DNA from: an uncultured Parvularculaceae bacterium
GTDB taxonomy: Bacteria > Pseudomonadota > Alphaproteobacteria > Caulobacterales > Parvularculaceae
Assembly: GCA_913055785.1 (NCBI GenBank)
Contig: CAJXLJ010000013.1
Location: 1-64,000 of the forward strand
DNA length: 64,000 nt
Direction of reading: 5' to 3'
Positions 1 to 64,000 of the stretch are shown one piece after another (position 1 is the stretch's first letter; each line of letters starts with the position of its first letter). The notes under the pieces are model-generated. The model was not told where the DNA came from. It saw only the letters and a list, made by a program, of their open reading frames with translations, and ran no database searches. Position numbers and translations under genes: made by a program.

Positions 1-95
1 GACGAAACCTTGTCGCCCTCCTTGACGTTCCACTTCGAAAGCGTCCCCTCCTCCATCGTCGGCGACAGCGCGGGCATCAATATCGGTGTCGGCAT
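1..95 (-). CDS. Lipoyl-domain protein, N-terminal fragment (2-oxoacid dehydrogenase E2, or E1-beta with lipoyl domain)
   Basis: The minus strand opens with ATG at 93-95 and codes for 31 residues before the window ends. They read [17 protein letters not shown] followed by a Lys/Trp-rich stretch ending GDKVS. This is the classic first strand of a biotinyl/lipoyl domain from pyruvate-dehydrogenase-type complexes. In alphaproteobacteria both E2 and the E1-beta subunit can begin this way. The E1 of this operon (2608-4791) already carries its beta half, so E2 is the better guess. It starts 12 bp after the esterase stop, so it is probably co-transcribed. The lipoyl-lysine itself lies beyond the window. 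Confidence 0.8.
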
Positions 96-107
96 AAGGT
101 GTTCCGC

Positions 108-1073
108 TCAAGTCAGGTCAAAGAAAGTGGCTATCCAATAGGATGCGCAAATATTGAAATCGACCGCGTAGGGCCCCGTCGAGCCGCATTGCCATGGGCC
201 GTATCCGGGATCGACGGCGATAGCATGTCCCATGCCCTGGATTGTTACGGTTTCAACGCGCGTGTCGCCGTAAAGGGTTTTGTAAAAATATCGTGGCTGC
301 CCGAGCAAATACGTTCCATAGTCCGCATAGGCGTCAATGCCGTGTACGTTCGTCCACTGTTTGACCAGTTGGTACTGGTTGACGAGGTAAATATACGGAT
401 CGTTGCTGCCGTGCCATATCTGCACTTTCGGACGCGGACCGGAATAACCGGGATACCCGCTGCGCGCCAGGTCGCCCCATTGCTGCGCCGTCAGGATTTT
501 TCCGCCAAAGCTGCACGTCGCCAGCTCGGACATCGCCATGGCGCATTTGTAAGGAAAACTCGATTCCGGCGCGCCCGCCTTGAAGACATCGGGATAAGTC
601 GCCAGCATGACATTGGTCAAATGCCCGCCGGACGACATGCCTGTCATGAACACTTCATCAAGCGAGATGCTGAATTGAGCGTGCATGTAATCAATCATCT
701 GCTTGACGGAGAGCGGTTCGCCGGCGCCCCGTTGCTGATGTGCGGCTTCCCAGGTGCGAAAGCAGCCGCCGGCCGGTTCGTTCTCCGTAGACGTTTGCGG
801 GAAGACCACAGCAAATTGATATTCATTGGCGAGGCTAGGCCAGCCTGACGTGTCGGCGAAGTCCTGCGCTGTTTGCGTACAGCCGTGGGCGACGACGACC
901 AGCGGTGCCCCTTCAGGAAGGTTCGCCGGCACATAATGAAAGAGTTTCAGATTGCCCGGGTTTGAGCCGAAACTTGTTGCTTCAGTCAACGGCCAGTTTG
1001 CAGAGGCCTGAGCGCCAGCCGACAACGCTACAATAGTCAAAACGGCGCTTAGTGCTTTTCTCAACATCGCCAA
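108..1073 (-). CDS. Secreted esterase of the PHB depolymerase family (alpha/beta hydrolase)
   Basis: This 321-residue protein has a signal peptide (basic start, hydrophobic core, AQASA cleavage region at about residue 25), so it should act in the periplasm or outside the cell. The mature part is an alpha/beta hydrolase of the LpqC / PHB depolymerase type. It has an oxyanion-region HGC motif at residues 63-65, the nucleophile elbow G145-M-S147-S-G149, a GSNDPYI segment supplying the likely Asp, and GMGHAIAVDPG supplying the His. Relatives hydrolyse polyhydroxyalkanoates, feruloyl esters or acetylated polysaccharides; the substrate is unknown here. An AGGGAGA ribosome site precedes the ATG. It is the fifth gene of the minus operon that starts with the TonB receptor. 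Confidence 0.85.
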   Translation of the reverse strand: MAMLRKALSAVLTIVALSAGAQASANWPLTEATSFGSNPGNLKLFHYVPANLPEGAPLVVVAHGCTQTAQDFADTSGWPSLANEYQFAVVFPQTSTENEPAGGCFRTWEAAHQQRGAGEPLSVKQMIDYMHAQFSISLDEVFMTGMSSGGHLTNVMLATYPDVFKAGAPESSFPYKCAMAMSELATCSFGGKILTAQQWGDLARSGYPGYSGPRPKVQIWHGSNDPYIYLVNQYQLVKQWTNVHGIDAYADYGTYLLGQPRYFYKTLYGDTRVETVTIQGMGHAIAVDPGYGPWQCGSTGPYAVDFNICASYWIATFFDLT

Positions 1074-1134
1074 GTCTCCCTATATGTAGTTTTCATACGC
1101 ATACCGACAAACTGAATCAGTGACGCCCAGCCGG

Positions 1135-2592
1135 TCACATGCCCGCCATGCAGATATATTTGAGCTCCAGATAATCGTTGACGCCGTGACGCGACCCTTC
1201 ACGTCCGATCCCCGACTCTTTAACGCCGCCGAACGGCGCGACCTCTGTTGAAATCAGCCCGGTGTTGACGCCTACCATGCCGCATTCCAACGCTTCGGCC
1301 ACACGCCATATGCGTCCGATGTCGCGGCTGTAAAAATAGCCGGCGAGCCCAACGTCGCTGTCATTCGCCGCCTCAACGGCCTCTTTCTCGGAGGCGAACG
1401 AAAAAACCGATGCGACAGGACCGAAGGTCTCTTCACGAGAGACCAACATGTCTTTTGTGCAGTTCAGCAGGATCGTCGGTTCGTAAAAATTTTCGCCGCG
1501 CTCGCTGCGCCGTCCGCCGGCGGCAAGCCGCGCGCCCTTGCCGAGCGCATCGGATACATGCGCCTCAACCTTGGTGACGGCCGCCTCGTCAATGAGCGGT
1601 CCCTGCGAAACGCCGCCGGAAAGGCCGTGCCCCAATTCCAGCTTCGCTGTCGCCTGGGCGAGTTTCTCGGCGAACACGCCGGCAACGCTCTCTTCTACAT
1701 AAAACCGATTGACGCAGACGCAGGTCTGACCGCTGTTCCGGTATTTCGACGCCATGGCGCCCTCGACGGCGGCGTCAATATCGGCGTCTGAAAACACGAT
1801 GAAGGGCGCGTTGCCGCCAAGCTCCATCGACACTTTTTTCACGGTGTCGGCGCATTGCCGCAACAACAACTTGCCGGTGGCGGTCGAGCCGGTGAAGCTC
1901 AATTTCCGCACAACCGGATTGGCGCAGAGCTCTTCGCCGATCGGTTTGGCGTCGCCCGTGACAACGTTGAGCACGCCGGGCGGAACGCCCGCCCGTTCCG
2001 CCAGCCCCGCCAGCGCAAGCGCCGTCAATGGAGTTTGCATCGCGGGCTTGATCACCATTGCGCATCCTGCAGCAAGCGCCGCCCCCGCCTTGCGCGTAAT
2101 CATGGCGGCGGGAAAGTTCCATGGCGTGATCGCCGCAACCACGCCGACCGGCTGTCTTATCACCAGCAGCCTTGCATCCCGGCGGTGGCTCGGAATGATT
2201 TCGCCCTCAATTCTTTTAGCCTCTTCCGCAAACCACTCGATGAAACTCGCAGCGTAAGCAATCTCGCCCAAGGCTTCGATGAGCGGCTTTCCCTGCTCAC
2301 AAGTCAGGATACGGGCGAGATCGTCTTTCGCCCCGATGATCAGCTTATGCCAGCGATGAAGCACTTCCGACCGCTCGCGCGCCAGCAGTCGCCGCCACGA
2401 GACAAAGGCTTCCCGCGCCGCCTCGATCGCCTCTCTGGTTTCCGCCGCGCCCGCATTCGGCACGGCGGCGAGAATTTCTCCGTCTGCGGGGTCAGTTACG
2501 TCCACTTCGCCTTCGCCCCGCCATACGCCGCCGATAAAACAGCGGCTTTTCAGGAGCGAGGCGTCGTTGAGTTGAAGCTTCGGCGGTTGCAC
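1135..2592 (-). CDS. NAD(P)-dependent aldehyde dehydrogenase, succinate-semialdehyde dehydrogenase type
   Basis: This is a full-length ALDH of 485 residues. The cofactor-site Asn159 is in TPWNF, the general base Glu257 in ELGGN, and the nucleophile Cys291 in GQTCVCVNR. A second cysteine two residues after the catalytic one is characteristic of the GabD-like succinate-semialdehyde dehydrogenase branch. It should oxidise a semialdehyde or short aldehyde to the acid in the cytoplasm. It starts 15 bp after the fused E1 gene. Aldehyde specificity cannot be read from sequence, and a dedicated catabolic role in this operon is as likely as GABA metabolism. Confidence 0.88.
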   Translation of the reverse strand: MQPPKLQLNDASLLKSRCFIGGVWRGEGEVDVTDPADGEILAAVPNAGAAETREAIEAAREAFVSWRRLLARERSEVLHRWHKLIIGAKDDLARILTCEQGKPLIEALGEIAYAASFIEWFAEEAKRIEGEIIPSHRRDARLLVIRQPVGVVAAITPWNFPAAMITRKAGAALAAGCAMVIKPAMQTPLTALALAGLAERAGVPPGVLNVVTGDAKPIGEELCANPVVRKLSFTGSTATGKLLLRQCADTVKKVSMELGGNAPFIVFSDADIDAAVEGAMASKYRNSGQTCVCVNRFYVEESVAGVFAEKLAQATAKLELGHGLSGGVSQGPLIDEAAVTKVEAHVSDALGKGARLAAGGRRSERGENFYEPTILLNCTKDMLVSREETFGPVASVFSFASEKEAVEAANDSDVGLAGYFYSRDIGRIWRVAEALECGMVGVNTGLISTEVAPFGGVKESGIGREGSRHGVNDYLELKYICMAGM

Positions 2593-2607
2593 AGTTAATC
2601 TCGTTCT

Positions 2608-4791
2608 TCAGTGATACGGCCGGCCCTGCTCGGCCATGACCCGGCGTATGCCCTGCTCGATATCGCCGGCGTCCGCGCAAGCCGCGCTTTCAAGCACTTT
2701 CGACACGCTCGGACTGGCTTCGCCGCCATGGACGCGCTGCACCGGCGCATCGAGCATGTCAAAACAACGGTCCTGAATTTCCGCTGCGAGCAGTCCCCCA
2801 TAGGACGTGCCGATAGAGCCTTGCTCGACAATCAGCACATTGCCGGTCTTGTCGATTGATTGCTCGATTATCTCCCAGTCAATGCCAGCGCGATCAAGAC
2901 TGCGCAGATCGATGACCTCAGCGTCGACGCCCATGCGCTCGACTACTTCAAGAACGGGGCGCACCATCGCCAGATAAGTAATGATCGTGACGGCCTCGCC
3001 AGACCGAACTGTCTTCGCCTTACCGAGCGGTATGTAATAGTCGAGATCGCCAACCGGCGCCGGTCCTTTACGATTGTATAAATCGACATGCTCCAGCACG
3101 AGAACCGGGTCCTTGCAGCGCAGGGCGCTGTTCATAAGGCCCACATAGTCGAATGGCGTAGACGGCGCGACGATCCGCCAGCCGACGGATGTTGCAAAGA
3201 CGCCCGCCGGATCCATGCTGTGTTGCGAGCCGTATCCGGTGCCCATCGCCACTTTCGTGCGCAGAACAAGCGGCATGTCCGTATCGCCGCCGAACATATG
3301 ACGCGCCTTGGCGATCTGGTTGAATACCTGATCGGCGGCCACCCACATGAAGTCGGGATACATGAATTCCACGACCGGTACGTAACGGCCGTCGGCCGCC
3401 AGTCCGCCAGCGAGCCCTACAAACGCGTTCTCGGAAATCGGCGTCCCCAATATCCGGTCGGGAAACTTTTCCGTCAGTCCGCGCGTTGCGCCATTGGTGC
3501 CGCCCTTGAGACGATGAACATCTTCTCCCATGACGACGATGCGCGGATCATCTTCCATGCGCCGGCCCATCACATCGGCGACTACATCAACAAAGCGCGC
3601 TTCGGCGATCTCTCCGGAGAAACTATCCTGTTCTTCGTAGCGAACGCCGTTGAATTCGGACAAGTCGCCGCGCACGCCGTAATCGCGAAAATCGGACGAC
3701 GGCCAAAGCGAGGGTATAATGCGCCGCTTACCATCGTGCTCCTCCACGAGTTCGCGCGATATCTGCTCCATCAGCTCGCCGGCGCGCAGCTTGAGTTCGC
3801 TCAATGCATCAGCGCCGATCATTTGCCGCGACGCCATTTCTTCGGCCACACGCTCGATGGGATCGCGTTCGCGCCATGCGGCTTCTTCTTCCTTCGTCCG
3901 ATAGCCGAAGGCGCTCCCCGGCAGCGGACCGTTCTGATGGAAGTATCTGTAGACGTCCGCCTCGATGATCGCCGGGCCCTTGCCGGATCGCATCACGTCA
4001 AGCGCTTCCTGCGTGGCGAGATAAACGGCGAGCGGGTCCATGCCGTCGACCTTCCAGGCGGGAATGCCGAACGAAAGACCGCGGGATGAAAGCCGCGGCT
4101 CCGCCGTCACCTCTTCCACCGTCGTTGAAACTGCATAGCGATTGTTCTCGATGAAAAAACAAACCGGCAGCTTCCATGCGGCGGCGAGATTAAGGCTTTC
4201 CAGAACAGACCCGATATTCACCGCGCCGTCGCCGAAATAGGTGAAGACGGCGTTGCCGGTCTTGTCGCGCCGGTGGGCCCAAGCCGATCCGACAGCGAAA
4301 GGCACGCCGCCGCCAACGATGGCGTTCGTCCCAAGATTGCCGGCCTCAGCCCAGCGCAGATGCATCGAACCGCCGCGCCCCTTACAGAAGCCTTCTGCAA
4401 GCCCGAGAATTTCCGCGAGCGAGCGCTTGACGGTTGCTGTGATGTCGCCGTTGAAACTCGATGTCGGCGAAAGCCCTTCCGGCCTGATATGATGGAGCGC
4501 CTTGGCGAGAAACTGATGATGGGCCCGGTGCGATCCGTTGATCTGGTCGCCTGCTCGCATCGCCAACACCGACCCGACAGCGCCGCCCTCCTGACCGATC
4601 GCCGAATGCGCGGGACCGTGAACCAGTCCTTCGCCCGCCAGAGCCAGCACCTTTTCTTCGAATGCGCGGATCAGGACCATGAAGGTCAGCATCGAGCCTA
4701 AAAGCGCAGGCTGGGCGCCCGTCCAGTCCTGGCTTTCCGTTTGCAGGCCGACCCATGGCGCTGTCGTGTTTATCGCGTCCTTGATAGGCAT
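2608..4791 (-). CDS. Fused E1 alpha/beta subunits of a ThDP-dependent 2-oxoacid (or acetoin) dehydrogenase
   Basis: A single 727-residue chain joins both E1 subunits. The alpha half (about 30-360) carries the ThDP/Mg motif, with GDG at 187-189 and the closing NN at 216-217. The beta half begins near residue 395 with the usual VDVVADVMG and GED (422-424) segments and continues into a transketolase C-terminal domain. Classical complexes encode these as two proteins of roughly 330 residues each. The enzyme decarboxylates a 2-oxoacid, or cleaves acetoin, and passes the acyl group to a lipoyl E2. A lipoyl-domain gene begins in the same operon at position 95. The gene starts 4 bp after the MFS stop. 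Branched-chain 2-oxoacid or acetoin are possible substrates; I cannot choose. Confidence 0.88.
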   Translation of the reverse strand: MPIKDAINTTAPWVGLQTESQDWTGAQPALLGSMLTFMVLIRAFEEKVLALAGEGLVHGPAHSAIGQEGGAVGSVLAMRAGDQINGSHRAHHQFLAKALHHIRPEGLSPTSSFNGDITATVKRSLAEILGLAEGFCKGRGGSMHLRWAEAGNLGTNAIVGGGVPFAVGSAWAHRRDKTGNAVFTYFGDGAVNIGSVLESLNLAAAWKLPVCFFIENNRYAVSTTVEEVTAEPRLSSRGLSFGIPAWKVDGMDPLAVYLATQEALDVMRSGKGPAIIEADVYRYFHQNGPLPGSAFGYRTKEEEAAWRERDPIERVAEEMASRQMIGADALSELKLRAGELMEQISRELVEEHDGKRRIIPSLWPSSDFRDYGVRGDLSEFNGVRYEEQDSFSGEIAEARFVDVVADVMGRRMEDDPRIVVMGEDVHRLKGGTNGATRGLTEKFPDRILGTPISENAFVGLAGGLAADGRYVPVVEFMYPDFMWVAADQVFNQIAKARHMFGGDTDMPLVLRTKVAMGTGYGSQHSMDPAGVFATSVGWRIVAPSTPFDYVGLMNSALRCKDPVLVLEHVDLYNRKGPAPVGDLDYYIPLGKAKTVRSGEAVTIITYLAMVRPVLEVVERMGVDAEVIDLRSLDRAGIDWEIIEQSIDKTGNVLIVEQGSIGTSYGGLLAAEIQDRCFDMLDAPVQRVHGGEASPSVSKVLESAACADAGDIEQGIRRVMAEQGRPYH

Positions 4792-4795
4792 TCTT

Positions 4796-6229
4796 TTAAT
4801 CCGCCGGTTCGAGATGCGCGGCGGGCGATGTGCGCTGCTTCAACCAGCCCATATGCTTCGCCGCCCAGAAATAATGTAACGCCGCCCAGATAAAGATGAG
4901 CAACATGAAAACGATGCCGTATCGCGTGCCCAACCCGCTCGCGCCGGAACAGGCGGCCGACAGGTTTGCGGGCGCCTGCACCGGGGCGACGCCGCCCGGA
5001 CAGGTTGCAATGAAGTTTTCAAACCCGGCGGCGACAAACTGATGCTCAACCGTCAGGTCAATAATAACGCCGGTAACATATGGCCCTAATCCGAGACCGA
5101 TCAGGTTGACCACGACAAAGAAAAGCGCCGTCGCCGTAGCGCGCATGCGCGGCGTCGCAAGATTGTGCATGACGCCAAGCGTCGGACCGATATAGGCGTA
5201 ATGAAAAAGCCCCGGCAACAGCATTAGCCAGATCGCCGTCGTCCAGTCATTGCGCGTAAAGGCGAGGATATAGGCCGGCGTTGCAATAAGTAGTCCGATC
5301 CCCGGCAGCAACGCATACCACGCCTTTTGCCGGCGGCCCGCCCAATCGCTGAAGACGCCGCCAAGAAGCGTGCCTAACCCCGCCGAAAGACCGCCGATCA
5401 ATCCGAAAGCAAGCCCGACCTGCGTATAGGTGAGGTCGAACATCCGGATAAAATAGGCTTGCGCAAATGTGCCCGTGCCGTACCCGACAAAACCGACAAG
5501 CGTGGCGCCGATCGTGATGTGGAAGAACGCCGGATTGCCGAACAGATGTTTGGCGGTTTCAACAATTGATGGCGCGCTGGACGACGGCTGGAACGGCGTT
5601 TCTTCAGCGCCGCCCCGAACCGGCTCTCGCACCAGCATCCGGAACACAAGCGCCAGCAAAAGCCCCGGCAACCCAACGACCACCATCGCGATGCGCCAGC
5701 TGAAAGCATCAGTCAGCCAGCCGCCGCTGACAGCGCCGACCATCATCCCGAGCGGTATGCCAATGGAGTAGATTCCGAGCGCGGTGGCGCGTTTTTTCGG
5801 CCCGTAAAGATCTGAAATGAGCGAGTGCGCTGGCGGCGTACACCCCGCCTCACCAATGCCGACGCCGATGCGGAACAAAAACAGTTGCAGAAAGTTCTGC
5901 GCGACGCCGCATAACGCCGTCATCACGGACCAGACCGCCAGGCAGACGGAAATCAACGATACGCGGTTTACTTTTTCGGAGAGCCGCGCCAGCGGAACGC
6001 CGAGCGCCGTATAGAAAATTGCAAATGCGAGGCCTTGCAACAGGCCAAGCTGCGCATCGCTTATATCAAGATCGACCTTGATGGCCTGGCCGAGAGTAGC
6101 GAGTATTGTGCGGTCGATGAAATTGCTCGTGTAGATAAGCAATAACAATCCAAGAACCGCAGAACGGGAAACGCCGGCCTGACGGCCAGCGCCTTCTCCC
6201 CTCGCCATATTGTCATGCATCATGCTCAC
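4796..6229 (-). CDS. MFS transporter, spinster-like
   Basis: This 477-residue integral membrane protein has about twelve hydrophobic segments. The first-helix motif SNFIDRTIL and the loop LARLSEKVNR after helix 2 match the spinster-like MFS group, which is common beside TonB receptors in sphingomonad catabolic clusters. Two other carriers in this window (21684 and 41696) share the same start. It probably moves the substrate, or a product delivered by the upstream TonB receptor, across the inner membrane. It is the second gene of the operon, 52 bp after the receptor, with a strong hairpin in that gap. The substrate is unknown. Confidence 0.87.
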   Translation of the reverse strand: MSMMHDNMARGEGAGRQAGVSRSAVLGLLLLIYTSNFIDRTILATLGQAIKVDLDISDAQLGLLQGLAFAIFYTALGVPLARLSEKVNRVSLISVCLAVWSVMTALCGVAQNFLQLFLFRIGVGIGEAGCTPPAHSLISDLYGPKKRATALGIYSIGIPLGMMVGAVSGGWLTDAFSWRIAMVVVGLPGLLLALVFRMLVREPVRGGAEETPFQPSSSAPSIVETAKHLFGNPAFFHITIGATLVGFVGYGTGTFAQAYFIRMFDLTYTQVGLAFGLIGGLSAGLGTLLGGVFSDWAGRRQKAWYALLPGIGLLIATPAYILAFTRNDWTTAIWLMLLPGLFHYAYIGPTLGVMHNLATPRMRATATALFFVVVNLIGLGLGPYVTGVIIDLTVEHQFVAAGFENFIATCPGGVAPVQAPANLSAACSGASGLGTRYGIVFMLLIFIWAALHYFWAAKHMGWLKQRTSPAAHLEPAD

Positions 6230-6246
6230 GCTGGCCTTTGCATCTT

Positions 6247-6275
6247 GCGGAGACGCGGATAGCCCGCGTCTCCGC
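6247..6275 (-). terminator. Intercistronic stem-loop between TonB receptor and MFS genes
   Basis: A perfect 12-bp stem (GCGGAGACGCGG pairing with CCGCGTCTCCGC) encloses a 5-base loop just after the receptor stop codon. No T-run follows on the minus strand. It is therefore more likely a partial terminator or a 3'-end mRNA stabiliser that lets receptor and carrier levels differ than a full intrinsic terminator. The stem is seen directly; the role is inferred. Confidence 0.65.
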
Positions 6276-6281
6276 TACAGA

Positions 6282-9236
6282 TTAAAAACGCTTGTGAACG
6301 CCGATCTTGAACGTCCGTCCGTAAGGCGAGCCGATGAACGGGTCGTAGCTCAGCTCAAGTCGAGCCTGAGGCGGATTCGCGTCAAAGATATTGAACACGC
6401 CGAAGCTGAGCGTCGTCTCCCAGGGGGCCTGCAGCGTGTAATTGAAGTCAACGGTTTTGAACGACTTAACCGGTTGACCGAAATTAATCAACGTACACCC
6501 TGGATCTGATGCCGTCGCCAAGGTGCAGCCTGCAGCATTGTAACCCGTCTGCGCGACAGTCGGCCCCCGGTTATCCATGACGCCATCAATATAATTGAAG
6601 GTCAAACGCGCAGTATGCGGACCGTTATCATACTGCGCGTAAAACGTCCCTCGCCAGTCCGAAATCGTACCTGGCAAACGATCATAGTTTGCATAACCCT
6701 TCGCGTCATAGGCTTCCGAAACAAGAGCGCCGCTGAATTCGAACTCTTCCTGATCGTATTTCAGAATGTAGCTGATTGTGGCGTTGAACGACAGGTCGCC
6801 GCCGCCGACATTCTCGAACAGATAGTCGATCGTTGCATCGATGCCGGACGTACGGACGGTCGGACCATTGGTAGTGTCTGACCGCACCCGCTGGATATCA
6901 TTGCCGACTGTCGTTCCTTGCGTACACGTATTGTTGTTAGAGAATGTGATCAGCGGCCGAAGCGGATGCGAACAATCCACGGCCTGGGTGCCGCTGCCAA
7001 TACCAGCGACGGCGGTGGCGATGATGTTCGCCGGAACCGTGACGATCTGATCCTCAACCTTGTAGCTCCAGTAGTCGATAATCGCCCGCAGACCGCCCGC
7101 CTCAAGGATAGCGCCGACATTATAAGTGAACGCTTTTTCCGGACCGACCGCGGGGTTGCCGAAGAAGTCGACGGATTTGAACGCGTTGCCAGCCGCCGCA
7201 ATGCCGGTCAGGCCAGTGTTGCCGCCCGGCGCGCGATTGGCGGGCGCTGGGCCGCGGAACGTAGTGCCGACTGATCCGCGTATAGCGAACGCCTCGGTCG
7301 CCTGCCATTTGAGAGCGAATTTCGGATTCACTGTCGATCCGGTAAGACCGCCGTAATCTTCAAAACGCACCGCCGCCTGCGCGTTGATGGTGTCCGTAAA
7401 AGGCAGGCTGAGTTCCGCAAACGCCGCGTATACATCCTCTGTCAGCCGCGCCGGGACTGTCTGCCCCTGGAAGATGAACGGTCCCGTCGGAAACGCACAG
7501 CTCATGTCCCCAGGCGTCGGGCACGGCGTTTCAAGAGCGTTCGAGTTGGCGTTCAGCGGATCGAACTTGTAGTCGAGACCGCGATACTGGCCTCCAATGG
7601 CATATCCGACATCGCCGCCCGGCAGCGATATGCCGGTGCTGCCGTTGAATAACACGTCAACGACGTAATAATCCGACACGGCTTCCTGCAGAATATCGTC
7701 AAACAGCCAGGCTTCGAGTTCGTCGCTGTTCGCATTGGCGCTGACATAGCCCGGATTGTCGAGCCCGAATGCAGGATTGGACTCGATTGCGTTCGAGAAC
7801 GGATTGAAAAATTCGCATCCATTGGCGCCCGGCGTCACGCCCGAACAGTTCGGGCCGCCAAAACCGTTTATCGCCTGCTGCAGACGATTAATCAGAACGT
7901 CAGGCGTTTGCACATAGGCCGTGTCATGAACATACGTGCCCGCCACCTGCCAGTTGAAGGCTTCGCTCACCGAGCCTTCAAGCGAAACCGATGTCCTGAA
8001 CATCGTGTATTTTCTCTGCGACTTGGCGCCGCCGAAACCGCCGTCATTCGGGTTGCCGCTTAACGCAAAGGGGCGCCAGAACGTCAGATAGATGAGGTTG
8101 GTGTTTGCAATGTCAGTTGGCGAGTAACCGGCCTGCTCAAGCGCCGTAACCGCGCCCGGGTTGTAGATCGGCGAATAAAAAACACCGATACTTCCAGGAC
8201 CGGTCGGCCCTTGTAGTGGAGGAAAGCTGGGCGAGGACCGGAGCGCCGGCGTATCGTTGACAGCATACATCGCTTCAAAATGAAGACGCGTATTGCTGGA
8301 GAAATCGACATTCGCCTCGCCATAGACCTGATAGCGGTTTTCTTTTTCGACCAGATTCAGGACCGGCGCATAAGGGAAGTAACAAGTCGGAACGTAGGTA
8401 AAATACCCGGGCTGGCCACCAAGTTCGTCACAGTTCGAATCGACTGCATATCCGGTTCCGGTCGGTGCAAAAAACGAATCGACCGTATAAAGCGTGCCGG
8501 GATTTCCCAATCCGGAAAAACTGGTCGGATTGACGTCCAGCGGCTGATAAGACCAGTCGCGGTCCAGCACGGAAAGCTCCGAACGATGTTGATACCCCCC
8601 GGCGATCAGAATGTTGGCGTTGTCGCCCTTCCAGCCGAAAGCGCCGTTGGCGGTCCAGTCCCCGCTCGAACCATCCACAAAACGATAATCGCCGCCGACT
8701 TCGAAACCTTCGAGATCAGTTCTGGTGATGAAGTTGGCGACGCCGCCAATGGCGTCGGACCCGTATGTCGCGGCGGCGCCGTCTTTCAGGATTTCAACCC
8801 GGCCGATCGCCGAAACCGGAATAAGATTTGTATCCACCTGACCATACTGGAAACGCCGGCCATTCATCAGCACAAGCGTGCGCTGGGGCCCGAGCCCGCG
8901 CAGGTTAATCGTGCCGCCGCCGATCCTTCCCTGCGCCGCAGTCGTGAACTGATTGGTGTCGCCGAGGACCGGCCCCGTTACAGTCAAGGACTTGATCAGA
9001 TCGAGCACCGTCGGAGAGCCGCGATTCAACAGCTCCTCCGATGTGATGACATCGACCGGCAGCGCGGCGTCTTCGGGCGTCCCTGCAATGTAGGAACCCG
9101 TTACGACGAGACGGTCTTCTCCATCCGCAGCCTGCGCGGCTGTCGAACCGAAAACCGACGCCGCGGCGATCGCCATCATAGAGCTGCAAAGGCGCAACCT
9201 TTGCGCGGGGCCCCTGCGGGCGTATTTGGTGGTCAT
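6282..9236 (-). CDS. TonB-dependent outer-membrane receptor
   Basis: This is a 984-residue receptor. I take the ATG at 9236 (MTTKYARRG), not the longer in-frame start at 9290, because GGGAGGAG lies just upstream of it and a signal peptide with an AAQAA cleavage region follows. The plug domain begins with RLVVTGSYIAG and contains the ILKDGAAATYGSDAIGGV element. The remainder is a beta-barrel rich in aromatic and Asn/Gly turns that ends in a C-terminal Phe. It should import a bulky or hydrophobic substrate using TonB energy. It heads the minus operon, and GntR-like operators lie upstream. Confidence 0.93.
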   Translation of the reverse strand: MTTKYARRGPAQRLRLCSSMMAIAAASVFGSTAAQAADGEDRLVVTGSYIAGTPEDAALPVDVITSEELLNRGSPTVLDLIKSLTVTGPVLGDTNQFTTAAQGRIGGGTINLRGLGPQRTLVLMNGRRFQYGQVDTNLIPVSAIGRVEILKDGAAATYGSDAIGGVANFITRTDLEGFEVGGDYRFVDGSSGDWTANGAFGWKGDNANILIAGGYQHRSELSVLDRDWSYQPLDVNPTSFSGLGNPGTLYTVDSFFAPTGTGYAVDSNCDELGGQPGYFTYVPTCYFPYAPVLNLVEKENRYQVYGEANVDFSSNTRLHFEAMYAVNDTPALRSSPSFPPLQGPTGPGSIGVFYSPIYNPGAVTALEQAGYSPTDIANTNLIYLTFWRPFALSGNPNDGGFGGAKSQRKYTMFRTSVSLEGSVSEAFNWQVAGTYVHDTAYVQTPDVLINRLQQAINGFGGPNCSGVTPGANGCEFFNPFSNAIESNPAFGLDNPGYVSANANSDELEAWLFDDILQEAVSDYYVVDVLFNGSTGISLPGGDVGYAIGGQYRGLDYKFDPLNANSNALETPCPTPGDMSCAFPTGPFIFQGQTVPARLTEDVYAAFAELSLPFTDTINAQAAVRFEDYGGLTGSTVNPKFALKWQATEAFAIRGSVGTTFRGPAPANRAPGGNTGLTGIAAAGNAFKSVDFFGNPAVGPEKAFTYNVGAILEAGGLRAIIDYWSYKVEDQIVTVPANIIATAVAGIGSGTQAVDCSHPLRPLITFSNNNTCTQGTTVGNDIQRVRSDTTNGPTVRTSGIDATIDYLFENVGGGDLSFNATISYILKYDQEEFEFSGALVSEAYDAKGYANYDRLPGTISDWRGTFYAQYDNGPHTARLTFNYIDGVMDNRGPTVAQTGYNAAGCTLATASDPGCTLINFGQPVKSFKTVDFNYTLQAPWETTLSFGVFNIFDANPPQARLELSYDPFIGSPYGRTFKIGVHKRF

Positions 9237-9343
9237 GTGCTCCTCCCTCAAGGCGCAAAAATACTGTGCGTTTGCTGTTCTGCCCCGCATTCAGACGTGC
9301 GGATTGAGGTTCAAGGTCTCATGCAACGGCGGTGATGTCAATT

Positions 9344-9357
9344 GATTGGATACAATC
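9344..9357. promoter_or_regulatory. GntR-type operator, copy 1
   Basis: GATTGGATACAATC is an inverted repeat with perfect 5-base arms (GATTG/CAATC). It resembles the TTGTATACAA-like sites bound by many GntR/FCD regulators. It lies between the divergent TonB receptor and VOC genes, and a GntR/FCD regulator is encoded at 10025. A second related copy lies 74 bp away. Confidence 0.55.
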
Positions 9358-9418
9358 AGAAGCCGTTTTCTGCCGCAAAGTCGCTTTTGTTTGGATTTTT
9401 TTGCTGGATTCTCATATC

Positions 9419-9430
9419 ATTGGATACGAT
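9419..9430. promoter_or_regulatory. GntR-type operator, copy 2
   Basis: ATTGGATACGAT matches copy 1 (ATTGGATACAAT) at 11 of 12 positions and lies 15 bp before the VOC-gene start. The position suggests it would block transcription or early elongation of the VOC-GntR-hydrolase unit. Binding by the local GntR protein is inferred. Confidence 0.5.
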
Positions 9431-9445
9431 TATGACGAGGGCGCA

Positions 9446-10003
9446 ATGAACGACACAACCAGCGATCGCCCGGCCGGGCTGCCGGGACTGCGCGGAGTGG
9501 AGCATATCGGCTTCACCGTGCCCGACCTCGAAGAGGCGACGCGATTCTTTGTCGATGTGATCGGCTGCGAGGCCATTTATGACCTCGGGCAGATTATGGA
9601 TGAGCACGGGAACTGGATGGAGCGCCATCTCAATGTGCCCCCCCGCGCGATCATCCGGAACATCCGCTTTTTCCGCTGCCGGTTCGGTCCCAATTTCGAG
9701 ATTTTCGAATATGAGGTCGCCGGGCAGAAGACGACGCCGCCGAGAAACTGTGATGTCGGCGGCCATCATCTCGCTTTCTATGTTGATGACTTTGATGAGG
9801 CTGAGCGCTATCTTCTGGATCAGGGCGTAACCCTGCTTGGCGAACGGACCGTTCGAACAGAAGGACCAAGCAAGGGTCAAACATGGATATATTTCCTGTC
9901 TCCGTGGGGAATGCAGCTCGAACTTGTTAGCTTTCCTGACGGCAAAGGGTATGAGCGGCGCACGGAGCGTCGTTTGTGGCATCCAGCTTTTCCGTCCGAG
10001 TGA
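9446..10003 (+). CDS. VOC-family (glyoxalase/dioxygenase fold) enzyme
   Basis: This is a 185-residue protein with paired beta-alpha-beta-beta-beta modules. GVEHIGFTVPD near the start, GHHLAFYVDD in the second module and GMQLELVSF near the end supply the His and Glu residues typical of metal-binding VOC proteins. The ATG at 9446 follows a GAGG ribosome site. A longer in-frame ATG at 9332 would place both operators inside the gene, so I reject it. Relatives are lactoylglutathione lyases, epimerases and ring-cleavage enzymes, and I cannot choose the activity. It is the first gene of a plus-strand unit with the GntR regulator and a serine hydrolase. Confidence 0.8.
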   Translation: MNDTTSDRPAGLPGLRGVEHIGFTVPDLEEATRFFVDVIGCEAIYDLGQIMDEHGNWMERHLNVPPRAIIRNIRFFRCRFGPNFEIFEYEVAGQKTTPPRNCDVGGHHLAFYVDDFDEAERYLLDQGVTLLGERTVRTEGPSKGQTWIYFLSPWGMQLELVSFPDGKGYERRTERRLWHPAFPSE

Positions 10004-10024
10004 CCGGCGGAATGTCTGACAGGT

Positions 10025-10792
10025 ATGGGTATGGCGACTGACAAGACCACACTGAGGAAAGCAGAGCGACGGAGCAATCCAGGCGCGAGGGCGCCCTCGC
10101 CCGCCGCCGATCCTTCGCTGGTCAGCAAACGCGTTACGGAATCGATCCGTAACCTCATCCTCTCAGGCGACCTGCCGCCCGGCAGCCGTATTTCGCAGGA
10201 ATCGCTCGCAGAACGGTTCGGCACGAGCCGCATTCCGGTCCGGGACGCGCTTAACCGGCTTGAAAGCGACGGCCTTGTGCTTCTCAAGCCGAACAGCGGC
10301 GCATGGGTCGCAAAGCTTGATCTCAGCGAGTGTATCGAGATTTATAAGATCCGCGAACGCATCGAACCGCTGGCGCTGAGCGAAGCGGTCGCAAAAATGT
10401 CCGATGAGGATGTCGACCAGCTGGCCGAGCTGGTCACGAAAATGGCGGCGACAAAAGACACCGAAACTTTTCTGAAGCTTGACCGCGAGTTTCATCTCGC
10501 AAGCTACCGCGCCTCTCAAATGGAACAGCTCAGCAGCATGGTCGAGCGTTTCTGGAATACGACGCAGCATTACCGGCGCGCTTTTACAAAGCTGATCGGC
10601 AAGGACGGCGCCTGGATCATCCATGCCGAGCACAATCTGATGATTGACGCGTTGCGGCGCAGAGACGCCGACAGCGCCGCCCAAATGCTGCATGAACATA
10701 TTCGCAGAACCCGCGTGGAGCTAGAACACCATACGGAAGTGTTTGAAGACGGCGCGTTGGCGGCAGTGAAAACCGGCAGGTCCGAAAAGTGA
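10025..10792 (+). CDS. GntR-family regulator, FCD (FadR C-terminal) subfamily
   Basis: This 255-residue protein has an N-terminal winged helix-turn-helix at about residues 40-105; RISQESLAERFGTSRIPVRDAL is split here by the usual recognition helix. An all-helical FCD ligand domain follows, with the expected His/Asp metal or ligand residues (DREFHLASY and later HE/H positions). Such proteins usually repress catabolic operons until a carboxylate ligand binds. The likely targets are the two TTGGATAC-type sites between the TonB and VOC genes. Its stop codon overlaps the GTG of the next gene by 4 bp, so regulator and hydrolase are translationally coupled. Confidence 0.9.
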   Translation: MGMATDKTTLRKAERRSNPGARAPSPAADPSLVSKRVTESIRNLILSGDLPPGSRISQESLAERFGTSRIPVRDALNRLESDGLVLLKPNSGAWVAKLDLSECIEIYKIRERIEPLALSEAVAKMSDEDVDQLAELVTKMAATKDTETFLKLDREFHLASYRASQMEQLSSMVERFWNTTQHYRRAFTKLIGKDGAWIIHAEHNLMIDALRRRDADSAAQMLHEHIRRTRVELEHHTEVFEDGALAAVKTGRSEK

Positions 10793-11907
10793 TTACCGAA
10801 ATTACGGTAGCGGACGGCGCCGAACGGCTTCGCGACCAATTCGCCGCGCATTTTGAACGCACGGATGAATTTCAGGAACTTGGTGCCGGCCTTGCCGTCT
10901 ATCGGAACGGCGCAAAGCTCGTCGATCTTTTTGGCGGCTATATGGACACGGCGCGCGAAAAACCCTGGCGCGCAACGACGCTGGTCAACATATGGTCCGC
11001 GAGCAAGGGCGTCATGGCGCTGGCGATCGCGCAACTCGTCGACAAAAACATTTTGTCCTACGACGCGCCGGTCTCAACCTGGTGGCCGGACTTTGCGCAA
11101 AACGGAAAGCGCGCGATCACCCTCGCCCAGGTGATGAGTCATCGCGCCGGATTGAACGGCTTCGCCGAGCCGACGGCGCCGGAAGACCTTTATGACTGGG
11201 ACCTGATAACCGACCGCCTTGCGCGGCAGGCGCCGTTGTGGCCGCCGGGCTCAACCGCCTCTTACCACGGCATGACTTTCGGCTGGCTGACGGGTGAAAT
11301 CATCCGCCGCTCCACCGGACAAACGCCAAGAGACTATATTCGCCAGCACGTCGCCGAACCGCTCGGCGCCGACCTCCATCTCGGCGTTCCGCCGGAACGG
11401 ATTGACGATGTCGCCGACATCGTGCCGCCGCTTCCGGACCACAGCCCTGTTCAACTCAACGAAATCGCCCGCTTTACAGTTGAAAACCCGACGCCGAATG
11501 CCGCCGCCGCAAACGAGAGCAAGTGGCGGTTCGCGCAAATCCCCGCGGTGAATATTCACGCAACAGCCGACGGGCTTGCGCGGGTCTATGGCGCGCTGGC
11601 GAATGGCGGCGTCTTCGAAGATAGAGAACTGATCTCGCGCAACGGGATCTCCGCCATGATCACGCCGCGCGGCGAACCGATGGACGAAATGCTCGGGCCG
11701 CGCCAGTGGGCGGCCGGCGTTGCGCTCAATTCCGGCGGTCTTTACGGCGACTCGCCGGAAGCGTTCGGGCACAGCGGCTGGGGCGGCAGTTTCGGGTTCG
11801 CCGATCCGCGAACCTCGCGCGGCGTCGCCTATGTCGTCAATCGCATGGGCTCCGCCTTAAATGGCGATCCGAGAGCGAGGACACTGGCCGCACTGGCCGA
11901 ACAATAA
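10789..11907 (+). CDS. Serine hydrolase, class C beta-lactamase / EstB fold
   Basis: This is a 372-residue protein of the beta-lactamase-related esterase family. The SxxK nucleophile motif reads SASK, in the segment NIWSASKGVMAL. The following ASYHGMTFG segment supplies the Tyr, and HSGWGG is the third conserved box. No clear signal peptide is present, so it is probably a cytoplasmic esterase, lactonase or amidase rather than a beta-lactamase. The GTG start at 10789 overlaps the GntR stop (GTGA). Its TAA stop directly abuts the stop codon of the convergent ALDH gene. In this operon it may hydrolyse an ester or lactone of the imported substrate. Confidence 0.85.
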   Translation: MITEITVADGAERLRDQFAAHFERTDEFQELGAGLAVYRNGAKLVDLFGGYMDTAREKPWRATTLVNIWSASKGVMALAIAQLVDKNILSYDAPVSTWWPDFAQNGKRAITLAQVMSHRAGLNGFAEPTAPEDLYDWDLITDRLARQAPLWPPGSTASYHGMTFGWLTGEIIRRSTGQTPRDYIRQHVAEPLGADLHLGVPPERIDDVADIVPPLPDHSPVQLNEIARFTVENPTPNAAAANESKWRFAQIPAVNIHATADGLARVYGALANGGVFEDRELISRNGISAMITPRGEPMDEMLGPRQWAAGVALNSGGLYGDSPEAFGHSGWGGSFGFADPRTSRGVAYVVNRMGSALNGDPRARTLAALAEQ

Positions 11908-13341
11908 TTACAAACCCATCACCGCTTTCGTTTCCAAAAACTCTTCAAATCCTTCCAAACCCCATTCACGTCCGTTGCCTGACCTTTTATAACCACCGAA
12001 AGGCGCATCATAACTAAGGCCAGCGCCATTAACGTGCACCATTCCAGTTCTAAGAAGCCCTGCGATTTTCGCCGCTCGTTCGGCAGAACCGGAATTTATG
12101 TAACTTGCCAAGCCATAAATAGTGTCATTAGCCACTGCGACCGCATCGGTTTCGGTTTCATAAGGCAAGATACACAAGACAGGACCGAATATTTCTTCTC
12201 GCGCGATTGTCATGTCGTTATTCACATTCGCGAATACAGTAGGTTTGACATAATACCCTTTGGCCAACCCGACTGGTCGGCCCGGCCCGCCAGCGGCGAG
12301 AATGGCGCCTTCTTCAACGCCTGCCTCAATCAAGCGCTGTATTTTATTCCATTGCGCTTCACTAACGACAGGGCCGATTGTCGTTTCCGAGTCATCCGGA
12401 TCACCTACGCGAATCTTTGTTGCGGCAGCCGCAGCAATTTCGACAGCCTGTTCATGCAAATGAGCAGGAACAAGCATTCGCGTCGGCGCATTGCACGACT
12501 GTCCGCTATTTAACATGCAAGCCATCACGCCCTCGCAGACAGCTTTTTTAAGATCTGCGTCATCGAGAATGATATTTGGGGATTTCCCCCCCAGCTCTTG
12601 GGTGACGCGTTTCACAGTATATGCAGCAGCTCTTGCAACTGCAACGCCGCCTCTCGTAGAACCAGTGAAGGAAACCATGTCAACGTCGGCATGGCTGGCG
12701 AGAACCTGCCCAACAGTCTGCCCCTCTCCGTTTACAAGATTAAACACGCCTTTTGGCGCACCGGCTTCATGGAGAATGTCAGCAAAGACTATTGAGCTGA
12801 GTGGTGCGATTTCAGACGGTTTCAGAACCATCGCGCATCCGGATGCAAGCGCCGGGGCGACCTTGCAGGCGACTTGATTCATAGGCCAGTTCCAAGGCGT
12901 TATAAACGCACAAACGCCAACAGGCTCCTTGATGATGCGCGTAGATCCTCTTTGTTCCTCAAACCTGTAAGACTCCAAAACTGAACGCGCAGCCTTTAAA
13001 TGATTGAGACCGGCGGCGGCCTGAGCGCTTTTCGACAGAGAGCATGGCGCACCCATTTCAAGTGTAATGGCGGCGGCAATTTCATCGTAACGCTTTTCAT
13101 AACCCCGGATAACACGATCTAATAAATTTAACCGTTCTTTCCGGGATACCTTGGAAAAACCTTCAAAGGCAATGCGGGCTGCAGCGACAGCAGCGTCTAC
13201 ATCGCTCTGCTTTCCCAAGCTAATTTCTGAAACCACTTCTTCCGTAGCCGGATTGCGTACGCCCAAATTGCGGCCGGCGGCAGGCGTCACCCAAGCCCCG
13301 TCAATATAAAAGTCCTTACTATGTTGCATCACTCGCCCCAT
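11908..13341 (-). CDS. Aldehyde dehydrogenase
   Basis: This is a 477-residue ALDH with Asn151 (TPWNW), Glu249 (QELGGKSP) and the nucleophile Cys283 (NSGQSCNAPTR). The sequence style resembles broad-specificity enzymes of catabolic clusters. It is the last gene of the eight-gene minus operon, 19 bp after the amidohydrolase, so it may oxidise an aldehyde left by amine removal or decarboxylation upstream. A second in-frame ATG four codons downstream (13329) is an equally possible start. Neither has a strong ribosome site. Confidence 0.88.
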   Translation of the reverse strand: MGRVMQHSKDFYIDGAWVTPAAGRNLGVRNPATEEVVSEISLGKQSDVDAAVAAARIAFEGFSKVSRKERLNLLDRVIRGYEKRYDEIAAAITLEMGAPCSLSKSAQAAAGLNHLKAARSVLESYRFEEQRGSTRIIKEPVGVCAFITPWNWPMNQVACKVAPALASGCAMVLKPSEIAPLSSIVFADILHEAGAPKGVFNLVNGEGQTVGQVLASHADVDMVSFTGSTRGGVAVARAAAYTVKRVTQELGGKSPNIILDDADLKKAVCEGVMACMLNSGQSCNAPTRMLVPAHLHEQAVEIAAAAATKIRVGDPDDSETTIGPVVSEAQWNKIQRLIEAGVEEGAILAAGGPGRPVGLAKGYYVKPTVFANVNNDMTIAREEIFGPVLCILPYETETDAVAVANDTIYGLASYINSGSAERAAKIAGLLRTGMVHVNGAGLSYDAPFGGYKRSGNGREWGLEGFEEFLETKAVMGL

Positions 13342-13360
13342 CGCCGCCGTTCAGTTTTAC

Positions 13361-14614
13361 TCAGCGCCCATCTATATTCGCGGAATATTCTCCGGCACGC
13401 GACAGAACAGCTTGCAGAAGAACATTACATCCCGCTGCAAGATGGTCCGGGTCAGCGCTCTCAGCCTCATTATGGCTGACGCCCCCCTTGCACGGGACAA
13501 AAATCATTCCGGTAGGCGTCACGCGGGAGAGATAAACAGAATCATGTCCGGCGCCGCTAACGATTTCCATATAGGGCTGCCTGGTCTTTTCTGCGGCGTC
13601 GCGAATCGCAGCGATGCATTCGGCGTCAAACGATACTGGCGGCGAATGCCATATCTCGTTCAGTTCAAACTGGCAGCCGGCGACGGATTCCGTTTGAATG
13701 AGCATTTCCAGCTCCCTGCTCATCGCAGCAAGCACAGAGCTGTCCGGATGGCGAAGGTCTATGCTGAATGTAATTTTTCCGGGCACCGTATTGCGGGAAT
13801 TCGGGTGAGAACGGATTTCACCTATAGTCACCCGGGCATCGGGCGCATTACCTTCTGCGAGTTGAAAGATTTTAATCAACAAGGGAGCCACGGCTTGTAC
13901 AGGGTCTATGCGCAAATGCATTGGCGTCGGCCCCGCATGGCACTCTGCCCCCTTAATTGTCGCATCAAACCATTTTATTCCCTGAACACCCGTAACAACG
14001 CCAATAATTTTGTTCTCATTTTCAAGAACTGGCCCCTGCTCAATATGGGCCTCAAAATGAGCGCCCAATGTTTTTCGGGCGTGCAATTGACCGGCGAGAT
14101 TATTCCGCACCAGCGCATCCCCTAAGGTCACGCCACTCTCATCGGCGCGAGACAGCCCATATTCCAGACTGAATACGCCAGAAAATACGCCTGACCCAAG
14201 CATCGCCGGCGAAAACCGCGCGCCTTCTTCATTCATCCAGACCGCAACTTCTATCGGCGCCGCCGTCTCAATGTGAAAATCATTAAGCGTTCTTATGACT
14301 TCTAGCCCGGCCAGCACGCCGTAAACGCCATCAAATTTTCCTCCTGTCGGCTGACTGTCGAGATGACTTCCCATTACGATAGGCGGTGCGTCCTTGTTCC
14401 TTCCTTCCCTCCTGGCAAACAGGTTGCCAATCTGGTCAGCGGTTACGGCACAACCAGCTTCTTCGCACCAACTACTGAATAGATCCCGTCCCGCCTTATC
14501 TGCTTCACTGGCCGCCAGGCGGCGCACGCCACCGTTAGGCGTAGCGCCAATTTGCGCCATCGCCATCAACGAATCCCAAAGCCGTTTTCCGTTTATTCCA
14601 AGCTCTGAAGTCAT
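13361..14614 (-). CDS. M20-type Zn-dependent amidohydrolase (N-carbamoyl-amino-acid hydrolase / allantoate amidohydrolase family)
   Basis: This is a 417-residue member of the HyuC/AllC branch. The metal-site motifs are all present: GSHLDSQPTGGKFDG near residue 90, NEEGARF near 130, HIEQGP near 190 and the C-terminal GAGHDS. A dimerisation (lid) domain is inserted between them. Relatives release an amino acid from an N-carbamoyl, ureido or amide group. It lies 5 bp after the PLP decarboxylase and in the same operon as an amidase, which points to stepwise opening of an amide-containing compound. The true substrate is not evident. Confidence 0.87.
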   Translation of the reverse strand: MTSELGINGKRLWDSLMAMAQIGATPNGGVRRLAASEADKAGRDLFSSWCEEAGCAVTADQIGNLFARREGRNKDAPPIVMGSHLDSQPTGGKFDGVYGVLAGLEVIRTLNDFHIETAAPIEVAVWMNEEGARFSPAMLGSGVFSGVFSLEYGLSRADESGVTLGDALVRNNLAGQLHARKTLGAHFEAHIEQGPVLENENKIIGVVTGVQGIKWFDATIKGAECHAGPTPMHLRIDPVQAVAPLLIKIFQLAEGNAPDARVTIGEIRSHPNSRNTVPGKITFSIDLRHPDSSVLAAMSRELEMLIQTESVAGCQFELNEIWHSPPVSFDAECIAAIRDAAEKTRQPYMEIVSGAGHDSVYLSRVTPTGMIFVPCKGGVSHNEAESADPDHLAAGCNVLLQAVLSRAGEYSANIDGR

Positions 14615-14619
14615 AAAAT

Positions 14620-15870
14620 TCAGTCAGCGTAGGAAAGCGTACCTTCAGCAGTTGAGCCGCCAGTTCGGATTTGTTCAACAACAGCTTGCAGGTCCTCAAG
14701 ATAAAGATCGACAACGTCATCCGACAACGGATCCAGAACGAGATGCGCCAGTGGCGGGTCCATCACCCCTCCGCTAGTCCATCCTTTTTCTGAAAGACCG
14801 CCGACAATCTGCTCAACACGAATATCTTCGGCGCCGTATACAACGATCAAGAGATCCGTATTAAGAGGCGAAAGCCCTTCGATAGACTTCAGCCCTTCCA
14901 CTAAACGGGCTTTGGCTTTCATCGCGCGATCCGCATAAGCCATGTAACCGTCTTCTCCAAGATAATTAACCGCCGCCCAGGCTGCTGCGACGGCTGAAGC
15001 CGGGCGCGAGCCTGTAAACGCCTGCGTTATATAGGGCGAGCATGGCCAGTCTGTCGGGGATACATAATGATATTGCTGATACTCCTCAGAGCGCCACGCA
15101 ACAATCGAAATTCCCTTGGCCGCATAACCGTATTTGTGAAGGTCTGCCGAAATAGATGTCACGCCATCAACGGAGAAATCCCACTTTGGCAAGTCATATC
15201 CAAGCTTGCTGACAAACGGAGACAGGAAACCACCGACGCACGCGTCTACGTGAAGCCAAAGGCCATGCTTTTTTGAAACCGCCGCCAGTTGATCGATATG
15301 GTCGATAACACCATACGGCCAAGACGGCGCAGAACCGGCCACCATAATTGTATTAGGCGTGATCGCCTTTTCGATAGCTTCTGCATCAGCCCGCCAATCG
15401 GCGCCGACAGGCGTTCGCACCAGCTTCAGACCAAGATAGTGGCAGCCTTTCGAAAATGTTGCATGTATAGAATACGGCGCGACTATTTCCGGTTCTTTGA
15501 TGTGCGGTTTTGTTTTTTTCGCCCATTCTCTCGCCGCATGCAGCGCGCAGAAAATACTTTCTGTGCCGCCGCTCGTAACATTGGCGTTTATCCCCTCTGC
15601 ACCGCCGCTCAAGATGTCTGAGGCGATGCCGGTTAGTTCGAGTTCGAGTTTTTGTAAGCCGGGAAAAAATCTGCGCGCTACACCGTTAAGAAAGAAGTAT
15701 TTCTGGTAGGCCGCAGAAACAACATCGACTATTTCCTCAGTCCCTTTCATCGCGTAGCAGCTCATATTGCCGCGCAGCTTATCCGGCTCCATAGCGAGCG
15801 CTTCATCAAGTTTTGAAAGAACTCGATCTTTTCCCAATCCTTTGCCTGGCAAGTTGAATGCTTCGGTCAC
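14620..15870 (-). CDS. Group II PLP-dependent decarboxylase / sphingosine-1-phosphate-lyase-like enzyme
   Basis: This is a 416-residue PLP enzyme. LHVDACVGGF carries the Asp that contacts the PLP ring nitrogen, and ADLHKYGYAAKG carries the Schiff-base Lys after the HK dipeptide. This arrangement is shared with sphinganine-1-phosphate aldolases and glutamate/tyrosine decarboxylases. I place the start at the GTG at 15870 because GGAGG sits 5-6 bases upstream and the amidase stop lies just before it. A longer reading to 15999 would run deep into the amidase. Whether it decarboxylates an amino acid or cleaves a C-C bond is open. Confidence 0.85.
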   Translation of the reverse strand: MTEAFNLPGKGLGKDRVLSKLDEALAMEPDKLRGNMSCYAMKGTEEIVDVVSAAYQKYFFLNGVARRFFPGLQKLELELTGIASDILSGGAEGINANVTSGGTESIFCALHAAREWAKKTKPHIKEPEIVAPYSIHATFSKGCHYLGLKLVRTPVGADWRADAEAIEKAITPNTIMVAGSAPSWPYGVIDHIDQLAAVSKKHGLWLHVDACVGGFLSPFVSKLGYDLPKWDFSVDGVTSISADLHKYGYAAKGISIVAWRSEEYQQYHYVSPTDWPCSPYITQAFTGSRPASAVAAAWAAVNYLGEDGYMAYADRAMKAKARLVEGLKSIEGLSPLNTDLLIVVYGAEDIRVEQIVGGLSEKGWTSGGVMDPPLAHLVLDPLSDDVVDLYLEDLQAVVEQIRTGGSTAEGTLSYAD

Positions 15871-15886
15871 CCTATCCTCCACTCGT

Positions 15887-17380
15887 TTAAACGTAATTGG
15901 AAATATGTACGGTCGGCCGCCGGGACGCCCAGGGCGACGCCCGCTCCAGGTCAGCAGATAGCCCAAGAATGGTTCCTTCATCGCCAAAACGGCCGACAAT
16001 ATGCGTACCGATAGGAAGCCCCTCGTCGTTCATATGCAACGGGATTGAAGCCGCCGGCTGTCCTGTCACATTGAAAACTCCAGCGAATGGCGAATAAGCG
16101 TCGCCTCCAAACCAGTCCCAAAATTCATCAATATCGATGTCTTTTCCAGCGAAGTACCCGAGTGGCGGCGGCGGCCCCATCAACATCGGCGTAATGAGAA
16201 GGTCATAAGTCTCGAAAAACCGTCCAATAGCGCGTTGCACCTTGCCGTACACGCCGAGGCCTTTATGAAAATCAAGGAGAGAAACCTTCATGCCCGCCTG
16301 ATAACTCGCCCATGTAATAGGTTCCAAATTATCAGGCGACGGCGTTCTGCCTGTCGCCTCCGCCGTAAAATGAACGCCTGCGGCAAACCCTGCCTGAGCC
16401 GTCATTTTCAGGGACCAGAGGTAATCCTCCCATGGAATTTCAGGGGCCGCTACTTCGACAGAATGCCCCAAGGCTTCACACATGGCGGCGGTTTCAGCAG
16501 CTGCTTGAGCGCAGATTGGTTCTGGTTGCGCGCCGCTGAATGATGTGGTCATAAGCGCGATACGCAGTTTCTTGGGCGGGTTAGTCAGCTCATCAACGTA
16601 AGGACGCACGGGCGGCGGCGCGACATGCGGCGCTCCGGGATCGGCCCCGTGAACAGCATCGAGCAGCACAGCTGTATCGCGGACAGACCGCGTCACTACC
16701 AGTTCCGCTGCGCGCCCTCCGGACGCTTCGGCGATATCAGGACCGGAAGGTATTCGTTGCCGTGTCGGCTTAAGCCCGAAAAGACCGCACATTGACGCCG
16801 GAATTCGGATTGAACCGAGTCCATCGTTTGCGTGCGCAATCGGCAATGCACCTGCCGCAACGGCTGCAGCAGCGCCGCCGCTGGAACCGCCCGGAGAGTA
16901 TTCTCTATTCCATGGGTTGCTGGTTACTCCCTGCAACGCATTTTCGGTAATAATGTTTGCACCGAACTCGGGAGTATTGGTTTTTCCGAGCGTGATAAGC
17001 CCGGCGCGGCGGAAACGCGCCATGAGTTCCGTATCATGCTTCGCGACAATGCCCGCCGCGAGCCGGCTTCCCGCATCACAGACCTTGCCTTCCATTTGCG
17101 CGCCAAGGTCTTTCACCATGAAAGGCACCCCAGGAAAAGGTTGCGCGCCCACATCATAGTCCTCTGCCTGTTGCAGAGCTTCTTCAGCGTAATCCTGACA
17201 CCGAAAATTCAGCTCACTGTCCAGCACTTCAATTGCCGCCGCCGCAGCCGCCACCGCCTCACGCGGAGCGATTTCCTTTTTCCGTATCATCCCGGACAAG
17301 CCGACCGCATCCGTGTCAGCCAATTCCGCCGCGAGGTTTAATAGAGACTTATCGGCTAGCGACTTGTGTGTGTTGCTCAT
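15887..17380 (-). CDS. Amidase (amidase-signature family)
   Basis: This 497-residue enzyme has the full amidase-signature triad: Lys90 (FMVKD), the cis-Ser166 of GGSSGG, and nucleophile Ser190 in DGLGSIRIPAS. Family members hydrolyse amides, including aryl-acyl, 6-aminohexanoate-cyclic-dimer and mandelamide substrates. The ATG follows a GGAG site, 15 bp after the acyl-CoA dehydrogenase. Sharing an operon with an M20 amidohydrolase and a PLP decarboxylase suggests it opens or trims a nitrogen-containing substrate before the CoA steps. Confidence 0.88.
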   Translation of the reverse strand: MSNTHKSLADKSLLNLAAELADTDAVGLSGMIRKKEIAPREAVAAAAAAIEVLDSELNFRCQDYAEEALQQAEDYDVGAQPFPGVPFMVKDLGAQMEGKVCDAGSRLAAGIVAKHDTELMARFRRAGLITLGKTNTPEFGANIITENALQGVTSNPWNREYSPGGSSGGAAAAVAAGALPIAHANDGLGSIRIPASMCGLFGLKPTRQRIPSGPDIAEASGGRAAELVVTRSVRDTAVLLDAVHGADPGAPHVAPPPVRPYVDELTNPPKKLRIALMTTSFSGAQPEPICAQAAAETAAMCEALGHSVEVAAPEIPWEDYLWSLKMTAQAGFAAGVHFTAEATGRTPSPDNLEPITWASYQAGMKVSLLDFHKGLGVYGKVQRAIGRFFETYDLLITPMLMGPPPPLGYFAGKDIDIDEFWDWFGGDAYSPFAGVFNVTGQPAASIPLHMNDEGLPIGTHIVGRFGDEGTILGLSADLERASPWASRRPTVHISNYV

Positions 17381-17395
17381 CGAACGCTCCCGTTT

Positions 17396-18592
17396 TTAAA
17401 ATGACCGCTCGAGGCCAAGGACATGCTGCGATAGATAAGAGAGAATCATATTCGTCGATACTGGCGCGACCTGATACACGCGACACTCCCGCCATTTGCG
17501 TTCAAGATCGTATTCGCGAGCAAAAGCGAATCCTCCAAAAGTCTGAACGGCAGCCTCAGCTGTGCGCCAGCACGCCTCTGAGGCAAGCAGCTTTGCGATA
17601 TTCGCTTGCGTTCCGCATGGCTGCCCTGCATCAAATAACGCCGCCGCAGTCCTGCCGAGCAGGTCCGCGCTTGTGAGCTCGGCCAATCCGCGCGCCAATG
17701 GAAACTGGATTCCCTGATTTTTGCCGATCGTGCGTTCGAAAACCTCTCGCTCATTTGCATAGTCGACTGCTTTTTTCAGAAAAAACCGGCCGTCGCCGAC
17801 AGCCTCGGCTGCAACCATGACTCGCTCGGCGTTAATGCCATCGAGTATGTAACGGAATCCTTTGCCCTCCTCGCCAATCAAGTCGGAGGCGGGGATTTCA
17901 AGATTATCAAAAAATACTTCTGTCGTGTTGTGATTGAACATCGCCTCAAGGGGGCGAATATCGAGCCCTTTTCCAATGTTATCCGTGATGTTTACAAGGA
18001 ATACAGAAAGCCCATCGGTTTTTCTGGAGCATTCCTCGACCGGAGTCGTCCGCGCCAGAAGCAACATCATATCGGAATGCAACGCCCTCGAGGTCCATAC
18101 TTTTTGGCCGTTGATGATGTACTTGTCGCCATCCCGTACAGCGCGCGTTTTCAGTTTGGTCGTATCTGATCCTGTTGTAGGCTCGGTAACGCCGAACGCC
18201 TGCAGCCGTATTTCACCAGCGGCGATTCCGGGAAGATACTTTGCTTTCTGTTCCGGTGCGCCATGTCGCAGCAAGGTGCCCATAATGTACATTTGAGCGT
18301 GCCCTTGGGATGCCGTGCATCCGTGAGCGTTTATCGTCTCGAGAATGACCGCCGCAGCGCGCAACGGCAGACCGGCGCCGCCATATTCATCCGGGATTAG
18401 CGCAGCAAGGAAGCCTGCTTCTGTCAGTTCTTTTATGAACTCGGTTGGATATGCAGCGGCGTCTTCCAGATTGCGCCAGTACTCGCCCGGGTATCGCGAG
18501 CAGATACGGCCGACAGCATCACGCAGTTCCTGATAGTCGGGTCCAATGGAAACCGCGATGCTTTCCGAAAACTGATCCAGGGAAAAAGTCAT
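17396..18592 (-). CDS. Acyl-CoA dehydrogenase family protein with altered active-site segment
   Basis: This is a 398-residue flavoprotein with the usual N-terminal helical domain, a middle beta domain (FGVTEPTTGSDTT flavin loop, ingvKVWTS-type segment) and a C-terminal helical domain. The C-terminal segment that in medium-chain enzymes reads YEGT, with the catalytic Glu, here reads VAPVS, so the normal base is missing at that site. It may use another residue or catalyse a different reaction. It lies between the HMG-CoA-lyase-type gene and the amidase in one operon, so it is expected to desaturate the CoA ester made by the family III transferase. Confidence 0.85.
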   Translation of the reverse strand: MTFSLDQFSESIAVSIGPDYQELRDAVGRICSRYPGEYWRNLEDAAAYPTEFIKELTEAGFLAALIPDEYGGAGLPLRAAAVILETINAHGCTASQGHAQMYIMGTLLRHGAPEQKAKYLPGIAAGEIRLQAFGVTEPTTGSDTTKLKTRAVRDGDKYIINGQKVWTSRALHSDMMLLLARTTPVEECSRKTDGLSVFLVNITDNIGKGLDIRPLEAMFNHNTTEVFFDNLEIPASDLIGEEGKGFRYILDGINAERVMVAAEAVGDGRFFLKKAVDYANEREVFERTIGKNQGIQFPLARGLAELTSADLLGRTAAALFDAGQPCGTQANIAKLLASEACWRTAEAAVQTFGGFAFAREYDLERKWRECRVYQVAPVSTNMILSYLSQHVLGLERSF

Positions 18593-18615
18593 AATCCGGC
18601 CCGTTTCTCGATTGC

Positions 18616-19545
18616 TTAAGCTGACTGCCTAAAGGATTTAGGAAGCCCAACCTCACCAATGTGACCGAACATGCGCACATCCGGCAGCGCGGTTTTCACA
18701 TACTCACGAACTTCAATCAGTCCTTGCGGATCAACACCAGTGTCGAGGCCCATCGCCTCCAACATAAACACCAGATCTTCAGTTGCGATGTTTCCGGTCG
18801 CTCCCGGCGAATTCGGACACCCGCCTAATCCAGCGATCGAGCTATCGAAAATTCTTACCCCGCATTCTAGAGCGGCGACAACATTGGCGAGGCCGGTTCC
18901 TCGCGTATTGTGGAAATGCGCGCTCATTGGCGTGTCGCCAACCTCGTTGCCTATGGCTGAAAAAACCTGTCGCACCAGCAGCGGGTCGCCATACCCGACC
19001 GTATCCGCCAAAGCGATTTCATCGACGCCGGATTCCATAAACTGCTGCACGATAGGCATGATCGAAGAAAGCGGTACTTTGCCTTCTATTGTGCAACCGA
19101 AGGCGCAAGACACGCCGCCTATCAATTTCACGCCTTTATCGCGGCCATTCCGTTTATTGTTCTCATCTACAATCCGCTTAAATTCTGCGAGACTGTCCTG
19201 GGTTGATCGCTTTACATTCGCATGATTAAAGCTGTCTGACGCCGACACAATGCAGGTCACTTTGTGAACGCCAGCATCCATTGCTTTCGTGGCGCCATAA
19301 AGGTTTGGCGCCAAAGCCGAAGCCGAAAACCCCGGCAGGGATGTCGCGAAGTTAACGACATCCTCAGCATCTGAAAATTGCGGGATGTATTTCACCGGTA
19401 CGAACGAGCAGATTTCCATCTCTTTCACGCCCGCCTCATATTCCCGGCGACACCATTCGATTTTTTGCTCGGTCGGCATGAACTGCTTGATGATTTGCAG
19501 CCCATCGCGCAGCCCGACCTCCCGTACTGTTAATCTATCCCTCAT
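18616..19545 (-). CDS. HMG-CoA-lyase-type aldolase (DRE-TIM family)
   Basis: This is a 309-residue TIM-barrel protein. The N-terminal VREVGLRDGLQ contributes the metal-binding Asp and catalytic Arg. SCAFGCTIEG, AHFHNTRGTG (metal His pair) and GLGGCPNSPGATGN, with the catalytic Cys, are the hallmark hydroxymethylglutaryl-CoA lyase segments. It cleaves tertiary 3-hydroxy-acyl-CoA esters, giving acetoacetate and acetyl-CoA from HMG-CoA. With the neighbouring CoA-transferase, crotonase and dehydrogenase it completes an activate, desaturate, hydrate and cleave sequence. A citramalyl- or substituted-HMG-CoA substrate is possible. Confidence 0.9.
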   Translation of the reverse strand: MRDRLTVREVGLRDGLQIIKQFMPTEQKIEWCRREYEAGVKEMEICSFVPVKYIPQFSDAEDVVNFATSLPGFSASALAPNLYGATKAMDAGVHKVTCIVSASDSFNHANVKRSTQDSLAEFKRIVDENNKRNGRDKGVKLIGGVSCAFGCTIEGKVPLSSIMPIVQQFMESGVDEIALADTVGYGDPLLVRQVFSAIGNEVGDTPMSAHFHNTRGTGLANVVAALECGVRIFDSSIAGLGGCPNSPGATGNIATEDLVFMLEAMGLDTGVDPQGLIEVREYVKTALPDVRMFGHIGEVGLPKSFRQSA

Positions 19546-19548
19546 CTC

Positions 19549-20343
19549 TCACCGCCCCTCAAACTCGGGTTTCCGCTTCTCATTGAACGCCAGTACGCCT
19601 TCTTGCCGGTCCCGCGTTTGTACAAGCGCGTGATAGAGATCGATTTCAAACTGCAACGCATCACGTTTGGGTATAGTGAGCCCTTCCCGCATCGCTTTTT
19701 TCGCCTGACGAACCGCAAGCGGCGCGTTTTCAGCGATACGGGCCGCCATGGTAACTGCGCTCTCCACCAGTTCTTCCTGTGAGAAGAGGCGATTTACGAC
19801 GCCCCATAACAGCGCCTCTTCGGCGGTAAATCGGTCCGCTGAAAAAATGATTTCGTTGGCGCGGCGCAAACCGACCGCACGGGGTAAATTCTGCGTCCCG
19901 CCTGCGCCCGGCATGATCCCGAGCGAAGTTTCCGAAAGCGCGAAACGCGCGTTATTCGAGGCATATGCAAAGTCAGCGGCGAGCGCGAGTTCGCACCCTC
20001 CTCCGATCGCCGCCCCGTTGACCGCCGCGATTATCGGAACGGCCGTATCGTGCATGCAAAAAAGCGCCTGCTCCATAATTCGATGCTGATGAACCCAGGC
20101 TTCGTCGCTCATTCCGTTGCGTTCTTTCAGGTCTCCGCCCGCGCAAAATATTTTTGAGCCGGCTCCTGTAAGCACGACAGCCCGCACCCCAATCTCATCC
20201 GAAGCGAGGCTGGTGAATAAGACAAGTAAGTCTTTCGCCATTTGGGTATTGATAGCATTGGCGGCGTCCGGACGGTTCAGCGTAATCAGCAACACGTCCG
20301 CATGCGGCCTCTCAATCGTCAGCGTCTCAAATGTCATCGTCAT
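19549..20343 (-). CDS. Enoyl-CoA hydratase (crotonase family)
   Basis: This is a 264-residue crotonase that keeps both catalytic glutamates: GGGCELALA for the first and SETSLGIMPGAGG for the second. It is therefore a credible true hydratase. Its start overlaps the CoA-transferase stop (ATGA) and it ends 3 bp before the HMG-CoA-lyase-type gene, so the three are translationally linked. It would add water to the enoyl-CoA to create the hydroxyacyl-CoA that the lyase cleaves. The tight order supports this more than the sequence alone does. Confidence 0.9.
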   Translation of the reverse strand: MTMTFETLTIERPHADVLLITLNRPDAANAINTQMAKDLLVLFTSLASDEIGVRAVVLTGAGSKIFCAGGDLKERNGMSDEAWVHQHRIMEQALFCMHDTAVPIIAAVNGAAIGGGCELALAADFAYASNNARFALSETSLGIMPGAGGTQNLPRAVGLRRANEIIFSADRFTAEEALLWGVVNRLFSQEELVESAVTMAARIAENAPLAVRQAKKAMREGLTIPKRDALQFEIDLYHALVQTRDRQEGVLAFNEKRKPEFEGR

Positions 20344-21527
20344 CGCTCTGTTCTTTCTTTGACGAATGACGAAAGGATACTTTCCGTATGCTCTCCAAGC
20401 TGCGGCGCTTTTCGCCTGAACTGCGGCCGCCCGCCATCAAACGTGACCGGTAAGCCTATCAGCGGGCAGTCATCATCTGGCCCGCTCTGCACGATGCCCA
20501 ACGCTTCGGTTTGTGGATGGGACATCACCTGATCAGCCGTTTGAATAGGCGCGTTAGGCACTTGCGCCGCATTCAGCTTTTCCGCCCAGAATGCGGATGT
20601 TTTTTCCCGGATGATTTTTGCAACCAACGGAATCAAAATCGCCCGATTGACAACGCGAGCGCCGTTGGTTGCGAACCTCTCATCATCCGCCCATTCGGCA
20701 GCGCCTAATACGGCGGCCAGACGTCGAAATAAGCCATCGCTTCCGGCCGCGATCATCAAGTAACCGTCAGCGGATTGAAACGCTTCATAAGGCACGATTT
20801 GCGCTGCGCCCGACCCCCATCTTTTGGGCGTCTCCCCGGTGGCGAGATATGGACCGAAAACTGGGCTCATCCAGCTTATCGCCGTCTCATACAGCGATGT
20901 ATCGATACTGCCGCCCTGGCCGGATGACTGGCGAGCAAATAATGCGGCGAGAATGCCGATAACGGACCACATGCCTGCGCCCATGTCGATGATGGAAGTA
21001 CCAACACGTACCGGCGCACGCCCCTCTTCCCCCGTTACACTCATGACGCCGCCGAAAGCTTGCATCAGAGGGTCGTAGCCAGGACGCTGCTTAAGAGGAC
21101 CCGAGGGGCCAAACGCTGTTAAATTACAATAAATCAGTGACGGCTTTTCACCACGCAGGGTGGCGGCGTCTACACCGTACTTTTCAGTTACGCCCGGGCG
21201 GAGATTCTGAATGACCGCATCAGCGGATTGGACAATGTATCGTTTAAGAGCATCACATTGCGCCGGATCCGCCAGATCGACGACTATGCTTTGCTTGTCA
21301 CGATTGTATACCTGATAAAGAACCGCGGAACCTTGGCGATAGGGCGGCCCCCAATCTCTCGTATGATCGCCCCGCCCCGGCATTTCTACCTTTACGACAT
21401 TGGCTCCTAACTCAGCGAAAATAAGGCCCGCAAACGGCGCCGCCACGCTGTGCCCCAATTCGACAATCGTCACGCCGGCCAGGGGGGCCGACTTATCGAC
21501 TGGTCTTGATGTGGCTTTTGGCGGCAT
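20340..21527 (-). CDS. Family III CoA-transferase (CaiB/BaiF type)
   Basis: This 395-residue protein has the family's opening (LAGVTIVELGHSVAAPFAG), the KVEMPGRGD and NRDKQSIVVDL segments, and the GYDPLMQAFGG motif whose Asp is the expected acyl-anhydride nucleophile. Such enzymes move CoA from a donor thioester to an organic acid without ATP. As first gene of the minus operon (11908-21527) it should activate the acid that the following dehydrogenase, crotonase and lyase process. It is divergent from the MFS gene at 21684, with 156 bp between them. Confidence 0.9.
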   Translation of the reverse strand: MPPKATSRPVDKSAPLAGVTIVELGHSVAAPFAGLIFAELGANVVKVEMPGRGDHTRDWGPPYRQGSAVLYQVYNRDKQSIVVDLADPAQCDALKRYIVQSADAVIQNLRPGVTEKYGVDAATLRGEKPSLIYCNLTAFGPSGPLKQRPGYDPLMQAFGGVMSVTGEEGRAPVRVGTSIIDMGAGMWSVIGILAALFARQSSGQGGSIDTSLYETAISWMSPVFGPYLATGETPKRWGSGAAQIVPYEAFQSADGYLMIAAGSDGLFRRLAAVLGAAEWADDERFATNGARVVNRAILIPLVAKIIREKTSAFWAEKLNAAQVPNAPIQTADQVMSHPQTEALGIVQSGPDDDCPLIGLPVTFDGGRPQFRRKAPQLGEHTESILSSFVKERTER

Positions 21528-21683
21528 GTTCGACCCTTAAGACGCCCGCCCCGGCCGGTTACAGCTGCGTCGGACAAAGTTAGTAGACCCTGGCCATTTT
21601 AGATGTTAAAACCGGGGGATTCCCGAGTGACAATATGGCAGGTTTCGGGGCAATGCAAGGCGCAACCGTGAAAGGCGCGTTTT

Positions 21684-23084
21684 ATGATTGACTCAGAAAA
21701 GCAAAATAAAAGCGCGGCGCTTAGCGGAAGCAGCGCCCCCTGGCCCAGTCCTGTTGCGGGCTGGTGGGCGGTTTTTGTTCTTACGACTGCCTACACCGCC
21801 GCCTACATTGACCGGCAAATCCTAGGCCTTCTCGTAGAGCCCATTCGGAACACGCTCAACGTCAATGACACGCAAATCAGCCTTCTTGGAGGAGCGGCAT
21901 TTGCCTTATTTTACGTTATTATGGGCCTTCCGCTCGGGCGCCTTGCTGACCGTGTAAACCGCAAGAAGCTTATCGCTGTAGGCGTTTTTCTCTGGAGCCT
22001 GATGACCGCAATGTGCGGCCTTGCAACGCATTTCTGGCACTTGTTCATCATGCGCGTCGGGGTTGGAATTGGGGAAGCGACGCTTTCGCCGGCGGCCATT
22101 TCGATCATATCCGACTATTTTCCGCCGAATAAACGGGCTCGGCCGCTCGGCACATACATGGTAGCGCTGGCGATTGGGTCGGGTCTGGCTTTTATCGTTG
22201 GCGGCCAGGCTATCCAGTTTTTGTCAGGAATCCCTGACTTATCAATCCCCCTGATCGGAACGATTGAACCATGGCAAGCCGCATTCATGATTGTCGGCTT
22301 ACCGGGCCTTTTACTCGTTCCGTTAGTTCTGCTCGTAGGCGAACCGAAACGACGCGGCATACGGCCCGCCGCAGCCGCCAGCGCCAGTCAAGGCAAGAAG
22401 GGGCTCGAAATTCCCCTGAAAGAAGTTGCGCGTTTCGTATTCGTTGAAAACCGCAACACATTCATGCTCATTTTTCTTTCTTTCGGTTTACTAGGGCTGC
22501 ATTCGCTGACCTTGACCATGTGGCTGCCGCCTTTTTTCCAGCGCACATTTGGCTGGACCACGGGTGAAGTCGGCCTCCGCCTTGGCGCCATAATTCTTGT
22601 CTTCGCTTCAATAGGCATGATCGGCGGGACATCAATCGCCCAATGGATGAGCCAGCGCGGACACAAAGACGCGCTCCTGCGGGCGCCGCTTTACATCACC
22701 CTTGTTATGACGCCGCTTGCAATTCTCCTGACCCTTTTTCCGAATCCATGGATATCGCTTGCATTATGCGTACCCGTTATCGGTCTCTCGTTCGGATTGT
22801 TCGCGTTCGTGCCGGGTCTGCTGCAATCGATCACGCCAAATCAAATGCGTGGGCAACTTGGCGCGCTGTTTTCTCTCTTCAATAATGTCATTGGCATGAT
22901 ATTCGGTCCGACGCTTGTGGCGTTAATTACCGACTATGTATTCAGGGACCCGATGGCGTTGAAATACTCTCTTGCTGTCGTTTCTGCATTAACGCTTCCA
23001 GTATCGGCCGTGATGCTGATATTCGGGCTCAAGCACTTTCGAAAAAGCACTGACGACGCCCAAGAGTGGATCGACTCGATGTAG
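21684..23084 (+). CDS. MFS transporter, spinster-like
   Basis: This is a 466-residue carrier with about twelve transmembrane segments. AAYIDRQILGLL in helix 1 and LGRLADRVNRKKL after helix 2 place it with the two other carriers in this window. An AAAGG site precedes the ATG. It is transcribed away from the CoA-transferase operon and converges on an ALDH gene whose stop codon directly abuts its own (TAGCTA). It probably supplies the acid consumed by the divergent operon. Direction and substrate are unknown. Confidence 0.87.
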   Translation: MIDSEKQNKSAALSGSSAPWPSPVAGWWAVFVLTTAYTAAYIDRQILGLLVEPIRNTLNVNDTQISLLGGAAFALFYVIMGLPLGRLADRVNRKKLIAVGVFLWSLMTAMCGLATHFWHLFIMRVGVGIGEATLSPAAISIISDYFPPNKRARPLGTYMVALAIGSGLAFIVGGQAIQFLSGIPDLSIPLIGTIEPWQAAFMIVGLPGLLLVPLVLLVGEPKRRGIRPAAAASASQGKKGLEIPLKEVARFVFVENRNTFMLIFLSFGLLGLHSLTLTMWLPPFFQRTFGWTTGEVGLRLGAIILVFASIGMIGGTSIAQWMSQRGHKDALLRAPLYITLVMTPLAILLTLFPNPWISLALCVPVIGLSFGLFAFVPGLLQSITPNQMRGQLGALFSLFNNVIGMIFGPTLVALITDYVFRDPMALKYSLAVVSALTLPVSAVMLIFGLKHFRKSTDDAQEWIDSM

Positions 23085-24554
23085 CTACTGCATAATAAAA
23101 GGATTTGGAAACTTCGGCGCCAGATTAATCCATACGCTTTTCGTTTCCATAAACTCTTCGATAGCCGCGCGCCCGTTCTCACGACCAAGCCCGCTCCGCT
23201 TGTAACCTCCAAAAGGAAGCTGCACGCTGAATGCACGATAAGTATTTACCCATACCGTACCTGCCTTAAGGCGCTTTTCAACGCGGTGCGCGCGCGACAG
23301 ATTTTCCGTCCACACGCCGGCGGCGAGCCCGTAATCCGTATTATTGGCTATCGCCAAGGCTTCTTCTTCATCCCTAAAAGGAATCACAGCAAGCACTGGC
23401 CCGAACACTTCCTCTTGCGCAATGCGCATATTTGGGGTGACGTCTGTGAAAATTGTCGGCTGCACAAAGCGACCGACACCCGGCGCGCCTCCAAGGCTGC
23501 ACAAAGCGCCCTCGGATTTGGCAGTTTCAATACACTCGAGTATTTTCGTGAACTGGGCTGCCGTCGTGACAGGCCCGACCTGCGTATCCGGCTTCATGGG
23601 ATCGCCCATACGAGCGGTGGACGCCTTCGCAATGAGTTTCTCGAGAAACTTTTCATATATCGATTGTTGAACCAACAGCCGCGACCCGGCTATGCATGTC
23701 TGCCCGCTGGCGGCGAAAATACCGGCAATGACGCCATTAAGCGCATTCTCAAGATTGGCGTCTTCAAAAACAATATTCGGCGATTTGCCGCCAAGCTCCA
23801 AAAGCACGCCCTTTGCCCTCGCGCCAGCCGCCTGAGCGACGGCGCAACCGCCAGACTCTCCCCCCGTGAAAGCAACTTTCTCGACTTTGTCGTGCCCGAC
23901 AAGAGCTGGACCGACTTCATGACCAAAACCGGTCACAACATTAAGGACGCCATTCGGGAAGCCCGCTTCAGAAAAAACTTTCGCAAACTCCAGCGTTGAT
24001 GCAGATGCATGCTCTGAAGGTTTCAACACAACTGTGTTGCCGGCGGCCAGCGCCGGCGCAAGCTTGAATGTCGCTAATAACAGAGGCGAATTCCACGGCG
24101 TAATCGCCGCGACAACACCTAACGGTTCCTTACGCGTGTATGCAAATCCGTCAGGGCGATCGAGCGGCACAACATCGCCAGTTACTTTGTCAGCAAGCCC
24201 TGCATAGTAACGGAATATATGCGGAATGTAGGAAAGCTGCGCCTTCATTTCCGAATAAAGCTTGCCATTATCGCGCGTCTCTATTGCAGCCAGATACTCA
24301 CCTTTCTCGGCAATGCAATCCGCCAGTTTATTGAGCATCGCACCGCGCATGGCTGCAGTAACGCCGCCCCATTCAGGCGCTTCGAATGCTTTTGCGGCCG
24401 CATCTACAGCCGCAAAGATATCGCTTTCACTCCCACGCGGGATCTGCGCCCAGTCTTCCTGTGTGTATGGGTTTTCCGATGCAAACCATTCGCCTGAATG
24501 TGGGTCGACAAAATTCCCATCAATGAAATTCTGGAACTTCTCAAGCACCGCCAT
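23085..24554 (-). CDS. Aldehyde dehydrogenase
   Basis: This is a 489-residue ALDH with Asn155 (TPWNSP), Glu253 (LELGGKSPN) and nucleophile Cys287 (SGQTCIAGSR). The C-terminal FGGYKRSGLGRENG is typical of betaine/phenylacetaldehyde-type enzymes. It is the last gene of a TonB receptor-SDR-ALDH unit. An alcohol oxidised by the SDR to an aldehyde could pass to this enzyme. Its stop directly abuts that of the convergent MFS gene. Confidence 0.9.
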   Translation of the reverse strand: MAVLEKFQNFIDGNFVDPHSGEWFASENPYTQEDWAQIPRGSESDIFAAVDAAAKAFEAPEWGGVTAAMRGAMLNKLADCIAEKGEYLAAIETRDNGKLYSEMKAQLSYIPHIFRYYAGLADKVTGDVVPLDRPDGFAYTRKEPLGVVAAITPWNSPLLLATFKLAPALAAGNTVVLKPSEHASASTLEFAKVFSEAGFPNGVLNVVTGFGHEVGPALVGHDKVEKVAFTGGESGGCAVAQAAGARAKGVLLELGGKSPNIVFEDANLENALNGVIAGIFAASGQTCIAGSRLLVQQSIYEKFLEKLIAKASTARMGDPMKPDTQVGPVTTAAQFTKILECIETAKSEGALCSLGGAPGVGRFVQPTIFTDVTPNMRIAQEEVFGPVLAVIPFRDEEEALAIANNTDYGLAAGVWTENLSRAHRVEKRLKAGTVWVNTYRAFSVQLPFGGYKRSGLGRENGRAAIEEFMETKSVWINLAPKFPNPFIMQ

Positions 24555-24585
24555 TTAAACCCTCTTTCGCTAAGCGGTCGTACGA

Positions 24586-25368
24586 TTATCGGTAACGGCC
24601 AATCATGCCGGACAGCACGCCGCCATCAACAGGCAACCCGGTGCCGTTTATCATGGAGGCCTCATTCGAGGCTAAGAACAAAATTGCAGCGGCGACCTCT
24701 TCGGGCCGCACCATCCTGCCCATAGGAATTTTGGAGCCCATAACTTCACGCAACCTGTCACGGCCGCCCAGTTCAACCGCCATAGGCTCTAACAGTTCCG
24801 TATCTGTTGATGTCGGCTCGACTGCATTGCAGCGAATGTCTAGCTTTTCGTTCGCCGCCGCCAGCGCGACACTTCTGGTCAGCAACTTTAGACCGCCTTT
24901 GCTGGCGCTATAAGCTGCTCCATCTTCTGTCGACCAATGCGCTGCAACCGAGGAAACATTTACTATCGACCCAGGCTTTCCCAGCATCCGCATGGTGCGA
25001 AATGCATGCTTACAACCGAGAAACGAACCTGTAAGATTAACAGCAATGACTTTATTCCAGGATTCAAGACTGCATTCATCTAACCTGGCCCGCGCGCCTA
25101 CCCCCGCCGAATTCACGACGACGTCTAGCCGTCCCGTGAGAGCAACTGCTTCATCTGTCGCTTCTATCCAGTTCGCCTCTTTCGTAACATCAAGACGCTT
25201 ATATGCGGATCTGGGACCGAGATCACGCACCGCCTGACGGCCCAATTCTTCATTAACATCCGCAACAACAACAAAGGCGCCTTCATTGATGAAAGCAGCG
25301 CATGCGGCTCGCCCAATACCGGAAGCCCCCCCGGAAACAACAACTGTATGTGATGTAAAGCGCTGCAT
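24586..25368 (-). CDS. Short-chain dehydrogenase/reductase
   Basis: This is a 260-residue classical SDR. Its cofactor motif GGASGIG is near residue 14, NSAG is at the usual place, and the catalytic Ser and YSASK are intact. The Asp after beta-strand 2 (VVADVNEE) predicts NAD preference. It lies 31 bp upstream of the ALDH gene on the same strand, consistent with sequential alcohol and aldehyde oxidation. It sits after the terminator that follows the TonB gene, so part of its expression must come from readthrough or its own promoter. Confidence 0.87.
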   Translation of the reverse strand: MQRFTSHTVVVSGGASGIGRAACAAFINEGAFVVVADVNEELGRQAVRDLGPRSAYKRLDVTKEANWIEATDEAVALTGRLDVVVNSAGVGARARLDECSLESWNKVIAVNLTGSFLGCKHAFRTMRMLGKPGSIVNVSSVAAHWSTEDGAAYSASKGGLKLLTRSVALAAANEKLDIRCNAVEPTSTDTELLEPMAVELGGRDRLREVMGSKIPMGRMVRPEEVAAAILFLASNEASMINGTGLPVDGGVLSGMIGRYR

Positions 25369-25380
25369 GGACGATCACAG

Positions 25381-25425
25381 AAAAGCAGAGAGGAACGCCG
25401 CATATCTATCGGCGCTCCCCTCTGC
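25381..25425 (-). terminator. Intrinsic terminator after the TonB receptor gene
   Basis: On the minus strand a 16-bp stem with two G-U pairs (GCAGAGGGGAGCGCCG against CGGCGTTCCTCTCTGC), with a 9-base loop, is followed by TTTT. This is a convincing intrinsic terminator between the receptor stop and the SDR start. It would let the receptor transcript end while some readthrough reaches the SDR and ALDH genes. Confidence 0.75.
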
Positions 25426-25443
25426 AACAGGGAGAGGATCTAC

Positions 25444-27702
25444 TCAGTTAAACGCGTAACTTACTTCCACGCCAAACGTGCGAGGCATGCCCGTTGCGCG
25501 CAACACCCTGTACGTACTGGCGAGGTTGTTCACCCATGTCGAATACCGTTCATCGAAAATGTTCTTCGCCCAGAACGAGACTTGCAGGCCGGTATCAGAT
25601 GAATAAAGAGACGCCCTTCCGTTGACTAACGTAAAGCCCCCTGATTCGGTAACAGGGATATTGGAGATGTTCGTGAAGAACTTCGCCGTGTGCGTAACAT
25701 CGACCTGCACTGAGCCCATCATTCCGTTCCCGAGCTCTTTCGAGTAACGGATTGACCCGTTGGCGTTAACAGGAGGAGCAAAAGCCAGCTCTTCGCCTAT
25801 GGTGATATTGTTAGCCGGCTCAATGCTGTTCTTGATTTCCGTATCGAGAACGCCGATGCCGCCGCGAATATCCCACTCAGGGTTTGGACGCCAACGTATG
25901 TCGCTTTCAAAGCCTACGACTTTTGCATCAGCAAGGTTCGTAAGAGCAAAGATATTGCCCATCACGCCGCCACCAACATCAGTCAAGAAATTACCGATCA
26001 GTTGCGCGTCTTGATACTCATACCAAAAGGCGGCTGAGTTCCAGGTCACCGCGCCGTCTGCAAGTGTAAGCTTCTTTCCAAGCTCAAACGCGTAGACTTT
26101 TTCTTCGTCAAAGGCGGTGATTGTGTCATCGTTTAACGCAAGGTTGCCGTTGAAGCCTCCGCTCTTGAACCCGCGCGAGGCGCTAAAATAAATCAGCGTG
26201 TTATCGTTGGGCGTGAAGTCAATTCCGATCTTGCCTGAAACATTGTTGAACTCACGCGAATCGACACGCTCAGAGGCCGGCACGCCAAATGGCTGGGCCA
26301 CGCCTGCAGGCGGCGGATCAAATGACACTTCGGTAGGCGCGGGATTTACCACGTCGAAAAACGTTCTGCCTTCGAAGTCACGTTTCTCGTAAGTATAGCG
26401 AATGCCGCCGTTTACTGACCACATTGACGAAAGCGCATAGTCAAAGTTTCCAAATGCAGCGAAGGTTTGGGTATCCTGAAAGACTTCGGTATTGATAGCG
26501 ACGCCTCTCGTATAAGCTTTCACTTCCGAGATTGGAGCATCGAGATCGTCAGTTTGATAATAGAGACCGACAATCCACTCAAAAGGCCCGCTGGTATCCG
26601 ATGTAAAGCGTAGCTCTTCCGAAAAGACATCGATATCGTTGACGTAATAGTCGTCAACGATAATCTGCGGAAAGCCGTCGGCGTCTTCGCGCACGTCACG
26701 TTCAAAATGCTCAAGACCGGTAACGGAAGTTACCGTGAAAGCGCCGGCGTCCCACTCGATCGTAGCGACGCCGCCGATGCCCTCAAGATCAAGACGGGGA
26801 CGGAAACCAGGAGCTGAGGTGAACGGATCCGTGTCCGGCTCCTGGTTCATGGAAAGGTCAAAGCAATCGGACTCACCGCCCTGAAGCGTTCCATCGGTGA
26901 AGGCGCTGCAAAACCCTGACAACATGGAATTCCCGCTGGGTAACATGTCGTATTGGGCGAGATCGCTGTTTTCTTTGCCGCCGTGCACATTGAGGTTGAA
27001 TTCAAAATCGTCATTCGGCTGGATATTGAGCTGGGCGCGCCAAGCGTATCTTTCAATCTCACCGTGATTTTGACCAAGGTGCCTGTTGTAGAACGGCCCA
27101 TCGCTCTGATTGCGATATGTACCGGAAACGCGGAACGCCGCTATTTCGCTCAGCGGTATATTGATGAAACCTTCAGTTTCAAAGTTTTTATAGTTTCCGT
27201 AACCCGCCGTAAGCTCCGCGCTAAACGCTTCCGCATCAGGCTTTCTCGAGAAGAAACTAACCGTGCCGGCTGTCGTGTTGCGGCCATAAAGCGTCCCCTG
27301 AGGGCCTTTCAGCACTTCAACACGGTCAATATCGAACAAACCGAAATTCAGCATCACCGCAAACGGGTAAAACACTTCGTCTACATGCACAGCGGTGGGC
27401 GAACTGTTATTAGGCGCAATATCATTCAGGCCAACACCTCGAATAGCGAAGTTCGGCACATTGTTGCCAAAGAGATTGACTGTTGTCAGATTTGCCGTTT
27501 GTTGAGCGATATCGTCGGCGGTTTCGAATCCGAACGCCTTCACATCATCGCCGGAAATAGCGGTAACAGAGATGTTGACGTCTTGTACGCTCTCACTCCG
27601 TTTTTTCGCAGTAACAACAAGCTCGTCGGTTTCAGCCATAGCTTGTCCGCCACACGCCAGAAGCGCAGATAAGCTAACGGCGGTCCACAATCTAGCGGTC
27701 AT
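25444..27702 (-). CDS. TonB-dependent outer-membrane receptor
   Basis: This 752-residue receptor has a signal peptide ending in GQAMA, followed by a TonB-box-like DELVVTAKKR. The plug includes the NFAIRGVGLND and VEVLKGPQGTLYGRNTTAG elements. The barrel ends with SYAFN. This type (the PQGTLYGRN family) is expanded in sphingomonads and relatives and often serves complex organic substrates rather than siderophores. It is the first gene of the receptor-SDR-ALDH unit and is followed by a clear terminator. The 232-bp region upstream (27703-27934) is AT-rich and presumably holds its promoter; I recognise no operator there. Confidence 0.93.
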   Translation of the reverse strand: MTARLWTAVSLSALLACGGQAMAETDELVVTAKKRSESVQDVNISVTAISGDDVKAFGFETADDIAQQTANLTTVNLFGNNVPNFAIRGVGLNDIAPNNSSPTAVHVDEVFYPFAVMLNFGLFDIDRVEVLKGPQGTLYGRNTTAGTVSFFSRKPDAEAFSAELTAGYGNYKNFETEGFINIPLSEIAAFRVSGTYRNQSDGPFYNRHLGQNHGEIERYAWRAQLNIQPNDDFEFNLNVHGGKENSDLAQYDMLPSGNSMLSGFCSAFTDGTLQGGESDCFDLSMNQEPDTDPFTSAPGFRPRLDLEGIGGVATIEWDAGAFTVTSVTGLEHFERDVREDADGFPQIIVDDYYVNDIDVFSEELRFTSDTSGPFEWIVGLYYQTDDLDAPISEVKAYTRGVAINTEVFQDTQTFAAFGNFDYALSSMWSVNGGIRYTYEKRDFEGRTFFDVVNPAPTEVSFDPPPAGVAQPFGVPASERVDSREFNNVSGKIGIDFTPNDNTLIYFSASRGFKSGGFNGNLALNDDTITAFDEEKVYAFELGKKLTLADGAVTWNSAAFWYEYQDAQLIGNFLTDVGGGVMGNIFALTNLADAKVVGFESDIRWRPNPEWDIRGGIGVLDTEIKNSIEPANNITIGEELAFAPPVNANGSIRYSKELGNGMMGSVQVDVTHTAKFFTNISNIPVTESGGFTLVNGRASLYSSDTGLQVSFWAKNIFDERYSTWVNNLASTYRVLRATGMPRTFGVEVSYAFN

Positions 27703-27934
27703 AACGCCTCCCTTCGCATAACCCGGAGTTGGCCTATGCTAACCCTTGCAATAACTCAGCATTCCACGAGTTTAACAAAACCGTCAAGATAAAAACCGGG
27801 ATTCACTTAGTATTTTAGCTCAAAAGCCATGAGCGCGTCGCTATTTAATGCCATTTTATCCATATATTACGGCTGGTTATGTAATGGTGTGTCTTTTTAA
27901 TAACGGGTGAGACCCGAATTAACTGAGATTGAAA

Positions 27935-29656
27935 TCATTGCCCGGCGAGGTTCTCATAATAGGGAATCACAACTTCCTTGTCAGATTTTCGATTACCGAC
28001 GAGCGCTTCAGTAAACGGCGCCACCACTTTTGGGTCGATCATTATATTCAAACAGGACGGCCTGCCTGAAGCCAAAGCCCGCTTAACAGCCGGGCCCACC
28101 TCATCTGGATCCGTCACACGTTCCGCATAACACCCAAACCCCTCCGCCACGCGCTCATACGCGCAATCTTCCAAATCCACGATACATTGGCGATTCTCTC
28201 CAAACATCATTGATTGCCCATGTTTGGACAGCCCCCAACATTCGTTGTTAAATATGACTGTCAGCACAGGAAGCTTATGCCGAGCCATTGTATGAAATTC
28301 CTGTACGTTGAAGCCAACCGCCCCATCGCCGGTGATGCAAATGACCGGACGATCAGGGTGTGCGACTTGCGCGCCGATGGCGAAAGGCTGCCCTGTACCA
28401 AGGCAGCCTAAATACCCGGTCACCATAAACCCCTCGATTGGGGCCGCTGCAAGATTCATCTCCGCCCAATTATAGGCCTCGCCGCCATCGACAACGATCC
28501 AGGAACCTGCCGGTATCGCCTTCATAAGGTCATGAGCGGCCTTATATGGGTGTATAGGCGCACTCGTTGACGAAAGGGATTCAGAAAAACGGCGCTCATG
28601 CCAGCCCGCGGAAAATGCTACATCTTCGCTCCACGATTTATTCTCAGGCCAGGAAAGCCCTTCCGCTACGCCCTGAGCGGCCGCAAGAAACATTCGACAA
28701 TCAGCCTCAACGCCCACGCTAGCCGGCCTGAGGCGACCGATTTCTGAACCGTCTATATCAACCGCCAGAATATTCGTATCAAAAGGCAGCAAAGCGTCAG
28801 TTGCGCCACCCGTATATCTTCCCAGCCGCGCGCCAAGAAGCAACACGCAATCGGGCGCGTTTCCATTTTCATTCAATACTTTGAGATTTGCAAAATCACC
28901 GCCCCAAAGGGCATGACTGGTCGGCAATACGCCATGCGCCTTACAATTTGTGAACACAGGCATTCCCGTCAGTTCACAAAACGCCTGCAACGCATTTTTT
29001 GAGCCCGACAAACTCACGCCAGCACCGGCTAAAATTGCAGGACGGCGCGCGGACATGAGATAATCGAGGCATTTTCTGACCGCCGCGGCGTCAGGGGCGG
29101 AAGGCGTCGCTCGCTCGATTTTTGGCGGCTCAAACTGCTGATAGGGCAGCGGTTGGTAAATTACATCCGCCGGAATTTCCAGAAACACCGGCCCCGGCCG
29201 CCCTGAACGCGCCACATTTATCGCCCGGGCGATAATGCGCGGTATCGTTTCTGTGCGCGTTATTCTAAACGCCCATTTGCTTACCGGCGCCGCGACAGCA
29301 ACTTGATCAAAGCCGCCTTGCAAAGCATTTGCCTCAGCCTCAACAAGCGGCTCTGCCCCGGCAATTACAATCATTGGCACGCAATCAAGATAAGCATCCG
29401 CCAACGCCGTCACGACATTAGTCATGCCAGGCCCGGCAGTGACGAACACCGCTGCAGGGCGACCGGTCGCACGAGCATAGCCTGCCGCGGCATGCCCTGC
29501 CGCCGCTTCATGACGCGTATCGATCAATGCAAAGGAGTTATCGATCGCCGCCTGAAACACCGGCTCAAGATGTCCGCCGTGAAGAGCAAAGCCGCGGTCT
29601 ATTCCGCCCGCCAACAACGTTTTTATTACCAGTACGCCGCCATCAACTTGAGCCAT
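27935..29656 (-). CDS. Thiamine-diphosphate-dependent enzyme (acetolactate-synthase-like fold)
   Basis: This is a 573-residue three-domain ThDP enzyme. The catalytic Glu lies in RHEAAAGHAA near residue 50. A central nucleotide-like domain follows, and the C-terminal ThDP/Mg motif starts GDGAVGFNVQEF and closes with FNNECWG. Relatives include acetolactate synthase, benzaldehyde lyase, oxalyl-CoA decarboxylase and sulfoacetaldehyde acetyltransferase; I cannot select one. A GAGGAA ribosome site supports the start. Its promoter region shares a 16-bp element with the aminotransferase promoter, so the two are probably co-regulated. Confidence 0.85.
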   Translation of the reverse strand: MAQVDGGVLVIKTLLAGGIDRGFALHGGHLEPVFQAAIDNSFALIDTRHEAAAGHAAAGYARATGRPAAVFVTAGPGMTNVVTALADAYLDCVPMIVIAGAEPLVEAEANALQGGFDQVAVAAPVSKWAFRITRTETIPRIIARAINVARSGRPGPVFLEIPADVIYQPLPYQQFEPPKIERATPSAPDAAAVRKCLDYLMSARRPAILAGAGVSLSGSKNALQAFCELTGMPVFTNCKAHGVLPTSHALWGGDFANLKVLNENGNAPDCVLLLGARLGRYTGGATDALLPFDTNILAVDIDGSEIGRLRPASVGVEADCRMFLAAAQGVAEGLSWPENKSWSEDVAFSAGWHERRFSESLSSTSAPIHPYKAAHDLMKAIPAGSWIVVDGGEAYNWAEMNLAAAPIEGFMVTGYLGCLGTGQPFAIGAQVAHPDRPVICITGDGAVGFNVQEFHTMARHKLPVLTVIFNNECWGLSKHGQSMMFGENRQCIVDLEDCAYERVAEGFGCYAERVTDPDEVGPAVKRALASGRPSCLNIMIDPKVVAPFTEALVGNRKSDKEVVIPYYENLAGQ

Positions 29657-29682
29657 TTTTTCCTCGCCAGCAGGGGATTAAA

Positions 29683-29707
29683 TCGGTGTTCACCGAGTTT
29701 TATATAA
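29683..29707 (-). promoter_or_regulatory. Promoter/operator element shared with the aminotransferase promoter, copy 1
   Basis: Reading toward the ThDP gene, positions 29707-29692 spell TTATATAAAACTCGGT. This is identical over 16 bases, and in the same orientation to its gene, to the element at 31352-31367. The TATATAAAA part could be a -10 region. The adjoining TCGGTG-TT-CACCGA palindrome (29683-29696) is a likely repressor site overlapping the start of transcription. Confidence 0.6.
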
Positions 29708-29754
29708 AAAGGCGGCCAATGCAATCCATCCGCACACATCCCCGCCGTCAGGGA

Positions 29755-31155
29755 TTAGGCCGAGTAGCGAGCCGGCATTACAAATCGAGCCTGAAGGTCA
29801 TCGTACGTTTCCCGGCGCGTAATCAGATCCGCACAACCTTCGCACGCCAAAGCCGTGGCCGGTCTCGGCATTGAATTGAAGACGCTCGCCTGACTCTCTG
29901 AATAAGCGCCAGCGTCAAAGATCGCGAGCAGCTCTCCCCTTTCCAGCAAAGGTAGTTTTCGGTCTTTTCCAAATACGGCAGGGATGCAGTTTGGGCCGAC
30001 GATATCGACCCTCTCTGTGAGCTTACGGTGCACTTCACCGGCAGGAAGAATCATATTCGACGCGCCGTAAATGGTTGTCAGCACGAGCCATTCACCACTT
30101 GCATCGACATTGACCCAGCATCGCCCCTGGTCGTGCTTGATCGTCCCTACCCGTGTAAGCAACACGCCGGCGTTATTGACGATATACCGCCCAGGCTCCA
30201 GCCAAAGGGCCGGCAATGGATGCGGCATTGCTTCAAAACCAGAACGAAGCGCACGACAAACCTGATTGGCGTATCCTTCGATAGATACAGGGTTCAATTT
30301 GTCTGTCCTGGCCTCCGGGTCTCTATCCGCAGGCCAGCCGCCGCCAATATCAATGAGCGACGGCCAATAGCCTGTCGCGCCGCATAACCTAACGATATCC
30401 CTTGCAAATGCAGCAACATTTCCGGAAACAATATTTGCGTCTCTGGTCAATCTGCCGATGTGAACGTGATATCCAAGAAGAGAAAGCCTGCTGCTAGCCT
30501 GCACTTTCTCAATGACGCCCTTAGCGCTTTCGAACCCCACTCCCCATTTTTTCCCGGCAAGCACCGCCGCCGCCTTATCATTTGAGGTATACGCATCACC
30601 TTCAAAGTCCGCCAAAAGGTCCGCATCAAAAGCTTTCAGTCGTATCAAAACTCTTACGTCTCGCTCACACTGTTCCGCCAGCTCAGCTGTCAGCTCAACA
30701 TCACTGGCTGCATCAAGCACGATGACTGAGTTGGCGCGTATCGCCTGATTTATTTCATCATCGGTTTTATTGCTGCCATTAAGAGTGGTCTTTTCGGCAT
30801 TCCCGCCAAAACCATGAGCCAGGATAAGTTCACCAAACCCCGTACAGTCAAACCCCGCCCCCTCAGCTGCAAGTATTTTACAAATTGCAGGATTGGGGTT
30901 TGCTTTGACTGCATACAAAATATCCACTGGAACCGGCCAGAAACGCGAGAATGCCGCTTTAAAGCGCCGAAAATTCGCGCGAATGGCGGTCTCGCTCATT
31001 ACATATAAGGGCGCCCCATACCGATCGGCCAAGGAATCAGCCCTAACGCCGTCGATTTCCAGATCGCCCTCTGCGTTTACGTAGAACGTATCCGTTTCGC
31101 CACGCGCAGAATCCAAAAGGGAAGCCGCCGTATCTGACCCAGAAAAATCACTCAT
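29755..31155 (-). CDS. Fold-type III PLP decarboxylase (diaminopimelate/ornithine decarboxylase family)
   Basis: This is a 466-residue alanine-racemase-fold decarboxylase. The PLP Lys is in YAVKANPN near residue 85, a HVHIGR segment follows, the phosphate loop is DIGGGWP, and EPGRYIVNN and DAGAYSES are conserved. The specificity segment, which in diaminopimelate decarboxylases reads C-E-S-x-D, is here NCIPAVFGKD, so the substrate is probably not diaminopimelate. It is divergent from the class III aminotransferase (31488). That placement suggests an amino acid is decarboxylated and the resulting amine transaminated. No strong ribosome site is visible. Confidence 0.85.
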   Translation of the reverse strand: MSDFSGSDTAASLLDSARGETDTFYVNAEGDLEIDGVRADSLADRYGAPLYVMSETAIRANFRRFKAAFSRFWPVPVDILYAVKANPNPAICKILAAEGAGFDCTGFGELILAHGFGGNAEKTTLNGSNKTDDEINQAIRANSVIVLDAASDVELTAELAEQCERDVRVLIRLKAFDADLLADFEGDAYTSNDKAAAVLAGKKWGVGFESAKGVIEKVQASSRLSLLGYHVHIGRLTRDANIVSGNVAAFARDIVRLCGATGYWPSLIDIGGGWPADRDPEARTDKLNPVSIEGYANQVCRALRSGFEAMPHPLPALWLEPGRYIVNNAGVLLTRVGTIKHDQGRCWVNVDASGEWLVLTTIYGASNMILPAGEVHRKLTERVDIVGPNCIPAVFGKDRKLPLLERGELLAIFDAGAYSESQASVFNSMPRPATALACEGCADLITRRETYDDLQARFVMPARYSA

Positions 31156-31487
31156 AGCCGCATCAGTATTCGGTTTTTATCGACTATTCCAGCTTTGGTC
31201 ATGCCGGACCCGTCCCCCAAAAGGCAGATGGCAAAACGCATCATGAGCCGCCCATTACAAATTTTCTATTTTTATCAAACAATTAAATTGCATAACTAAA
31301 CCCCTCATCAATCACTCCTGACTTTTACAAATCTTGACAGCTCTGGCTCTGTTATATAAAACTCGGTTTTCAACGGCTATATTGAGCGCAAAAGTTCCTC
31401 AAGAACCGATCCGCTCGACAGCGCCGGAATGACGTTTTTCGAAACTCACCCAGCGCAAGGGGCGCAGGGCGGAGACTGGTGGAGTTT
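31156..31487. other. 332-bp divergent promoter region between decarboxylase and aminotransferase
   Basis: The AT-rich stretch holds no ORF that I would support. It contains a sigma-70-like promoter for the aminotransferase (TTGACA at 31334-31339, TATAAA at 31355-31360, spacing 15), the shared 16-bp element at 31352-31367 and a GGTGGAG ribosome site just before the ATG at 31488. Nothing recognisable marks the decarboxylase promoter. Confidence 0.6.
31352..31367 (+). promoter_or_regulatory. Promoter/operator element shared with the ThDP-enzyme promoter, copy 2
   Basis: TTATATAAAACTCGGT is identical to the element before the ThDP gene (29692-29707, opposite strand) and faces the aminotransferase. 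It begins inside the likely -10 hexamer and runs into the expected transcription start. That position suits a repressor or a common start-site architecture. Confidence 0.6.
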
Positions 31488-32861
31488 ATGAAAAAAACGC
31501 CTGAAACAACGGCGGCGCTCCGGCGTTCGGACATCGACCATCATTTTCACCCGTTCACAGATCCCAAAAAATTAGAGCGCGTCGGATCGCGGATCATTGA
31601 GCACGGAAAAGGTGTCGAAATCTGGGATACGGATGGAAACAAATATTTAGACGGGATGGCCGGCCTCTGGTGCGTAAATGTTGGATACGGCCGCAAAGAA
31701 ATCGGCGAGCGTGCAAAAGAGCAAATTGAGCGGCTCTGCTATTATAACTCTTTTTTCATGTCGACGACGCCCACTCAAATTGAGCTTGCTAAAACGATCG
31801 CTGAACTTACGCCGAATGGATTGGATCACGTCTTCTTTGGCACATCAGGATCTGACGCCAATGATACGGCGACACGATTAGTACGCCACTACTGGGACAT
31901 CAAAGGAAAGCCCGGCAAAAAAGCCATTATCAGCCTGATACACGCTTATCATGGCAGCACAATTACCGGCGCCTCCCTGGGAGGCTGGCGGCGCATGCAT
32001 GAAATGGGCTCGACCCTGCAGCCTGATCACATACATATCATGCCGCCATACTGGTTTGAGTTCGGCAAGAATGAGGACAGGAACGACTTCGGGAAACGAG
32101 CCGCTAAAGCTCTTGAAGACGCAATCCTGGAAGCCGGCCCAGACAAAATAGCTGCGTTTATCGCCGAACCGGTAATGGGCGCAGGCGGCGTTATTCCGGC
32201 CCCGCCGACTTATTGGCCCGCCGTTCAGGAAATCTGCCGCAAGCACGACATATTGCTTGTCGCCGATGAAGTTATAACCGGCTTTGGCCGTACAGGTTCC
32301 TGGTTCGGCTGTGATACGATGAATATTCAGCCTGACGTCATGACTATGGCGAAAGGCATTTCGTCTGGTTACGTGCCCATATCCGCCACCGTTGTCAGCA
32401 ACAGCCTATTCAGCGTTATCGCTGAAGGTGGCGAGATTGCACACGGCTTTACTTATTCCGGGCACCCTGTCGCCTGCGCTATTGCACTTGAAAACATACG
32501 CATCCTTAAAGAAGAAAAAATCATCGAATATGTTCGTGATGTCGCAGCGCCTTACTTTCAACGCAGGCTTCAAGAATTCGCCGATCATCCTATCGTAGGA
32601 GAGACAAGAGGAGTCGGTCTGCTTGGCGCAATTGAGCTCGTGAGAAACCCTGCTGAGGGTATAAAATTTCCAGAAAGCCAGGGCGTTGCTGCGCGTTGCG
32701 TTGAAAAAGGGTTCCAGAACGGTATCGTCATTCGCGGCGTGCGGGACGTCCTGGAATTCAGCCCTCCCCTGATCATCACAACTCAGGAAATCGACACTTT
32801 GCTTGACCGGACAAGATATTGCCTTGATCAGATCGCCAAGGAAGAAGTATTGGCGTCATAA
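31488..32861 (+). CDS. Class III aminotransferase (omega-amine:pyruvate / putrescine type)
   Basis: This is a 457-residue PLP enzyme. HPFTDPKKL and GLWCVNVGYG near the start are typical of omega-transaminases. GTSGSDAND binds the PLP phosphate, ADEVITGFGRTG holds the ring-nitrogen Asp, and MAKGISSGYVP holds the Schiff-base Lys. Family members convert a terminal amine to an aldehyde using pyruvate. The ATG at 31488 is preferred over a GTG three codons upstream because GGTGGAG precedes it. It faces away from the PLP decarboxylase, so it may use the amine that enzyme makes. ALDH genes elsewhere in the region could oxidise the product. Confidence 0.92.
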   Translation: MKKTPETTAALRRSDIDHHFHPFTDPKKLERVGSRIIEHGKGVEIWDTDGNKYLDGMAGLWCVNVGYGRKEIGERAKEQIERLCYYNSFFMSTTPTQIELAKTIAELTPNGLDHVFFGTSGSDANDTATRLVRHYWDIKGKPGKKAIISLIHAYHGSTITGASLGGWRRMHEMGSTLQPDHIHIMPPYWFEFGKNEDRNDFGKRAAKALEDAILEAGPDKIAAFIAEPVMGAGGVIPAPPTYWPAVQEICRKHDILLVADEVITGFGRTGSWFGCDTMNIQPDVMTMAKGISSGYVPISATVVSNSLFSVIAEGGEIAHGFTYSGHPVACAIALENIRILKEEKIIEYVRDVAAPYFQRRLQEFADHPIVGETRGVGLLGAIELVRNPAEGIKFPESQGVAARCVEKGFQNGIVIRGVRDVLEFSPPLIITTQEIDTLLDRTRYCLDQIAKEEVLAS

Positions 32862-32885
32862 ACCGATTGGCGAATTGACGAGCTA

Positions 32886-32924
32886 AACCCTATTATCCTA
32901 GGTTCCGACTGATTCTATAGGGTT
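32886..32924. promoter_or_regulatory. Inverted repeat in front of the TetR gene
   Basis: AACCCTAT at 32886-32893 and its exact complement ATAGGGTT at 32917-32924 flank 23 bases, the last of them 10 bp before the TetR start. TetR regulators commonly bind such repeats near their own promoter, so autoregulation is plausible. The spacing is longer than for most TetR operators, hence the modest confidence. Confidence 0.4.
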
Positions 32925-32934
32925 CGGAAGCGAT

Positions 32935-33588
32935 ATGGCGGTCACCGCTAAAAACGGGCTAGCAACGAAGCGGAAGCGGCGCAGCGGTACAATGCAGGCG
33001 CGCGGCGTGCTCCGGCGAGAACAAATAACCGCCGCCGCGAAGGAACTGTTGCTCGGAAAAAACCTGGAAGACATTACATACAATGAGATCGCCGAGCGAG
33101 CAAAGGTGCCCGCCGGATCTGCTTATCATTTCTTCCCAAACGTCAATTCTATCTACGCTGCTATCGCAATGGATTTTCTGCAGCGATACGTAGACGCCGT
33201 GACAGAGCCAACTGAGGAAAAACCAACCTCCTGGCAGGAAGTCATTGATCGCCAGATTGAACGAGGCGCAAGCCTATTTAAAAACGATCCCGCGGCTATG
33301 AAGATTATTATCGGCGGCAAAACACCGCCGGAAATAAAACATTGGGATCGTGAAAATGATCATCGACTCGCAGAAGCAATTAAGCGGGATATCACCCGTT
33401 ACTTTGATCTGCCGGAGTTACCTAACGCAAATAGAATTTTCTTTTTTTATGTCGAAATCGTGGATTTGATTTTCTCCTTATCTGTTCTTGAGCACGGCAC
33501 AATAACGCCGGAAATGACGCAGGAAGCGCAAATCGCTGGAAGGTCATATTTAAGTAGTTACATCCCCCAAATTCTTTCCCGGTCATAG
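32935..33588 (+). CDS. TetR-family transcriptional regulator
   Basis: This is a 217-residue regulator. The N-terminal helix-turn-helix spans about residues 25-75 (ITAAAKELLL, YNEIAERAKVPAGSAYHFF). The C-terminal ligand domain is helical and not diagnostic. It follows the aminotransferase by 73 bp on the same strand. It probably controls the decarboxylase/aminotransferase/ThDP group or itself, but no direct match between its own upstream repeat and the shared 16-bp promoter element is visible. Confidence 0.88.
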   Translation: MAVTAKNGLATKRKRRSGTMQARGVLRREQITAAAKELLLGKNLEDITYNEIAERAKVPAGSAYHFFPNVNSIYAAIAMDFLQRYVDAVTEPTEEKPTSWQEVIDRQIERGASLFKNDPAAMKIIIGGKTPPEIKHWDRENDHRLAEAIKRDITRYFDLPELPNANRIFFFYVEIVDLIFSLSVLEHGTITPEMTQEAQIAGRSYLSSYIPQILSRS

Positions 33589-33752
33589 CCGCCATGTGAC
33601 CAGCTGCGACGAGAGTCGTCTGCGCCAACTTCTAAAAGCCTACGCCGATAAGACAATTCAGCCCGGACACATTTTGGCGCGGTGGAAGCTGTTTGGCTCG
33701 AATGAGCGTCAGTTATTCTCCCTGATATAAAGAAACAGGCGCGCCCTAAACA

Positions 33753-34970
33753 TTAAGTCGCCAGCGTTTTCAAATCGACGGAGACATCTGCAAGTTTATC
33801 AGGGTCGATTGCCGCGCCGCTTTCGATCAGACGTTTACCAATGACGAAGGACGCGGGATCGTTTATTGCATCGACAGCGAGCGCTTTGCCGTCTTTAAGA
33901 TACCACACTGCGAAGCGCTTTATCTGCGGATCGCCGCGAACAACCATATTATCAAAACCTTCCATAAGCCCGGCGGTCTGTAGCTTGACGTCATACTGGT
34001 CCGACCAGAACCATGGCAGCGCATCGTAAACCACTGCGCCACCCGCCATGTTGGCGCCGGCGGCTTTCGCCTGTTCTATGGCGTTCGGCACTGATTCAAG
34101 GCGCATGCGCCTGCTGTAACGCGGTGAGGGAAAGTTCGTGCAGTCTCCCGCCGCCCAGATATCCGGATCGCTCGTGCGCGCATGCTCATCGACAACAACG
34201 CCATTAGCGATTTCGAGCCCGGCCTCAGCCGCCAGCGTTACCTCCGGAACCGCGCCGATCCCGACCAGCGCCGCCGCGCAGTCGATCACTTCGCCGCCCG
34301 TCAGCTTCACGCCTTCCAGCGCATCGCCGCCGACAAAACCTTCTACCGTCGCGCCAAGTCGCAGCTCGACGCCTGCATCCCGATGCAGCGCTTCATAAAA
34401 AACGGAGACTGGCTTACTGGCGACCCGCGCAAGCACCCGGTCAGCCATTTCAAGCACAGTGACATCCCGTCCCGCCTGACGCGCGACAGCTGCGACCTCA
34501 AGGCCGACATAACCGGCGCCGATAATAACCACGCGCCCCTCGGCGGCGAGCAACGGTCTCAAGGCATCGGAATCGGCGAGCGTCCTCAAATAATGAATGC
34601 CGTCAAGATCAGCGCCCGGCGCATCGATCCTGCGCGGCGGCGCGCCCGTCGCCAGCAGGAGCTTGTCATAAGAAAGTCTGCCCCCCTTCTCGGTCAGCAC
34701 GGTTTTGCCGCCACGGTCGATCCGCACCACCTTCTCGCCAAGGCGCAATTCGACATTCTGGGTTTTGTAAAATTCTTCCGGCCGCAGATATAACCGCGCC
34801 TCGGCGAGCTCGCCCTTGAGGTAGGCTTTTGACAATGGCGGGCGTTGATACGGTAAAGCCGGTTCCTCGCCGATCATCACGATTGCGCCCTGAAAACCCG
34901 ACTGACGCAACGAGACCACAGCTTGCGCCCCGGCCTGCCCGGCGCCGATGATGATGACGGTTTCAGTCAT
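33753..34970 (-). CDS. FAD/NAD-dependent ferredoxin reductase (oxygenase electron-transfer component)
   Basis: This 405-residue flavoprotein is of the rubredoxin/putidaredoxin/rhodocoxin-reductase type. VIIIGAGQAGAQAV binds FAD at the N-terminus, VIIGAGYVGLEVA binds NADH near residue 150, and WAAGDCTNFP is the second FAD motif. A C-terminal reductase domain with a WFWSDQYD segment follows. Such enzymes pass electrons from NADH to a small ferredoxin feeding a P450 or Rieske oxygenase. Both oxygenase types occur downstream (53406, 46708), but no ferredoxin gene is in the window. GGAGG precedes the ATG. An IclR-type site lies upstream at about 35100. Confidence 0.92.
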   Translation of the reverse strand: MTETVIIIGAGQAGAQAVVSLRQSGFQGAIVMIGEEPALPYQRPPLSKAYLKGELAEARLYLRPEEFYKTQNVELRLGEKVVRIDRGGKTVLTEKGGRLSYDKLLLATGAPPRRIDAPGADLDGIHYLRTLADSDALRPLLAAEGRVVIIGAGYVGLEVAAVARQAGRDVTVLEMADRVLARVASKPVSVFYEALHRDAGVELRLGATVEGFVGGDALEGVKLTGGEVIDCAAALVGIGAVPEVTLAAEAGLEIANGVVVDEHARTSDPDIWAAGDCTNFPSPRYSRRMRLESVPNAIEQAKAAGANMAGGAVVYDALPWFWSDQYDVKLQTAGLMEGFDNMVVRGDPQIKRFAVWYLKDGKALAVDAINDPASFVIGKRLIESGAAIDPDKLADVSVDLKTLAT

Positions 34971-35096
34971 ATTTTTTCCTCCACATCATCGGCGGTCTTC
35001 TCCCGACGCAAACTGGATTTCAACATCCATTTAAGGCCGGATAGCCCGGCTGTAGGGTCTGACATATTGCAGATTATGTTTCAATACTGTACTATA

Positions 35097-35120
35097 AGTC
35101 GATTATCGCACATACGCAAT
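35097..35120. promoter_or_regulatory. IclR-type operator S1
   Basis: GATTATCGCACATACGCAAT contains the half-site GTGCGATAAT on the minus strand, shared by most sites of the proposed region C regulon. It lies between the ferredoxin reductase (minus) and the nitronate-monooxygenase-like gene (plus), so it could control both. Confidence 0.6.
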
Positions 35121-35171
35121 ACTGCGATACATGTTCACTCCGCTCAAGGGGCAGCCCGGTCGGTAAATCAT

Positions 35172-36155
35172 ATGGCGTTAACCCCGGAACTTTCCAGAAG
35201 CTTGGTTTTGCCGGCGATTTGCGCGCCCATGATGATGGTGTCGGGCCCGGAACTTGTTGCGTCCGTCATGAAGTCAGGCCTTATGGCGGCGCTGCCCGCA
35301 CATAACGCAAGAAATATCGAGGAGTTCGATCAGTGGCTCGCCGATATTTCGTCGCAAACGCAAAGCTATGCAGAGCAAAATCCGGACGCAATTATCGGCC
35401 CACTTGCGGTTAACATCACGGCAAGACGGACTCTCGACGAACTCGATGCATACATCGCGCTTTGCGAGAAGCATCATGTCAAGATCATTATAAGCGCAAT
35501 GGGAAATCCTGGCGAGCTCGCAAAAAAAGCCCATGGCGCCGGCGCCAGAATTTTCCATGACATTACGACGATCGCTCATGCCGAAAAGGCGGTGGCCGCC
35601 GGCGTAGACGGGCTAATCTGTATTGGTTATGGCGGCGGGGGGCATTCCGGCCGGCTCAGTCATCTGGTGCTTATTCCGAAAATCCGGTCCTTTTTTAACG
35701 GGACCGTTGTCCTCGCGGGGTGCGCGTCGAACGGCGCGGCAATACGCGCTGCAGAAATTCTCGGAGCGGATTTATGCTATTTGGGCACGCGGTTCATCGC
35801 CGTCAAAGAATCGCGGGCGCCGCTAGGTTACAAAAGAATGATTATTGCCGGGTCGTCTTCCGACCTGACCTTCACAGACAAGGTGTCCGGCGTTTCTGCA
35901 AACTGGCTCACTCAATCCCTGCTTGAAAACAGCGTCGATGTCGAAAGCCTGATGGCGGATCCAGCACCTGGAAAGTCGAAAAGCATTCCGGAGAGCGCTC
36001 GTCCCTGGAAAGATATTTGGAGCGCGGGTCAGGGCATGGATCTGATCGACGATATTCCTGACGCCGCCGAACTGACCGCGCGCCTGCGTGCCGAGTATGA
36101 AACGGCTTGCAAACTCCCTGCTTGGCGGAACGAACCAGCAGGAGAGATCGCATGA
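35172..36155 (+). CDS. Nitronate monooxygenase-like FMN enzyme
   Basis: This is a 327-residue TIM-barrel flavoprotein. ICAPMMMVSGPELVA opens the barrel. The GYGGGGHSGR segment holds the catalytic His, and AGCASNGAAIRAAEILGAD and GTRFIAVKES bind the FMN phosphate. In catabolic clusters such proteins often act as enoyl reductases or monooxygenases rather than on nitronates. The ATG at 35172 is chosen because the longer reading crosses the operator and the divergent promoter. Its TGA overlaps the next start (ATGA). Confidence 0.85.
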   Translation: MALTPELSRSLVLPAICAPMMMVSGPELVASVMKSGLMAALPAHNARNIEEFDQWLADISSQTQSYAEQNPDAIIGPLAVNITARRTLDELDAYIALCEKHHVKIIISAMGNPGELAKKAHGAGARIFHDITTIAHAEKAVAAGVDGLICIGYGGGGHSGRLSHLVLIPKIRSFFNGTVVLAGCASNGAAIRAAEILGADLCYLGTRFIAVKESRAPLGYKRMIIAGSSSDLTFTDKVSGVSANWLTQSLLENSVDVESLMADPAPGKSKSIPESARPWKDIWSAGQGMDLIDDIPDAAELTARLRAEYETACKLPAWRNEPAGEIA

Positions 36156-36913
36156 CCCAAATGGCGAATATTGCAATAAACGCAAATGACATCGTTGCCG
36201 GTAAGGAAGAAACCATTGTTCTTCATGACATCGACGACATCCGTATCATTGTCTTTAATCGCCCTTCCGCCCGCAATGCACTCTCACGCGAGATGCGAAA
36301 AGGGTTTTCTTCAGTTATCAACCAGACCGAGAATACGGAGAATATCAAGGCCGTCATTCTTACAGGCGCCGGCGGCGCTTTCTGCGCCGGCGTTGATATA
36401 AAAGAAATACGATCCGACCCCGGCCACCCAATGGTAAGGCCGAATCCGGCGGAAGTTATCAGAGACATGAAAAAACCGGTTATCGCCGCCGTGAATGGGC
36501 CATGCGTTACCGGCGCGCTCGAAATCGCCTTGAGTTGCAGTTTCATCATCGCTTCTGAACAAGCGAGCTTCGCCGATACCCACGCTAAAGTCGGGCTCTT
36601 CCCTGCCTGGGGATTAAGCGCGTTGTTGCCCCGGTCCGTAGGCGTCAGACGTGCGCGGCAAATGAGTATGACAGGTATGTTTATTTCAGCCGCCACCGCT
36701 TATGATTGGGGGCTTGTCAACGAACTTGCGCCAGCGGAAACCTTGCTTCAACGGTGCATGGCGGTCGCCCGCGACATCGCCTGCGCGGATGGCCCATCCC
36801 TGCGCTTGCAGCTTGATGTGCTAAACGCTTATGAAAATGCTGCGCAATTTCCTGCCCTTGCGGCTGAAGCCACGGCATTGGAATTATTCAGGCGCTCAAA
36901 TGTTGAGGAATAA
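36152..36913 (+). CDS. Crotonase-family protein (enoyl-CoA hydratase-like)
   Basis: This is a 253-residue crotonase with the CoA-binding AGVDIKEIR loop and oxyanion glycine. The first catalytic Glu is kept (GALEIALSC). The second site, SETSLG or similar in true hydratases, reads THAKVGLFPAWG and lacks the Glu, so an isomerase or other crotonase reaction is possible. The ATG at 36152 follows GGAGAG and overlaps the previous stop, so translation is coupled to the nitronate-monooxygenase-like gene. Confidence 0.87.
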   Translation: MTQMANIAINANDIVAGKEETIVLHDIDDIRIIVFNRPSARNALSREMRKGFSSVINQTENTENIKAVILTGAGGAFCAGVDIKEIRSDPGHPMVRPNPAEVIRDMKKPVIAAVNGPCVTGALEIALSCSFIIASEQASFADTHAKVGLFPAWGLSALLPRSVGVRRARQMSMTGMFISAATAYDWGLVNELAPAETLLQRCMAVARDIACADGPSLRLQLDVLNAYENAAQFPALAAEATALELFRRSNVEE

Positions 36914-36928
36914 CATCTCACGACCCTT

Positions 36929-36966
36929 TTGCGAAAGCCCCGGGCAAGTTGAAAGGCTTTGCGCAA
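36929..36966 (+). terminator. Intercistronic hairpin between two crotonase genes
   Basis: TTGCGAAAGCC and GGCTTTGCGCAA can form an 11-bp stem with one bulged base around a 15-base loop. No T-run follows, so it is probably at most a weak terminator or an mRNA-end structure. Confidence 0.35.
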
Positions 36967-37016
36967 TTGCAGTTTATAAATTTAAGAGAACGTAAAACGG
37001 AAAGCGGCGGCGATAT

Positions 37017-37820
37017 ATGACAAACGAACCTCCCAAGCCAGGCGTCATCAAACTTGAAAAACGCGAAGATGGCGTTGCAACGCTCACCATATCGAATCCA
37101 CGCCGTAAAAATGCGATGTCGCGGCCCATGCATCGTCAGTTCGAAAGAATATGGGATGAAATAGACGATGACGACGATATCCGTGTCGTCATTTTGACGG
37201 GAGACGGCGACTCTTTTTGCGCCGGAACCGACCTCAGCGTTCAGGACGACCAGAACAAGGCCGGTCGACCGGGACGGCCGCCGACAAGAAGCGCACGGCG
37301 CATGTTCTGGAATATGCTCGATTGTGAGAAACCGATTATCGCAAAGGTGCGCGGCTATGCATACGGACTTGGCGTCAACATCGCGGTCGCATCAGATATT
37401 GTCGTTGCAGCTGACGGCGCCCGTTTGTGCGATTCACATGTTAAAATGGGTATCGCCGCTGGAGACGGCGGGGCCGCGCTCTGGCCGCTGCTGATCGGGT
37501 TTCACCGGGCAAAAGAATTCCTGATGACGGGCGATCCTATCGACGCCAAACTTGCTGCTGAAATGGGCCTTATCAACTACTGCATGCCTGAAGCGGAGAT
37601 CGACAAATTCGTCGATGATCTCGCCGTAAAGCTCGCCGCCGGCGCGCCGCTGGCCATTTCCTACACCAAGCTTTCAGTTAACGCGATGCTGAAGCAATTA
37701 ATGGCCGGAGCGTTCGAAACTTCGCTTGCCTACGACCAGCTCACGCTCTTCACCGACGATCACAAAGAAGGCGCCAGAGCGTTTCTGGAAAAACGCAAGC
37801 CAAAATTCACCGGATCGTAA
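37017..37820 (+). CDS. Crotonase-family protein lacking both catalytic glutamates
   Basis: This is a 267-residue crotonase fold protein. The CoA/oxyanion loop CAGTDLSVQD is present. The first catalytic Glu position reads GLGVNIAVASD (Asn) and the second reads SHVKMGIAAGDGG (no Glu). It is therefore unlikely to be a simple enoyl-CoA hydratase; isomerase, thioesterase or ring-opening chemistry is possible. It follows the coupled pair above by 103 bp on the same strand and converges on another crotonase gene 36 bp away. Confidence 0.85.
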   Translation: MTNEPPKPGVIKLEKREDGVATLTISNPRRKNAMSRPMHRQFERIWDEIDDDDDIRVVILTGDGDSFCAGTDLSVQDDQNKAGRPGRPPTRSARRMFWNMLDCEKPIIAKVRGYAYGLGVNIAVASDIVVAADGARLCDSHVKMGIAAGDGGAALWPLLIGFHRAKEFLMTGDPIDAKLAAEMGLINYCMPEAEIDKFVDDLAVKLAAGAPLAISYTKLSVNAMLKQLMAGAFETSLAYDQLTLFTDDHKEGARAFLEKRKPKFTGS

Positions 37821-37856
37821 GCAGCTTCGCTGACTGAGTTACACGGTTCTGCAAGT

Positions 37857-38639
37857 TTATTTGCCCTGCCAAACCGGCTGGCGCTTTTCCGCGAAAGCTC
37901 TCGGCCCTTCAATGGCGTCGCTGGATGCACGCGCAGTCCTTACAGCCGGACACCCCCATTGAAGCGACATGGCGCGATCAAGCGGCATGTCCGTCCCCTG
38001 TTGCATGACCTGCTTTGCCGCACGCACGGCCAAAGGGCTGAGCTTGCATATATCTTCAGCCCATTTTTTCGCCGCCTCCAACACTTGCCCTTCAGGAACG
38101 ACCTCGTTGACGAAGCCATACTCCAGCCCTTCTTTGGCGGAGACTTTACGCGCCGTCAGCGCAAGTCCCATCGCCCTTTTCATCCCGATGGCGCGCGGCA
38201 AGCGCAATAGCCCGCCCGCAAGGGCGATAAGACCGACACGAGGTTCTGGCAAAGCAAATCCGGCATTCTCGGATGCAATGATCAGATCGCAAGCCAGCGC
38301 TGTCTCAAATCCGCCGCCCATGGCGAGCCCGTTGACAGCCGCGATGACCGGTTTTGTCATGCCGAAACGACTCGAAAGCCCGGCAAAACCCGAAGGCGGA
38401 GGCTGATCCGGCTGACCTTTCGCCGCGTGATATTTTAAATCATTGCCAGCGCAAAACGCACGGTCTCCGGCGCCGGTAACTATAGCCACCCACTGCTGAT
38501 CGTCTTTCTCAAACTCATCAAAAACTTTGTGCAACTCCCAATGCGCCGGACCATGCAGGGCATTCAACACTTCCGGACGATTGAGCGTGACAATCGTCAG
38601 ATGGTCGTCTTTGGCGACGCGTATATATTCATATCCCAC
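37857..38639 (-). CDS. Enoyl-CoA hydratase (crotonase family)
   Basis: This is a 260-residue protein with both catalytic glutamates (GGGFETALACD and LPEPRVGLIALAGG), plus the CAGNDLKYHA loop. It is the best candidate for the true hydratase of region C. It lies 31 bp downstream of an SDR gene on the minus strand, so a hydratase/3-hydroxyacyl-CoA dehydrogenase pair is likely. Confidence 0.9.
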   Translation of the reverse strand: MGYEYIRVAKDDHLTIVTLNRPEVLNALHGPAHWELHKVFDEFEKDDQQWVAIVTGAGDRAFCAGNDLKYHAAKGQPDQPPPSGFAGLSSRFGMTKPVIAAVNGLAMGGGFETALACDLIIASENAGFALPEPRVGLIALAGGLLRLPRAIGMKRAMGLALTARKVSAKEGLEYGFVNEVVPEGQVLEAAKKWAEDICKLSPLAVRAAKQVMQQGTDMPLDRAMSLQWGCPAVRTARASSDAIEGPRAFAEKRQPVWQGK

Positions 38640-38670
38640 GCCTGTCCTCCCTCATTCAGACTTCCTGGAA

Positions 38671-39450
38671 TTAACGCGGCGCCATTCGAATCGCGCCGTC
38701 TAGGCGAATGCTTTCGCCATTCATGTAGCTGTTCCGGCAAAGCTCCAATGCAAGGCCGGCGAATTCTTCCGGGTCGCCGAGGCGTTTCGGAAACGGTACT
38801 GTCGCCGCCAATTTATCACGCATTTCCGGCTTCATCGTGGCGAAGAGAGGTGTGTTAAAAATGCCGGGCATGATCGTATTCACACGAATGCCATCACGCA
38901 TAAGGTCTCTAGCGACCGGCAATGTAAGACCGACAATGCCGTTTTTCGATGAGGCGTAGGCCGCCTGGCCCATTTGACCGTCTATTGCGGCGACCGACGC
39001 GGTGTTCACAATAGAACCGCGTTCACCGTCAGCTAACGGATCGAGATCCAGCATCCCCTTTGCAGATTTTGCAATACACCGAAAGGTTCCGACAAGGTTA
39101 AGCAGCACGATGCGTTCGAAATCATCGACAGGAAAGTGATAGGCCTCGCCTGTTTCCCGATTTCGCCCGGCGGTCTTGAATGAATTTCCTCTGCCGGCGC
39201 AATTGATAAGAATGCGTTCCTGCCCGTGGGCAGCACGCGCGGCGGCGAAGCCTGCATCGACAGACGCATCGTCTGTTACATCAACCTTTGCAAAAACGCC
39301 GCCGACCTCGTTGGCGACCTGCTCGCCCTTTTCCGCATTGAGATCGAATATCGCGACCTTCACCCCTTCTTGAGAAAGCGCCCTGGAAGCCGCCTCGCCC
39401 AGACCGCTGGCGCCTCCGGTCACCACCGCCGCCGCACCCGAGAGTTTCAT
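38671..39450 (-). CDS. SDR, 3-hydroxyacyl-CoA dehydrogenase type 2-like
   Basis: This is a 259-residue SDR with GGASGLG near residue 13, an NCAG motif and an intact YASSK active site. The Asp-rich FDLNAEKG after beta-strand 2 predicts NAD. The insertion around RNRETGEAYHF is the hallmark of the HSD17B10 / 3-hydroxy-2-methylbutyryl-CoA dehydrogenase branch. It is followed by the hydratase gene at 37857, fitting beta-oxidation steps 2 and 3. An IclR-type site lies upstream near 39550. Confidence 0.9.
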   Translation of the reverse strand: MKLSGAAAVVTGGASGLGEAASRALSQEGVKVAIFDLNAEKGEQVANEVGGVFAKVDVTDDASVDAGFAAARAAHGQERILINCAGRGNSFKTAGRNRETGEAYHFPVDDFERIVLLNLVGTFRCIAKSAKGMLDLDPLADGERGSIVNTASVAAIDGQMGQAAYASSKNGIVGLTLPVARDLMRDGIRVNTIMPGIFNTPLFATMKPEMRDKLAATVPFPKRLGDPEEFAGLALELCRNSYMNGESIRLDGAIRMAPR

Positions 39451-39536
39451 ATGTCTGTCGCCTCCTCTTTACTCAGCCGAAAGCGGCCTCTGTTATCGGC
39501 GGGACCAGACGGCCTTCGCGCGACATTGTTACGTTT

Positions 39537-39564
39537 GATCAATATTCGCACACTTTTCCGCGAT
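39537..39564. promoter_or_regulatory. IclR-type operator S8 (weaker match)
   Basis: ATATTCGCACACTTTTCCGCGAT keeps the GTGCGA core of the other sites on the minus strand but has diverged in the AT part and second half. It lies 90-110 bp before the SDR-hydratase pair. I list it as a weaker member of the proposed regulon. Confidence 0.4.
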
Positions 39565-39704
39565 GATAAAGACCGGCCGCCGCCAATTTCGCCGCCGCGC
39601 TCAATAAAACGCCGCTTGCCTTTCACGGCACGCCGACGCGACCGCAGAAATGCGCGAGTCATTTCTGATAACGAGGCCCGTGAGGGAACAGGCCAGTCCC
39701 GGGA

Positions 39705-40457
39705 TCAGCGCAGCGTCCTGCCGCCATCAACCGTAAACGCATGACCAGTCGTGAACGTAGCATCGCGGCATAAATAAAGGGCAGCCGATGCAACTTCTTC
39801 CTTGTCGCCTACACGCCCAAGCGGATGCTTTTCCAGCGCCATCGCCGCACGATCCGGATGATCTTCCTCAAACTTGAGCCACATGGTTCCTGTCGTCGCT
39901 CCGGGGCAAACAACATTGACCCGAACGCCATCCTTCGCGCATTCAAGCGCTGCACCTTTCGTCATGCCAACGACAGCAAATTTCGCCGCCCCATAGACGG
40001 CCTGCATGGCGCTTGGTATCAAGCCGGCCGCTGAGGCGTTATTGCATATCGCGCCGCCGCCTGAAGCTTTTATTGCTGGTATCATATACTTTAACCCCAG
40101 GAACGTCCCAAGTACATTGACGTTCATCTGCTGGTGATATTCTTCCAGTGAAAGGTCGATTAGCGGCTTGACCGACTGTTGAGCGCCGGCGTTATTGAAA
40201 CCATAGGTCAGACCTCCAAATTCATTGCAGGTCTTTTCAATTGCCTCCCTGACGGATCTTTCCTCTGTGACATCGCCATCCAGTGCAAGGCAGCGGACTC
40301 CCTTATTTTCAATAAGCTTGCGCGCACTCGTGTTCAGTTCTGAACGTCGTGAAAAAATTGCAACGTCGATACCTTCATCGGCAAATCGCAATGCGGTCGC
40401 CAGACCAATTCCAGCGTTGCCGCCGGTAATGAAAACACACTGTTGTTGACTGACCAT
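39705..40457 (-). CDS. Short-chain dehydrogenase/reductase
   Basis: This is a 250-residue classical SDR. GGNAGIG binds the cofactor, NNAG and YGAAK (catalytic Tyr and Lys) are intact, and the C-terminal FTVDGGRT is typical. SRRSEL after beta-strand 2 suggests NADP preference rather than NAD. It is transcribed away from the IclR gene, sharing the intergenic region with operator S2. The substrate is unknown; a ring or side-chain hydroxyl is likely. Confidence 0.87.
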   Translation of the reverse strand: MVSQQQCVFITGGNAGIGLATALRFADEGIDVAIFSRRSELNTSARKLIENKGVRCLALDGDVTEERSVREAIEKTCNEFGGLTYGFNNAGAQQSVKPLIDLSLEEYHQQMNVNVLGTFLGLKYMIPAIKASGGGAICNNASAAGLIPSAMQAVYGAAKFAVVGMTKGAALECAKDGVRVNVVCPGATTGTMWLKFEEDHPDRAAMALEKHPLGRVGDKEEVASAALYLCRDATFTTGHAFTVDGGRTLR

Positions 40458-40572
40458 GCGAACCCTGATGTTTTGAAATAGGTACCGTCTTCAATGACCA
40501 CGTTGCGTGATTACGGGGTGAATTCGCAAGTCGGCCAGCGGTACAAAATTCACGATAGACAGAGAAATTAAA

Positions 40573-40600
40573 TGTGCTATTATCGCACATATGTATTATT
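40573..40600. promoter_or_regulatory. IclR-type operator S2
   Basis: TGTGC-TATTATC-GCACA (40573-40589) is a perfect 5-bp inverted repeat, with the core ATTATCGCACATATGTATTATT extending to 40600. Read in reverse, GTGCGATAATAGCAC closely resembles GTTCGATAATCGCAC, the published IclR-family PcaR site as I recall it. It lies just upstream of the IclR gene, so autoregulation is expected. Confidence 0.7.
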
Positions 40601-40635
40601 TGCGGGCTGAAAAACCGGCTGATCGGGAACCGAAG

Positions 40636-41451
40636 ATGGCAAAAACACCACAGAAACAAGCCGCTGATGCAACACCGGAGTCGGGAGACTCCAAACCTCT
40701 ACGGAACGTTGATCGCATGGGCGGCTTCGCAAAAGGCCTTTCCGTGATCGAAGCTTTTCGCCAGGGCCGGGGCGCTTCGACCATCGCGGAAATCGCGCGT
40801 TACAGCGGGCTGGACAGAGCCTCCGCAAGAAGGTGCCTCTTAACGCTAGTCGAATGCGGTTATGCAAAGCAGGACGGATCTTATTTTGAATTGACGCCGC
40901 GAATTCTCCGACTCGGAAACTCGTTCATGTCCATGTCGCTTCCGCGTCTCATTCGGCCTTACCTGGATCAACTGGCGGATGAAGTCCGGGAATCGTGCAG
41001 CGCCGCCATTCTGGATCGCACAGACGTTGTTTATATTTTACGCGCCGTCCATCACGGCGTCATGGGCGCCGGCCTTCATCCTGGGAGCCGTTTACCGGCT
41101 TTTTGCACTGGATTGGGTCGTGTATTACTAGCTTCCTATCCCGCTGAAAGAGCGCTTAGAATACTAAAAGAAAGCAATCGCACCGCACTCACGAAATACA
41201 CGATTACAGATATCGATAAGCTAATGGCTGAACTCGAAAAGATTCAAAAAAATGGTTACGCCATTATCGATCGCGAGATCGAAATTGGTTCACGTTCTAT
41301 TGCTGTACCAATCTACAATATCAATGGAGAAGCCGTCGCCGCTTGCACCGTAGGCGTTCATTCTTCAACGGCAACTATGAAGCAGCTGCGTGATAATTAC
41401 CTGCCCCACCTATATAACTTTCAGGCGCAGCTAGCAGAAATTCTGCCTTAG
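40636..41451 (+). CDS. IclR-family transcriptional regulator
   Basis: This is a 271-residue regulator with an N-terminal winged helix (about residues 28-90, TIAEIARYSGLDRASARRCL) and a C-terminal IclR effector domain (AFCTGLGRVLLAS, EIEIGSRSIAVPIYN, ACTVGVHSST). I start it at the ATG at 40636 because the upstream ATG at 40591 lies inside the operator. PcaR/PobR-type relatives control aromatic and CoA-dependent catabolism. This is probably the master regulator of region C, whose operons nearly all carry the matching site. Confidence 0.92.
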   Translation: MAKTPQKQAADATPESGDSKPLRNVDRMGGFAKGLSVIEAFRQGRGASTIAEIARYSGLDRASARRCLLTLVECGYAKQDGSYFELTPRILRLGNSFMSMSLPRLIRPYLDQLADEVRESCSAAILDRTDVVYILRAVHHGVMGAGLHPGSRLPAFCTGLGRVLLASYPAERALRILKESNRTALTKYTITDIDKLMAELEKIQKNGYAIIDREIEIGSRSIAVPIYNINGEAVAACTVGVHSSTATMKQLRDNYLPHLYNFQAQLAEILP

Positions 41452-41570
41452 CCTTTCTGCGTAGATCGACATTTTGGCCTTGCACGACTGTTGACAGATG
41501 ACGCGCCGGAAGCGGCCTTGCACGCGCCTCTTCGGCCCGCTTTCGCTTGACAATGATCCTCGGAAATGAT

Positions 41571-41598
41571 TTGTTAATTATCGCACAACTGTTCGTAA
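41571..41598. promoter_or_regulatory. IclR-type operator S3
   Basis: ATTATCGCACAACTGTTCGTAA (41577-41598) carries the full half-site and a recognisable second arm. It lies about 100 bp before the MFS gene. Confidence 0.6.
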
Positions 41599-41639
41599 AA
41601 AGACAGTTCGCTACCATAATTAACAAGGGGTGAAACACG

Positions 41640-41678
41640 ATGAATACCGGTAACCCATTGTATTTCCTCCACCCTTAA
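41640..41678 (+). CDS. Possible 12-residue leader peptide upstream of the MFS gene
   Basis: A very good ribosome site (AAGGGGTG) precedes ATG AAT ACC, which codes for MNTGNPLYFLHP and then stops at 41676-41678. The MFS reading frame begins 17 bp later with a TTG that lacks a ribosome site. Translation re-initiation from this leader could drive the carrier. A sequencing or annotation error is the alternative. Confidence 0.4.
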   Translation: MNTGNPLYFLHP

Positions 41679-41695
41679 GCATAACGGCCCCCGCG

Positions 41696-43090
41696 TTGAA
41701 GAAGCCACAGGACACCGCTCCCGCCGCCGCGAAGCCTTCTGAAACATCGCCGCGCGCGCCCTCGACAGGGTCGCTCAAATGGCTGATCGCCGCCCTGATG
41801 GGTGTTTGTTATACGCTCTCATATATCGACCGCCAGATTATCAGCCTGCTGATTGATCCGATCAAGCAAACTTTCGCGCTCTCCGATACGCAAGTCGGAC
41901 TCATGCAGGGCCTCAGCTTTTCTTTGTTTTACGTAGCAGCCTCGCTACCTCTGGCCTGGCTGGCGGACAAAGGCCATCGCGCGTCCGTAATCAGTATTTG
42001 CGTCGCCGCCTGGAGTTTTATGACAGTGCTCTGCGGCGTCGCACAGAATTATACGCAACTGTTTCTGGCGCGTATCGGTGTCGCCGTTGGAGAGGCGGGG
42101 TTAACACCCGCGGCCCTGGCGACAATCGGAGACCTGTTCGAACCTAAAAAGCTAGCCATTCCGACAGCTATTTTCATGCTCGCGCCGTTTGTGGGTGGAG
42201 GGCTTTCCTTGCTGGGAGGCGGCGCTCTCTACGCAGCCACCGAAAGCTGGTCCATGCCCGCCATACCTGGACTAGGCGTCCTGGAGCGATGGCAACTGGT
42301 GTTCATTTTGGTCGGTGCGCCTGGTATTTTACTGGCGTTGCCGGTTTTCTGGTTTATCCGGGCGAGCGGAAAACCACACACCGTTGAACATCAATCGATC
42401 AGCGAAGGCGTGGTTTTCATAAAAAAGGAGTGGCGCTTTACGGCCTTTTATATGCTCGCCATGGGGCTGGCCATGACGCTCATGAGCTCATATGTGACCT
42501 GGCTTCCTGCGGCCATCATGCGCTCCAAAGGCATTGACGAACAAACAATCGGGCTATTGTTCGGTCCGATATACCTGCTCGCGGGCGCCGCTGGCACAAT
42601 GGGCGCCGGTATTATTGTCGAAAGGATGGGCGGGAACGATCCGGTCAAGGCGATATTACGCTTCATGCGCATCTGCACAGCGATCCTCTTGCCGGTAGGC
42701 GTGATCGGACCGCTCGTTCCCTCTCTCTGGTTGGAACTGTTTCTGATGGGCTTTAGCATTTTGATCATCAGCTCGATTGCGTCAGTCTCTTCCCTGCCCT
42801 TTCAGTATATTGCGCCGATGCATTTACGCGCGCAATCGATCGCAATTCTCGCACTTGTTTGCGCGCTCCTGGGTACAGGCAGCGGCCCGATACTCGCCGG
42901 TGTTTTAAGCGATGCCCTCCAGTTTCTCGACCATCCTCTATCTTCAGCGCTGGCGATCATCGCAGCCGTCGTCTTGCCAATAATTTTTCTGCTTTTCACA
43001 CTCGTTGCAAAACACCATGAGCGCGCGCGCCTTGACCAGCGTCAAGGCACGTTAATGCATTCGCAATCCCACGCTGATGCGGCGACGTGA
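41696..43090 (+). CDS. MFS transporter, spinster-like
   Basis: This is a 464-residue carrier with about twelve transmembrane segments. LSYIDRQIISLLI in helix 1 and LAWLADKGHRASV after helix 2 match the other two carriers of the window. No ATG or GTG start exists between the upstream in-frame stop and helix 1. TTG at 41696 is the only standard candidate, and it has no ribosome site. The small leader ORF upstream may supply coupling. The gene carries operator S3 and should import the region C substrate or an intermediate. Confidence 0.87.
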   Translation: MKKPQDTAPAAAKPSETSPRAPSTGSLKWLIAALMGVCYTLSYIDRQIISLLIDPIKQTFALSDTQVGLMQGLSFSLFYVAASLPLAWLADKGHRASVISICVAAWSFMTVLCGVAQNYTQLFLARIGVAVGEAGLTPAALATIGDLFEPKKLAIPTAIFMLAPFVGGGLSLLGGGALYAATESWSMPAIPGLGVLERWQLVFILVGAPGILLALPVFWFIRASGKPHTVEHQSISEGVVFIKKEWRFTAFYMLAMGLAMTLMSSYVTWLPAAIMRSKGIDEQTIGLLFGPIYLLAGAAGTMGAGIIVERMGGNDPVKAILRFMRICTAILLPVGVIGPLVPSLWLELFLMGFSILIISSIASVSSLPFQYIAPMHLRAQSIAILALVCALLGTGSGPILAGVLSDALQFLDHPLSSALAIIAAVVLPIIFLLFTLVAKHHERARLDQRQGTLMHSQSHADAAT

Positions 43091-43097
43091 TTAGACT

Positions 43098-44597
43098 TTA
43101 AGTGTTATTAGCTACCGCTGAGGGTACGCCGTCCAGCAAGACCGTTTTCGTTTCGAGATACGGCAATAACCCTTCTATTCCGCCTTCGCGACCTATCCCC
43201 GATTGTTTGAACCCGCCAAACGCGATGCTGAAATCAACTCGGTTGTCATTATGCCCGAAGCTTCCCGAGCGCACCTGACGCGCAACCGCATAGGCGCGGT
43301 CAATATCATTGGTAAAGACGGAACCGTTAAGACCAAACTGGCTGTCATTCGCTTTCGACACAGCATCAGCCTCACTATCGGCGGGAATGACGCAAACGAC
43401 AGGGCCGAATATTTCTTCCTGCGCAATGACTGAGCTATTATCGACATTGCTGAACACCGTCGGCTCCACATAAAACCCACGATTAAGATGCTTTGGCCTG
43501 CCGCCGCCTGTGGCGACCTTAAATCCGGCCTCTTTGCCGGTGGCGATATAGCGCTCAACACGGTCTCTTTGTTTGCTCGTCGCAAGCGGCCCCATTTGCG
43601 ATGACGGGTCAAAGGGATCACCAACCTTGATTTTCGACATGGCCGAACTGAATGCATCGACGAACGCATCATGATGGTCTTTGGTGACGATGACGCGGGT
43701 AAGCGCAGCGCAAACCTGACCTGTCATATTACGAATGGAATCCGCCATTGCGTTTGCGGCTGTTTCGACATCGTAGTCGTCGAGAATAATAGCTGCTGAC
43801 TTTCCACCAAGCTCAAGCGTGTATCGTCCGATCCGCTCCCCAAGAATAGACGCAATGCGCTTACCCGTAGCGCTCGATCCCGTAAATGAAATCTTGTCCA
43901 CATCCGGATGACGAACCAGCGTCTCCGACGCTTCCCGATCCGCCGTCAGGCAATTCATGACGCCTGGCGGTAAACCGATCTCTTCAGCGATTTCAGCCAT
44001 CAAGAGAATATGACCTGGCGCCTCAGGCGACGCCTTGATGACCGCCGTACAGCCGGCGAGCAACGCCGGCGCCAGCTTGAATCCGACAAGCGAAATCGGA
44101 CCATTCCAGGGAATGATGGCGCCGACAACGCCGACCGGCTCGCGAACAAGAAATCCGTTCTTTGCGCCTGAAATTGTCTTGCGCTCTTCTACAAACGGAA
44201 ATGTTTCCGCTAGGCCAGCGTGATATTTATACATACCGCCGACGCCTGCGGCGTAAGCCTGAGCCAAGGAGTGCACGATCCCCATCTCGTTAGGCCATAT
44301 ATCGGCTACATCTTGCGCGCGTTCGTTTAACTTCTCACCGATACGCGTTAAATATTCTGCGCGTTCCGCATGAGACATGCGCGGCCACGGACCACGATCA
44401 AAGGCCTCGCGCGCAGCAGCGACGGCGTTGTTGACATCATCTTCCTGTGCAGCCGCGACCCGCATGTAAAGCTCTTCCGTTGCAGGAGAAATGACATCAA
44501 TCGTCGAACTGGATGACGGCGCAACCCACTCCCCGTTGATAAAAAACTTGTCTGTATGCTTGAGCGGAGCTGATGAATAGTTCGCAGCGTTGGACAT
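43098..44597 (-). CDS. Aldehyde dehydrogenase
   Basis: This is a 499-residue ALDH with Asn165 (IPWNGP), Glu262 (LELGGKSAA) and nucleophile Cys296 (TGQVCAALTR). GGAGG precedes the ATG. It is the last gene of the eight-gene minus operon that starts with the acyl-CoA dehydrogenases. With the P450 and GMC alcohol oxidase of this region it could convert an oxidised side-chain aldehyde to the acid for CoA activation. Confidence 0.9.
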   Translation of the reverse strand: MSNAANYSSAPLKHTDKFFINGEWVAPSSSSTIDVISPATEELYMRVAAAQEDDVNNAVAAAREAFDRGPWPRMSHAERAEYLTRIGEKLNERAQDVADIWPNEMGIVHSLAQAYAAGVGGMYKYHAGLAETFPFVEERKTISGAKNGFLVREPVGVVGAIIPWNGPISLVGFKLAPALLAGCTAVIKASPEAPGHILLMAEIAEEIGLPPGVMNCLTADREASETLVRHPDVDKISFTGSSATGKRIASILGERIGRYTLELGGKSAAIILDDYDVETAANAMADSIRNMTGQVCAALTRVIVTKDHHDAFVDAFSSAMSKIKVGDPFDPSSQMGPLATSKQRDRVERYIATGKEAGFKVATGGGRPKHLNRGFYVEPTVFSNVDNSSVIAQEEIFGPVVCVIPADSEADAVSKANDSQFGLNGSVFTNDIDRAYAVARQVRSGSFGHNDNRVDFSIAFGGFKQSGIGREGGIEGLLPYLETKTVLLDGVPSAVANNT

Positions 44598-44649
44598 AAT
44601 ATCCTCCTGTCTGAAATCGACGCTTGTTAAGATTTAAACTTTGCCTTGG

Positions 44650-45396
44650 TCATGCGATGGTCATGCCGCCATCAATAGCGATCGACGCACCGGTGACATA
44701 AGTTGCTTCATCGGAAATCAGCCATACGGCCGCCGCGGCGACCTCTTCCGGTTCAGCCATTCGGCCGAGGGGTCTTTTCAGAGTGCCCGCCAGCTTGGGC
44801 GTCGATGCTGTGGACGCTGTCGCCATTGGCGTCATCGTTGCGCCTGGCAAGATCGCATTCACTCTTATGTTCTGTTCTACACAATCAATCGCGGCGCCGC
44901 GCACAAGCCCGTTTATACCGGCTTTGCTGGCGCAATAGTCGGAACTGTTGACAAGCCCTTTGACAGCCGCGGCCGATGATATGGCGACTATTGAACCTTC
45001 ACGCTGATCCCACATGGCGCGTGCTTCATGTTTGATGCAAAGAAACATGCCGCGTAAATTTATGTTATTAACAATGTCCCAGCTTTCTTGATCCATATCG
45101 GTTATGCTTTTTCCGGATTGCATGACTCCCGCGCAATTCACGGCGCCGCTCAACCGGCTGAATTTGGAAAGCGTCTTTTCAACAAGCGCTACGATACTGT
45201 CTTCGTTCGCCACATCAGTTAAATTGAAAATAGCGCGCCCGCCTTCATCGCTAATGTGCTTTGCAAGCGCAACGCCGTCATCTTCATTCCGGTCGGCGAT
45301 AGAAACCGCCCACCCGCGCTTGGCGAGCATCTTAACCGCAGCTTTTCCAATACCGCTCGCTCCGCCCGTAATGATCGCGACTTTTTCGTTTTCCAT
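44650..45396 (-). CDS. Short-chain dehydrogenase/reductase
   Basis: This is a 248-residue classical SDR with GGASGIG, NCAG and YCASK all intact. The Asp of ADRNEDD after strand 2 predicts NAD. It lies between the thiolase and ALDH genes of the operon, so it is probably a 3-hydroxyacyl-CoA or ring-hydroxyl dehydrogenase acting just before the thiolase. Confidence 0.88.
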   Translation of the reverse strand: MENEKVAIITGGASGIGKAAVKMLAKRGWAVSIADRNEDDGVALAKHISDEGGRAIFNLTDVANEDSIVALVEKTLSKFSRLSGAVNCAGVMQSGKSITDMDQESWDIVNNINLRGMFLCIKHEARAMWDQREGSIVAISSAAAVKGLVNSSDYCASKAGINGLVRGAAIDCVEQNIRVNAILPGATMTPMATASTASTPKLAGTLKRPLGRMAEPEEVAAAAVWLISDEATYVTGASIAIDGGMTIA

Positions 45397-45426
45397 TGAA
45401 TGAAACGCTTTCCAGTCAGGTGAATG

Positions 45427-46656
45427 TTAAATCCGCTCGATAATCATCGCCGGCGCCATGCCGCCCGCCGCGCACATGGTCACAAGCCCGACATTTGCGT
45501 CCCGGCGCTCGAGTTCGTCGAGAAGCGTTCCCGCCAGTATGGCGCCAGTCGCGCCGATTGGATGACCAAGCGCGATAGCGCCGCCGTTGACGTTGACAGT
45601 CTCCGGATCTAGGTCGAGGTCCTGCATAAACTTCAAAGGCACGACGGCGAACGCCTCATTGATTTCGAAAAGATCAATATCTTTTAGGGACATGCCCGCC
45701 TGTTCCACGGCTTTTTTCGCCGCTGGTCCGGGGGCATTGAGCATCAGCACAGGATCGTCTGCGACGGTGACCGACGCCCTGATGCGCGCACGTGGTTTCA
45801 TTCCATGCGCGTTGGCGTAATCTGAAGACGCGATAACAACAGCGCCGGCGCCGTCGACTACGCCTGAGCTCGTGCCCGCAGTATGTTGGTAGTTGATTTC
45901 AAGGTCGGGATAGACGCTTCTAATCAGCGCGCCGAAAGTAGTTCCTTCTTCGTCAATCTGCCGGTCGAAAAACGGTTCAAACGCCGGTTTTAGCCCGGCG
46001 AGTATATCATACGTCGTCTGCGGCCTGGGATACTCTTCTCTTTCAAGAAGGAGCTCGTTTTTATCATCGCGAACAGGCACAAGGCTTCGCTCAAAATAGC
46101 CGTTCTCTATCGCCTCATGCGCCCGGCGCTGACTTTCAGCGCCTAAACGATCAAGCGCTTCGCGGGTTATCCCCTCCAGCGTTGCAATCATATCAGCGCA
46201 AATGCCTTGATGAGGCTGAGGGATTCGCTTGCGGAGATCCAGATTTTGAGAATCCAGCATGAATTCGCGCTTTAGCGTTTGCGTATGCGACATCATTTCA
46301 ACGCCGCCGGCGAAAACCAGATCCTGAAAGCCGGAAACGACGCCCATAGCGGCGAAATTCAGTGCGGTCAGGCCAGACCCGCAAAACCGGTCGAGCGACA
46401 CGCCCGGCACGGTCTGCGCAAAACCGGCGTCCAACGCCGCCATGCGCCCAAGACACAGGCCTTGCTTGCCGGCCTGTGTATTCACACCCGTCACGACATC
46501 ATCGATATCCTTTGAATCAATGCCGTTCCTTTGGGCGAGCGTTTTAAGCACCGTGGACAAAAGGCGTTGAGGATGAATGCTCGACAACGCTCCTTTTTCC
46601 GGTTTGCCGATTCCTCTGGGCGTTCTCGCCGCATCAATAATCCACGCCTCGCGCAT
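45427..46656 (-). CDS. Acetyl-CoA acyltransferase (thiolase)
   Basis: This is a full-length thiolase of 409 residues. The nucleophile Cys92 is in LDRFCGSG, the NEAFA motif is present, GGAIALGHPIGATGA carries the catalytic His, and the C-terminal CAAGGMAPAMI carries the second Cys. It should cleave a 3-oxoacyl-CoA to acetyl-CoA (or propionyl-CoA) and a shortened acyl-CoA. It lies 30 bp upstream of the SDR gene and after the Rieske oxygenase gene in one operon. Confidence 0.93.
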   Translation of the reverse strand: MREAWIIDAARTPRGIGKPEKGALSSIHPQRLLSTVLKTLAQRNGIDSKDIDDVVTGVNTQAGKQGLCLGRMAALDAGFAQTVPGVSLDRFCGSGLTALNFAAMGVVSGFQDLVFAGGVEMMSHTQTLKREFMLDSQNLDLRKRIPQPHQGICADMIATLEGITREALDRLGAESQRRAHEAIENGYFERSLVPVRDDKNELLLEREEYPRPQTTYDILAGLKPAFEPFFDRQIDEEGTTFGALIRSVYPDLEINYQHTAGTSSGVVDGAGAVVIASSDYANAHGMKPRARIRASVTVADDPVLMLNAPGPAAKKAVEQAGMSLKDIDLFEINEAFAVVPLKFMQDLDLDPETVNVNGGAIALGHPIGATGAILAGTLLDELERRDANVGLVTMCAAGGMAPAMIIERI

Positions 46657-46707
46657 AAGCTAATCTTTCCAGCTACTCTTGTTCACAATGCATGTCGCTA
46701 AATCGCA

Positions 46708-47883
46708 TCAAGATTTCGATACGTAGTCTTTCACGCGGCGATCGATCTCGTCCTGATACATCGTGATTTGAATTTCCATGCCCCCAAGGTGAATTTTATC
46801 CAGTGCGCCAGAGCGCAGCCCCGCATCACATTGCTCCGCCGCCCAATAATCTTCCTGACCGAAGGTCAGTTCCATAAGCTCAAACGACCTTCGGAGTTTA
46901 TCTTCCATTTTTTCAGTGGATGGCTCGCCTTTATTGGCCAGCATGTAATAGTCGACAAAGGTGTGATCGGACGCGACGGGGCGCACGACGCCGAAACTCA
47001 CGAAATCCGGGCTTACAACCAAAATCCCGTTAGGAAACGGCGTGTAGGAGAAAACCATAATCCGTCGAACTTCTTCAAAGTCATCTGTCACGCGACTTTT
47101 TTCAAAGTTGCCACGCGCTGAAGCGTTCCGGATGTGCGGCCCAATACGATCAATTACATTTTCATTATCGACAAAAAACTTGCCCACCGAATCTTTATGC
47201 AATCTCGTAACGTGGTAGCTGTCCAGCATGGAATCCATGAGCAGCTTCCAGTTCGCTTTCACATCAAAAGTAGCCTTCTTGTAAACAATCATGTCGCCGA
47301 GACCGAGCGCGGCTAGATCTTCGCTCAGCTCGCCTTTAACCGAGCCGAAATCGATGTCATTGTCGTATGAAAGGCCAACCCAGATTATGCCGCCGCCTTC
47401 AAAACACTGCAGCTCCTTGAGACCCAGCCGGTCTTTTTCAAGGCCTGGAAATATTTCCTGCCTCGGCACGCCGATCAGCCGCCCGTCCAAGGCAAATGTC
47501 CATGCGTGATAAGGGCAACTTATCCTGACACCATTGACCGCATCGTCTTTCGTACAAAGTTTTGTTCCTCTATGGGTGCAGGCGTTGACGAAAGCTCTGC
47601 ATTGCCCATCGGCGGTGCGCGTTAACAACACAGGCACGCCCGCAATATCCACCTTGGCGTAGCTTTTCGGCGTTTCAAGCAAGGCGGAAGGCGCGGCGAC
47701 GACCGGTTCGGAATGGAAAACAGCTTCCTTTTCGAGCCTGAACCGTTCGGGGTTGATATAATTATCCGCCGGAAGCGTGTCATAAACGTGTGGAAAAACG
47801 GAATCTTTTAGCTCCGGCATTCTATGAAGAAGACGCTTTTGGCCTTCCGTCAGCGGTCTTTTCATTGGTTGAGCTTCGTTCAT
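46708..47883 (-). CDS. Rieske non-heme iron oxygenase, alpha subunit
   Basis: This is a 391-residue oxygenase. The Rieske cluster ligands are Cys102, His104, Cys123 and His126 (ACTHRG and SCPYHAW). The catalytic mononuclear iron site has His224 and His229 in the DSYHVTRLH segment. It belongs to the alpha-only group that includes ketosteroid, carnitine and stachydrine oxygenases, and no beta subunit follows. It should add oxygen to a ring or C-H bond using electrons from a ferredoxin/reductase pair. The only reductase in the window is at 33753. It is fifth in its operon. Confidence 0.93.
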   Translation of the reverse strand: MNEAQPMKRPLTEGQKRLLHRMPELKDSVFPHVYDTLPADNYINPERFRLEKEAVFHSEPVVAAPSALLETPKSYAKVDIAGVPVLLTRTADGQCRAFVNACTHRGTKLCTKDDAVNGVRISCPYHAWTFALDGRLIGVPRQEIFPGLEKDRLGLKELQCFEGGGIIWVGLSYDNDIDFGSVKGELSEDLAALGLGDMIVYKKATFDVKANWKLLMDSMLDSYHVTRLHKDSVGKFFVDNENVIDRIGPHIRNASARGNFEKSRVTDDFEEVRRIMVFSYTPFPNGILVVSPDFVSFGVVRPVASDHTFVDYYMLANKGEPSTEKMEDKLRRSFELMELTFGQEDYWAAEQCDAGLRSGALDKIHLGGMEIQITMYQDEIDRRVKDYVSKS

Positions 47884-47929
47884 ACCATTCTCCGTTGACT
47901 AAGCTCTATTACTGACAATGACGACTTTC

Positions 47930-49021
47930 TCATTCACTCGCTCCAAACAGGAAGCCTGCCGCGCGATCCTGATGATATTTCGCACTTCCAAACAGAAACT
48001 GGTTGAGTTTTGCGCGCTTCAAAAAGCGATGGCATGAATGCTCCCAGGTAAAGCCCATACCGCCATGGAGTTGAACGGCGTCGCCGGCAATCTGTTCATA
48101 TGCATCGCAAGCATAAAACTTGCTGCCGGAAGCGCCGGCTGACCCTTCAGGCAAACCGCCAGCGACGTGACCGACCGCTTCCGAAACCAGCGCGCTTGCC
48201 GCTTCAAGCAACACTTTCCAGCTCGCAACGCGATGTTTGAGCGCCTGGAAGGAACCGATGGGCCGCCCGAACTGCTCGCGCACGCCCATGTAATCCACCG
48301 TTATCTCGAGTATATGCTCCGCCCCGCCAACAGAATCGCAGGCTGTTGCAATCAACGCATGATCGATCAGTCCGCGCCACTGCGCATCGCCCAAGTCGAG
48401 AATCTGGTCTTCGACTACCTCCGCTTTATCGACGATCACATCGAACAAATGTCTTGAGGGATCGGCGCTGGGCCGCTCCTTCAGCGTGACGCCTTCCGTC
48501 TCAACAGGAAGCATTGTCAAAGCCAGCGATTTGGAAGGCTTGCGCACGGGCAAAAATATATGCGTGCTGTCAGGGCTACCGAGGACATGGCTGGTAGTCC
48601 CGGTTAGCATGCGCCCGGCGCTTAAAGCAGCAACTGGAGCGCCTGACTCCGGCAACTTCATACTGGCGCGCACTTTTCCTTCCGCCAACCGGGGAAGCCA
48701 GCTATCCTTTTGCTCAGCAGTTCCAGCGTTCGCTATCGCTTGCGCGGCAAGCATATGCGGTAAAATTGGAGATGGCGCCAAATAGCGGCCGCATTCCCTA
48801 TAAAGGACCGCCAATTCATTCAATCCAAGTCCAAGCCCGCCAAAATCCTCGCCGACACTCAAGCCGAGCCAGCCAAGGCCGGCCATTTCCTTCCATAGGC
48901 GCAATATACGGGGCTGATTGACGGATTCATCTTCGCGCGCCGCAAGCAGCCACTCCTCGTCGGCGAGCAGTTGTCTAATGGAATCGCGTAGTTCTTCCTG
49001 TTCAATCATGGCGGCGGTCAT
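47930..49021 (-). CDS. Acyl-CoA dehydrogenase family protein (small chain type)
   Basis: This 363-residue protein starts at the ATG at 49021, preceded by GGGAG and lying directly after the upstream stop. A longer reading to 49198 would overlap that gene. The C-terminal GFTWEHSCHRFLKRAK segment is typical of the small partner in heteromeric steroid-type dehydrogenases. It keeps the helical core but parts of the flavin-binding loop are poor. It probably pairs with one of the neighbouring large chains to desaturate a CoA ester. Confidence 0.82.
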   Translation of the reverse strand: MTAAMIEQEELRDSIRQLLADEEWLLAAREDESVNQPRILRLWKEMAGLGWLGLSVGEDFGGLGLGLNELAVLYRECGRYLAPSPILPHMLAAQAIANAGTAEQKDSWLPRLAEGKVRASMKLPESGAPVAALSAGRMLTGTTSHVLGSPDSTHIFLPVRKPSKSLALTMLPVETEGVTLKERPSADPSRHLFDVIVDKAEVVEDQILDLGDAQWRGLIDHALIATACDSVGGAEHILEITVDYMGVREQFGRPIGSFQALKHRVASWKVLLEAASALVSEAVGHVAGGLPEGSAGASGSKFYACDAYEQIAGDAVQLHGGMGFTWEHSCHRFLKRAKLNQFLFGSAKYHQDRAAGFLFGASE

Positions 49022-49022
49022 A

Positions 49023-49970
49023 TCAACACTCCCGCCGTCCATTGTCGCCAGCCGCGCCCCATCTGCTGTCCGCGATATCGAGCGCGGCGCCATGGGCGCC
49101 GCCAGTTTCGGATTGAAGCGCCCGCAAGCGATATGTCCAAAAGTGGAGCAAGTGCTCTGTTGTAACACCCATAGCGCCGTTAAACTGGTGCAAGTCATAC
49201 ATCAGTTTCTGCACTTCAGATTGCACATAACATGCGGCGACCATGGCGTCCTCGGGCGCTTTGCTCCAGGCCGCCTTCATCGCCAGATAATAGGCGCCCT
49301 TAGCAAGGCGGGAACATTGAACGAGTCGATGCTGCACAGCCTGAAAGGAGCCCACCGGGCGCCCAAACACCGTACGTTGCTTTACATAATCGACTGTAAA
49401 GTCGATCGCTGCTTGCGCCGCGCCGGCGAACTCTGCCGCAAGCGCCACGCGCGCCCACTGGGTCGCCGTGGCGCCAGCGGATGCAATAACCGACCGCGTA
49501 AGATCAGGTTTGCGAACGAACTTGCCGAACGGGTAGGCGTATATGGTTTCAACGCGCTCAACGTCCCCCTCGTCAATCGAGACTACCGCCACGTCTTCTC
49601 CGAGATTGACAAACGCCGTTTTAGCTACCGCCAGATTGCGGTGCGGCTTATCAAGCCGTGCGCCGTCCACATAGGCGATAGGTCCTTCAGGGACCTCATC
49701 CGGCATTAACGCCGGCGCAATCAGCGCCGACGCGCCCACTTCCACAACAGGGGGGATCTTCGCGGCCTCAGCGACAAGTAAAGCCGCCGCCAGCGGATCA
49801 ACTTCTCGCGCCGCATTAAGAAATCCGCTTTCTTGGAGCACGTCCTGCAGCGCGCTGTGGAAATAACAATAATCGAGTTTCTGCGATTGCGGGATATCCT
49901 GATGATCCAGCAAGATCGCTCGCATGGCCGAGACAAGAGCGGACTGATCGTCGTTTAGTTGAAAGTCCAC
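49023..49970 (-). CDS. Acyl-CoA dehydrogenase family protein (small chain type)
   Basis: This is a short (315-residue) family member with a GTG start that directly abuts the previous stop (TAAGTG). The C-terminal GVTTEHLLHFWTYR segment parallels the other small chain (47930-49021), but the flavin-binding middle domain is reduced. It is unlikely to bind FAD alone. The position between two larger chains suggests an alpha2beta2 complex, as known for steroid side-chain dehydrogenases such as ChsE1-ChsE2. Confidence 0.82.
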   Translation of the reverse strand: MDFQLNDDQSALVSAMRAILLDHQDIPQSQKLDYCYFHSALQDVLQESGFLNAAREVDPLAAALLVAEAAKIPPVVEVGASALIAPALMPDEVPEGPIAYVDGARLDKPHRNLAVAKTAFVNLGEDVAVVSIDEGDVERVETIYAYPFGKFVRKPDLTRSVIASAGATATQWARVALAAEFAGAAQAAIDFTVDYVKQRTVFGRPVGSFQAVQHRLVQCSRLAKGAYYLAMKAAWSKAPEDAMVAACYVQSEVQKLMYDLHQFNGAMGVTTEHLLHFWTYRLRALQSETGGAHGAALDIADSRWGAAGDNGRREC

Positions 49971-51113
49971 TTATGACATCCTTGGAAGGCCTAGGCCTCG
50001 TTGCGCGACAAGATCAAGCTGCACTTCGTTAGCGCCGCCGGTCACGCCAGCCGGCACATTGACCCGATAATAATCGTCAAGCAGCAAATGCCCTCCCGCC
50101 AGACAATCCGGTAGAAACTCAACGATAAAATTCATAAGCTCATTGACCGCTTCCAGCGCAGCGACACGCGACAGGTTAGCATCCGTATTCGGCGGGAGTT
50201 TCTTCACGCGCTGGTCTACGACGGAATAGGTCATCAACTTGGCGCCCTCGAATTGCGCAGCAATCATTCCAGCGCGCGAACGAATAATCGGATCGTCGAA
50301 CCGGCCTTCTTTTTTCAGCGCCGCAACCGCCATATCGAGCGCATGCAACCCCGTATGATAGCGGGGCACGCCGACCCGTTCATAAGAAAGCGCGTGGATG
50401 ACGATATCCCAACCCGCCCCCTCTTCTCCGAGAAGGCCGCTCACCGGCGTCTCAACATCGGTAAAGTAAACTTCATTCAGGTGCCCGTATTTCGGAAGGC
50501 CGGGATAGGACGAAACAGATATGCCGGGCGTGTTCATCGGCAGAAGAAAAACGGAAATTTCCTTTCGCCCCTCACCCGTACGGGCAAGCAGAAAACACCA
50601 ATCGGCCTTGCGCGCATATGAGGTCCAGATTTTCGAACCATTGATAATGTATTTGTCACCTGCTCGGACAGCCTTCGTGCGTAACGCCGCAAGGTCCGTT
50701 CCAGCACCAGGTTCGGAAAATCCCTGGCACCAGATAACTTTCCCGCTGGCGATGCCGCGCAGATGCTGTTCGCGCTGTTCGTCATTACCGTATTTCATCA
50801 GGGCCGGGCCGATCCAGTTTACATTCATATATTGGGGGCCGCGCGGCTCACCCGCCGCTTTCATCTCTTCACCCAAAATGAAATGTTGCCAGTCTTCACT
50901 TTCGGAACCGCCATATTCGGCAGGCCAATGAGGCGTCAGCAGCCCGCGCTCAGCCAGCGCAGCGCAAAATTCACGGGAAAAATCAATTTGCAAATCGGAC
51001 GCGTAACTTTCGCGCACATATGTTTCTTCCCAATCCGGGGGCAGCAATTCATTGATAGCTTCCCGGACGCGTCGACGGTAATCGACATGCTCTTTGGGCC
51101 AACCGAATTCCAT
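49971..51113 (-). CDS. Acyl-CoA dehydrogenase (large chain type)
   Basis: This 380-residue protein has the flavin loop FSEPGAGTDLA, the NGSKIWTSYA segment and a C-terminal GGANEVQLDLVAQRGLGLPR. It belongs to the long-chain / steroid-type FadE group, in which the YEGT-type catalytic Glu is absent and the base lies elsewhere or in a partner chain. It lies 52 bp after 51166-52368 and directly before the small chain at 49023. Confidence 0.88.
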   Translation of the reverse strand: MEFGWPKEHVDYRRRVREAINELLPPDWEETYVRESYASDLQIDFSREFCAALAERGLLTPHWPAEYGGSESEDWQHFILGEEMKAAGEPRGPQYMNVNWIGPALMKYGNDEQREQHLRGIASGKVIWCQGFSEPGAGTDLAALRTKAVRAGDKYIINGSKIWTSYARKADWCFLLARTGEGRKEISVFLLPMNTPGISVSSYPGLPKYGHLNEVYFTDVETPVSGLLGEEGAGWDIVIHALSYERVGVPRYHTGLHALDMAVAALKKEGRFDDPIIRSRAGMIAAQFEGAKLMTYSVVDQRVKKLPPNTDANLSRVAALEAVNELMNFIVEFLPDCLAGGHLLLDDYYRVNVPAGVTGGANEVQLDLVAQRGLGLPRMS

Positions 51114-51165
51114 AGGCGCGTCTACAATCCCCGCTTTTTATTTTTTCGCACTGCCTTAGCCATAT

Positions 51166-52368
51166 TCATGCAGTCCTTGGCTCTTTCGGCAGTCCGAGCC
51201 CCCGTTCGGCGATGATGTTTCGTTGAATCTCGCTGCTTCCCCCGGAAATGCTCCAGGCCCAGGAGTAAAGATAATCATGCATCCAGTTGCCGGTTTCATT
51301 GCCGCCACCCATCAGGATCGGTTGCGTCTGCTGCCCGTCAAGCTCGCTCATTTTGACGCCCAGCGCCGTGAAGTCGCGCAGGAGATCGCTGTAAAAGAGT
51401 TTGATGATAGACGGCTCCACGCTCGTGCTGTCATCCCGCATCATCCGTGTCAGCATATTGTTGACGAGCGCGCCCAGCGCCCGAATCCGAACCGATATGG
51501 TCACAAGGTCGCGCCTGATTTCATCATCTTCGAGAAGCGTTTTGCCGCGATAGGTTCTGTTTTTGGCGAGATCGAGCAGCTGCTGAAAGTTGTAACGCAT
51601 GCGCTCTGCGAGCTCCAACACGGAAAGCCCGCGCTCTGACGCCAATGTGGACATCGCCACCGCCCAACCGTTGTTTTCCGCGCCGATCAAATTCTCACGG
51701 GGAATGCGTACATTATCGAGAAATATTTCGTTAAAGTGAGATTCGCCTGTCATTTGTTTTATCGGCTTAAGCGTTACGCCGGGCGATTTCATATCGAGTA
51801 TAAAATAGGATATGCCTTTATGTTTTGGCGCTTCAGCATCGGTACGCGCAAGCAACAGACAATATTTGGCGTGGTGAGCGTTTGAAGACCATGTTTTCTG
51901 ACCGTTTACGACATAATGGTCGCCATCCCTGACGGCGCGTGTTTTCAAACTCGCCAGATCTGACCCCGCATTCGGCTCGGAAAAACCCTGACACCAAATC
52001 TCATCGCCCCCAAGAATCGCCGGCAGATGTTTTTGACGCTGTTTAGCCGTACCCCATTTTAGCAAGGTCGCGGGCACATGATGCAAAGCAATGAAATATA
52101 AAATTAATCGCGGCGCGCCAGCACGAGCGATCTCCTGATAAAGTACGATTTGCTCAGCGAAAGACATGCCGCCGCCGCCCCACTCCCGTGGCCAATGCGG
52201 TGTAGCCAGCCCCCCTTCCCGGAGCTTATGAAACCAGCATTTTTGAAACTTGACGAAATCGTCGTCGCTGGCGCCAAGCATCTGTGATTTCCAGTCCGCA
52301 GGAAGATTGTCGCCGAGCCATTTTCTGACGCGAACCCTGAAGTCACTATGCTGCTCCAACTCTTCCAA
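51166..52368 (-). CDS. Acyl-CoA dehydrogenase (large chain type)
   Basis: This is a 400-residue protein with the FSEPNAGSDLA flavin loop, NGQKTWSSNA and the C-terminal GGSSEIQRNIIAERGLGLPK. I start it at the TTG at 52368 because AGGGAG lies 6 bases upstream and this gives a normal family length. The open frame extends to 52497, but the added residues show no family similarity. It is the first gene of the eight-gene minus operon, with an IclR-type site at 52540-52564. Confidence 0.85.
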   Translation of the reverse strand: MEELEQHSDFRVRVRKWLGDNLPADWKSQMLGASDDDFVKFQKCWFHKLREGGLATPHWPREWGGGGMSFAEQIVLYQEIARAGAPRLILYFIALHHVPATLLKWGTAKQRQKHLPAILGGDEIWCQGFSEPNAGSDLASLKTRAVRDGDHYVVNGQKTWSSNAHHAKYCLLLARTDAEAPKHKGISYFILDMKSPGVTLKPIKQMTGESHFNEIFLDNVRIPRENLIGAENNGWAVAMSTLASERGLSVLELAERMRYNFQQLLDLAKNRTYRGKTLLEDDEIRRDLVTISVRIRALGALVNNMLTRMMRDDSTSVEPSIIKLFYSDLLRDFTALGVKMSELDGQQTQPILMGGGNETGNWMHDYLYSWAWSISGGSSEIQRNIIAERGLGLPKEPRTA

Positions 52369-52777
52369 ACGTATCTCCCTGGACGCGAACCTCTCAGCAC
52401 GATAGCGCCTACTCAAATGACAGGCGCCTGCGATAATATCCTCACGCGTTATGCACGGGGAATCATATCCGGCGCGAGTGCGGTCATGCCGCCGCAAACA
52501 AGACGGTGCTATTGCTTAAAACTCGACCCTCCCACATCTCTACATTGTACGATAATTGATCGTATGTAACATATATGTCCACTTTGCTTTGAGGCGGTGC
52601 TATTGTCAAGCCTCGCCGGGCCCGCGGGCGGGCGCTCAAAAAAGGCATAGGCCGCTGATTTGATTATATTATTTTGGATCACGCCAGCACGCCTGACACC
52701 GTTTGGGGGCCGCGGACATATTAGCGCCCTAGACGCAATTCAGACCGAGCTCTGGCGAAGCTAAACAGGCGCGGACA
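52369..52777. other. Divergent intergenic region with operator S4
   Basis: No convincing gene is present here. The region holds the 17-bp palindrome TACGAT-AATTG-ATCGTA (52548-52564), overlapping the IclR-type motif on the minus strand (52540-52556). It also holds a GC-rich run with a GCCCGCGGGC palindrome near 52620, and an AT-rich patch near 52665. These probably serve the acyl-CoA dehydrogenase operon and the phosphoesterase gene. Confidence 0.55.
52540..52564. promoter_or_regulatory. IclR-type operator S4
   Basis: CTACATTGTACGATAAT (52540-52556) contains GTACGATAAT and is followed by TGATCGTA, giving a 17-bp palindrome. It sits upstream of the large acyl-CoA dehydrogenase operon on the minus strand. 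Confidence 0.6.
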
Positions 52778-53392
52778 ATGAGGATCGGTATCGTATCTGA
52801 TATTCACGGGAATATCGCCGCATTGGAGGCGGCGCTTTCACATCTTGGCCCGATAGACAGGCTCGTCTGTCTCGGCGACAGCATCAGCCAATATGCTTTT
52901 TCAAATCCGGTCGTAAAAACATTAAAAGACCTCGGGGCCATCACCCTTCGCGGCAATCATGAAGAAGCGTTCTTCAACTCTTACGCTCAAAACACCACCC
53001 CATCGAATGACAACGCCCCTAGCTTAATGGAGTGGCTCGCCGCCCGCCCTTTCCAAACCGAGTTCATCGCCAGCGGCAGGCGAATTTTTCTGACCCACGC
53101 AACGCCAGTCATATCGGACTGGAGATATCTTCTCCCTCACATGCCAGCCTTTCGCGAACTTAAATCGGTAAACGCCGATTTCGTATTATATGGCCATACG
53201 CATGTGGCGTTGGCGCATCGAAGCAGTAATGCAATTGTCGTTAATCCGGGCTCAGCGGGCGAAAGCAAGCTTATTGACGGCCGGCTTTGCTATAGCTGCG
53301 CGCTTCTCGATTTGGAAGAACGCATCGTCCAGATTATTGAATTCTGCGATCAGCAAAAAACGCGCGTTCGGACCAGGGAAACCAAGTGCTAA
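52778..53392 (+). CDS. Metallophosphoesterase (calcineurin-like, YfcE/phosphodiesterase type)
   Basis: This 204-residue protein has all five metal-binding boxes: Asp8/His10 in SDIHGN, GDS, GNHEE, LTHAT and GHTH. Relatives are small phosphodiesterases or phosphatases. It is the only gene here without an obvious catabolic role and could be a bystander, or could act on a nucleotide or phosphate intermediate. It is divergent from the dehydrogenase operon and converges on the P450 gene 13 bp away. Confidence 0.87.
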   Translation: MRIGIVSDIHGNIAALEAALSHLGPIDRLVCLGDSISQYAFSNPVVKTLKDLGAITLRGNHEEAFFNSYAQNTTPSNDNAPSLMEWLAARPFQTEFIASGRRIFLTHATPVISDWRYLLPHMPAFRELKSVNADFVLYGHTHVALAHRSSNAIVVNPGSAGESKLIDGRLCYSCALLDLEERIVQIIEFCDQQKTRVRTRETKC

Positions 53393-53405
53393 CTCAGAAG
53401 CAATT

Positions 53406-54629
53406 TCAACTGCGGGCGGGCCATTCGATGTGAACATCGGAAAGCGCCATCACCCCGCCGGTTCTCCATTTCGGCGGCTTACTCTGAACGCGCTGGAAGC
53501 TCGGAATGCGTTTAATCCATTCCTCAGTAAATATCCGCATTTCCATGCGGGCGAGATAATTGCCTACGCATGTATGCGCGCCGACTGAAAACGCCAGATG
53601 TGAGCGATTTTCACGGTCAATATCAAACTTCTCCGGATTTTCATTCTTCCGCTCATCCATACCGGCGAGGGCGAGCGGACAAGCGACCATATCGCCGGCC
53701 CGAAACTGCACGCCTTCAAATTCATAATCTTTGATGCAAATGCGCGGCTGTTGCACAATAGAAAAACGACGAAGCGCTTCCTCGACAAAATCCGCAATGG
53801 AAGCCGGATCTTCCGCCAGGCGCTTTTGAATCTGCGGATGTTGCGCAAGATGGTTGTATGTAAATGTAAGGGTATTAGCGACCGTATCGAGACCGGCGAG
53901 AAACAACAAAAATCCGATCGAATTCAATTCATCATCGGTAAGCTTTCTACCGTGAACTTCTTCTTGAACCAACTTTGACATTAGATCGTCGCGTGGTTCT
54001 CTTCTGCGCATATCGAAATATTCGGAAACGATTCCGATGATCGTATTCTGAATTTCAATTCGTCGCGGAATATCAACGCCACTGAAAAACTCATGCACAA
54101 TGCTACGGAACTCTTCAAAACGCTCAAGCGGAAAACCCATCAGTTCCATAAAGATAGACACCGGATAAGCAGCGCCGACCTGTTCAGCAAACTCGCAAGA
54201 ACCTTCGTCGATAACTTTATCAATCAGTTTGTTCGCCCATTTCCGCAGCTGCGGTTCCATCGCGCGGATGGTTTTCTGGTCGAAATTCCTCATGAGCACC
54301 ATACGGAATGGCAAATGCTCCGGCGGATCGAGATTTAGCGGTATCATGACATTGCCGCTATTGGATGGCGGAATATCCAGTTCCTTGTTCGAAAAGTGCT
54401 CTGTGTCGGGAAGTATCTTCGATTGATGGTCGAGCCGCGTCACAACCCAATAACCGCCGTTTAGCGGTGAATAAAAAATATCAGGAGCATCTTCATGCAG
54501 GCTGTGAATGCCTCGCTGCACATCCTCTCCATGCGCGCCGCATCGGGGGTCTTCGAAATAATCATATTCAAAAACCTGATCTGCCCGAACATGATCAGGC
54601 ACTTCGGCCCGCTGCGATGCATTGCTCAT
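53406..54629 (-). CDS. Cytochrome P450
   Basis: This is a 407-residue bacterial P450. The oxygen-activation motif AGLDT is at 245-249, ExxR is Glu284 to Arg287, and the heme-thiolate Cys354 is in FSVGAHTCVGN. I start it at the ATG at 54629, which GGAGG precedes by 5 bases; the open frame continues to a GTG at 54644 that overlaps the SDR stop. Likely roles are terminal or ring hydroxylation of a hydrophobic substrate, as for CYP125/142-type and terpene P450s. It needs a ferredoxin, which the window lacks. Confidence 0.94.
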   Translation of the reverse strand: MSNASQRAEVPDHVRADQVFEYDYFEDPRCGAHGEDVQRGIHSLHEDAPDIFYSPLNGGYWVVTRLDHQSKILPDTEHFSNKELDIPPSNSGNVMIPLNLDPPEHLPFRMVLMRNFDQKTIRAMEPQLRKWANKLIDKVIDEGSCEFAEQVGAAYPVSIFMELMGFPLERFEEFRSIVHEFFSGVDIPRRIEIQNTIIGIVSEYFDMRRREPRDDLMSKLVQEEVHGRKLTDDELNSIGFLLFLAGLDTVANTLTFTYNHLAQHPQIQKRLAEDPASIADFVEEALRRFSIVQQPRICIKDYEFEGVQFRAGDMVACPLALAGMDERKNENPEKFDIDRENRSHLAFSVGAHTCVGNYLARMEMRIFTEEWIKRIPSFQRVQSKPPKWRTGGVMALSDVHIEWPARS

Positions 54630-54640
54630 CTTTTCCTCCG

Positions 54641-55435
54641 TCACAATGTGGCGACGCGCCCGCCGTCCACATAAATTATTTGGCCTGTTATGTAACTTGA
54701 CGCTGGCGAAGCGAGAAACACGGCCGCGCCGGCGACTTCCTCTACCGCTCCCATTCTTCTCATAGGAAAGGCTGTTACAGCGTCTTCAAGCATTTTCGGT
54801 CTGTCCGGCGCCTCGATATTCGACGGCGAAATGGCGTTAAAGCGAACGGTAGGCGCGCATTCTTTCGCCAGATATTTTGTCATTGTCGCCAGAGCGGATT
54901 TCGTGCAGCCATAAGCCAGCGCTGGCAGAATAGGCGTGAAAGCCGCAGCGGCGAGGTTATTAATAATCACGCCACCGCGTTTTTGCATCTTCGGCGCAAG
55001 CGATTTTGCTATTCTGAAAGGCGCAAGCACATTGACGTTAAAACACGCCTGCCAATCTTCTTCAGTCGTATCCAGGCAGGACGAATGGGTGAATGTTTGT
55101 TTATGACCCGCATCAAGGGCATAGGCGTTGAAGAACCCAATATCGATGTCGCCAAAAGTATCTTCTGCAAAAGCTAAAACTTTCTCCAGCCCTTGCTGCG
55201 TAGCGATATCCTCGGCGATACCCGCGGCGCGATCGCGATGCACCGCATTTATGTCATGCACGAGCGTTTCTACGCCTTGCGACGTTCTGGCGTTTGCAAT
55301 GACATTGGCGCCGGCTGAAGCGAAGGCTTTGGCGATTTGATTGCCAATCGCCGGCCCGACGCCAAAGACAATTGCGGTCTTGCCTTCCAGGCTGAAGGCG
55401 CCGCCCATCATCGCCTGCTTCGTTCGGCCGGTCAT
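54641..55435 (-). CDS. Short-chain dehydrogenase/reductase
   Basis: This is a 264-residue SDR from the ATG at 55435. Another ATG at 55411 (MMGGAF) is also possible. A longer GTG-started reading to 55492 would cover the operator site. The cofactor motif is FGVGPAIG and YGCTK is intact. It is directly upstream of the P450 gene with a 4-bp overlap between open frames, so the two are probably co-translated. It may oxidise the hydroxyl placed by the P450. Confidence 0.85.
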   Translation of the reverse strand: MTGRTKQAMMGGAFSLEGKTAIVFGVGPAIGNQIAKAFASAGANVIANARTSQGVETLVHDINAVHRDRAAGIAEDIATQQGLEKVLAFAEDTFGDIDIGFFNAYALDAGHKQTFTHSSCLDTTEEDWQACFNVNVLAPFRIAKSLAPKMQKRGGVIINNLAAAAFTPILPALAYGCTKSALATMTKYLAKECAPTVRFNAISPSNIEAPDRPKMLEDAVTAFPMRRMGAVEEVAGAAVFLASPASSYITGQIIYVDGGRVATL

Positions 55436-55480
55436 TGCACAACGGACTTTCGTTCGAGGATCCGGCGCCTCAGTAAAGGG

Positions 55481-55506
55481 CGCTATTCGCACATTTGTTC
55501 ATTAAT
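55481..55506. promoter_or_regulatory. IclR-type operator S5
   Basis: CTATTCGCACATTTGTTCATTAAT (55483-55506) matches S6 over most of its length (CGYACATTTGT core) and lies just upstream of the SDR-P450 pair. Confidence 0.55.
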
Positions 55507-55582
55507 CAAGCTAAAATTGAGGGGCGATCTTGTCAAGGATTCCACCTTTCCGGAGCCCGCCCCGGTTCTCTTCACCCTCCCG

Positions 55583-57181
55583 CTATTCGCCGCCGGTAAT
55601 CAGATCGGCGGCGCGCCACGCAGCAGCCATCACGGGAGCGTTCGTATTGCCCGCAGGAATAAACGGAAAAATCGAAGCATCGACGACACGCAACCCTTCA
55701 ACGCCACGCACGCGAAGATGCGGATCGAGAACCGAACCGCCATCGTTACCCATCCTGCATGTGCCCACCGCGTGATAATTTGTGTACCCACATAACCGAT
55801 GGGCTTCCCTGATTTCCTCATCGGTCTGATATTGCGGGCCGGGACGCGTTTCCTCCAGCCCGTATTTGGATAGAGCAGGTTGCTCCATAAGCCGTCTTGT
55901 ATAGCGCACTATATCGACCATCGCTTTTTTATCGTCGTCATCGGACGCGTATAGCGGTTTTATTTCCGGATGATCGTGCGCATTGACAGACTTAATCTCG
56001 ATACTGCCGCTTGATTTTGGCCGCAGCATATAAATGCAAGCGATGACGCCCCCGTGATCCTCCACTTTTGGAGATGGGCTATTGTAATCGAAAGAAAACG
56101 GACTGAGCAAAATCTGCGCATCCGGCCGCGCAAGTTCCGGCCGCGATTTGAACCAGCCGCCAATATCGAAAGCCGCCTTAGCCATCGCGCCTTTTTGCTG
56201 GAGATAATATCTTGCGACGTTTGCAAGCAATCGGGTCGAGCGATACTCTTTATTTTCCGAGGCTTCATCGCGTGTTTTCCATTGCATGACGAGTCCGCGA
56301 TGTTCCTGCAGGTTTTTTCCAACCTCTGGGCTGTCGGCGAGCACAGTAATACGATGTTGTTCAAGCAGGCTTTTCGGACCGATGCCGGAGCGCTGCAAAA
56401 TAGCCGGCGAAGCGAGTGCGCCGGCCGAGACAATAACTTCTTTTGCGGCTTGGTATGAAACGCTTGCCCCATCCTTTTCGCCCTGTACGCCAATCGCACG
56501 CGAACCGTCGAAGAGTATTTTGTCGATTGAAACGCCCGTGACGACAGTCAGATTTTCGCGATCTCGAACGGGATTAAGAAACGCAACCGCGGCGCTCTGC
56601 CGCTTGCCTTTATAGACAGTCCACTGCGCTGGTCCCGCACGTTCGTCATCTGCAGGACCATTGACATCATCCGTCTTTCTCATTCCCATTGAAGCGCAGG
56701 CGTTTACAAGAGACTGACTCAACGGCGTTGAGACGTCCGCCAGAGTAACATTCAACGGGCCGCCGGCCCCATGCGCCGGACCTCTGCCAAGCTCATGATT
56801 TTCCAATTTAATATATGATTCGCGGACCCTGCTCCAGTTCCAATTCTCGCTCGACAGCCGCGCAATGTCATCGAAATCGAAAGCATGTCCCCGAACATAA
56901 ATCATTCCATTGATGGCGCTTGACCCGCCAAGCGTACGCCCGCGAGCCCAGAATTCCCCCGCATCATTGGATTCATGCTCAGCTTCGGTCATGAACGGCC
57001 AAATGAACTTTGGATTGCTCATGATCTTCGCCAATGCTCTGGGCATATGAATAAACGGATGCTTGTCGGGACCGCCAGCCTCTAGCAGCAAGACCTTCAC
57101 GCCGGGATTATCGGAGAGCCGGTTTGCGAGCACGCACCCGGCGGCGCCGGCGCCGACAATCACATAATCATATTTACCCAT
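55583..57181 (-). CDS. GMC oxidoreductase (FAD alcohol dehydrogenase/oxidase)
   Basis: This is a 532-residue flavoprotein with the FAD motif VGAGAAGCVLANRL at residues 9-22 and the GMC signature GRTLGGSSAINGMIYVRG. The C-terminal NYHAVGTCRMG carries the catalytic His, and a second His/Asn region follows. Choline-dehydrogenase-like GMC enzymes oxidise primary or secondary alcohols. In this regulon it may oxidise the alcohol formed by the P450 or Rieske enzyme. The ribosome site AGGG lies before the ATG. A long leader with a small ORF separates it from operator S6. Confidence 0.93.
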   Translation of the reverse strand: MGKYDYVIVGAGAAGCVLANRLSDNPGVKVLLLEAGGPDKHPFIHMPRALAKIMSNPKFIWPFMTEAEHESNDAGEFWARGRTLGGSSAINGMIYVRGHAFDFDDIARLSSENWNWSRVRESYIKLENHELGRGPAHGAGGPLNVTLADVSTPLSQSLVNACASMGMRKTDDVNGPADDERAGPAQWTVYKGKRQSAAVAFLNPVRDRENLTVVTGVSIDKILFDGSRAIGVQGEKDGASVSYQAAKEVIVSAGALASPAILQRSGIGPKSLLEQHRITVLADSPEVGKNLQEHRGLVMQWKTRDEASENKEYRSTRLLANVARYYLQQKGAMAKAAFDIGGWFKSRPELARPDAQILLSPFSFDYNSPSPKVEDHGGVIACIYMLRPKSSGSIEIKSVNAHDHPEIKPLYASDDDDKKAMVDIVRYTRRLMEQPALSKYGLEETRPGPQYQTDEEIREAHRLCGYTNYHAVGTCRMGNDGGSVLDPHLRVRGVEGLRVVDASIFPFIPAGNTNAPVMAAAWRAADLITGGE

Positions 57182-57198
57182 CCCTGATCCCTATCAAT

Positions 57199-57420
57199 TT
57201 ACCAGCCAGATATCTGCATGAACGTTACGAACCAGGAACACGCCGCCCGTAAAGCAATTATTGGGGACGCAACGGCCGCAAGAAGCAGCATGCGTGATGA
57301 GGCATATTCGTACTGTATGGTGAGTTTTGGATAAATTACGTCCGTCTTCTCCCATATCGTTCCGCCCCGCAGGTGTTTTGTTTTCACAAAAGCAAGATCC
57401 TGCGGATGCGCCTTCAGCAT
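57199..57420 (-). CDS. Possible small membrane protein, uncharacterised
   Basis: A 73-residue open frame begins with ATG right beside operator S6. It has a polar first half, a predicted transmembrane stretch at about residues 45-65 and a C-terminal Trp, and its codon choice looks like that of its neighbours. No ribosome site is visible. It lies in the leader of the GMC transcript, 17 bp before that gene. It may be a real small gene or only part of the untranslated leader. I recognise no family. Confidence 0.35.
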   Translation of the reverse strand: MLKAHPQDLAFVKTKHLRGGTIWEKTDVIYPKLTIQYEYASSRMLLLAAVASPIIALRAACSWFVTFMQISGW

Positions 57421-57425
57421 CGTTG

Positions 57426-57448
57426 ATTATCGTACATTTGTACGTTAT
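57426..57448. promoter_or_regulatory. IclR-type operator S6
   Basis: ATTATCGTACATTTGTACG (from 57426) contains the palindrome CGTACA-TT-TGTACG with the half-site ATTATCGTAC. It is the most symmetrical copy and is placed to control the GMC gene (minus) and the SnoaL-SDR pair (plus). Confidence 0.65.
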
Positions 57449-57588
57449 TATTTTCACTAATAGCTAGCCTGTCAAGAAACCACGCCCCTTGATCGGCGTT
57501 AGGCGAGCCATCAGACGAATCCCTCCGCGAGGGTCGATTATCGCCCGTCGTCGCCGCAACGGGCCAACCACTATCAAAGGGTGCGTTT

Positions 57589-58059
57589 ATGGAGCCCCTG
57601 TCCAGACTCGAAGCTGTTGAAGCCATCAGACGTCTTAAAGCCCGCTATTTTCGTTTCGTGGATTTGAAAGACTGGAGCTCGCTCGAGCGGGTTTTTACAG
57701 CGGATATCGAGTTCGACAGAACCGAATCAGCCAGCGTCAAAAACCTGGTCACCGGCGAATGGGAGCCGCCTCTCCCGCCGCACCCCCTCATCGTCAAGGG
57801 GCGCGGCGCGATCATGCAGATGATAAAAAAGGCTGTCGACGGACTCATGACGGTCCATCATGGGCATATGGCGGAAATCGAGGTTATTAGCGACACATCA
57901 GCGAAAGCCATTTGGCCCATGAATGACTCTCTAAGAGACGTGAACGGAAAATTTGTGCTGCGCGGCGCAGGGCATTACCACGAAGAATACGAAAAGCATT
58001 CAGGCATATGGGCGATCAGAAAAATTAAATTGACGAGAATTTATCTCGAAAAGCTCTAG
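57589..58059 (+). CDS. SnoaL-like / NTF2-fold protein
   Basis: This is a 156-residue protein with the usual opening helices (LEAVEAIRRLKARYFRFVDLKDW) broken here by the family's RY-F-D pattern, then the VFTADIEFD strand and a C-terminal beta sheet. The fold includes ketosteroid isomerases, dehydratases and ring-dioxygenase small subunits, and the catalytic residues cannot be assigned. It lies 45 bp upstream of an SDR on the same strand. A small isomerase or dehydratase step on a cyclic intermediate is a reasonable guess. Confidence 0.8.
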   Translation: MEPLSRLEAVEAIRRLKARYFRFVDLKDWSSLERVFTADIEFDRTESASVKNLVTGEWEPPLPPHPLIVKGRGAIMQMIKKAVDGLMTVHHGHMAEIEVISDTSAKAIWPMNDSLRDVNGKFVLRGAGHYHEEYEKHSGIWAIRKIKLTRIYLEKL

Positions 58060-58104
58060 CCGCAATACTATGCCGAACTCAATATAATCGCGAAGAGGAA
58101 AGTC

Positions 58105-58887
58105 ATGGACCTTGGGATACGCAATCGCACAGCGCTTGTTTGCGCCGCGAGCAAGGGAATTGGATACGCCGCCGCTGAGAGTTTGGCTAAAGAAGGCGCC
58201 AATCTGGTTCTCGCCGCAAGAAGTCCGAAAAATCTGGAGGCGGCGGCTCAAACAATCGCTGATAAACATAGCGTTTCCGTTGAGTATTTTGCGGCAGATC
58301 TGGTTTCTCGAAACGACCGGGAAAAGCTGCTTGAAAAATACCCTAATGCGGACATCCTTGTCGCCAACCCTGGCGCGCCTCAGCGATTCGCAGACGCTCT
58401 CACGCTTTCTCGGAAAGATCGCGAATGGTGGATGGAAGCTCACTTTTATTCCATGATCGAACTCATCCAGGCGTATTTACCCGGTATGATTTCGCATAAA
58501 TTCGGACGCGTCATCAATATCTCGGTGAGCTTCATTAAATTTCCGCAAGTCAGCGCCGGTCATTCTCACGCTGCGCGGCTTGCTCTCGCCGGATCGATCG
58601 CCGCGCTAGTCAGAGAAGCCGCACCATATAATGTAACGATCAACAGTGTTCTCCCAGGTCTCATCAACACCGAAGCGCTTAAGGCGTCGCTAAGCGGCCG
58701 CGCCAAGGAACAGGGCGTTGCGTACGAACAAGTAGCTGCGGGCATACTGAAAACATGCCCCGCGGGAAGATTGGCTGAGCCATTTGAAATCGGCGATCTC
58801 GTCGCCATGCTCGCCTCGGCGCAGATGGGATTTCTTACAGGACAGAATATTGTCAGTGATGGCGGCGCCTATCAGGGTTTGTTTTGA
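58105..58887 (+). CDS. SDR-fold protein with substituted active site
   Basis: This is a 260-residue Rossmann protein of the SDR family. The cofactor loop reads CAASKGIG and NPG replaces NNAG. At the catalytic site, the YxxxK positions read Ser154 and Arg158 (SHAARLAL), so neither the Tyr nor the Lys of classical SDRs is present. It may use other residues or be a non-catalytic partner. It follows the SnoaL-like gene, probably in one transcript from operator S6. Confidence 0.83.
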   Translation: MDLGIRNRTALVCAASKGIGYAAAESLAKEGANLVLAARSPKNLEAAAQTIADKHSVSVEYFAADLVSRNDREKLLEKYPNADILVANPGAPQRFADALTLSRKDREWWMEAHFYSMIELIQAYLPGMISHKFGRVINISVSFIKFPQVSAGHSHAARLALAGSIAALVREAAPYNVTINSVLPGLINTEALKASLSGRAKEQGVAYEQVAAGILKTCPAGRLAEPFEIGDLVAMLASAQMGFLTGQNIVSDGGAYQGLF

Positions 58888-59061
58888 ACCGGACGGCGAT
58901 CCCTTTTTGCGCTTCACCTATTGCGCAGCAATTTTAAGCATGTCGATCGCTCTGTATCTGAAAACCGGTAGAATTGGATTTCACCGGCTTTGGATGCAGC
59001 AGGATTGAGTCGCATTCCTGATCACGTGACATTATTGCGTTCACCCTACCAACATCCTATA

Positions 59062-59087
59062 ATGCTACATATGTGCGATTAACGCAC
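59062..59087. promoter_or_regulatory. IclR-type operator S7
   Basis: TGTGCGATTAACGCAC (starting at 59073) is the classical 15-16 bp IclR-type site. The longer AATGCTACATATGTGCGATTAAC matches S2 in reverse. It lies about 75 bp before the DUF35-thiolase-ligase operon. Confidence 0.65.
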
Positions 59088-59159
59088 TTTCGACACAATC
59101 GAACCGATGCGTAATATCCGACAGCCCGCAACAGTCGGCTACCCGCCAGGAGAGGAAAT

Positions 59160-59594
59160 ATGGAATACAGCTTCGAGGCCCATAAGATTATCGGCGGCAT
59201 CGGCGCCGATGACGAATATTGGCGCTCCCTTGAAAACAATGAATTCCGACTGCCCCAATGCGCAAAGTGCGGAAAATGGACATGGCCCGCACATTTTCGT
59301 TGCGGCGACTGCGGCTCTTGGGACTTCAATTGGGTGAAGCTGGAACCTGAAGGAAATATTTTTTCCTGGACGCGCAGCTGGTACGCTTTCGATCGCGTAC
59401 GCGAACGCACCGAAGACATTCCATACATCACCGTCCTCACCGAGATCCCCGAAGCAGATAATGCTCGTATTCTCGGCGTATTAAAGGGCGACGACACAGG
59501 CATTCAAATTGGACTTCCTGTTCGCGGTTCGATCGAACCGCCAAGCGAAAAAACCAAGTTTTATCCCTCCATTACGTGGGAAATTATTCGGTGA
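59160..59594 (+). CDS. DUF35 / OB-fold zinc-ribbon protein (aldolase partner, ChsH2 C-terminal-like)
   Basis: This 144-residue protein has a rubredoxin-like zinc ribbon (Cys34, Cys37, Cys48, Cys51) followed by an OB-fold (GNIFSWTRSWYAF, VLTEIPEAD, GLPVRGSIE). AGGAGAGG precedes the ATG. DUF35 proteins partner SCP2-type thiolases. In ChsH2, this domain is fused to a MaoC hydratase that is absent here. It should form a complex with the product of the next gene (59656) and act on a hydroxyacyl-CoA. Confidence 0.88.
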   Translation: MEYSFEAHKIIGGIGADDEYWRSLENNEFRLPQCAKCGKWTWPAHFRCGDCGSWDFNWVKLEPEGNIFSWTRSWYAFDRVRERTEDIPYITVLTEIPEADNARILGVLKGDDTGIQIGLPVRGSIEPPSEKTKFYPSITWEIIR

Positions 59595-59655
59595 CACGAA
59601 TTCGACGCCGACGAGAAACAAGACGTTCGAGAACGAAAACAATTGAGGGAACAAG

Positions 59656-60822
59656 ATGACTGATATACGCGGCAAAACGGCGATTGTTGGCGTCGGCCAA
59701 ACGCCATATTTCAAACGCGGTACGTCAGAGCATCCTGCACTCAAGCTATGTCTCGAAGCAATTGTTGAAGCCAGCGAAGATGCTGGGCTTGATCCTAAGG
59801 ATATTGACGGCTTCGTTTCTTACGCGTCGGAGAACAGCGACGCCCAAAAACTGATGGCTGGCCTTGGCACTCGCGAAGTTCGTTTCGCTTCGCTCACATG
59901 GATTCACGGCGGAGGCATACCGGGGGCGTTGAGCATCGCCGCCGCGGCGATTATGACCGGTCAGGCGGAAGTCGTCGCGGTCTACAGATCGATGGCCGAA
60001 AGTTTTGGGCAGCGTTTGCGGGTTGATGTCGCGCAAAACGATACGGCGGCGCAATATCTAGTAAACGGTATTGAATCCCCGACACAGATTCTCGCCTTAC
60101 GCGCGCAACGGCTGATGCAACATCATGGCGTTCCCCGTTCTGCGCTAAGAGCCGTATCGCAAGCGTCATACTATCACGCCCGTAACAACGCACGCGCTGT
60201 GGGGCGCCAGATTGAGCTAGACGACGAGACTTACGATAATTCGCGGATGATCGCGGATCCTTATCGCCTTTTCGATTGCTCGAGAGAAAATGACGGTGCT
60301 TGCGCCGTGCTCGTCGTGTCGGCGGAACGCGCAAAGCATTTAAGACAAAAGCCGGCTTATATTCTCGCCGCTCCAATGGGCACACCGGGCGGCGGCGGCG
60401 CGCTTGAGGAGAACTGGCGACCTTATTATGCGACGGCGGGCCAGGTAGAATTGGCGAACCGCATGTGGGCGTCATCAGGCTACGGCCCTAAGGATGTGGA
60501 CGTCGCGCAAATCTACATGAACAACAACTCCATGGGCATCGGCGCCATGATCGATCATGGCTTTTGTACGTTTGAAAACGCCGGTGAATTCTTGACGCTT
60601 GAAAACCTCACCGCACCCTCCGGCAAATTGCCGATCAACACATCCGGCGGCGATCTCGCCGAAGGTTTCATCCACGGCATGGGGCTGTTGGCGGAGGCCA
60701 CACGGCAGATCCGCGGCGATTCTACGAATCAGGTTCCAGGCGCCAAACTCTCACTTATGACAGGCGGCCCCGGAGATACGATGAGCAGCACTGGACTGTT
60801 AGGCGCAGAAGAGACCTTGTAA
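59656..60822 (+). CDS. SCP2-type thiolase-like protein (Ltp2-type aldolase candidate)
   Basis: This is a 388-residue thiolase-fold protein of the lipid-transfer-protein branch. The loop that holds the nucleophilic Cys in thiolases reads HGGGIPGALSI without a Cys. Typical C-terminal segments (PINTSGGDLAEGFIHGMG, TGGPGDT) are present. Loss of the Cys is characteristic of Ltp2-like enzymes, which catalyse retro-aldol cleavage of tertiary hydroxyacyl-CoA with a DUF35 partner, as in steroid side-chain loss. It directly follows the DUF35 gene and precedes a CoA ligase. The exact substrate is unknown. Confidence 0.87.
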   Translation: MTDIRGKTAIVGVGQTPYFKRGTSEHPALKLCLEAIVEASEDAGLDPKDIDGFVSYASENSDAQKLMAGLGTREVRFASLTWIHGGGIPGALSIAAAAIMTGQAEVVAVYRSMAESFGQRLRVDVAQNDTAAQYLVNGIESPTQILALRAQRLMQHHGVPRSALRAVSQASYYHARNNARAVGRQIELDDETYDNSRMIADPYRLFDCSRENDGACAVLVVSAERAKHLRQKPAYILAAPMGTPGGGGALEENWRPYYATAGQVELANRMWASSGYGPKDVDVAQIYMNNNSMGIGAMIDHGFCTFENAGEFLTLENLTAPSGKLPINTSGGDLAEGFIHGMGLLAEATRQIRGDSTNQVPGAKLSLMTGGPGDTMSSTGLLGAEETL

Positions 60823-60891
60823 TATCTAAAACCGTAGCGAAAGATTGTTTAAGCGGCCACGCAATAACGGCCGTTAGTGAGGAAATGGGCT

Positions 60892-62412
60892 GTGAGCTTT
60901 ACCGTTGCGAGCGCGCTGCGCTGGTGGGCGCAGGAATGTCCTGACAGGATCGCCATCAGCGTTGAAGACAAGCCGCTTACCTATAGCGAATTGTGGTCAT
61001 GGTCCGCCCGGCTCGGTCAATTCTTGATCGATAACAATGTTCAGCATGGCGAACGAGTCATAATCCTTGGCGCGAACTCAATGGAGTACGCCGTTCTCCA
61101 GGTCGCCCTCATGCGCATCGGCGCCGTCAATTGCCCCGTCAATTTCCGTTCTTCTGCTCAGGAACTGAGCAAATCCATCTCGACCCTTACGCCGACGCAT
61201 ATTTTCGCTGACGCAGAACGTTTGGCCGTCGCCCAAAGCGCCGCCAGCGAAGGCTCAGCCATCAAGGTTTTTCCGCTAGCGGAAATAGCGAAATTGGAAC
61301 CAGGCAACGAAGATACGCCGCATATCGCTCACGAGCCTGACCCTGAAGATCCCTTGTTCATCATTGGCACCAGCGGCTCTACCGGCGCACCCAAAGGCGT
61401 CGTTGAAAACCATCGCACAGTTGTCGCTTATTCAGCCGAGTTCGTATTAATGGAGCCGCAGTGCGGCAGCGGCGCAAGCATTCTTGTCGTAGGGCCTTTC
61501 AGCTCATCCTCCGGAACGCTGGTCATGTTCCAGTTTTTAACCTCAGGAGCGACAGTCTATCTTGAGAGTCAATTCAGACCAGCCCGCGCGCTCGAATTGC
61601 TCACAAAACACAAGATCACCATCTTCCTGGCAGCCACAATCTTCTTCGAACGCATTGCGGCGCTGGAAGAATTTCAAACAGCAGACCTTTCAAGTCTCTA
61701 TTTCAGCCAGGCTGGCGGCGCGCGCGTTTCCACTTCCCTTCTCGCGGCATGGCGCGCAAAAGGCGCCATTCTCCGCCAGGCCTATGGATGTACTGAGGCG
61801 GGGGGCGCCTGGGCGGCGCGCAACGATGTTGCATTGTCATCGCCAGAAAAAGCGGGGCGTGGCGGCATTTTCTCACGTTACGCCATTCTGGGCGATGATG
61901 GAAAGTTCGCACCGCCGGGCGTCACCGGCGAAATTCTTGTTCAAAGCGCCAGCGTTACGCCGGGATACTGGAATAACCCGGAGGCGACCGCCGAAGCCAT
62001 TATGGATGGATGGCTGCGCACCGGCGATCTTGGCTTCATTGACGAGACCGGCAACATCACATTCGTCGACAGGTTGAAAGACATCATCATTTCCGGCGGA
62101 CTAAATATTTCCGCGAAGGAGATTGAGGATGTCATCGCTGAATTGGACGGAGTTGAAGAAGTCGCTGTGATTGCTGCAAAGCATGACAATTTTGGCGAAA
62201 CGCCGCTCGCAATCATTTATGGCGACACTCAAAAAGTGACTGCAGAGATCGTCACCAATGCATGTCTGGAGCATCTGGCCCGTTTCAAGGCGCCCCGATA
62301 TGTCGTTTTCGAGGACGAACATTTACCGCGCGTGCTTTCCGGGAAAATATCAAAGCCGCAATTGCGGGAAAAATATAAGGATGCGCACTTGAAATTGACG
62401 GAAACGCGCTGA
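60892..62412 (+). CDS. Acyl-CoA synthetase (AMP-forming CoA ligase)
   Basis: This 506-residue adenylating enzyme has the P-loop-like IGTSGSTGAPKG, the AYGCTEAG substrate-site motif, GWLRTGDLGFID, the hinge DRLKDIIISGG, and the catalytic Lys in GKISKPQLREKY. The GTG at 60892 is preceded by GAGGAA; an upstream GTG (60877) is possible. It should form the CoA ester of an acid of region C, the entry step for beta-oxidation. It lies in the operon started by the DUF35 gene and precedes two crotonases. Confidence 0.92.
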   Translation: MSFTVASALRWWAQECPDRIAISVEDKPLTYSELWSWSARLGQFLIDNNVQHGERVIILGANSMEYAVLQVALMRIGAVNCPVNFRSSAQELSKSISTLTPTHIFADAERLAVAQSAASEGSAIKVFPLAEIAKLEPGNEDTPHIAHEPDPEDPLFIIGTSGSTGAPKGVVENHRTVVAYSAEFVLMEPQCGSGASILVVGPFSSSSGTLVMFQFLTSGATVYLESQFRPARALELLTKHKITIFLAATIFFERIAALEEFQTADLSSLYFSQAGGARVSTSLLAAWRAKGAILRQAYGCTEAGGAWAARNDVALSSPEKAGRGGIFSRYAILGDDGKFAPPGVTGEILVQSASVTPGYWNNPEATAEAIMDGWLRTGDLGFIDETGNITFVDRLKDIIISGGLNISAKEIEDVIAELDGVEEVAVIAAKHDNFGETPLAIIYGDTQKVTAEIVTNACLEHLARFKAPRYVVFEDEHLPRVLSGKISKPQLREKYKDAHLKLTETR

Positions 62413-62451
62413 CTGCGCAGCGCCATAGCGCCTTAACAGCAAGCTGGAGCG

Positions 62452-63261
62452 ATGAACGATCACATCAATTATCACGTAAAGGCCGGGCTCGCCGTCATCA
62501 CCCTGAACCGGCCTGACGTTTTGAATGCGTTAAGCCGGGAGATGGTGCAAGACATCCGCCGCTTTGCATATGAATGTGAAAAAGATCCTGATGTCTTCGC
62601 GATCGCCATCACCGGCGCAGGACGCGCCTTTTGTTCCGGCCATGATATCAAAGCGCTGATCGCAGCCGCATCAGGCGTGAAAGACAATGCCGAGACGCCC
62701 GATCTGGGGACCAAGAGCTCGCCCGCGCTTTTCAGTTTCCTGCTCGACATATCGAAGCCTGTCTTCGCCGCCATAAACGGCGTCGCCGCTGCAGGCGGTT
62801 TCGTTCTCGCCATGATGTGCGACATGAGGTTCGTATCCGATAATGCAAGTTTTACTGTCGGCTTTTCCAATCGCGGGCTTGTCGCCGAACATGGACTGAG
62901 CTGGCTGCTACCGCGTCAACTCGGGATCAGCCGCGCGCTCGATATTCTGTGGAGTTCCAGGCGCATCTACGCCGAAGAAGCATTACAGCTCGGATTGGCG
63001 GATCGCGTCGTACCCGCGGGAAGCGAACTTTCCGCCGTTGCAGAATATGTGCAGGCCATGCGCGAGAGTGTTTCCCCGCGTGCGCTGGCGGAAATGAAAG
63101 CGCAAGTTTACCAGCACCTTTCAGCGGATTTCATGACAGCCGTCATCGACTCAGAACGCCGCACCAAAACATCTTTAACCTATGGCGACGTCGCGGAAGG
63201 GGCCAACGCTTTCAGGGAAAAGCGCCCTCCCCGCTTTGCGCCCTGGAGCGGCCGTAAATGA
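62452..63261 (+). CDS. Crotonase-family protein lacking both catalytic glutamates
   Basis: This is a 269-residue crotonase with the CSGHDIKALI loop. The first catalytic Glu position reads GGFVLAMMCD (Val) and the second reads GFSNRGLVAEHGLSW. The latter form occurs in a distinct crotonase subgroup whose chemistry is not simple hydration. It follows the CoA ligase by 39 bp, and its stop overlaps the next start (ATGA). Confidence 0.85.
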   Translation: MNDHINYHVKAGLAVITLNRPDVLNALSREMVQDIRRFAYECEKDPDVFAIAITGAGRAFCSGHDIKALIAAASGVKDNAETPDLGTKSSPALFSFLLDISKPVFAAINGVAAAGGFVLAMMCDMRFVSDNASFTVGFSNRGLVAEHGLSWLLPRQLGISRALDILWSSRRIYAEEALQLGLADRVVPAGSELSAVAEYVQAMRESVSPRALAEMKAQVYQHLSADFMTAVIDSERRTKTSLTYGDVAEGANAFREKRPPRFAPWSGRK

Positions 63262-64000
63262 GCGATAACGGGCGACATCCGGAAGTGCTCTATCAGGCAG
63301 GCGGCGCCGTTGCGACGATAACAATCAACCGGCCATACGCACGCAACAGCGTAAACAAGAAAACCTGCCTGGCGCTTTATCAGGCAGTGCGCCAGGCCGA
63401 TGAGAACCCTAAACTCAGCGTGGTTGTCTTGCGCGGCGAAGGAAAGGATTTTTGCTGCGGCGCCGATCTCAAAGCCGAATCACAACGGCCCGACGAGAGC
63501 GATGCGCCCAGGCCAGAAACAGATATCCACCGCATATCTGTCCTGCTCCACGAAATGCGCGCGGTCACTGTCGCCGCTATCCGGGGCGGCTGCGCAGGCG
63601 CCGGGTTTGGCTGGGCATGCGCCTGCGACTTTCGCGTTGCGGCGGATAGCAGCGTATTCAACACAGCGTTTTTAAATGTCGGCGTCGCCGGCGACATGGC
63701 TGTTCCCTGGACCCTGCCCAGGATTATTGGCGCGAGCCGTGCGCGCGAGCTTTCATTCTTCCCGGGTAAATTTGATGCTCAGCTTGCATACGATATCGGT
63801 CTCATCAACAGGCTTTGGCCCGAAGCTGAATTCGAGAACAGCCTTGAAGGCTTTACCCAACAGCTTTCCAGCCATTCGCCGGAAGCGCTTGCCGCGCTTA
63901 AAGCCAATTATATAGCGGCTGAACGCCAAAGCCTTGAAGAGTATGTCATGCTCGAGGCAGACGCCCATATTCGATTACTCGGAACACAAGCATCAAAGGA
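63258..64000 (+). CDS. Crotonase-family protein, C-terminally cut by the window
   Basis: ATG at 63258 overlaps the previous stop, and the frame stays open to the window end (247 codons). The CoA loop is CCGADLKAES. The first catalytic Glu position reads GAGFGWACACD (Gly) and the second reads TAFLNVGVAGDMAVPW, so neither Glu is present. It is probably part of the ligase operon and another non-hydratase crotonase. The missing end should be short, since family members have about 260 residues. Confidence 0.85.
   Translation, partial: MSDNGRHPEVLYQAGGAVATITINRPYARNSVNKKTCLALYQAVRQADENPKLSVVVLRGEGKDFCCGADLKAESQRPDESDAPRPETDIHRISVLLHEMRAVTVAAIRGGCAGAGFGWACACDFRVAADSSVFNTAFLNVGVAGDMAVPWTLPRIIGASRARELSFFPGKFDAQLAYDIGLINRLWPEAEFENSLEGFTQQLSSHSPEALAALKANYIAAERQSLEEYVMLEADAHIRLLGTQASK

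Follow-up and report, generated by a model that had tools for sequence, protein, structure and literature searches.

A Probable Two-Part Enzyme for Cutting Carbon Chains off CoA-Bound Compounds, Encoded by Neighboring DUF35 and SCP2-Thiolase-like Genes

The Gene Pair

Near the end of the window, by which we mean the whole 64,000-nucleotide stretch that was analyzed, a DUF35 gene stops 61 bp before an SCP2-thiolase-like gene on the same strand. Both open reading frames were confirmed, at 59160-59594 and 59656-60822, and the contig itself ends at 64113, 113 bases past the window. The pair and the residues discussed below are as follows.

59160..59594, + strand: stand-alone DUF35 protein, 144 aa, with zinc ribbon and OB fold; predicted aldolase scaffold partner
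59259..59312, + strand: zinc-ribbon codons Cys34 to Cys51, C-x2-C-x10-C-x2-C, from the alignment
59656..60822, + strand: SCP2-thiolase-like protein of 388 residues; retro-aldolase subunit as proposed from the 6ok1_A match and the AF2 fold
60514..60522, + strand: Tyr287-Met288-Asn289, aligned to TcLtp2 Y294-D-H296
60667..60675, + strand: Phe338-Ile339-His340, with Phe338 aligned to the TcLtp2 acid Tyr344 and His340 adjacent

The DUF35 protein matches Pfam zf-ChsH2 (PF12172) with 25.9 bits, above the cut-off of 23.2; its score against OB_ChsH2_C (PF01796), 23.0 bits, is under the cut-off of 27.1, and the OB fold match is clear. Zinc ribbon and OB fold, the features of the DUF35/ChsH2 C-terminal type, are thus both present, and Cys34, Cys37, Cys48, and Cys51 are invariant, as is Trp21, in 27 aligned DUF35 sequences including that of the window. 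In a fold comparison with VIA-align, the AF2 model (pLDDT 90.8, pTM 0.82) finds ChsH2 first (6ok1_D, Z 16.1), with Shy (9myr_B) at Z 15.0; Shy is the first match by sequence and by Foldseek. The protein is the only PF12172 match in the genome, which is not proof of a single DUF35 protein because this profile overlooks some DUF35 genes (none is listed at the pairs of loci L018 or L028). Among the best 80 of at least 533 relatives, a DUF35 gene lies within 2.5 kb of the thiolase-like homologue at 79 loci. Close homologues occur in Sphingopyxis yananensis and Sphingobium jiangsuense.

The thiolase-like protein matches Thiolase_C_1 with 75.7 bits, and its top PDB sequence match is TcLtp2 (6ok1_A, E 3.5e-56). 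Its AF2 model (pLDDT 90.8, pTM 0.92) superposes on 6ok1_C, its first match by fold, with Z 54.8 and an rmsd of 1.9 over 375 aligned residues. The second VIA-align match of both proteins is Sal-Shy (9MYR), so that by sequence and fold the solved complexes nearest to both are Ltp2-ChsH2(DUF35) and Sal-Shy(DUF35). The sequence-only reading had described a stand-alone DUF35 protein directly before a Cys-less SCP2-thiolase homologue, a description on which ORFs, Pfam, and alignments agree, and had taken the two for an aldolase pair, which is borne out in that both proteins point to 6OK1 and 9MYR. The pair is probably a two-part enzyme that cuts carbon chains off CoA-bound compounds.

Active-Site Residues and Phylogeny

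"Cys-less" holds for the catalytic positions of thiolases and not for the whole protein. Alignments place a Gly-rich loop at the position of the thiolase nucleophile and find no Cys in the YDHF-type motif either, so neither position offers the Cys of an SCP2 thiolase; the four Cys residues that the protein does contain are at 32, 208, 216, and 304. The roles of the Ltp2 residues (base Tyr, acid Tyr, and oxyanion His) are those given in a later paper devoted to Sal (PMC12329534). The base Tyr of TcLtp2 is kept as Tyr287, His296 of the same motif is replaced by Asn289 in the alignments, and the acid Tyr344 is replaced by Phe338 in both the alignments and the tree. The earlier reading had named absence of the aldolase residues as a ground for refutation; the base Tyr stands, and the acid Tyr and the motif His do not. 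With one of the two catalytic tyrosines kept and His296 changed to Asn289, the window protein is not of the Ltp2 type. Asn289 likewise takes the place of the catalytic Cys304 of Sal (YDC motif), and the active site as predicted from the alignments is of neither the Ltp2 nor the Sal type. We note that loss of the acid Tyr could mean that aldolase activity has been lost, which counts against the explanation that we favor below.

The combination Tyr-Asn-Phe forms one clade, with 31 of the 67 rows of a tree that took in 35 of the 80 loci (support 100/99) and with members in Pseudomonadota and Actinomycetota. The base Tyr is present in all 67 rows, and the window protein and TcLtp2 fall in separate clades. 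Tyr287 and Asn289 are invariant in 40 aligned sequences, the Asn partly through selection: one of the two peptide search patterns that yielded the 80 loci held Y[EMD]N, and Phe338 was in neither. A pattern-free search (E <= 1e-60) gave Tyr-x-Asn in 13 of 13 matches, the window's own among them, and four plasmid records of relatives carry three Asn and one Ser at this position. Residue 340 is more variable, with His in 50 and Asn in 13 of the 63 Phe338 loci among the best 80 of at least 533. A literature search over titles and the beginnings of abstracts found no publication on the Tyr-Asn-Phe type.

These residues bear on the possibility that the protein is not an aldolase and instead carries out other thiolase-fold chemistry, such as Cys-free acyl transfer or retro-Claisen hydrolysis, or merely binds acyl-CoA. 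The acids of Ltp2 and of Sal are both missing, and DUF35-partnered acyltransferases and thiolases (PhlABC, benzoylsuccinyl-CoA thiolase) appear in the fold lists. However, acyl-enzyme chemistry would have no Cys to use, and the invariance of Tyr287 and Asn289, allowing for the selection on Asn, argues against a dead enzyme. We consider this alternative unlikely.

Hydration and the MaoC Domain

No MaoC gene lies in the window, as the sequence-only reading had stated: none of its ORFs matched two home-made MaoC HMMs, in a contig that stops 113 bases farther on. The whole genome holds three PF01575 (MaoC) matches, two above the cut-off and one under it, all on other contigs. Among the best 80 of at least 533 related loci, no DUF35 gene fused to MaoC was found with these profiles of limited reach. 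The ten Ltp2-orthologue loci (L099-L108), in contrast to the window, all carry a MaoC part within the DUF35 ORF. Profile 1 was built on the N-terminal ChsH2 segments at nine of these loci, which therefore match by construction and leave L106 as the independent one; profile 2, built from other MaoC proteins, detects the ChsH2 part in just five of the ten. A Pfam search for PF01575 in 13 genomes with the closest relatives, which is independent of the home-made profiles, placed the match nearest to the pair at ∼9.7 kb in one genome and at >90 kb or on another contig in the rest; it gave weak matches beside the Ltp2 orthologues in genomes G310 and G305.

The absence of the MaoC half is thus usual for this branch, and Atf1-ChsH4 provides a published precedent. 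The earlier reading started from the premise that known steroid aldolases carry DUF35 and MaoC as a fusion, which does not hold generally: ChsH4 is a DUF35-only protein, and ipfD and ipfE of ibuprofen degradation are separate genes.

A genuine Ltp2/ChsH2-type steroid aldolase, with its hydratase elsewhere or past the contig end, would fit the presence of Ltp2-ChsH2 among the closest structures for both proteins, a contig that stops just past the window, and a BaiE-like gene upstream on the same strand. Set against these are the separate clade, the Phe for the acid Tyr and the Asn for the His, and the distance of PF01575 from the pair in the 13 genomes, and we regard this explanation as very improbable. 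A steroid pathway was also looked for through KshA_C (PF19298) and set aside when the genome gave no match; the positive control was weak, as the 14 control genomes yielded one match, which stayed below the cut-off. On this evidence a steroid substrate seems unlikely.

Neighboring Genes

The other genes of the window that bear on the source of the β-hydroxyl and on CoA activation are listed here.

57589..58059, + strand: SnoaL_4 protein, BaiE-like (PF13577, 89.7 bits); alternative (de)hydratase candidate
58105..58887, + strand: SDR dehydrogenase, upstream of the pair
60877..62412, + strand: AMP-binding acyl-CoA ligase (PF00501, 226 bits), 54 bp downstream of the thiolase-like gene
62452..63261, + strand: crotonase-fold protein without either catalytic Glu (Val/Phe instead)
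63258..64000, + strand: second crotonase-fold protein, again with neither catalytic Glu (Gly/Phe instead)
53406..54644, - strand: cytochrome P450 resembling CYP101; possible hydroxylase for the cluster
46708..47880, - strand: Rieske oxygenase alpha subunit (PF00355/PF00848); candidate hydroxylase of the cluster
37857..38639, - strand: crotonase retaining both catalytic Glu residues; the cluster's candidate enoyl-CoA hydratase
19549..20343, - strand: another crotonase with both catalytic Glu

By translation, the second downstream crotonase stops at about contig position 64040, and past it an ATG-led frame of 11 codons is open into the contig end. The description "crotonases without Glu" fits this adjacent downstream pair, whereas the crotonases at 37857-38639 and 19549-20343 keep both Glu residues; the former has DpgD and EchA19 among its top NCBIfam matches, below their cut-offs. 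Several acyl-CoA dehydrogenases (ACADs) and a canonical thiolase are also present. The P450 has CYP101J2 as its best PDB match (E 2.7e-81), followed by CYP101D and P450cam chains, and the Rieske alpha subunit has partial PDB matches (best E 8.9e-27); both lie on the strand opposite to the pair, 4.5 and 11 kb away. Apart from the CYP101-like P450, the NCBIfam and PDB matches pointed to general families, and no substrate can be named from them.

An unusual hydration that supplies the hydroxyl could be the work of the SnoaL protein resembling BaiE or of the crotonases lacking Glu. The SnoaL_4 gene is upstream on the same strand and its product matches BaiE, a bile acid 7alpha-dehydratase (PDB 4l8p), with E 6.4e-14; SnoaL and SDR homologues adjoin each other in L016 and L029, and L016 and L019 have homologues of the Glu-less crotonases after the ligase. 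However, the best 80 of at least 533 loci contain no SnoaL homologue within 3.5 kb on the same strand, the known activity of BaiE is dehydration, and the part of Glu-less crotonases in hydration is putative, so that this route seems quite improbable to us.

The relatives give a broader picture. Within 2 kb on the same strand, the 63 Phe338 loci among the best 80 of at least 533 have a CoA-activation gene in 48 cases, an oxygenase in 24, both in 22, an aldehyde dehydrogenase (ALDH) in 19, a hydratase in five, and an ACAD in four; the 17 Tyr338 loci of the same set have no oxygenase and one activation gene. An AMP-binding ligase in particular is found at this distance in 32 of the 80. The ten Ltp2-orthologue loci, where MaoC was called partly with the profile made from nine of them, show ACAD and hydratase in all ten, activation in two, and no oxygenase. 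In a far strip at 6-8.5 kb, the best 80 of at least 533 loci have activation in eight, oxygenase in eight, both in none, ALDH in six, hydratase in eight, and ACAD in seven (near strip 2.0 kb and far strip 2.5 kb a side, with some loci cut by contig ends). Thinning at 75% identity leaves 32 of the 80 loci, with near and far counts, respectively, of 15 and 2 for activation, 7 and 3 for oxygenase, 6 and 0 for both, 4 and 4 for hydratase, and 2 and 2 for ACAD. Activation is therefore still enriched near the pair after thinning, and oxygenase weakly so. Of the 14 closest loci, 3 have a same-strand oxygenase no more than 2 kb away, and in three annotated plasmid records from more distant relatives the order on one strand is Rieske oxygenase, CoA transferase, aldolase-like gene, and DUF35 gene.

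These counts also bear on a conventional route, in which an ACAD and a free-standing Glu-bearing crotonase (37857-38639 or 19549-20343) make the β-hydroxyacyl-CoA and the pair, the same aldolase, cleaves it with hydration unfused. The window has both such crotonases and several ACADs. At L018 (Sphingopyxis yananensis), the order on one strand is the pair, the ligase, an SDR, and then a homologue of the 37857-38639 protein that retains both Glu residues. When either strand is counted out to 9 kb, an ACAD occurs at 33 and a hydratase-type gene at 42 of the best 80 of at least 533 loci. With the count confined to 2 kb and the same strand, these numbers fall to 4 and 6 of the 80, in contrast to 10 of 10 each for the Ltp2 orthologues, and the 37857-38639 crotonase of the window is ∼20 kb away on the opposite strand. 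We take this route to be quite possible, if short of probable.

Proposed Mechanism

On balance we favor the explanation that the pair is a DUF35-scaffolded retro-aldolase for a non-steroid β-hydroxyacyl-CoA, comparable to IpfD/IpfE of ibuprofen degradation. We infer from sequence and fold that the DUF35 protein would be the structural partner of the thiolase-fold subunit, as in 6OK1, and that together they may cleave a β-hydroxyacyl-CoA to a carbonyl compound and a shorter acyl-CoA. The β-hydroxyl is probably a tertiary or hindered, non-oxidizable one. Tyr287 would remove its proton, and the enolate oxygen would be held by Asn289, where Ltp2 has His296 and Sal Cys304, and by backbone amides of the Gly-rich loop. 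As the acid Tyr is Phe338, another group must protonate the enolate in this scheme, most simply a water; His340 is a possible donor here, though it is Asn in 13 of the 63 Phe338 relatives.

The adjacent CoA ligase would activate the acid and a separate enzyme, either one of the cluster's oxygenases or a stand-alone crotonase, would supply the hydroxyl, so that a fused hydratase would not be needed. The earlier suggestion that the substrate arrives already hydroxylated gains standing as a possibility from the neighbor genes of the relatives and the plasmid records. With the window oxygenases on the other strand and at least 4.5 kb off, the oxygenase route is read from relatives. The Glu-bearing crotonases, ACADs, and canonical thiolase of the window permit an ordinary dehydrogenation-hydration route, which counts against our explanation.

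Should the pair prove active, it would demonstrate a third way for a thiolase fold to achieve retro-aldol cleavage, one that dispenses with the known acid and oxyanion side chains of its relatives. The neighborhood contrast would then suggest chain cutting at hindered, non-oxidizable β positions without the usual β-oxidation partners. This would matter for the degradation of branched and cyclic molecules, which range from terpenoids to such drugs as ibuprofen, and proteins that records of this family name "acetyl-CoA acetyltransferase" or "lipid-transfer protein" would need renaming. As a speculation that we think rather unlikely, the Tyr-Asn-Phe clade might be a third catalytic type of DUF35-dependent retro-aldolase. 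It would belong to a module that hydroxylates, activates, and cleaves, made up of an oxygenase, a CoA ligase or transferase, and the aldolase with its DUF35 protein, and would strip acyl-CoA units from non-steroid substrates, branched or cyclic, with no dehydrogenase or hydratase step. IpfDE would then be a single example, distant or convergent, of a strategy in far broader use.

Comparison with Known Systems

Two more distant systems, BbsAB (benzoylsuccinyl-CoA thiolase) and PhlBC (Friedel-Crafts acylase), share with the window pair a thiolase-fold protein with a separate DUF35 subunit, as seen in the fold lists; their acyl chemistry is Cys-dependent. Ltp2-ChsH2 (PDB 6OK1), the steroid side-chain aldolase of Thermomonospora curvata, is alike in its missing thiolase Cys, DUF35 partner, C4 zinc ribbon, and base Tyr in the same motif, and differs in Tyr344 and His296 (Phe338 and Asn289 in the window), in its MaoC part, and in clade. 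The label "Ltp2/ChsH2-like" is accordingly apt for fold, DUF35 partner, and base Tyr and not for acid Tyr, motif His, MaoC fusion, and clade. Sal-Shy (PDB 9MYR), the bile acid aldolase of Comamonas testosteroni, is also a DUF35-scaffolded retro-aldolase with the base Tyr; its DUF35 protein is described as fused to MaoC and as having a Cys3His1 zinc site, in contrast to the canonical C4 pattern of the window protein (PMC12329534, PMC11321319).

Atf1-ChsH4 of Mycolicibacterium neoaurum, set beside the window by its published description, pairs an aldolase with an adjoining DUF35-only protein of 138 aa, ChsH4, without MaoC; it differs in its sterol substrate, and Atf1 is described there as 56% identical to Sal1 (PMC10398937). 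The ipf cluster of pIBU218 has an SCPx-thiolase-like gene, a separate DUF35-type gene, and a CoA ligase, as the window does. IpfD is 28% identical to the window protein, with Tyr-Ala-Tyr (Ala at 289) in contrast to Tyr-Asn-Phe, and falls in another clade on a long branch whose exact place is unsure; IpfE has lost most of the zinc Cys residues. IpfD and IpfE are proposed to take the acyl-CoA group off ring-dihydroxylated ibuprofen-CoA, which the ligase together with a Rieske dioxygenase produces (PMC6063337, PMC9195938). That dioxygenase belongs to the ipf cluster. The P450 and Rieske genes of the window are on the other strand from the pair; among the best 80 of at least 533 relatives, 24 have an oxygenase within 2 kb.

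Gene Layout Around the Pair

The sequence-only reading placed a DUF35 gene directly before a Cys-less SCP2 thiolase homologue. This gene pair is real: the two ORFs lie 61 bp apart on one strand, and a Gly-rich loop occupies the position of the thiolase nucleophile. The genes concerned are the following.

53406-54644, strand opposite the pair: CYP101-like P450
57589-58059, + strand: SnoaL_4 protein, upstream of the pair
58105-58887, + strand: SDR, upstream of the pair
59160-59594, + strand: DUF35 protein, 144 aa
59656-60822, + strand: thiolase-like protein, 388 aa
60877-62412, + strand: AMP-binding CoA ligase, downstream of the pair
62452-63261, + strand: crotonase-fold protein 1, downstream of the ligase
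63258 onward, + strand: crotonase-fold protein 2, last in the row

The crotonases had been described as Glu-less, which is correct for the tandem proteins at 62452-64000, where both catalytic Glu are missing from each, but not for two others in the window (37857-38639 and 19549-20343), which keep both. In two loci of relatives, homologues of the Glu-less proteins come after the CoA ligase: both in L019, one in L016. An 11-codon ATG-led frame past crotonase 2 reaches the contig end at 64113; no claim of missing genes past the operon can rest on this contig. The SnoaL_4 protein resembles the bile acid 7alpha-dehydratase BaiE (E 6.4e-14) and adjoins the SDR, as do their homologues in L016 and L029. 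The closest solved structure to the P450 is CYP101J2, followed in PDB match order by CYP101D and P450cam chains; homologues (47-63% identity) occur in L018, L024, L025, and L026. At 47930-49970 on the minus strand, two acyl-CoA dehydrogenase (ACAD) ORFs overlap; one start was probably called too early, and the first ORF is remotely IpdE2-like (153.8 bits against a cut-off of 450).

Structural Models and Active Site

The top PDB sequence match of the thiolase-like protein is TcLtp2 (6ok1_A, E 3.5e-56; 33.8% identity in the alignment), and its model (pLDDT 90.8, pTM 0.92) matches 6ok1_C with Z 54.8 and rmsd 1.9 over 375 aligned residues, and Sal (9myr_A) with Z 47.8. The AlphaFold model of the DUF35 protein (pLDDT 90.8, pTM 0.82) has ChsH2(DUF35) as its best VIA-align match (6ok1_D, Z 16.1, rmsd 2.0, 126 aligned), with 9myr_B at Z 15.0; by sequence and by Foldseek, Shy(DUF35) ranks first and ChsH2 second. 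In Pfam, the protein exceeds the threshold of the ChsH2 zinc-ribbon family and falls slightly short of that of the OB-fold family. Its four zinc Cys are unchanged across 27 aligned sequences and form a canonical C-x2-C-x10-C-x2-C pattern, in contrast to the Cys3His1 reported for Shy (PMC12329534). It is the sole PF12172 match of the genome, although this model overlooks some DUF35 genes.

In Ltp2, Tyr294 is described as the base, His296 as the oxyanion residue, and Tyr344 as the acid, while Sal is reported to use Tyr302 and Cys304 (PMC12329534). The residues aligned with the Ltp2 triad are Tyr287, Asn289, and Phe338. Thus, of the aldolase residues, the base is kept, whereas the oxyanion His and the acid Tyr are replaced; the equivalent of Sal Cys304 is also missing.

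Distribution of the Tyr-Asn-Phe State

In a tree of 67 rows, Tyr-Asn-Phe forms a single clade of 31 rows (support 100/99), which a single change explains in all 200 bootstrap trees. Its members include Sphingomonadales, other Pseudomonadota, and Actinomycetota (Mycolicibacterium, Pseudonocardia, Streptomyces, Gordonia), and its sister rows are Tyr-Asn-Tyr. TcLtp2 groups with its orthologues in a clade of its own; Cys-motif proteins and the long-branched IpfD fall outside both. The base Tyr is present in 67/67 rows, with His, Cys, Asn, Ala, or Ser at the motif position. One row on the Ltp2 side (L124) also carries Asn; Asn by itself therefore has more than one origin.

Among 80 related loci (the best 80 of at least 533), 63 are Tyr-Asn-Phe and 17 Tyr-Asn-Tyr; one selection pattern contained Y[EMD]N, which makes Asn289 constant in part by selection, while Phe338 was not part of the patterns. 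A search without Y[EMD]N (E <= 1e-60) gave Tyr-x-Asn in 13/13 matches, the window protein included, and these came from 10 genomes among 299 in the order. Four plasmid relatives carry Asn (three) or Ser (one) at 289. One MAG contig (L028:9531-16131, also L021) encodes three family members, with 74, 63, and 51% identity to the protein in the window; the second and third each have their own DUF35.

At E <= 1e-60, none of the 20 same-genus genomes listed gave a match to the thiolase-like gene, and copies 73-75% identical were found in other genera and families, which fits an accessory catabolic island. Taken with a G+C of 0.59 over the first 12 kb and 0.52-0.56 thereafter, the island is possibly acquired.

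The Absent MaoC Half and the Neighboring Genes

The premise that known aldolases carry a fused DUF35 applies to ChsH2 and Shy without being general: ChsH4 (138 aa), partner of the aldolase Atf1 in Mycolicibacterium neoaurum, is described as DUF35-only (PMC10398937). In ten Ltp2-orthologue loci (70-73% identical to TcLtp2), DUF35 and a ChsH2-type MaoC part share one ORF in 10/10, by a profile built from nine of them. With two profiles, the second of limited sensitivity as it recovers just 5/10 ChsH2 parts, the DUF35 ORFs at the 80 related loci (best 80 of at least 533) show no MaoC part, and 7/80 loci have a MaoC-like ORF somewhere in the stretches covered (up to 10 kb a side). Among 13 genomes with the closest relatives, a PF01575 match lies ∼9.7 kb from the pair in one and >90 kb away or on a different contig in 12. 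All matches of the window's own genome are on other contigs, in line with the reported lack of a MaoC gene in the window. In this branch, a pair lacking the MaoC half is the norm.

Gene kinds near related pairs (same-strand counts, with kinds assigned from similarity to reference proteins; hydratase, crotonase or MaoC; activation, CoA ligase or CaiB-type transferase; the 80 loci are the best 80 of at least 533, thinned at 75% identity to 32)
Ten Ltp2-orthologue loci, ≤2 kb: activation 2, oxygenase 0, hydratase 10, ACAD 10
80 related loci, ≤2 kb: activation 49, oxygenase 24, both 22, hydratase 6, ACAD 4, ALDH 19, none of these 25
80 related loci, 6-8.5 kb: activation 8, oxygenase 8, both 0, hydratase 8, ACAD 7, ALDH 6
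63 Phe338 loci, ≤2 kb: activation 48, oxygenase 24, both 22, hydratase 5, ACAD 4, ALDH 19
17 Tyr338 loci, ≤2 kb: activation 1, oxygenase 0, hydratase 1, ACAD 0, ALDH 0
32 thinned loci, near: activation 15, oxygenase 7, both 6, hydratase 4, ACAD 2, ALDH 7
32 thinned loci, far: activation 2, oxygenase 3, both 0, hydratase 4, ACAD 2, ALDH 1

From these counts, CoA activation adjoining the pair is robust, close ACAD and hydratase partners are clearly lacking, and the oxygenase link is suggestive. On plasmids of Delftia lacustris, Burkholderia plantarii, and Variovorax paradoxus, one strand reads Rieske, CoA transferase, thiolase-like, OB-fold gene; a PDR/VanB reductase (Burkholderia) or "oxidoreductase" (Variovorax) sits beside the Rieske gene, and a regulator and transport protein precede the Variovorax transferase. 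At 43-46% identity, these relatives all have Tyr338, and one has Ser289.

Some observations weigh against an oxygenase route to the substrate in the window itself. The P450 and a Rieske oxygenase are 4.5 and 11 kb from the pair on the opposite strand, and among the 14 closest loci an oxygenase lies within 2 kb in 3 (same strand), though within 9 kb in 12 (either strand). ACADs, a canonical thiolase, and the two double-Glu crotonases are also encoded in the window, and Sphingopyxis yananensis has a double-Glu crotonase downstream of its pair in the same orientation. An ordinary hydration step may supply the substrate.

Proposed Mechanism and Comparison with Known Systems

By homology, Tyr287 would take the proton from the beta-hydroxyl, after which the C-C bond would be cleaved and the enolate held by Asn289 and loop amides. 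Since Phe338 is unable to donate a proton, water would be the simplest donor; His340 may also serve, a position that is Asn in 13/63 Phe338 relatives. Retention of Tyr287 and Asn289 with loss of the acid across a two-phylum clade speaks for a functional if altered enzyme and against decay. A steroid substrate seems unlikely, based on a genome search that gave no KshA_C match but had a weak control; a terpenoid, from the CYP101-like P450, is a guess.

For ibuprofen, the proposed route runs from CoA ester formation by IpfF through ring dihydroxylation by IpfABHI to removal of the acyl-CoA group by IpfD, described as SCPx-thiolase-like, together with IpfE (PMC6063337, PMC9195938; accessions of IpfD and IpfE in PMC11347016). 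An ipfD insertion mutant reportedly did not grow on ibuprofen, and an upstream insertion showed polar effects (PMC9195938). On plasmid pIBU218, ipfD and ipfE are separate and neighboring, like the other ipf genes. This precedent suggests, by analogy, that such a pair can function without a hydratase. It does not establish the window pair as IpfDE: IpfD is Tyr-Ala-Tyr, 28% identical, and in a different clade. IpfE (L150:13228-13626) has lost most zinc-binding Cys. A second separate pair on pIBU218 (L150:938-2502), a Tyr-His-Tyr lipid-transfer protein and a 127-aa DUF35, adjoins a crotonase and CoA transferase.

The window pair is probably a DUF35-scaffolded, thiolase-fold retro-aldolase with a Tyr-Asn-Phe active site. 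Aldolases of this scaffold and fold are already known, and its active site departs from those of both Ltp2 and Sal.
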